DNA of 20,534 nucleotides from positions 1 through 20,534 of the IMG/VR virus record IMGVR_UViG_3300042868_001058; one strand, 5' to 3'. Below the pieces are notes generated by a model, which was not told the origin of the DNA, did not search any database, and was given only the letters and a program-made list of their open reading frames with translations. Position 1 is the first letter of the stretch. The number at the start of each line of letters is the position of its first letter. Source of the stretch: a virus. Positions 1-20,534 of this stretch are shown one piece after another. The position numbers and the translations under genes were made by a program.

Positions 1-1
1 C

Positions 2-172
2 CATGTCGAGGAAGTGAAGCGTCTTCAAATCTTGTTGAACAGGACGCGGGAAGAAGTAGCCCGTGACTACGTTACGCGGGCCGACATGCACACCGACATG
101 AACCGGGTCATCTCGCGGCTGGACAACCTCGACAAGAAAATCGACGAACTGATGCGGAGCCTTGCCAAATGA
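2..172 (+). CDS. Coiled-coil small phage protein, 5' end outside the window
   Basis: An open frame enters from the left edge and ends at TGA 170-172, leaving 56 residues. The visible part is highly charged and heptad-like, with a tract around TREEVARDYVTRADMH and a C-terminal helix rich in Asp, Lys and Leu (ISRLDNLDKKIDELM). No membrane segment lies in this part; one could lie upstream. The stop overlaps the next start as ATGA at 169-172, so translation of the lipoprotein gene is probably coupled. Short coiled-coil proteins of this style are common near phage lysis genes, but I do not recognise a defined function. The missing N terminus could make it a tethered coiled coil. Confidence 0.7.
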   Translation, partial: HVEEVKRLQILLNRTREEVARDYVTRADMHTDMNRVISRLDNLDKKIDELMRSLAK

Positions 173-384
173 GACTAGCACTCGTCCTCTTGGTTGCTGG
201 CTGTGGCCCTGTTAGTGTGTCGTCGGTGGCCTACACGACGGCCTGCCCAGAGGGGGACCGCCAGTGCGAAATCAGACAGAACGCAGAGACGCTCTACTAC
301 ATGAGCCATGTGGACGCGGCCAACGCTCTGATGTGCAGCGGAGACGCACGGGATACTATGGGGGCGCTCTGCTCTGTCTACTGA
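169..384 (+). CDS. Small lipoprotein (putative outer-membrane lipoprotein)
   Basis: The product is 71 aa. It begins MRLALVLLVAGC, a very short n-region and hydrophobic stretch ending in the lipobox VAGC with Cys12 as the predicted lipidated residue. The mature part (about 60 aa) has four more cysteines, so disulphides in the periplasm are possible. The start is the ATG of an ATGA overlap with the preceding gene. The last 52 bases overlap the preferred start of the next exported protein. A small lipoprotein close to an endolysin suggests an o-spanin. Against that, it lacks the Pro-rich linker usual for o-spanins, and the signal peptide is unusually short. Its role is unassigned. Confidence 0.6.
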   Translation: MRLALVLLVAGCGPVSVSSVAYTTACPEGDRQCEIRQNAETLYYMSHVDAANALMCSGDARDTMGALCSVY

Positions 385-1046
385 CAGCCACCGCCAACGC
401 CCAAGTCACTGGCGATCTGAACACCAACAGCGGCAACACCAACTCCACCATCGACAGCAATAACGTCTCCACCAGCGAAACGCGGAACTATAACGGTTCC
501 GGCTCTGCCCCGTTCTCGACGCCAGTGCCGACAGCAGCCGCTCCGACAGTCATGGGCGGCGGCGGTAACGACTCCTGCCTGATCCCGACGCAACAGGCTT
601 TCCAGATCAGTATCTTTGGCAAGGCTGAGGGAAGCATGGAGCAAGACCCTGAGTGCAACCGTCGAAAAGACGCTCGTCTACTCGGTACGCCGCAGGAGCA
701 AGGCGGTCTTGGTCTGCAAGTCAGCGGCATTTCAGTCATGTGCGACAACCCGGACATATTCAAAGCTATGGCTTTAGCATCGACGCCCTGTCCGATCTAC
801 AGCATTGAGTCAGGCAAGTTGCTGGTAGGCCGCGAGGGCTACATGGCTATGCGTGACAATCCGCATATTTATGTGGTAGGATACGCCCAAGACACGCCCT
901 TTTGGGACACATTCCTTCGCATGGGAGAGGAGCTGCCCGATGTTCTGCCTCAAGAAAACAGCGGCCCTACTTTGTCTGAGCGTTTCCGCCGCTCACGCCG
1001 AGCCAACGATGAACAACCTTCAGGGGTCGGCCCAGACAATCCTTGA
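333..1046 (+). CDS. Exported Asn/Thr/Ser-rich protein with four cysteines, unknown function
   Basis: This product is 237 aa if started at GTG 333. The frame is also open from GTG 264, which has a G-rich stretch upstream. I prefer 333 because it gives a good Sec signal peptide: a basic start QRRR, a hydrophobic stretch GGALLCLLTATA and the cleavage site ANA before Gln. Next comes a region rich in Asn, Thr and Ser (VTGDLNTNSGNTNSTIDSNN), then a Pro/Ala/Gly linker, then a domain with four cysteines (near DSCLIP, DPEC, VMCD and TPCP) that could form two disulphides. The tail is Arg-rich. The last 107 bases overlap the next exported gene in another frame. The N-terminal repeats recall adhesive or amyloid-like secreted proteins, but no family can be named. 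Confidence 0.68.
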   Translation: MQRRRTGYYGGALLCLLTATANAQVTGDLNTNSGNTNSTIDSNNVSTSETRNYNGSGSAPFSTPVPTAAAPTVMGGGGNDSCLIPTQQAFQISIFGKAEGSMEQDPECNRRKDARLLGTPQEQGGLGLQVSGISVMCDNPDIFKAMALASTPCPIYSIESGKLLVGREGYMAMRDNPHIYVVGYAQDTPFWDTFLRMGEELPDVLPQENSGPTLSERFRRSRRANDEQPSGVGPDNP

Positions 1047-1689
1047 CCAGCTCGCAGCGGCGCAAGACCTGTCGGTCGGCGCGGTCTACAGCGCGGGGCA
1101 GGGTGATATCCTTGCTCCCGGTGTCATGCAGGATGCTGCTATCACTGAGCAAATGCGCCTCGACTACAACTCTGACTTACAGGGGGTAATCGACGCGACC
1201 TACTATAACGCCGAAATGCTGTTTCAGGATCAACACGAAGCAGCGATGGCAAATCTGGATACGGCTGTCGATAACCTCGTTGCCGCAACTGCGGTTTTGA
1301 TGGAGGTGCAGGTGGTCGCCAACATGGCGGCTAATGCTGACACTGTAACTGAGCAGCTTGCCGTGCAAGCCGTCCTGACCAACAACGACATGTCGATCAG
1401 CGCCGCCGATGTCAGCAACTACAACACTGCTCTCGGCGCTGTGCAATCCTACGCCCGCGACGCTGGTGCCTTCTTGGCTGCCTCGCGCAATGCCAGCATG
1501 ACCAGCACTGTCGATGCCTATGCTGCTAACACCAGCACCAGCTTGTATGGCGCTACCGTTGCTTACTCTGCCACGGCTGACATCATCAACATCAGCGCAG
1601 GCAACGCCTTCGGGTTGGGCTTTCAAGGCTTCCTTGGCAACAACGTAGTCACGTTGTCTGAAGTCTACGCCGCAGGCTACGGCTCGTGA
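940..1689 (+). CDS. Exported Ala-rich protein, unknown function
   Basis: The product is 249 aa. A strong ribosome site (GAGGAG, about 7 bases upstream) supports ATG 940. The N terminus MFCLKKTAALLCLSVSAAHA is a classic Sec signal peptide with AHA before the cut. The mature protein has no cysteine. It is rich in Ala, Asn, Thr and Val and looks mostly helical through about residue 210, ending in a Gly-rich stretch (NAFGLGFQGFLGNN). It starts inside the end of the preceding exported gene. Its stop overlaps the next start as GTGA at 1686-1689. I do not recognise a domain. Its neighbours suggest a periplasmic or outer-membrane role, perhaps during lysis. Confidence 0.78.
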   Translation: MFCLKKTAALLCLSVSAAHAEPTMNNLQGSAQTILDQLAAAQDLSVGAVYSAGQGDILAPGVMQDAAITEQMRLDYNSDLQGVIDATYYNAEMLFQDQHEAAMANLDTAVDNLVAATAVLMEVQVVANMAANADTVTEQLAVQAVLTNNDMSISAADVSNYNTALGAVQSYARDAGAFLAASRNASMTSTVDAYAANTSTSLYGATVAYSATADIINISAGNAFGLGFQGFLGNNVVTLSEVYAAGYGS

Positions 1690-2117
1690 GCGAAGAAGCT
1701 GAAACCACTGGCCTGAAAATTGCGGGCTTTGACATTAAGGGATGGTGGTTCGCTGCCGCCGTTCCTGTCTTGTCTGGTATCAGCGGCACGATCTACTACG
1801 GCTACGATGTCGTAAACAGGTTCTGGGGCGTCGAGGAAAGCGTTGCAGAAGTTCTGGATGTAGTCAGCCGAGTGCAAACTCTTGAGCAGGCGATCCAAGA
1901 CAATGACGTGCGCGGCCTCGCTCCCAAACTGTCGGCAATCTCGACCCAGATGGCAAGCATCTTGGAGCAGCAGAAAGAGCTGATGGACCTGCGGTCGATG
2001 GTCGAAAAGTCAGACAGCGTGACCAGCGGCATCGAAGGCAAGCTGGAAAAATATGACGCTGAGATTGAAGACCTGTGGAAAGCTATGGACGACCTGATAA
2101 GGAACCCGATGCAATGA
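1686..2117 (+). CDS. One-TM coiled-coil protein, i-spanin-like
   Basis: The product is 143 aa and starts at GTG 1686, overlapping the previous stop (GTGA). A short N-terminal cytoplasmic part is followed by one membrane segment at about residues 19-40 (WWFAAAVPVLSGISGTIYYG). Residues 50-137 form a charged coiled coil ending LEKYDAEIEDLWKAMDDLI. This layout, an N-terminal anchor plus a long periplasmic coil, is that of inner-membrane spanins (Rz-type). The lysis-type context agrees, but sequence homology to Rz is not evident to me. The alternative is a structural membrane coiled coil of the exported-protein cassette. Confidence 0.62.
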   Translation: MSEEAETTGLKIAGFDIKGWWFAAAVPVLSGISGTIYYGYDVVNRFWGVEESVAEVLDVVSRVQTLEQAIQDNDVRGLAPKLSAISTQMASILEQQKELMDLRSMVEKSDSVTSGIEGKLEKYDAEIEDLWKAMDDLIRNPMQ

Positions 2118-2305
2118 AGACGGAATACCTGATCTGGGCTGGCTTCGCCGCTATCGTCGCCGTGACTTTCTATCTGTCCGGCGACGGATTTTATCGCTAT
2201 CCATGCCAAGACCCAGCCAACTGGGCTGCCTTGGAATGTACGCCGCCGATTTGCCTGCGCACTGGCATGTGCGCCACTGACTTGACTGGAGGAGCGACAC
2301 AATGA
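2114..2305 (+). CDS. Small membrane protein with Cys-rich periplasmic tail
   Basis: The product is 63 aa, starting at the ATG of an ATGA overlap (2114-2117). An in-frame ATG at 2075 would add 13 charged residues and overlap the upstream gene more, so I reject it. Residues 5-21 form one membrane helix (YLIWAGFAAIVAVTFYL). The tail has four cysteines in the order YPCQDPANW, LEC, PPIC, GMC, which would sit in the periplasm and could be disulphide bonded. From memory, short phage proteins with a YPCQDP-type motif are widespread, but I cannot verify this and no function is known to me. The next gene overlaps it by ATGA. Confidence 0.65.
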   Translation: MKTEYLIWAGFAAIVAVTFYLSGDGFYRYPCQDPANWAALECTPPICLRTGMCATDLTGGATQ

Positions 2306-2583
2306 ACAGCCACGACCCAGACGTGATGGAAGCCAAGCTGCGCTACTTTATCGGCGTCGCCCTGACTGTGATCCTTGGCGGCACGATCTTCGTGATCCTC
2401 TACAGCTTGGTCTTTGTGACTCAGCCTCTCGGGGAGTCCAGCGAGAACGACCGCAAGTTCTTCGAGCTGCTGACCCCCATTGCCAGCTTTATCGTCGGCG
2501 CTCTTGGGGGCGTGATGGCAGCGGGCAACAACCGCAACAAAGGCGGCAATGACGAGCCGCCGACACAGGAGCATGTCGAATGA
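2302..2583 (+). CDS. Two-TM holin-like membrane protein
   Basis: The product is 93 aa. It has two hydrophobic segments, about residues 15-39 (YFIGVALTVILGGTIFVILY) and 56-74 (LLTPIASFIVGALGGVMAAG). The C-terminal tail is hydrophilic, rich in Asn, Gly and acidic residues. Size, two-helix layout and the endolysin two genes downstream fit a class II holin, which would form inner-membrane lesions to release the endolysin. The family is not identified by sequence, so the call rests on topology and context. It overlaps both neighbours by ATGA (2302-2305, 2580-2583). Confidence 0.6.
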   Translation: MNSHDPDVMEAKLRYFIGVALTVILGGTIFVILYSLVFVTQPLGESSENDRKFFELLTPIASFIVGALGGVMAAGNNRNKGGNDEPPTQEHVE

Positions 2584-2783
2584 TCGGACGCATGGTTGGG
2601 ATGCTTGTTGGCCGCAAGCTGAAAGAGAAGGCCGTGGACGCCGTTCTGGACAAGGTAAATCTGCCTGATCCAGTCGAAAACGCGATTAAAATCGCTGCCA
2701 CTGGAAACGTAGGCGACCTTATCGGCGGCGACGCCAAAGAGGAATTTGTGAAAGCCGTAGTCAAAAAGGTGAAGAAGAAATGA
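2580..2783 (+). CDS. Small basic protein, unknown
   Basis: The product is 67 aa. It starts MIGRMVGMLVGRKLKEKAVD and ends with the strongly basic tail FVKAVVKKVKKK. The N terminus could form an amphipathic helix, so peripheral membrane binding is possible, but there is no clear transmembrane segment. It is held between the holin-like gene and the endolysin by ATGA overlaps at both ends, which argues that it is expressed and belongs to the same unit. No domain is recognised. A lysis accessory role is only inference from position. Confidence 0.55.
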   Translation: MIGRMVGMLVGRKLKEKAVDAVLDKVNLPDPVENAIKIAATGNVGDLIGGDAKEEFVKAVVKKVKKK

Positions 2784-3628
2784 GCTTGCTGACTGAGGCC
2801 CAACTGGCTGCGATGATCCCGACCAACAAAGAGATCAAGGCTTGGTGCGAGGAACTGAACAAGGCGCTGCCTAAATACGACATCACCACAGATCAGCGCA
2901 TCGCTGGCTTCATCAGTCAGTGCGCGCATGAGTCAATGGACTTCAACGCTCTGTCCGAGAACCTGAACTACCGCGAAGAAACGCTGAACAAGGTCTTTCC
3001 TCGCTACTTCGGCCCCGGCAAACGCAACGCCGCCGAGTACGCCCGCAATCCTGAAAAGATCGCCAACTACGTCTACATGGACGAGTTTCGCACCTCGAAG
3101 CTAGGCAACGTGCAGCCCGGTGACGGCTGGCGCTTCCGTGGCCGTGGCCTGAAGCAACTGACTGGGCGGGACAACTACACCCGCTTTGCCAAAGACTACA
3201 ACATGACTGCGGAGCAGGCAGCAGAGTGGCTGGAAACCAAAGAAGGCGCTTTGGCCTCGGCTTTGTGGTTCTGGAACACCAACAAGCTGAACGCCATCGC
3301 AGACACTGGCAACGTGGCCGCGCTGACCAAGAAGATCAACGGCGGCGACATTGGTTTGGCTGACCGTCAGGCGCGCTATACGAAAGCTATGGCTGCCTTG
3401 GGCGGCAAGATCGACGCTGCCGCACCTGTGACTACGGCTGTCTCTGAGACGCTGCGCCGTGGCTCGAAGGGCGAAGCAGTCAAGAAAATGCAGGCAAAAT
3501 TGGGCCTCTCTGCGGACGGCGATTTCGGTCCCGGCACTGAAGCGGCGCTGAAAAAGTGGCAGTCAGCAAATGGTTTGACTGCTGATGGTGTAGCTGGACC
3601 TAAGACGTTGGCTAAACTGCTCGCCTGA
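2780..3628 (+). CDS. Endolysin: GH19 lysozyme/chitinase-like domain plus peptidoglycan-binding domain
   Basis: The product is 282 aa. Residues 1-205 match the glycoside hydrolase 19 fold used by many phage endolysins: the AHES motif gives the probable catalytic Glu51, with Glu60 (LSENLNY) a likely second acidic residue, followed by WRFRGRGLKQLTGRDNY and ALWFWNTNKLN. Residues 226-281 are a PG_binding_1 domain (LRRGSKGEAVKKMQAKLGL, DGDFGPGT, DGVAGPKTLAKLL). It should cut the glycan strands of peptidoglycan at lysis. There is no signal peptide, so release would need the nearby holin. It starts by an ATGA overlap and closes the envelope and lysis block. Confidence 0.93.
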   Translation: MSLLTEAQLAAMIPTNKEIKAWCEELNKALPKYDITTDQRIAGFISQCAHESMDFNALSENLNYREETLNKVFPRYFGPGKRNAAEYARNPEKIANYVYMDEFRTSKLGNVQPGDGWRFRGRGLKQLTGRDNYTRFAKDYNMTAEQAAEWLETKEGALASALWFWNTNKLNAIADTGNVAALTKKINGGDIGLADRQARYTKAMAALGGKIDAAAPVTTAVSETLRRGSKGEAVKKMQAKLGLSADGDFGPGTEAALKKWQSANGLTADGVAGPKTLAKLLA

Positions 3629-3658
3629 TGTATTCTGCCCGCAACAGGGAGCCACACC

Positions 3659-5176
3659 ATGCCGCTTATTCCCATCGACCTGAAACCCGGTGTCTACAAA
3701 AACGGAACAGCCTACAGCGGGAAACTGCGGTGGGCTGACTCCAATTTGGTGCGCTGGAAGGACGGCGCTATCCGAGTCATCGGTGGCTGGGAGCAACGGG
3801 AAACCTCCACTGGCGCGAATATCGCTGCGCTCTTTGCCAATGCTGCGACAGAGGCACCTCGCAACATCATCACTTGGACAGACAATCTAGGCACCAACCA
3901 TATTGTCGTCGGTACTAACCTCAAACTGTACCACATCGACAGCAGCGGCAGCGTGGACAACATTACCCCAGCCGGGTTTACTGGCGGGTCGAAAGACTCT
4001 GGTCTTGACGTAGGCTACGGCACCTACGCCTACGGCAACGCAGCTTACGGTACTCCGCGCACTGCTGAAGGCGCGTTGCCTACACCAGTCCCATCATGGG
4101 ACTTTGCGCTCTGGGGCGAGAACCTTTTGGCTCAATTCAGGGGCGACGGCGACCTCTACGAGTGGGTTCCCGGCGATCCTGCTGCGGTAGCTATCGCCAC
4201 TGCTCCAGAAGGTATGCAGGATATCATCGTCACCGACGAGCGGATTGTTCTTGGGATCGGCGGCACAGGTACTCCGCGCATCGTTCAGTGGTCTGCGTCT
4301 GAAGACAACACTGACTGGACGGCCTCGGCCACCAATCAGGCAGGCTCGCTGACTTTGGCTGGCGTCGGCCCTCTGCTTGCAGTCACGCAGATTATGAACG
4401 AGATTCTGATCCTCGGGCAGAACGAAGTCTACGCAGGGCGATATCTTGGCCCGCCCTACGTCTACGGCTTTGACCGGGTTGGTGACAACAACGGTCTGCT
4501 TTCTGCAAACAGCCTGATTACGACTGCGCGCTTCGCTATGTGGGCGGCAGAGCGGAACTTCTGGCTCTACGACGGCTCGCTCAAAAAGCTGGAGTCGGAT
4601 GTCATCGACTTCTTCTACGACGACATCAGCGACACCGAATTTAGTAAGACCTACGGCTTCACGGTGCGCGATTTCAACGAAGTCTGGTGGCTCTACCAAT
4701 CCAAGAGCAGCACGACGACGGAGCCTGACTCCTACGTCTGCTATGACTACACGCTGAACCACTGGACCAAAGGTAAACTGAACCGCACGGTCGGCGCTGA
4801 TAAGGCGGCGACATCGACGCCGTTGATGGTTTCGCCGTCTGGTCTGATCTACAATCACGAACTTGCGCACGTTGGTATCGTTGACGGCGACGCTCCGTAT
4901 TGCGAGACTGGTCCCATCGAACTCGGCCAAGGCGACCAGCAAGCCTACCTCGACTACCTCTACCCTGACGAGGCAGTGGCTGGGCAGGTCAATCTGACGA
5001 TCAAGACCAAAGACATGCCGAACTTGACTGAGCTGACTTTTGGCCCGTACACCATCAGCAGCCCAACCCCAGTCAGGGCGCGTGGTCGCCAGTTCGCTCT
5101 GCGCTTTGAAGGCCGCGCCGCTGGCTGGAAGATCGGCCTGATGCGGGCGAATGTGAAAGCTGGGGGTCTTCGTTGA
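3659..5176 (+). CDS. Tail nozzle/tail-tube-like virion protein
   Basis: The product is 505 aa. It follows a 30-base gap holding a good ribosome site (AGGGAG, 3647-3652). The N terminus, MPLIPIDLKPGVYKNGTAYS followed by RWADSNLVRW and GGWEQ, is typical of a family found in short-tailed phages. The rest is rich in beta strands with repeated Trp, Tyr and Gly motifs (IVQWSASEDNTDW, NEVWWLYQS, HWTKGKL), suggesting a propeller like P22 gp10 or T7 gp12. Such proteins form the lower tail through which DNA leaves. The assignment to nozzle is inference from sequence style and from the tail fibre gene that follows by a TTGA overlap. Confidence 0.75.
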   Translation: MPLIPIDLKPGVYKNGTAYSGKLRWADSNLVRWKDGAIRVIGGWEQRETSTGANIAALFANAATEAPRNIITWTDNLGTNHIVVGTNLKLYHIDSSGSVDNITPAGFTGGSKDSGLDVGYGTYAYGNAAYGTPRTAEGALPTPVPSWDFALWGENLLAQFRGDGDLYEWVPGDPAAVAIATAPEGMQDIIVTDERIVLGIGGTGTPRIVQWSASEDNTDWTASATNQAGSLTLAGVGPLLAVTQIMNEILILGQNEVYAGRYLGPPYVYGFDRVGDNNGLLSANSLITTARFAMWAAERNFWLYDGSLKKLESDVIDFFYDDISDTEFSKTYGFTVRDFNEVWWLYQSKSSTTTEPDSYVCYDYTLNHWTKGKLNRTVGADKAATSTPLMVSPSGLIYNHELAHVGIVDGDAPYCETGPIELGQGDQQAYLDYLYPDEAVAGQVNLTIKTKDMPNLTELTFGPYTISSPTPVRARGRQFALRFEGRAAGWKIGLMRANVKAGGLR

Positions 5177-5862
5177 AGCGCGGTTTTATCGTACCTGTCC
5201 CTACAAGTCAGAACCTGACGCGCTGGGCGACAGACGTTCACAACTATCTACGCGACTTCGACAACAAGGTTGTTGAGCCGCAGACCGTTCTGATGCAGCA
5301 CCAGATCGGCGGAGAGAAGGCCACGGTGGACGGGCTGCTTATGTGGGATGCAGTCAACGGCTATCCAGTCGTGTCTGAGGGCGGGGTCTGGCACCAGCTC
5401 ACTATGGGCAACGGTCACGCCATTTTCGCTCAGGACAACAACATTACGGCTGCGGCGGCGAACACGGCTTACGCCATTCAGTTCGATACTCCGACCTTTG
5501 CCAACGACATCGCGCTCGACCCCATCAACACCACCCGAATCGTCTTTGGCGACGGCGGACTGTACCGCATTTCGTTCACTGCGCAGATCGCCAGCTCGTC
5601 AGGCAGCACCGTAAACTTCAGATTTTGGCCGCGCGTCAACGGCACCAACGTAACAGGCAGCACTATGGTTGCGAGTCTGCACAACAACGGCGCTACGATT
5701 GTTGTGTCGCGGGATTCGATCTTCCAGTTTGCGTCTGGAGATTACCTTGAAGCCATGTGGGCGACCGACAGCACCAACGGGTCGCTCCTAGCTCACTCCG
5801 CAACTGCTTACGCACCTGCCTCGCCGTCAGCTACGATGGCTATCAGCCGAGTGCAGCAATGA
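5173..5862 (+). CDS. Tail fibre/receptor-binding-like protein with C-terminal jelly-roll
   Basis: The product is 229 aa and starts at TTG 5173, overlapping the previous stop as TTGA. A GGGGG run lies about 8 bases upstream and no better start exists nearby. Residues 1-78 have a short coil (LTRWATDVHNYLRDFDNKV) and a small domain that may attach to the tail. Residues 80-229 are Thr, Asn, Ser and Ala rich beta sequence, with FGDGGLYRISFTAQIASSSG, NFRFWPRVNGTNV and FQFASGDYLEAMW. This pattern fits the C1q/TNF-like jelly-rolls common at fibre tips, which usually trimerise and touch the receptor. It is short for a fibre, so it may bind through an adaptor. Confidence 0.72.
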   Translation: MKRGFIVPVPTSQNLTRWATDVHNYLRDFDNKVVEPQTVLMQHQIGGEKATVDGLLMWDAVNGYPVVSEGGVWHQLTMGNGHAIFAQDNNITAAAANTAYAIQFDTPTFANDIALDPINTTRIVFGDGGLYRISFTAQIASSSGSTVNFRFWPRVNGTNVTGSTMVASLHNNGATIVVSRDSIFQFASGDYLEAMWATDSTNGSLLAHSATAYAPASPSATMAISRVQQ

Positions 5863-6251
5863 CGCTGACTGACTCCATCCGAGATATGCTCGACAAACTG
5901 GATCGTTTCCGGCCAGATTTGGAGGCTGCGATGGAGCATAACGGCGGCACTCACACCTTCGACGACCTGACTGCGATGGTCCTTCAGGGCCGTCTCAGAC
6001 TGTGGTCAACAGAGAAAAGCATCGCCCTGACTGAAATCATTGAGTATCCGCGTCAGAAGCACTATCATGTGTTTGCCGCAGGGGGCGATTTGGAAGACAT
6101 CGTGGCTACGATACCACAAGTCGAACAAGCTGCCCGCGACGCTGGTTGCTGCAAACTGACTATCTCAGGCCGACGTGGCTGGGTCAGAGCTTTAGCAGAA
6201 CATGGCTGGACTGAGCAGTTCACCACATGCGTCAGGAGTATAGAACCATGA
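5859..6251 (+). CDS. GNAT-fold-like phage protein
   Basis: The product is 130 aa, starting at the ATG of an ATGA overlap. The longer frame from 5757 is rejected because its extra N terminus lies inside the fibre gene. The order of elements resembles acetyltransferase-fold proteins seen among phage structural genes: LRLWSTEKSIALTEII, then an AAGGDLEDI segment, then AARDAGCCKLTISGRRGWVR and ALAEHGW. The usual acetyl-CoA loop (Q/RxxGxG/A) is not clear, so it may be structural rather than catalytic. Its place between tail and internal protein genes suggests a virion or assembly role. It overlaps the next gene by ATGA. Confidence 0.6.
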   Translation: MTLTDSIRDMLDKLDRFRPDLEAAMEHNGGTHTFDDLTAMVLQGRLRLWSTEKSIALTEIIEYPRQKHYHVFAAGGDLEDIVATIPQVEQAARDAGCCKLTISGRRGWVRALAEHGWTEQFTTCVRSIEP

Positions 6252-7033
6252 GCCTCGGCGGCAAAACGACAGAGACCCAGAGCATCGACCCTGACTTGAA
6301 GGCAGCGGCGCTTGCGAACATGCAGATGGCGCAGCGCGTCGGCCAACTCGGCTTTACGCCGTATAAGGGCGCGACTGTTGCTGGTATGCAGCCCGCGCAG
6401 ATTGCTGCGGCGCAGAATTTGAACACCGGGCTTGAAGCCTTCGGCCTTGGCGGCTCTCCGATTCCGGCTGCTGGAGACCTTAGCCCCTACGGCATCTACC
6501 AGCAGCAGCTCGCGCAGATGGCTCCGGGGCAGCGCGCCTTCATTGAGTCTATGTTTATCAATCCGGTGACTGGAGCAGCGCCCACAATGCAGTTTGGTTA
6601 TCAGCCGCCTGCACCGATGGCCCCGACAGCGCCAGCGGCTCCAGCAGCGCCCGTAGAGCGCAGCGGCGGTGGCGCGGAGCGCGCAGCGGCGATGGCTGCG
6701 GCATCCCGTGCTGCTGGTGGCGGCAACCGCAGCACAACTTCGTTGGCAACCCCGGCCAGCTACCTGCCGGGAGGCGTCAACACCCGCAACCCCGGCAGCC
6801 TCGCAAACCGCGTCGCCGCAGCAATGGCCCCGGCGCAAGGCGCACCTACAGCGGCCAACCGCCCAGTTGCCCGTGCTGTAGCTACAACCAACCCGTCTAA
6901 GGCTACGCTAGAGTCGATGGCGAAGGCAGCAGCAGCGAAAACGTCAGCCACAGCGTCGTCCAAAGGATCAGCTAAATCCTCGGACAAAGACAAAAATAGA
7001 ACTTCCGCGTCGCGCGGCAAATACGGGAAGTAA
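6248..7033 (+). CDS. Ala/Pro/Ser-rich probable virion protein
   Basis: The product is 261 aa from the ATG of the ATGA overlap at 6248, with AGGAG 6234-6238 upstream. The in-frame ATG at 6227 is less likely. Residues 15-115 are moderately conserved-looking (LANMQMAQRVGQLGFTPYKG, then GQRAFIESMFINPVTG). From about 125 it becomes low complexity, with Pro-Ala, Ser-Gly and Ala-rich runs, and ends in a basic tail (KDKNRTSASRGKYGK). It sits just before two probable internal virion proteins. No enzyme motif is seen. A structural or scaffold-like role inside the virion is inference from position and composition. Confidence 0.62.
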   Translation: MSLGGKTTETQSIDPDLKAAALANMQMAQRVGQLGFTPYKGATVAGMQPAQIAAAQNLNTGLEAFGLGGSPIPAAGDLSPYGIYQQQLAQMAPGQRAFIESMFINPVTGAAPTMQFGYQPPAPMAPTAPAAPAAPVERSGGGAERAAAMAAASRAAGGGNRSTTSLATPASYLPGGVNTRNPGSLANRVAAAMAPAQGAPTAANRPVARAVATTNPSKATLESMAKAAAAKTSATASSKGSAKSSDKDKNRTSASRGKYGK

Positions 7034-7036
7034 ATC

Positions 7037-7738
7037 ATGTCAGCAGGTGGACAGACTGGCGGCAACGCCTACTCGCAAGCAGCCAACGCCCTGACTGGAG
7101 CTGGCACAGCCGCTCAGGGGGCGATCAACACGTTTGGTAACGTCCCGACCGTGGCAGCGGGCATGGGGACGTATCAGAACCCGTTTACGCAGCAAGTCAC
7201 GAACCGCGCTATCGCTGACGTGGGTCGCACCACTGCGATGCAGCAAGAGGCCAACAAGGCAGCGGCTGCCCGCGCAGGCGCGTTTGGTGGCTCTCGGCAG
7301 GGTCTGGTCGAGGCAGAAACCAATGCTGCATCGCAGCGCGCTATCGGTGATCTGTCGGCCAACTTGAATATGCAGGGCTTCAACACCGCCGCCCAGCTCG
7401 CACAGGGCGACATCGCCAATCGCATGACTGGCGCAAGCGGGATGCTCTCTGGCGCAGGCACTTTGCAAAATCTGGGAACTGGCGGCTTCAACATGGCGAA
7501 CACGCTGCAACAGCAGCAAGCGGCGCAGGGGCTTTTGCAGCAGCAAATGCAGCAACAGCTTCTGTCTGACGCGATGGGCCAGTTCTACGGCTTTGCGAAC
7601 TCGCCGCTGAACTACGTCAATCTGATGAACCAGTCGCTGTCCGGCTCGCCGCTTGCAAACGCGCGGACTGGTACGTCGCAGTATCGTCCCGGCGTCCTCG
7701 ACTACCTGAGCCTCGGCACTGGCCTGATGGCCCTCTAA
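7037..7738 (+). CDS. Gln/Ala-rich probable internal virion protein
   Basis: The product is 233 aa. The most telling part is residues 45-96, with TYQNPFTQQVTNRAIADVGR and, after a helical stretch, GAFGGSRQGLVEAETN. From memory, this NPF...GAFGGSR arrangement occurs in internal or ejection-type proteins of short-tailed phages. Residues 150-185 are very Gln rich (LQQQQAAQGLLQQQMQQQL). Start ATG 7037 lies 4 bases after the previous stop, with GGGAAG upstream. No catalytic motif is visible. It probably travels in the capsid or tail and enters with the DNA, but this is inferred from family style and neighbours. Confidence 0.68.
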   Translation: MSAGGQTGGNAYSQAANALTGAGTAAQGAINTFGNVPTVAAGMGTYQNPFTQQVTNRAIADVGRTTAMQQEANKAAAARAGAFGGSRQGLVEAETNAASQRAIGDLSANLNMQGFNTAAQLAQGDIANRMTGASGMLSGAGTLQNLGTGGFNMANTLQQQQAAQGLLQQQMQQQLLSDAMGQFYGFANSPLNYVNLMNQSLSGSPLANARTGTSQYRPGVLDYLSLGTGLMAL

Positions 7739-7750
7739 AGGAGACTTTCT

Positions 7751-10546
7751 ATGGCTCTCATTCCCCGGCGCAATCCGCTGACTTCCTTGCTGAACTTTGC
7801 GGCTGACCGGGACCGGGAAGCCAACAGCCTCGGCAGCGTCATTTCGCAAATCGCTGGCCCTGCCCTCGGGCAGATGGGCGTAAAGACTGAGGAGACTGCG
7901 CAGCCCGCAGTCATGCGCGGCCCTGTGCCTACGGCACAGCCCCTCGGCGCGATGACTGGCCCTGCGATGGCTCCCACTCCAGTCATGTCTGATGCGGAAC
8001 TGAAGGCCAACGTCTTTCCGGGCGAAAGCGGCGGTGACTACAACGCCCTGTACGGGTATGCTAACCGCCCCGGTCAGCCGTTTGAGGGCGTCAATCTGAC
8101 TGATATGACTGTCAACGAAGTCATCGACTTCACCGATCCTAGCGGCCCTTACGGTCAGTGGGTCAGATCAACACCGTCGTTCCAGAAAACTGACGCATAT
8201 AAACGCGGTCTTACCGCGACGCCAACTGGGGCGTTTCAGGTCGTCGGTACGACGCTGAAAGACGCCGTTAAAGGCTTGGGCCTGACTGGCGACGAGCCTT
8301 ACAACGAGGCTACTCAGGACGCTATTGGCCGCTGGATTTTCGAGAACCAAGGGCCGGAAGCGTGGGAGGCTTGGGGCAAGAGTGGCGGCGCTGTTTCTGG
8401 CGGAGCTGGTTCCTCGTCTCTAGGCGGCGGCGCTGGTGCCGACACTCTGGGCGGCAACAGCGTTGAGGCCATTCTTGCGCAGCTTTATCCGCAGATGTCA
8501 CCTGAAGACGAGAAGCGACAGCGCCGCAAAGACCTGTTTGCGGCTGCAAGTCAGGGCTTCTCGGCTCTGTCGCAGGGCCGCCCCGTCGATTTCAGCACCA
8601 TCCGCGCAAATCAAGAAAACCGCAAGCGCCAAGCAGTCTTGGACATGCGGGAGCGCGAGCGCGCCCGCGCCGCCGCCACTCTGGTTTACAGTCAGACTGG
8701 AGACTCGGCGCTTGCTACAGGCATCGCTACTGGGGCGATCAGCTACGGTGACGTGCTGACAGAGCGTCAAACGCGCCGCGCAAACGAGCTTGCCGACCAG
8801 CAGCGCATCCGCGACGCTGAGTCAGCAGAAGCAATCGCCGCAGCTATGAAGCGTACTGGCCTCTACAACGAGGAAGACATTGCTGCCGTCGCCGCTGGTA
8901 CGCTGTCGGCTGACCAGCTCGGAAGCGTGTACGAGCAAGGACGCCTCGCGGAAGAACTGCGCACAGAAGCCGAAACCAAAGCAGAAGTGGCAGCGCAGAA
9001 CGTCATCGACGCGCAGATGGTGCTTCAGTCAGCAACCCCCGGCTCCACAGAAGCACGGGCCGCAGAGCGCGCCATCGCTCTTGGCGGCGCTGAAAACGTC
9101 TACGACATCATCAAAGCCCGCACTCCTGCCGCTGCCGAAGGCTTTACTTTGAAACCCGGAGAAACGCGCTTTGGTCCCGGCGGCGAGCAGATCGCCGCTA
9201 TTCCTGCGCCGCCCGGTGGTGTCAATGAGGTTGCGGACATCGCCAAGGCCAACATGCTGTTCGAGGGCGGGGCTACTAACCCTGCCACGAATCAGCCATT
9301 CACGTCCGCGTCTGAGGCGTTGGCCGCTATCCAATTCTACAAACCAACCAACGCTGCGGCTGGCGGAGTCAGCCTGAACTACGACGCGGCAACGGGTAAC
9401 TTCAGCTTTACCAACGCTGGCGGCGCGGCGCAGGGTGGCGCTCCGACCGCAGGCGGAGGCATCGTTGACGTAGCCAAGCCGGAAGCCGGAACCGCGACTG
9501 TGGTGCAGGATGGTGCGCTGACTGCGGTTCCTGTGCAGGGAGCTATCGCTCCGCAACAGGCGCAAGTTGACTTGGATACTGCAAAGCAAGCCTTGGCTGA
9601 ACGGACTGCGGCAGCGGCTCCTGAACTGGAGATTAAACAACTCGAAGCCCAAGTGTTGCGCGCCGAGGCTGCGGTTCTGCAAGCCAATCAGGCCATCGAC
9701 ATGGCGACCAAAGAAGCCAGCCTCGCTAATATCGAAGCTGACGTGCAGCGGAAGCAAGCTGAAATCGCCACTTTAGAAGCCGACGCCGCAAAGCAGCAGA
9801 CCGCTGAGTACACCAACGCTACTCGCGCCTTTACGGTCTTCGAGAACGCTGCGCAGGACGTACTGCGCGATGCGGAAAATGCGTGGACGACTGGAACCTA
9901 CGGCAACATTGCTATGGCGCTTCTAGGGGACAATTTTGCGACGCGGCGCAGCAGCTTCCTTGAAGCCGCAAAGCAGATGGGGTCGCAGTCTATGCTGACG
10001 GCGTTGGCAGAAGCTAAAGCGGCTGGAGTCACCCTGACTCCTGTGTCAAACCTTGACGTTGGTGCGCTCGGCGCGTCGCAGTCCCGTCTGTCGAACCCTG
10101 AGAAACTGACTGGAGAAGATATCCGTAAAGAAGTCGTTTTCCAGCTAAACTTCGCCAAAGACGCTCTGTTTGGCCCGAAAGACCTGACTCGCGTAGACGA
10201 GTTTGGTCAGCCATACAAAACCACCGCAGACACGCTTGGTTTGACTGAAGACACGTTTACGCGGCACTGGAAAGAAATTCCGCCTGCTGTCGCTGAAGCG
10301 TGGCGCAATGGCGAACTAGACGCGCTGCCGACTGACGATCCTCTGTACGCAGAAGCCGCCGACACTCTGAACCAGCACATCAACAACTGGCAGACCTATC
10401 AGGGCGACCTTGACCGGGCTACCGTTGGTGTGTTGCCGACGCCGCCTGAAGGTATTGCGGCAGACGATTGGCCTGACATCTGGCTTGAACTGTCGGTCGC
10501 GGAGCGCGCAGCGTACCGCAAAAAGGCAAAGGAAGGGAACCAATAA
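7751..10546 (+). CDS. Large internal virion protein with lysozyme/transglycosylase-like domain
   Basis: The product is 931 aa. AAAGGAG lies 8 bases before ATG 7751. Residues 85-210 resemble a phage structural muramidase: GESGGDYNALYGYAN carries the probable catalytic Glu92, followed by TPTGAFQVVGTTLKDA and ATQDAIGRWIFENQGPEAW. It would open the peptidoglycan while DNA enters. Residues 210-260 are Gly/Ser rich linker, 260-600 are helical with Ala/Glu-rich stretches, and 600-690 form a strong coiled coil (IKQLEAQVLRAEAAVLQAN). The C-terminal 150 residues are mixed. Length and layout resemble T7 gp16-type ejection proteins without implying homology. Its stop overlaps the next start as TAATG. Confidence 0.8.
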   Translation: MALIPRRNPLTSLLNFAADRDREANSLGSVISQIAGPALGQMGVKTEETAQPAVMRGPVPTAQPLGAMTGPAMAPTPVMSDAELKANVFPGESGGDYNALYGYANRPGQPFEGVNLTDMTVNEVIDFTDPSGPYGQWVRSTPSFQKTDAYKRGLTATPTGAFQVVGTTLKDAVKGLGLTGDEPYNEATQDAIGRWIFENQGPEAWEAWGKSGGAVSGGAGSSSLGGGAGADTLGGNSVEAILAQLYPQMSPEDEKRQRRKDLFAAASQGFSALSQGRPVDFSTIRANQENRKRQAVLDMRERERARAAATLVYSQTGDSALATGIATGAISYGDVLTERQTRRANELADQQRIRDAESAEAIAAAMKRTGLYNEEDIAAVAAGTLSADQLGSVYEQGRLAEELRTEAETKAEVAAQNVIDAQMVLQSATPGSTEARAAERAIALGGAENVYDIIKARTPAAAEGFTLKPGETRFGPGGEQIAAIPAPPGGVNEVADIAKANMLFEGGATNPATNQPFTSASEALAAIQFYKPTNAAAGGVSLNYDAATGNFSFTNAGGAAQGGAPTAGGGIVDVAKPEAGTATVVQDGALTAVPVQGAIAPQQAQVDLDTAKQALAERTAAAAPELEIKQLEAQVLRAEAAVLQANQAIDMATKEASLANIEADVQRKQAEIATLEADAAKQQTAEYTNATRAFTVFENAAQDVLRDAENAWTTGTYGNIAMALLGDNFATRRSSFLEAAKQMGSQSMLTALAEAKAAGVTLTPVSNLDVGALGASQSRLSNPEKLTGEDIRKEVVFQLNFAKDALFGPKDLTRVDEFGQPYKTTADTLGLTEDTFTRHWKEIPPAVAEAWRNGELDALPTDDPLYAEAADTLNQHINNWQTYQGDLDRATVGVLPTPPEGIAADDWPDIWLELSVAERAAYRKKAKEGNQ

Positions 10547-12660
10547 TGGCTGACATCGACCTCGACGCCGCCCTTGCTCGCGCGCAGGCTGCTGCCAAGT
10601 CAAAAAAGCGCGACCTCACGACGACGCGAGGCGTCCCTGCCGAAGCAGAAAACGTAAACCGTTTTGTCATGGCAGAGCGCGCCGCCAACCGGGCCGCAGG
10701 CATCCAAGCCGGAACTGAGCGTGAACTTGGGCCTCTTGATCTAGCTTACAATGCTCTGCCCATGACTGCCATGTTTGGGGCTGACCCGCGTATGCGGGCT
10801 GCGGCAGGCGAATCCATGTTCATGGGTGCCACTAGCCCAGCTATGGCAGGGATCGACACGCTAATCGGCTACCTGACTGGAGACGGGAAGTCGTTTGGGG
10901 AAAACCTTGAGCAGCGCCAAGCCGAAGGGCGGGCGCGCAAAGCCTACGCGCCGTATACCTCGACCGCTGTCGAGATGGGGACTGCCGTTCCTGTCGGCGG
11001 TTTGGCGGCAAAGGGCTTACAAACTGGCTTGGCACAGGTGTTGCCGCGCTTTGCGACCAGCCCTGTTGGCGGCGCTACTGTACAGGCAGCGACTGGAGCA
11101 GCAGAAGGTGCTGGCTACAGCGCCGCGACTGGCGAAGGCGATCCGACGACCGCTGCGCTAATCGGCGGCGGCATTGGCGGTATCCTAGGTGGTCTGCTGC
11201 CCGCAACTGGCGAAGTAGCGACCGACGCAGCAAAGCGCGAAGCGGCTGAGCGCCTGTTTAATCCTCTGACTGCTGTGACTGGACGCGGCGCAGATCGGCC
11301 TATTGACATATTTGACGTGCTTGCTCGCCGCCAAGAGCTTGGGCCTCAAACCACTATCATGGACCTTGATCCTGCTTTCCGTGGTTCCGCTGAAGGCGCA
11401 ATCAATCCGCGCACTGTCGAGGCTGCGGGACCGTTGTTCACTGCCGCAGGCAGCCGCCCTCGTCCTGTTGACGACATTCTTATGGACGACTTGGACGCCG
11501 CTATTGGACCGTCTTACGGCAAAGTTGCTCGCCAAGAAGACCGCGCCGCTATCATCGGAGGAGCGCGGCAAAAGTACGACGAGGCGCTGACTGAAATGCG
11601 CGACGAGGGCTTTGAAGTAGACCACCAAGCCCTGCGGGACACCATTGAGTCAGCCTTCACGCGGCAGGGCGTCACCACGTCCTCCTTCGCTGCTGCGCGT
11701 GACCGTATGCTGAACGAACTCGACGGCATCACAGGGTATCGCCCGCCAAAATACAACAAGAAGGGCGAACTTATCGACGAAGGCGACCCCGGCAGGCCGC
11801 TGACTGTAGACGAGGCGCTGGCGCTGAAGAAGGAATTTGACTTCCTGATTGCGGAGCGCGACCCATCTAAGTCCGTGCCGCGCGAGGTGCGGGCAGTTAT
11901 CATCGACACCAAGAACGCTCTGAACGACGAACTCAAGTCAAATCCGAAATTCGCAGAAGCGGCGAAAATCTACGCTGACGAATTTGACGTGCAGAACGCA
12001 GAGCAGTTTGCCTCTGAAGTCTTCAAAGGCAACTACAGTGCTGATGACTTCGCCAAGCTGTATGGCAAAATGTCTGACTTGGAGAAGCAAGCCGTTGCCC
12101 GCGCTGCGCGCGACGAAATCCAAGTTAGGTTTATTGAAAAACCGGGCGGCACGGAGCGATTCTCTCGCCGCGTCGGCCCAACGCAAGATGCCGCTTTCAC
12201 GCAAAAGCTGGACACGATCTTCGGCACGAAGGCGGTAGATAAGCTGTACGAGGCAGCGATGCGCGCCAAAGCCTTTGGTGGCACGTCTGCAACGCTGGAT
12301 CAGCTTGCAGGCCAGTCAATGAAGCAGACCGCTGAAGGCGTCGGCGGCGGGCGAGAACTCGGCAACATTGCCGACATCATCACAGTGGCCCAGCAGGTAG
12401 CGCAAGGCAGAGGCACGTCAGGCGCGACGGCTGGTGCTGTGCGCCGCCTGTTCCTCGAAAGCAAGAAGGCATCCAACGCTCAAGTGCAGCGCGAGATGCT
12501 CAACTATCTTGGTCAGCAAGGCCAGTCAGCAGACGAGGCGCTGATGGAGATGATGTCCTACCTCTATGGCGGCAAACCACCGCGTATCGGCATGGGAACG
12601 GGAGCTGGTATCGGCGGCGCGCTTGCTACAGGATTTGCTGCGGGCGAAGGCCCGCAGTAA
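10546..12660 (+). CDS. Gly/Ala-rich probable ejection (internal virion) protein
   Basis: The product is 704 aa, starting in a TAATG overlap at 10544-10548 with GGAAGG just upstream. Residues 140-222 are small-residue-rich and hydrophobic (TAALIGGGIGGILGGLLPAT), and the C terminus repeats this style (GTGAGIGGALATGFAAG). Such stretches could insert in a membrane. The middle, about 315-540, is charged and helical with LTVDEALALKKEFDFLIAER and ADDFAKLYGKMSDLEKQAVA. No enzyme motif is found. Being last of the structural unit and after a muralytic virion protein, it is likely ejected to form part of a channel, as P22 gp16 or T7 gp15/gp16 do by function. That role is inferred. Confidence 0.7.
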   Translation: MADIDLDAALARAQAAAKSKKRDLTTTRGVPAEAENVNRFVMAERAANRAAGIQAGTERELGPLDLAYNALPMTAMFGADPRMRAAAGESMFMGATSPAMAGIDTLIGYLTGDGKSFGENLEQRQAEGRARKAYAPYTSTAVEMGTAVPVGGLAAKGLQTGLAQVLPRFATSPVGGATVQAATGAAEGAGYSAATGEGDPTTAALIGGGIGGILGGLLPATGEVATDAAKREAAERLFNPLTAVTGRGADRPIDIFDVLARRQELGPQTTIMDLDPAFRGSAEGAINPRTVEAAGPLFTAAGSRPRPVDDILMDDLDAAIGPSYGKVARQEDRAAIIGGARQKYDEALTEMRDEGFEVDHQALRDTIESAFTRQGVTTSSFAAARDRMLNELDGITGYRPPKYNKKGELIDEGDPGRPLTVDEALALKKEFDFLIAERDPSKSVPREVRAVIIDTKNALNDELKSNPKFAEAAKIYADEFDVQNAEQFASEVFKGNYSADDFAKLYGKMSDLEKQAVARAARDEIQVRFIEKPGGTERFSRRVGPTQDAAFTQKLDTIFGTKAVDKLYEAAMRAKAFGGTSATLDQLAGQSMKQTAEGVGGGRELGNIADIITVAQQVAQGRGTSGATAGAVRRLFLESKKASNAQVQREMLNYLGQQGQSADEALMEMMSYLYGGKPPRIGMGTGAGIGGALATGFAAGEGPQ
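12635..12660. terminator. Hairpin at the convergent junction, possible bidirectional terminator
   Basis: CTGCGGGC at 12638-12645 pairs perfectly with GCCCGCAG at 12650-12657, around the loop GAAG. In + strand RNA the stem extends by a G-U pair and two U-A pairs to include the stop codon (12635-12660). No T-run follows on either strand, so it is not a canonical intrinsic terminator. Its placement exactly where two transcription units meet makes a termination or RNA-protection role plausible. Confidence 0.45.
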
Positions 12661-14733
12661 TCAGGAAGCGAAGCGCCTGACATGGAAGAACCGCACAAGG
12701 GGAAGCCCGCTGCGGTTCGATCCTGTCTCAATTGTGATATTGTAACCACCATCTGTATTCCGCCCATTCGGCGGGAAGATGTTGGCGTAGAAGGCACTCA
12801 GATCGACAGCGTTTGAGCGCAGCGCCATTTGGCGGTCATAGAGGCCAGTGCCTGCCAGCTTCTCTTTCAGGTGGTCGTGGACAGTGCGCGCAGACCATGA
12901 GCCTGTGCCAAGGTCCGCAACAGCGTCAAAGAGCGGCTTGTAGGTCATTTCCATACGCAGGGCCACGACAGCCTCGTCTTCGCCCTCTGGCACGATCCTG
13001 ACGCCCGGTAGAAGCACTGGCGCTGTGATGGTGTAGCCTTGGTTGCTGACGCCTAGCGTCTCAGTCACGATGTCGAAGGTGAACACCTTGTCGTCGTCGA
13101 TAGAGCGGGCCATGAGGATGCGCAGTTCGAGCTGGTCCGTCTCTTGGTTCCGAGTCAGCGTCAGCAGCGTGTCTGGTTCAGCCTGAATGTTGCTGGAGCC
13201 ACGGGGCTGGTTCCCGTTTTTCGTGTTGTGGTGGATGATGACAATGGCGGCTTTAATCTCCGCGTCTCTAATCTTGGCGATGATGTCGAAGACTGCCGAC
13301 GTGTCCTCGACGCTATTCTGATCGCCACCCGGCATTGCCTTAGTCAGCGTGTCGATGACGATCACGCCCAGTGATTTCTCGCCTTGTTTCTGCCACCACA
13401 CCTCTGTCGCTTTGATCTGCTCGACCAGATTGATCCGCGAAGTCTCGTCCAGCAGGTTGAGGCTTTCCTCGACTGTGAAGAACGGGAAGTTATTGTGGTC
13501 TGTGTAAAGGTCGCCCGCAGGGTCGTGATACTTCCGCCATGCCACAAGGCGCTTTTTTATCGCAGTCTGGCTTTCAAGGGCGAAGTAGAGGACAGGGCGG
13601 CGCTCAGTGACAGTCAGGTTGTCGTCGAAATTTAGCCCAGCAGCGATGTGCATAGCCAAAGTCTGACTGACCAACGTCTTTCCGGCTTTCGGATCGGCGG
13701 AAATCAGAGTGACTTCGCTGGCGTGGTAGATCGGGTGCATGATAAATTCCTCAGTCAGAACGTCCAGCTTCTCGAAGCCGAAGTAGCCGCGCTTGTTGGC
13801 GAAGGGGAAGTCATCGCCGTAGGCGTCGGCGCGCACGATGGGAAGCTGCGACATTTCATTGCGAACAGCCGGGAACATCGCCGCAGCCATCTGCTTGATC
13901 GTGTCTGTCGCTGCCTCACGCAGTTCTTCCGTCTTGGCGGCGACATTGTATTTGGCGTGGCCGCTGCTGACGATCCGAGTCAGTTCGCCGCCCTTGTCGG
14001 CCATGATGGGCTGCCAACGGTCGTGGCGCGGGTGCTGCGGGTTGGCGGCGACCGATGCCTGCATCAACTCCATCACGGCGGCTTGGACGCGAACCAGCGG
14101 CTCTCCCCCGGCAGACAGCTTGGCCGCGATCTGGGTCAGGCTGTCGTGGAAGTCATCACCAGTCAGGACGTTCTGGCGCAGCACGTCCAGCGTCGTCGCT
14201 GACTGCGCGGCTCTGGCGGCTTTCAGGCTCTCGACCAGTGCGGCAGGCGCAGTTGCCAGCCCCTCGCGCTCAATCGTGTAGCCCGGCGACGGCGGCAGAA
14301 CGATGTAGCCGCCCTCGCCTTTGACTTCGACGCCCTTCGACGGCTTGCAGTTCGGAAACTCCTTGGCGCGGAACAGGTAGTGCCGCCCGCCATTCCGCGT
14401 GGCGTGGACGCGGGTTTGCGGCAAGAGGCCAGCCCGTTCCAGATCGGCCACATACGCCTTCGCAGCAGCGCCTGCGTCACCTTCCTTGTAGGTGTCCGCG
14501 TCGATAGCGAACAGCCCTGCCTCTGCGCCCATGCGGCCACCAATGCCGTGCAGGCGATTGCCCGCAGCCTTGAACATGGCCGTGATAGCGTCAGGGTCAG
14601 TGCTGGCGTCATAGAAGCCGTTTTCCGTCAACGGGCGCTTGTCTTCGCCTGTCGGGAACACCGGGACGCCAGCCTCGGCCCACTCAATTGCTGCCTCAAT
14701 AAGATCAGCGACAACAGACTTCTGCATGTTCAT
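12661..14733 (-). CDS. Bifunctional primase-polymerase fused to RepA-like helicase
   Basis: The product is 690 aa. Residues 10-165 look like a prim-pol domain: WAEAGVPVFPTGEDKRPLT, then GLFAIDAD with metal-binding Asp78 and Asp80, GGRHYLFRA with His118, and VEVKGEGGYIVLPPSPGY with acidic Glu136. Residues 320-550 are a RecA-fold ATPase of the RepA/AAA_25 kind: Walker A SADPKAGKT (345-353, Ala in place of the first Gly), YFALES with Glu387, Walker B VIVID ending at Asp461, and IIHHNTK at 499-505. The C-terminal 80 residues may be a winged helix. It should prime and unwind phage DNA. It starts by ATGA overlap with the resolvase gene. Confidence 0.88.
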   Translation of the reverse strand: MNMQKSVVADLIEAAIEWAEAGVPVFPTGEDKRPLTENGFYDASTDPDAITAMFKAAGNRLHGIGGRMGAEAGLFAIDADTYKEGDAGAAAKAYVADLERAGLLPQTRVHATRNGGRHYLFRAKEFPNCKPSKGVEVKGEGGYIVLPPSPGYTIEREGLATAPAALVESLKAARAAQSATTLDVLRQNVLTGDDFHDSLTQIAAKLSAGGEPLVRVQAAVMELMQASVAANPQHPRHDRWQPIMADKGGELTRIVSSGHAKYNVAAKTEELREAATDTIKQMAAAMFPAVRNEMSQLPIVRADAYGDDFPFANKRGYFGFEKLDVLTEEFIMHPIYHASEVTLISADPKAGKTLVSQTLAMHIAAGLNFDDNLTVTERRPVLYFALESQTAIKKRLVAWRKYHDPAGDLYTDHNNFPFFTVEESLNLLDETSRINLVEQIKATEVWWQKQGEKSLGVIVIDTLTKAMPGGDQNSVEDTSAVFDIIAKIRDAEIKAAIVIIHHNTKNGNQPRGSSNIQAEPDTLLTLTRNQETDQLELRILMARSIDDDKVFTFDIVTETLGVSNQGYTITAPVLLPGVRIVPEGEDEAVVALRMEMTYKPLFDAVADLGTGSWSARTVHDHLKEKLAGTGLYDRQMALRSNAVDLSAFYANIFPPNGRNTDGGYNITIETGSNRSGLPLVRFFHVRRFAS

Positions 14734-15254
14734 GCCTTGGACCCAATTTCATCCCAGTAGCGGGCGATCAGCAGGGACTCTGCGCGATTGTGATCCTTCT
14801 TGCGCGTGAACAAGTCAGCGCGATCCGGCCACAGCTCCAGCGCCCGCAGACGCGCAGGCTCCTTGGGGTTTTGCAGAGTGACTTGGATTTTCATAGCGGG
14901 CTTCCAGACGCTAGGCGGCACGATGCGGCACTGCATCCGCAGACCGTGGCAGATGCCCTCAGTCAGAAACATCGACCCGACGAAGGGGATTCCCGCGCTC
15001 AGGCTCTCGTTAGGGCGGATGGTGACGCGCTCAATCACCACCATAGGCGTGTAGCCCAGCGCCGCCGCCTCGGCTTTCAGACCGCGCAGGATATTCGTAA
15101 TCAGCGCGGCTTGGTTCACCCAAGAGGCAGTCTTGCGGCCAGCCTTCACAAGCTGGACAGCGACTTCCTCGTCGCTGAAAGTATTGAGGGGTTCGCCCTC
15201 GACCAAGACGCCAATAGTCAGCGGCGATCCGGGGTCAATTCCGATGGTAAACAT
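14730..15254 (-). CDS. RuvC-like Holliday junction resolvase/RNase H-fold nuclease
   Basis: The product is 174 aa, close to the usual RuvC length. FTIGIDPGS gives Asp7, MVVIERV gives Glu75, and KKDHNRAESLLIARYW gives Asp154 and Glu159. These match the four acidic positions of the RuvC fold, with Glu at a place normally held by Asp. It probably cuts four-way or branched replication intermediates before packaging. AAGGAG lies 9-10 bases upstream of ATG 15254. The stop overlaps the primase-helicase start (ATGA), and the polymerase gene lies upstream, so it sits in a replication operon. Confidence 0.82.
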   Translation of the reverse strand: MFTIGIDPGSPLTIGVLVEGEPLNTFSDEEVAVQLVKAGRKTASWVNQAALITNILRGLKAEAAALGYTPMVVIERVTIRPNESLSAGIPFVGSMFLTEGICHGLRMQCRIVPPSVWKPAMKIQVTLQNPKEPARLRALELWPDRADLFTRKKDHNRAESLLIARYWDEIGSKA

Positions 15255-15355
15255 GGTCAGGTTCTCCTTAGCAGACGCTCAGTTTGTCAGTTCTTAGTGT
15301 GTCTGTGAAGCCACGGAATATGGTGTGGTCAGCACCCCGGCTACACAAGCTGTAG
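15255..15355 (-). promoter_or_regulatory. Leader of the resolvase/primase unit with repeated ACTGACA-type elements
   Basis: This 101-base gap carries no gene. On the - strand it holds ACTGACAAAC (15291-15282) and ACAGACACAC (15306-15297), each one change from the ACTGACACAC seen in two other - strand leaders. It then has the ribosome site AAGGAG. A short inverted repeat CTACA/TGTAG lies near 15340-15355. No convincing -35/-10 pair is visible. A regulatory role is inferred from the recurrence only. Confidence 0.35.
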
Positions 15356-17149
15356 TTATGGCTTCGCCGCCCACGACTGGCCGACTGCGCTTTCGCTCAA
15401 ATTGGCGGTTTCAGAGCCGGGGAAAATGTCCAGCCAAGCCTGCCGCATTTCTTCCACCATGATTTCCCGCAGTTCTTCGCCGCGCCCAGCCTCGGCCAGC
15501 ATCAGCAGTTCGTCATGCACAGAGGCCAGCATCCGCGACGCGAAGGGCAGTTCCCAGACCTTCTTACTCATGCGCGTCACGGCGCGATACATCACGTCAG
15601 CAGCCGCGCCTTGGATCGGGTAGTTGGACGCCACGGGCAGCGACCGCTCGTTTTTGTGGACGAAGACAGTGCGGCCAGACTTGATGGGCAGCAGCCCGGT
15701 GGCGTTCATCTGATCGAACATGCGGTAGCGCAGCGCGTAGGCTTGCGGATACCGCTCGGCCCACTTCTCCACAAACTCGCCTGCCTCGGCGTCAGAGCAG
15801 CGCAGAACCACGGCCAGAGCAGCGTTGCCAGCGCCATAGGTAAGCTGGAAGCTAAACGCCTTGGCCTTGGACCGCATTTCCTTGGCGCGTGGGTCTTTGG
15901 CTTTCAGCCGCGCCTTGAAGTCGTCGGCGGGGACACGGAACAGCGTGATGGCCGACTCGGCGTGAACGTCTCCGAAGATCACGTCCTGCTTGAGCTGCCA
16001 GTCATTGCTGACTTCTGCCAAGACACGCAGTTCGATACCGCTGTAGTCGGCCAGCACCATGTCCGTCTCGGGCGGGGCGATGAAGGACCGCCGCACCATC
16101 GGGTTGCGCGGAATGTTCTGAAGGTTCGGGTTCGACGAGGAGTAGCGGCCAGTCACCGCCTGCGCGATGTTGAAGCGCCCGTAGACGCGCCCTGCCAAAA
16201 TCTGCTTGGTCAGCAGCGTCTCGCCGTAGGTGCCTAGATACTTCTCAGCGCGGTTGAACACCATCAGCGCCGCCAGCCAGCGCGAGAACGGGTAGGGCGC
16301 ACGGAATGACGCCTGCCGCAGTTGCTTGCGGTCGGTTTGCAGTTGCTCGGACTTGTCCGTCTTGGGCCACGCCCGCAGGCTAGTCTCGTCCAGCACAGCC
16401 TTGATGAAGTCAGAAAGTTGCTTTTTGGACCGCAGGTTCGCAATAATCGTTTCTGGCGTGTATTTACGCAGCGTCTTCTCAGCGGCGTCGCGGCGCAGCG
16501 TCCACATGTGGATCAGGCGGCTATGGTGCCGCTCGTCGATCAGCATCCCCGTGTCTTCCATTTCCGCCGTGCCGCGCCATGCATCGTTGAGGACGCGGAA
16601 ACCAGCCCATTGCGCAGTAGTCAGCGTTTTCTGCCACAGCTTAAAGAGTTCGTAGGTGTCCTCGGCATCCTCGAAGCCGTAGTCGTATTGCTCCTGCGAC
16701 AGCGCAGCCACCGACCAGTCAGAGGTTTGCAGGTGCTTGTTGTCGCGGACCTTGCCCAGATCGCGCTTCACCATGTCGGCCAGCGACAGCGGGCGACCGC
16801 CCAGCTTCGCCTTCGACATAACACCAACGTCGTAGAGGACGACATCAGGCCCATCAGTGCCGTAGTCGAACCAGCGCCCCTCGAAGCCTGCGTTGAACAC
16901 CGCCCACGGGCAGGCGTCGGCCAGCAGCGTCGCGTAGTCGTTGAACGGCGCGCAGTGCAGATGATCGAAGACGTAGCTGCCAGTAGGCCCGCAGATGCAG
17001 GTCAGCCGCACGTCAGCCTCACCGGGCCGCAGTCCAGTCGTCTCGAAGTCGAGAGCGTGAGCCTGTCCAGACTCAGCGATAGCGGCGATGATTTGGAGCG
17101 CCTCGGAATGTGTAGTAACAAGGCGGTATTGACGGGAAGTCCCAGCCAT
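15356..17149 (-). CDS. polA: DNA polymerase I, family A, with 3'-5' exonuclease domain
   Basis: The product is 597 aa, without the 5' nuclease domain of cellular Pol I, as in many phages. Exonuclease motifs: DFETTGL (Asp34, Glu36), FNAGFEGRW (Asn86) and YGFEDAEDT (Tyr157, Asp161). Polymerase: TGRYSSSNPNLQNIP at 333-347, motif A LADYSGIELR (Asp368), motif B from Arg426 through Lys430 and Phe434 to Tyr438, and motif C VHDEL (His545, Asp546). Phe434 is the counterpart of E. coli Phe762. All catalytic residues are present, so it should be an active proofreading replicase. AAGGA stands about 9 bases before ATG 17149. A hairpin terminator lies just upstream. Confidence 0.95.
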   Translation of the reverse strand: MAGTSRQYRLVTTHSEALQIIAAIAESGQAHALDFETTGLRPGEADVRLTCICGPTGSYVFDHLHCAPFNDYATLLADACPWAVFNAGFEGRWFDYGTDGPDVVLYDVGVMSKAKLGGRPLSLADMVKRDLGKVRDNKHLQTSDWSVAALSQEQYDYGFEDAEDTYELFKLWQKTLTTAQWAGFRVLNDAWRGTAEMEDTGMLIDERHHSRLIHMWTLRRDAAEKTLRKYTPETIIANLRSKKQLSDFIKAVLDETSLRAWPKTDKSEQLQTDRKQLRQASFRAPYPFSRWLAALMVFNRAEKYLGTYGETLLTKQILAGRVYGRFNIAQAVTGRYSSSNPNLQNIPRNPMVRRSFIAPPETDMVLADYSGIELRVLAEVSNDWQLKQDVIFGDVHAESAITLFRVPADDFKARLKAKDPRAKEMRSKAKAFSFQLTYGAGNAALAVVLRCSDAEAGEFVEKWAERYPQAYALRYRMFDQMNATGLLPIKSGRTVFVHKNERSLPVASNYPIQGAAADVMYRAVTRMSKKVWELPFASRMLASVHDELLMLAEAGRGEELREIMVEEMRQAWLDIFPGSETANLSESAVGQSWAAKP

Positions 17150-17180
17150 TCTAATCTTCCTTCAGGTCTTAGCAGAGCCT

Positions 17181-17229
17181 TGCTTCTTTCGAGAAGCACA
17201 AAGCCCCCGGTTTGGTCGCCGGGGGCTTT
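17181..17229 (-). terminator. Tandem hairpins, rho-independent-type terminator after the 237-aa gene
   Basis: Six bases after the TGA of the - strand gene, AAAGCCCCCGG and CCGGGGGCTTT form a perfect 11-bp stem (17200-17210 with 17219-17229, 8-base loop). A second stem follows in - strand order, TGCTTCT with AGAAGCA (17181-17187 with 17192-17198), with TTCG as loop on the + strand. The T-run is short (TTT then GTGC), so read-through into polA is likely. The GC-rich stem could work in either direction. Confidence 0.72.
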
Positions 17230-17235
17230 GCAGTT

Positions 17236-17949
17236 TCAGAGGACGCCGCGACGGCGGCGGGCAGGAGCAGGCAGAGAACCGCCTTCTGACTGGCGCACCA
17301 GTTCGTCGATGTCAGCTTCAGGATCGGCAGCCAGTTCGCCCACAGCTTCCTGCGAGAGCCAGCCGTAAACGTCCAGCTTGGGCTTGTAGTTTTTCTGCCC
17401 TTGGGCTTCAAACTTCTCCTTGCCCATGCGGACCAGCGGCCAGCAGGCACGGCCAGCGCGCAGACGCTCGGCCACTTGCGACTGCAAGTCAGCAAAGACG
17501 GCTACGCCTGACTTCGAGTTGATCTTCCAGTAGCCCTGACGGTCATCTGCCTCAATCGACTTGACGACCATCGACTTCGCCGGGAACCAGCCTTCGCCTT
17601 GGGCGGCGTTGAACGGCCCCATTTCGTCGTGCGCAGGGGTAGCAATGTGCTGCCCGCTGTAGATGTTCGCCATGCGGGTAGCGACGGTCTTGCCGCCCTT
17701 CCAGCAGACGAAGCCTTCCTCGAAGGAAGCGATGTTGACCAGCCAAATTTCGGACGGGTCCAAGTCTTCCTTGTCCTTGCCAAATTCGTAGACGCCGCGC
17801 TTACCCGTGAAGTTCAGGTAAACCGAACCATCGGGGGCGCTGCCAATCTGGCCTTGGGCTGCGGAGTTAGTCAGCGCGTCGGCCATAGCCTGCGCGTTGT
17901 TGAGAGCGACGGGTTTGCCAAACGGCGAGTTGACGAGTTCGTTAGACAT
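17236..17949 (-). CDS. Unidentified replication-module protein, possible ssDNA-binding role
   Basis: The product is 237 aa. AGGAG lies 8 bases before ATG 17949. The sequence is soluble with no signal peptide: VYLNFTGKRGVYEFGKDKED at 43-62, SFEEGFVCWKGGKTVATRM at 75-93, GYWKINSKSGVAVFADL at 139-155 and a basic-aromatic stretch ending KPKLDVYGWL at 198. An acidic patch (DPEADIDELV) precedes a final RRRRGVL. Length and many aromatic and basic residues would suit an OB-fold ssDNA-binding protein like T7 gp2.5, and it lies between nuclease and polymerase, but no such motif is proven. Unlike gp2.5 it ends in basic residues. A terminator-like hairpin follows. Confidence 0.72.
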   Translation of the reverse strand: MSNELVNSPFGKPVALNNAQAMADALTNSAAQGQIGSAPDGSVYLNFTGKRGVYEFGKDKEDLDPSEIWLVNIASFEEGFVCWKGGKTVATRMANIYSGQHIATPAHDEMGPFNAAQGEGWFPAKSMVVKSIEADDRQGYWKINSKSGVAVFADLQSQVAERLRAGRACWPLVRMGKEKFEAQGQKNYKPKLDVYGWLSQEAVGELAADPEADIDELVRQSEGGSLPAPARRRRGVL

Positions 17950-17967
17950 GAGAGTGTCTCCTGTTGA

Positions 17968-17977
17968 GTGTGTCAGT
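17968..17977 (-). repeat. Leader motif ACTGACACAC, copy 1
   Basis: The - strand reads ACTGACACAC, 18 bases before the ATG at 17949. Its ACTGA overlaps the stop codon of the upstream nuclease gene. An identical copy is at 19200-19191, and near copies are in the leader at 15255-15355. The role is unknown. Confidence 0.4.
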
Positions 17978-19013
17978 TTTCAGTCTTCGCGGAGACTTCC
18001 AGTCTGATCGACGGCTTGCCGACCTTGTAGAAGTCATCCGATTTGACGCCCGTTGCTGCCTCGTAGGCTTTAACGTCCAGCGTCTTGCGCCCAGCCACTT
18101 CCGTGACTTTGACGCCATACGCAGCAGTCTCAAACTCCATGCGGTTCTCGGCTACAGCGTATTCCTTGATGGTAGCGGCAAGCGTGTCCGCCCGCGCTTC
18201 CAGTAATTTGATCTGCTCCTTGATGGAGCCGTATTCCCTGACTGACTCGGTGATGCCACGCGGGGCGAAGGCGGGCATTTCCGGCTTCAGTTCCTTGCGC
18301 CGCTCACCAGCCGCCACTTGGATCGCGCTGCACTCCTCTTTGAATTGGCAGTAGGTGCAGCCGTTGTTGGTCAGCCCCTCGGCTGGCAATTCAGCAGGAT
18401 TAGCGGCGTCGAACAGCAGCCCAGCACGGATTTCAGAGCGCCGCGCAGTCGCGCCACCGTCGTAGACCACATCGAATTGCCGCATCCGCTGAAAGTCAGA
18501 AGCGTCAACGTAGAGGACGACAGCTTGGTCAACGTCCAAGCCGTGCAGGTTCATCAGCCACATGTTTTGCTGCACTTGCGCCAAGTGCTGCGGCTTGGGT
18601 GCAGTCATGCCTTCCAGATTGGTGCGCGGATCGGCTGACTTAAACTCCAGCAGCGTCAGGATACCGTCCTTGGAGAACAGCCCGTCTGGCGTCCCCGACA
18701 GCCCTGCCTCGTCGCAGAGGAACGACCGCTGGTTCTCGCCTTCCAGCACGACAGCCTCGCCAAGACCCAGCGAAGCCGTGATCTGCTCGACCACCCATGC
18801 CTCGACAGCGTGGCCGCGCTGCGCCATGCCCCATTTGCCGTCCTGCCGGGACTCGGACTTGGCAAACTTCAACTCGCGCAGGCAGCGCAGGTTCTCGGAA
18901 GCCGTAAGCACGGCGTTACGATCCAGCCGACCGCGCTCGTCGTCGTAGAGCGGCCAGTCAGACTTTTGTGCAGCGACAGAGCCGCTGATTCGCTTGATTA
19001 GGTCTAATGTCAT
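17973..19013 (-). CDS. RecB/Cas4-type PD-(D/E)XK exonuclease with probable 4Fe-4S site
   Basis: The product is 346 aa from ATG 19013, which has GGAG 7 bases upstream. The frame is open to 19115, but those 34 extra residues overlap a separate small gene. Nuclease motifs: RGHAVEAW (His69), GTPDGLF (Asp110), LLEFKSA (Glu123, Lys125) and QHLAQVQQNMWLM. Cys44 (NLRCLREL) with Cys219, Cys222 and Cys228 (CTYCQFKEEC) gives the one-plus-three cysteine pattern of Cas4 and AddB-like nucleases. Residues 255-346 are a helical charged tail. It probably trims DNA ends for recombination or degrades host DNA. It lies in the replication unit, 23 bases before the 237-aa gene. Confidence 0.87.
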   Translation of the reverse strand: MTLDLIKRISGSVAAQKSDWPLYDDERGRLDRNAVLTASENLRCLRELKFAKSESRQDGKWGMAQRGHAVEAWVVEQITASLGLGEAVVLEGENQRSFLCDEAGLSGTPDGLFSKDGILTLLEFKSADPRTNLEGMTAPKPQHLAQVQQNMWLMNLHGLDVDQAVVLYVDASDFQRMRQFDVVYDGGATARRSEIRAGLLFDAANPAELPAEGLTNNGCTYCQFKEECSAIQVAAGERRKELKPEMPAFAPRGITESVREYGSIKEQIKLLEARADTLAATIKEYAVAENRMEFETAAYGVKVTEVAGRKTLDVKAYEAATGVKSDDFYKVGKPSIRLEVSAKTEN

Positions 19014-19014
19014 G

Positions 19015-19179
19015 TCAGAACTCCGGTTCGTTGTTTGCATCCAACACGGTTGTCTGGGATGACACTGGAAGCGCCCTTGTGATCTGCGCAGGCAAAGAAG
19101 AAGCGCGCCGAACACCGATGATGTTCAGATCGCGCTCAAGGCTGACAGGCAGATGGATCAGACGGTTGGTCAGGGTCAT
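19015..19179 (-). CDS. 54-aa small ORF upstream of the nuclease
   Basis: ATG 19179 opens a frame of 54 codons: MTLTNRLIHLPVSLERDLNI, then IGVRRASSLPAQITRALPVS, then a tail ending DANNEPEF. The stop TGA is one base from the nuclease ATG (TGACATG), a layout repeated at 20362-20368, which supports coupling. A GGAG for the nuclease lies at its end. There is no clear ribosome site of its own, but the ACTGACACAC element is 11 bases upstream. It has an Arg-rich middle and no cysteine or membrane segment. Function unknown. It is below common length cut-offs and easily missed. Confidence 0.55.
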   Translation of the reverse strand: MTLTNRLIHLPVSLERDLNIIGVRRASSLPAQITRALPVSSQTTVLDANNEPEF

Positions 19180-19190
19180 AGCAGTGTCGC

Positions 19191-19200
19191 GTGTGTCAGT
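19191..19200 (-). repeat. Leader motif ACTGACACAC, copy 2
   Basis: This is an exact copy of the element at 17977-17968, 11 bases before ATG 19179 in the 56-base gap (19180-19235) downstream of the DUF6378-like gene. No ordinary promoter boxes are clear next to it. Confidence 0.4.
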
Positions 19201-19235
19201 GTTTTGTGTCTTGGTCAGAATGGAACGGAAACAGT

Positions 19236-19544
19236 CTAGCTGTCAAGGCTCCTATCTGCCCCTTCGATAATTTCTCGGCACTCTCCAGCGATGGCCGCAT
19301 ATGCCGCCGCGTCCACATAGTTGTCGTCCTTGTAAGTGGCGACAGTGCGGGAGACTTTGGCAAAGACCATGATCCACGCCATGTCCTCGGCGTCCAAAGA
19401 CAAAACGCAGCCTTGTTTTCCAGTCAGGTAAGCACTCACCATGTCGGCCATGTGAGTCAGGTTGTCGTGTGGGTGGCCGTAGGCAGCGTTGCGGTCGCCT
19501 GTAGTCAGCTTCGCCGCCTCTGCAAGAATTTTTGCTCTGTTCAT
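19236..19544 (-). CDS. DUF6378-like phage protein
   Basis: The product is 102 aa. It shows TTGDRNAAYGHPHDNLTHMA at 14-33, LDAEDMAWIMVFAKVSRT at 50-67 and YKDDNYVDAAAYAAIAGEC at 71-89. This GDR..YG / K..R / D.Y.D.A.Y pattern is that of the small phage family DUF6378, whose biochemical role I do not know. It is all helical and soluble, and the acidic and Asp/Asn-rich motifs would allow metal binding. ATG 19544 has CAGGAC upstream. A structured leader lies at 19545-19669. Clustering with DNA metabolism suggests a nucleotide-related role, which is only inference. Confidence 0.78.
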   Translation of the reverse strand: MNRAKILAEAAKLTTGDRNAAYGHPHDNLTHMADMVSAYLTGKQGCVLSLDAEDMAWIMVFAKVSRTVATYKDDNYVDAAAYAAIAGECREIIEGADRSLDS

Positions 19545-19567
19545 GGGTTCGGTCCTGTTGATGATTT

Positions 19568-19651
19568 GAGGGGCGCTATGGTGAAAATGAGCCGTAGCGC
19601 AGTCTGATTCTCGACCAATACAAAGCCGCTTTCTGGCTCCGTGCGCCCCTC
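19568..19651. other. Inverted-repeat-rich leader of the DUF6378-like gene
   Basis: The 125-base gap 19545-19669 holds GCGCTATGG (19573-19581) facing CCGTAGCGC (19592-19600), a 9-bp stem with one G-U in + strand RNA and one mismatch in - strand RNA. It also holds a longer-range perfect pair, GAGGGGCGC (19568-19576) with GCGCCCCTC (19643-19651). The two stems share bases and could exclude each other. It may be a terminator or attenuator between the HTH gene and the DUF6378-like gene. No T-run is seen. Confidence 0.35.
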
Positions 19652-19669
19652 TGGACTGACGTTACTCAG

Positions 19670-19984
19670 TCAGCTTTTTACCTGCAAGGCTTTTTCTGCC
19701 GCCAGTTTCGCCAAAGCGCGGTTGATCGCGCCGGGTTTACAAGACCAGACGGCTGCCTTGACTGGCTTAGGAGCAATGTCGATGTCCTGCCAGAAGCGGC
19801 TGCGCGTAGACGGCAAGTCAGGGCTGAATTTTGACTGCGACAGCTCTATCCCAAACCGCTCACAGGCAGCAGAAATCGACGTTCTGTGCATCCCATAGTG
19901 CCGCGCAGTCTGCGTCACGTTCCAGCCTTTTTCTTGGGCTGCGGTAATCATGTCTCTAGTGATCCTCTTTGGTCCAAGGCGCAC
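19670..19984 (-). CDS. Small helix-turn-helix DNA-binding protein
   Basis: The product is 104 aa, started at GTG 19984 with a very good ribosome site (AAAGGAG, 7 bases upstream). Residues 21-42 (WNVTQTARHYGMHRTSISAA) have the helix-turn-helix pattern of resolvase-, Fis- or Trp-repressor-type domains: a helix, a Gly turn and a recognition helix with Arg and Thr. The C-terminal half (KPVKAAVWSCKPGAINRALA) is basic and may contribute to binding. It could regulate early genes or guide another enzyme. No catalytic residues are seen. It overlaps the preceding 62-aa ORF by 29 bases. Confidence 0.7.
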   Translation of the reverse strand: MRLGPKRITRDMITAAQEKGWNVTQTARHYGMHRTSISAACERFGIELSQSKFSPDLPSTRSRFWQDIDIAPKPVKAAVWSCKPGAINRALAKLAAEKALQVKS

Positions 19985-20144
19985 TCGCTCTCTCCTTTAT
20001 TTTGTTTATCTCAGGCAGGTTTTGTTTGGTCATATACTGGATCAACTCGAATTGATCCTGAGTCACCCACCATGCAGGCAGCTTGACGTAGCCCGCAAGC
20101 CTCAACGCTCTCGCGCCGGGGCTGTTGCTGGCGTCACGGGGCAT
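19956..20144 (-). CDS. 62-aa small protein, unknown
   Basis: ATG 20144 gives 62 aa; a TTG at 20156 would add four residues. The centre is RLAGYVKLPAWWVTQDQFEL followed by IQYMTKQNLPEINKIKER, with aromatic and charged residues, no membrane segment and no cysteine. It overlaps the upstream 76-aa gene by 11 bases and the HTH gene by 29 bases, and it carries the HTH ribosome site. The sequence looks protein-like rather than a shadow. Position beside the HTH gene suggests joint expression. Function unknown. Confidence 0.5.
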   Translation of the reverse strand: MPRDASNSPGARALRLAGYVKLPAWWVTQDQFELIQYMTKQNLPEINKIKERASAPWTKEDH

Positions 20145-20364
20145 TGCTTTTCTCAATCGTCGCTAGCGCCGCAAGCGCGTCGAGGTAGTAGGTGTGAGCC
20201 ATGTAGTCGCCCTTTGCCCTGTCACGGATGGTCTCGAACCAATCCACCGCCGCCGCCAGCTTGGCGGTCAGGGCTTCGATGCGGTCGGCGGCGGCGACAG
20301 ATAGGTCAGCGTATCCATCGTCCGCAAAATCACGCAGCGCCTTCACCAGTTCTTCGTCGGTCAT
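20134..20364 (-). CDS. 76-aa helical small protein, unknown
   Basis: The product begins MTDEELVKALRDFADDGYAD and continues LSVAAADRIEALTAKLAAAV, an acidic, helical N-terminal half with heptad spacing. An aromatic stretch (DWFETIRDRAKGDYMAHTYY) follows. GGAGG stands 7-8 bases before ATG 20364, and the upstream stop is one base away (TGACATG). Short ORFs with an ALRxxA...AADRIExL pattern are common in phages and in general act in unknown ways. No catalytic motif is visible. It belongs to the small early-type gene run. Confidence 0.62.
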   Translation of the reverse strand: MTDEELVKALRDFADDGYADLSVAAADRIEALTAKLAAAVDWFETIRDRAKGDYMAHTYYLDALAALATIEKSNAP

Positions 20365-20365
20365 G

Positions 20366-20534
20366 TCAGTCCCTCCATGCTCCCCTGAGTTTTGAGTTCA
20401 GATCGACCACCTCGGCCAACCGCGCATAGCGCCAGCGACCCCACTTCCAAGTCCCCGGCGCGTAGGCTGGCACCGCCATGCGGACCATAAACACAGGCAA
20501 GAAGCCCCACTTCAGGTGGATCGCGCCCTGTTGG
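20366..20534 (-). CDS. C-terminal part of an unknown phage protein, start outside the window
   Basis: The - strand frame enters at the right edge and ends with TGA at 20368-20366, leaving 55 residues. It includes HLKWGFLPVFMVRMAVPAYA, then PGTWKWGRWRYARLAEVVDL and a last charged turn ending RGAWRD. It is rich in Trp, Arg and Tyr. The stop lies one base before the next ATG, and the ribosome site for that gene lies in its last codons. This frame looks more protein-like than the other open frame here, which is Gly-rich. Function unknown. Confidence 0.5.
   Translation of the reverse strand, partial: QQGAIHLKWGFLPVFMVRMAVPAYAPGTWKWGRWRYARLAEVVDLNSKLRGAWRD

Follow-up and report, generated by a model that had tools for sequence, protein, structure and literature searches.

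Overlapping genes for exported proteins form a candidate spanin-like envelope module in aquatic phages

Results

The window, that is the whole stretch of DNA analysed here (G000; virus record IMGVR_UViG_3300042868_001058, 20,534 bases), carries on its plus strand a module of genes, which we call A, B, C and D, together with the following neighbouring features.

2..172, plus strand: tail of p1, a small inner-membrane protein (transmembrane segment and coiled coil, predicted), cut by the window edge
169..384, plus strand: gene A, 71-aa lipoprotein with lipobox VAGC, mature form about 60 aa
249..257, plus strand: Shine-Dalgarno-like AGAGGGGGA, preceding GTG 264, the start of B
264..384, plus strand: A/B overlap, 121 nt (52 nt if B starts at GTG 333)
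264..1046, plus strand: gene B, exported protein (predicted signal); signal to about 401, Asn/Thr/Ser-rich stretch 402 to about 540, four-cysteine domain about 576-800
925..932, plus strand: Shine-Dalgarno GAGAGGAG of C, inside B, 7 nt upstream of C
940..1046, plus strand: B/C overlap, 107 nt, encoding the C signal peptide and the B C-terminus
within the B/C overlap, plus strand: basic tail of B, RFRRSRR
940..1689, plus strand: gene C, 249-aa exported protein, signal MFCLKKTAALLCLSVSAAHA followed by EP
1686..2117, plus strand: gene D, N-terminal transmembrane helix, coiled coil and C-terminal NPM/NPL motif
2114..2305, plus strand: 63-aa membrane protein, four cysteines after the transmembrane segment
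2302..2583, plus strand: 93-aa holin-like protein with two transmembrane segments (topology by inspection), PHROG 25359 (function unknown)
between the 93-aa gene and the endolysin, plus strand: 67-aa protein
2780..3628, plus strand: endolysin, PHROG 181, GH19/chitinase-like, with a PG_binding_1 domain

An earlier note, made from the sequence of this window, had described three exported proteins encoded one after another in overlapping frames. The three consecutive out-of-frame ORFs A, B and C do lie at this position, and the overlap of about 107 bases claimed for B and C is exactly 107 nt (940-1046). The long n-region of B and the greater part of the hydrophobic core of the B signal peptide are encoded within the A/B overlap. 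The p1 stop and the A start share ATGA (4-nt overlap), the C stop and the D start share GTGA, and the usual 4-nt overlaps are found among the D, 63-aa, 93-aa, 67-aa and endolysin genes.

The full-length form of p1, a transmembrane segment followed by a coil, is seen in CRP-810 (gp54) and MW202675 (647-889), and p1 matches PHROG 462. It is not universal, being absent upstream of A in CRP-207. Its versions are clearly distinct (50-100% identity; window 2-172 and L024, L073, L075, L076) and it sometimes lies about 600 nt from A, so that p1 seems to be exchanged independently of A-D. The 63-aa membrane protein (window 2114-2305) carries the motif PCQDP..C.PPIC..TGMC. It shares 61% identity over 36 aa with a protein of Actinomycetia phage DSL-LC01, so that it may represent a small mobile family. 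At 12661-17949 (minus strand) the window carries replication-like genes opposing the late genes, with primase/helicase-like, RuvC-like and DNA polymerase I-like ORFs.

The A/B overlap of about 52 bases given in the earlier note corresponds to a B start at GTG 333, and is more likely 121 nt. The equivalent of the 333 start is absent in at least ten relatives (L009, L011, L020, L030, L066, L070, L071, L076, L080, L081), and B therefore probably starts at 264. A start at the 264 position is present in every relative, and an SD-like motif (AAAGGTGA or AAGGGAGA) precedes the B start in relatives. We rejected the conserved 264 start as stand-alone evidence, as its constancy is partly forced by the conserved Gln-Cys of A (CAR followed by TGY gives RTG); the real evidence is the missing 333 start together with the avoidance of stop codons reported below. 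The Shine-Dalgarno of C is likewise retained in relatives, as GAGGAG or GAGGAA.

A scan of viral contigs with B gave 157 relatives, of which the best 80 were taken; a profile search with B gave at least 572 relatives and another scan at least 547. Of the 84 close loci examined, 81 have a B/C overlap of exactly 107 nt, and A is 71 aa long in all close loci except a few that are cut or divergent. In 74 additional loci, down to 30-60% protein identity, the A-B-C overlaps are kept wherever the contig covers them, with B/C overlaps of roughly 70 to 170 nt; among relatives as a whole, overlap lengths range from about 43 to about 176 nt. The same nesting is found in the cultured relatives CRP-810 and CRP-207 and in the complete genome MW202675. 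In the CRP-207-like group mature B opens with a conserved VTGD-type motif, and A stops only 2 nt before it; the whole B signal peptide is therefore nested in A. In pelagiphages, B and the gene downstream of it hardly overlap. The nesting is thus old and has been kept, and its length is not fixed.

The packing of A with B and of B with C is more than chance. Synonymous recoding of B left the C frame open in 54% of trials, and both open and with a hydrophobic core in 3.3%; for A/B, the corresponding values were 26% and 15%. All 68 real sequences pass these criteria for B/C, and all 68 for A/B, although they are mutually related and so are not independent trials.

To describe selection on the overlapping frames, substitutions were classed on a tree of 68 unique sequences by Fitch parsimony, which is approximate, and the expected numbers were taken from the rates at fourfold sites. 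Within the B/C overlap, changes silent in B and altering C were observed 82 times against 371 expected (0.22), and changes silent in C and altering B 148 times against 349 (0.42); 22 changes silent in both frames were observed against 13 expected. Outside the overlap, silent changes stood at about 1.0-1.1 in B and C. The depletion of cross-frame changes indicates that both B/C frames are coding and that their proteins are constrained. Both frames are under purifying selection, the C signal being constrained more, and the codon-level comparison proposed by the earlier note thus came out with two conserved frames rather than one. The A/B overlap behaves differently in its two parts. At 264-332, changes silent in A and altering B are not depleted (1.27), so the B residues are free there, but A-silent changes that would create a stop in B are depleted (0.23) and no extant sequence has a stop there. 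Taken with the missing 333 start, this stop avoidance indicates that translation of B begins at 264 and that its long n-region is free to vary. The rates at 333-384 are low throughout (0.59 and 0.38), which makes the comparison a weak test. In the highly divergent CRP-207-type group, the Asn codon that gives the ATG of B is AAT in 16 of 17 sequences, against a background of 42%.

Standard gene calling drops or truncates A, B and C, their export signals being nested in other genes. The deposited annotation of MW202675 (L082) has a truncated B and lacks C, that of CRP-810 (L083) lacks A and has C without its signal, and that of CRP-207 (L084) lacks A and has a shortened C.

The export signals themselves are kept across the family, as lipoboxes or signal-peptide-like starts; with the two constrained B/C frames, neither of the refuting outcomes named in the earlier note was obtained. 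The signal of A, MRLALVLLVAGC, has 11 residues before the cysteine (family range 11-27), and a lipobox is present in A of all checkable family members except one (LCSC, L125). A has four further cysteines, spaced C-x6-C-x22-C-x11-C, and the family reads C..C-[QE]-R-N..AQTL..IG..EAA..LMC..D....C after the lipid cysteine. B has a hydrophobic core and an AxA-like site, GGALLCLLTATANA followed by QV. It belongs to or near PHROG 20531, of unknown function (E 1.3e-6; pelagiphage B E 5.7e-9), and its pelagiphage relatives carry C..C-ERxKxARxL..GMKVAAVxxLCQDxRVF..M...GTPCP. Profile alignment with hhalign matched A to pelagiphage-type B at 95% probability (score 50.3) and to window-type B at 91% (score 41.2), against maxima of 13.5 and 17.3, respectively, for column-shuffled A profiles; A against C gave 0.1%. 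On these profiles A and B are paralogs with a common four-cysteine domain.

The predicted structure of C (pLDDT 92.9) consists, in the mature form, mostly of long helices with a small C-terminal sheet. Foldseek against the PDB returned nothing for C at E <= 0.001, a fold search in BFVD returned only uncharacterised phage proteins, solved-structure searches with the B profile and with C found zero relatives, and bacterial genomes searched for close relatives of C gave none. Resemblances of C to HlyD and AhlB were rejected, being weak fold matches due to coincidences of long helices (TM about 0.2). An AF2 model of B (pLDDT 58.6), with a beta-hairpin predicted before the cysteine domain, was not relied on; the fold matches of this low-confidence model are phage proteins of unknown function. 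D directly follows C in all 55 divergent loci that offer enough sequence, with a transmembrane segment in 52 and an NPL-like tail in 51, and its predicted topology is i-spanin-like. Comparison of A-D with PHROGs, Pfam and NCBIfam found no characterised spanin, holin or other family: A has no Pfam family at E <= 1 and is assigned to none, and C and D lack a convincing one. The CRP-810 annotation names D a lysozyme, for which its sequence gives no support, and B an OmpA, which Pfam does not support for the B of the window.

D is the fourth member of the module, so that the unit is A-B-C-D; neither its membership nor the A/B paralogy figures in the earlier note. In pelagiphages HTVC023P, HTVC033P, HTVC202P, Baldr, Mosig and AP013540, and in several MAG contigs, the gene after B encodes C', a large exported protein unlike C; either directly or one or a few genes further on comes a D-like gene whose product has the NPL tail as well. 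The core of the module is B-C-D; among the loci inspected A is restricted to a Roseobacter-type group, and the pelagiphage form lacks it. In complete MW202675 and CRP-810, a scan for a Shine-Dalgarno and a lipobox under simple rules found a single lipoprotein, A; in CRP-207, A was recovered only with looser start rules.

In the window the order is A-B-C-D, the 63-aa membrane protein, the holin-like protein, the 67-aa protein and the endolysin, and the same endolysin lies about 2.2 kb after B in 58 of 81 close relatives (downstream sequence reaches 2.5 kb or more in only 57 loci). L325, a contig in an Opitutales MAG, has a holin-like gene, B, C, D and a Peptidase_M15_3 endolysin; in Mosig a GTA_holin_3TM gene adjoins B-C'-D; and HTVC023P has the order B-C'-x-D-M15. 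AP013540 (Autographiviridae) has B-C'-D between the tail fibre and the large terminase, and it is between these genes that the holin and spanin genes of T7 are located. Divergent loci often have a tail fibre or other virion genes upstream and terminase, endolysin or holin downstream, terminase being the next recognised gene in many. The usual position of the module is thus within or beside lysis genes, or else between tail fibre and terminase. In CRP-810 the module lies beside the tail fibre, about 24 kb from the holin and the GH108 lysozyme.

The B domain also occurs elsewhere. Two Hyphomonadaceae chromosomes (L334:4101-5396 and L335:4317-5402) encode exported proteins in which very long Asn/Thr/Ser-rich repeats lead up to a terminal B four-cysteine domain, and have no C or D beside these genes; they could be a cellular source or a domesticated copy. 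A B relative of Achromobacter phage phiAxp-2 (Casjensviridae; L315:3699-4256, minus strand; profile E 5.7e-10) lies beside a Gly/Ser-rich exported protein in a minus-strand cluster of small genes away from the structural genes.

Discussion

Long out-of-frame gene overlaps are known in phages, as in Rz/Rz1. The closest comparison for the module is the two-component spanins (lambda Rz/Rz1, P2 LysB/LysC, T7 18.5/18.7; PMC6139136), whose o-spanins are small lipoproteins with up to four cysteines; their genes are often overlapped, and gene callers often overlook them (Kongari et al. 2018, PMC6139136). Like them, A is a small lipoprotein with cysteines and an overlapped gene, D is a predicted inner-membrane protein with an N-terminal transmembrane segment and a coiled coil, the neighbourhood is usually one of lysis genes, and the overlapped genes escape annotation. 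In the two-component spanins, however, the lipoprotein gene overlaps that of the i-spanin, whereas A overlaps the gene of the secreted protein B, which in turn overlaps C; B and C stand between A and D; there is no sequence similarity; and the module has two extra exported components, one of them a paralog of the lipoprotein. A subunit with a lipobox (A) and one with an N-terminal transmembrane segment and coil (D) are both predicted. The gene adjoining A is p1, which is not universal, and D, which is universal, does not adjoin it. The module stands in a lysis cassette in the window and its close relatives, L325, Mosig and HTVC023P, and does not in CRP-810; and no similarity of A-D to a known spanin family was found in PHROGs, Pfam or NCBIfam. 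With this topology, mixed location and lack of similarity, we do not file the module as a two-component spanin.

From its usual position in or beside lysis genes, the module probably helps to break or alter the bacterial envelope. We propose that A-B-C-D is a spanin-like envelope-disruption module of lytic aquatic phage, a reading that we consider evenly balanced between right and wrong. A would be an outer-membrane lipoprotein, corresponding to the o-spanin part, and D an inner-membrane-anchored coiled-coil protein, corresponding to the i-spanin part; B, as a larger secreted paralog of A, and C, as a helical secreted protein, would be periplasmic partners. The four proteins would be made late, through overlapping and re-starting translation, and would act jointly on the cell envelope at phage exit. 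The constrained B/C frames, the A/B paralogy, the conservation of A-B-C-D, the linkage to lysis genes and the position of A as the sole lipoprotein in the scans of MW202675 and CRP-810 all count for the spanin-like reading. Counting against it are the distance of the CRP-810 module from holin and lysozyme, the terminase, rather than an endolysin, that comes next in many divergent loci, the absence of A from the pelagiphage form, the short signal of A and the lack of a match to any characterised family, although spanins are very diverse and missing similarity is therefore weak evidence. The suggestion of the earlier note that the products could build a complex in the periplasm or outer membrane, serving lysis or a change of the cell surface, fits the gene neighbourhood and the predicted topology of D.

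The main rival to the spanin-like reading is superinfection exclusion, or a shielding of progeny from receptors on debris, in which the module would alter or block the cell surface. A would then do what T5 Llp or Cor does, attaching from the periplasmic side to an outer-membrane protein, and the secreted B and C would assist it. T5 Llp is a periplasmic protein that is lipid-anchored at Cys1 and has a Cys11-Cys58 disulphide (PMC9586334), and A resembles Llp and Cor in being a small putatively lipidated protein with cysteines capable of forming disulphides (mature form 60 aa, lipid Cys1 and four further Cys). The module is also near tail-fibre genes in some loci, as are Llp and Cor; many loci have tail fibre and other virion genes upstream, and the CRP-810 module adjoins the tail fibre, away from holin and lysozyme. 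Yet in most loci inspected the module is in or beside lysis genes, a partner of spanin-like topology, D, is always present, and A is conserved together with B, C and D in a late-gene setting, whereas Llp-type systems are single genes expressed early. Pfam showed no sequence match to Llp or Cor. We regard exclusion as unlikely.

A further reading, in which B and C would be secreted to the surface or into a matrix as amyloid or adhesin-like proteins and so alter the aggregation of infected cells, seems to us highly improbable. It draws on the curli/type VIII secretion genes of pelagiphages and related marine phages (PMC9599517, PMC7029224, PMC9004378), which likewise encode exported proteins, on the Asn/Thr/Ser-rich N-terminal stretch of B and on the Hyphomonadaceae repeat proteins that end in the B domain. 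But the gene order differs, the B relatives of Mosig and HTVC023P are separate genes without an assigned function, C and D are unlike T8SS components, and the module is linked to lysis genes. Homology to curli was rejected, there being no CsgA, CsgB, CsgF or CsgG similarity in A-D and no Csg among the Pfam and PHROG matches of A-D and of pelagiphage B and C'.

The long overlaps may have no role of their own, reflecting genome compaction with translational re-initiation, which is compatible with any function of the proteins; we give this an even chance. It agrees with the lack of amino-acid constraint in the B n-region at 264-332 (1.27), with the Arg-rich tail of B, a frame-shifted reading of the Ala-rich cleavage region of C, and with overlap lengths that vary between relatives. 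Against it, both B/C frames matter (0.42 for B-changing and 0.22 for C-changing substitutions), stops are avoided even at 264-332 (0.23) and the nesting has persisted over large divergence. The fixed stoichiometry or order of export that the earlier note read from the overlaps is not upheld, as the lengths run from about 43 to about 176 nt and pelagiphage B hardly overlaps its neighbour; compaction with translational coupling is enough. The overlaps are probably compaction with translational re-initiation.

B resembles PHROG 20531 and unannotated marine phage proteins, none with a known function, and we know of no precedent for the four-gene arrangement A-B-C-D. Our searches turned up no earlier description of the double nesting of export signals, of the A/B paralogy or of the A-B-C-D or B-C'-D module. 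It is possible, though we would not call it probable, that A-B-C-D (B-C'-D in SAR11 phages) is an unrecognised multi-component envelope-disruption system that replaces Rz/Rz1, built on a duplicated four-cysteine domain, with one lipid-anchored and one secreted copy, and on a secreted helical protein, the export signals lying inside the genes that come before. SAR11 and Roseobacter-type phages are among the most abundant marine viruses, yet for most of them we know of no described means of opening the outer membrane. Hundreds of environmental phage contigs carry the module, which is common to many marine and freshwater phages, and A-D are named candidates for outer-membrane opening in the cultured phages CRP-207, CRP-810, HTVC023P and Mosig.
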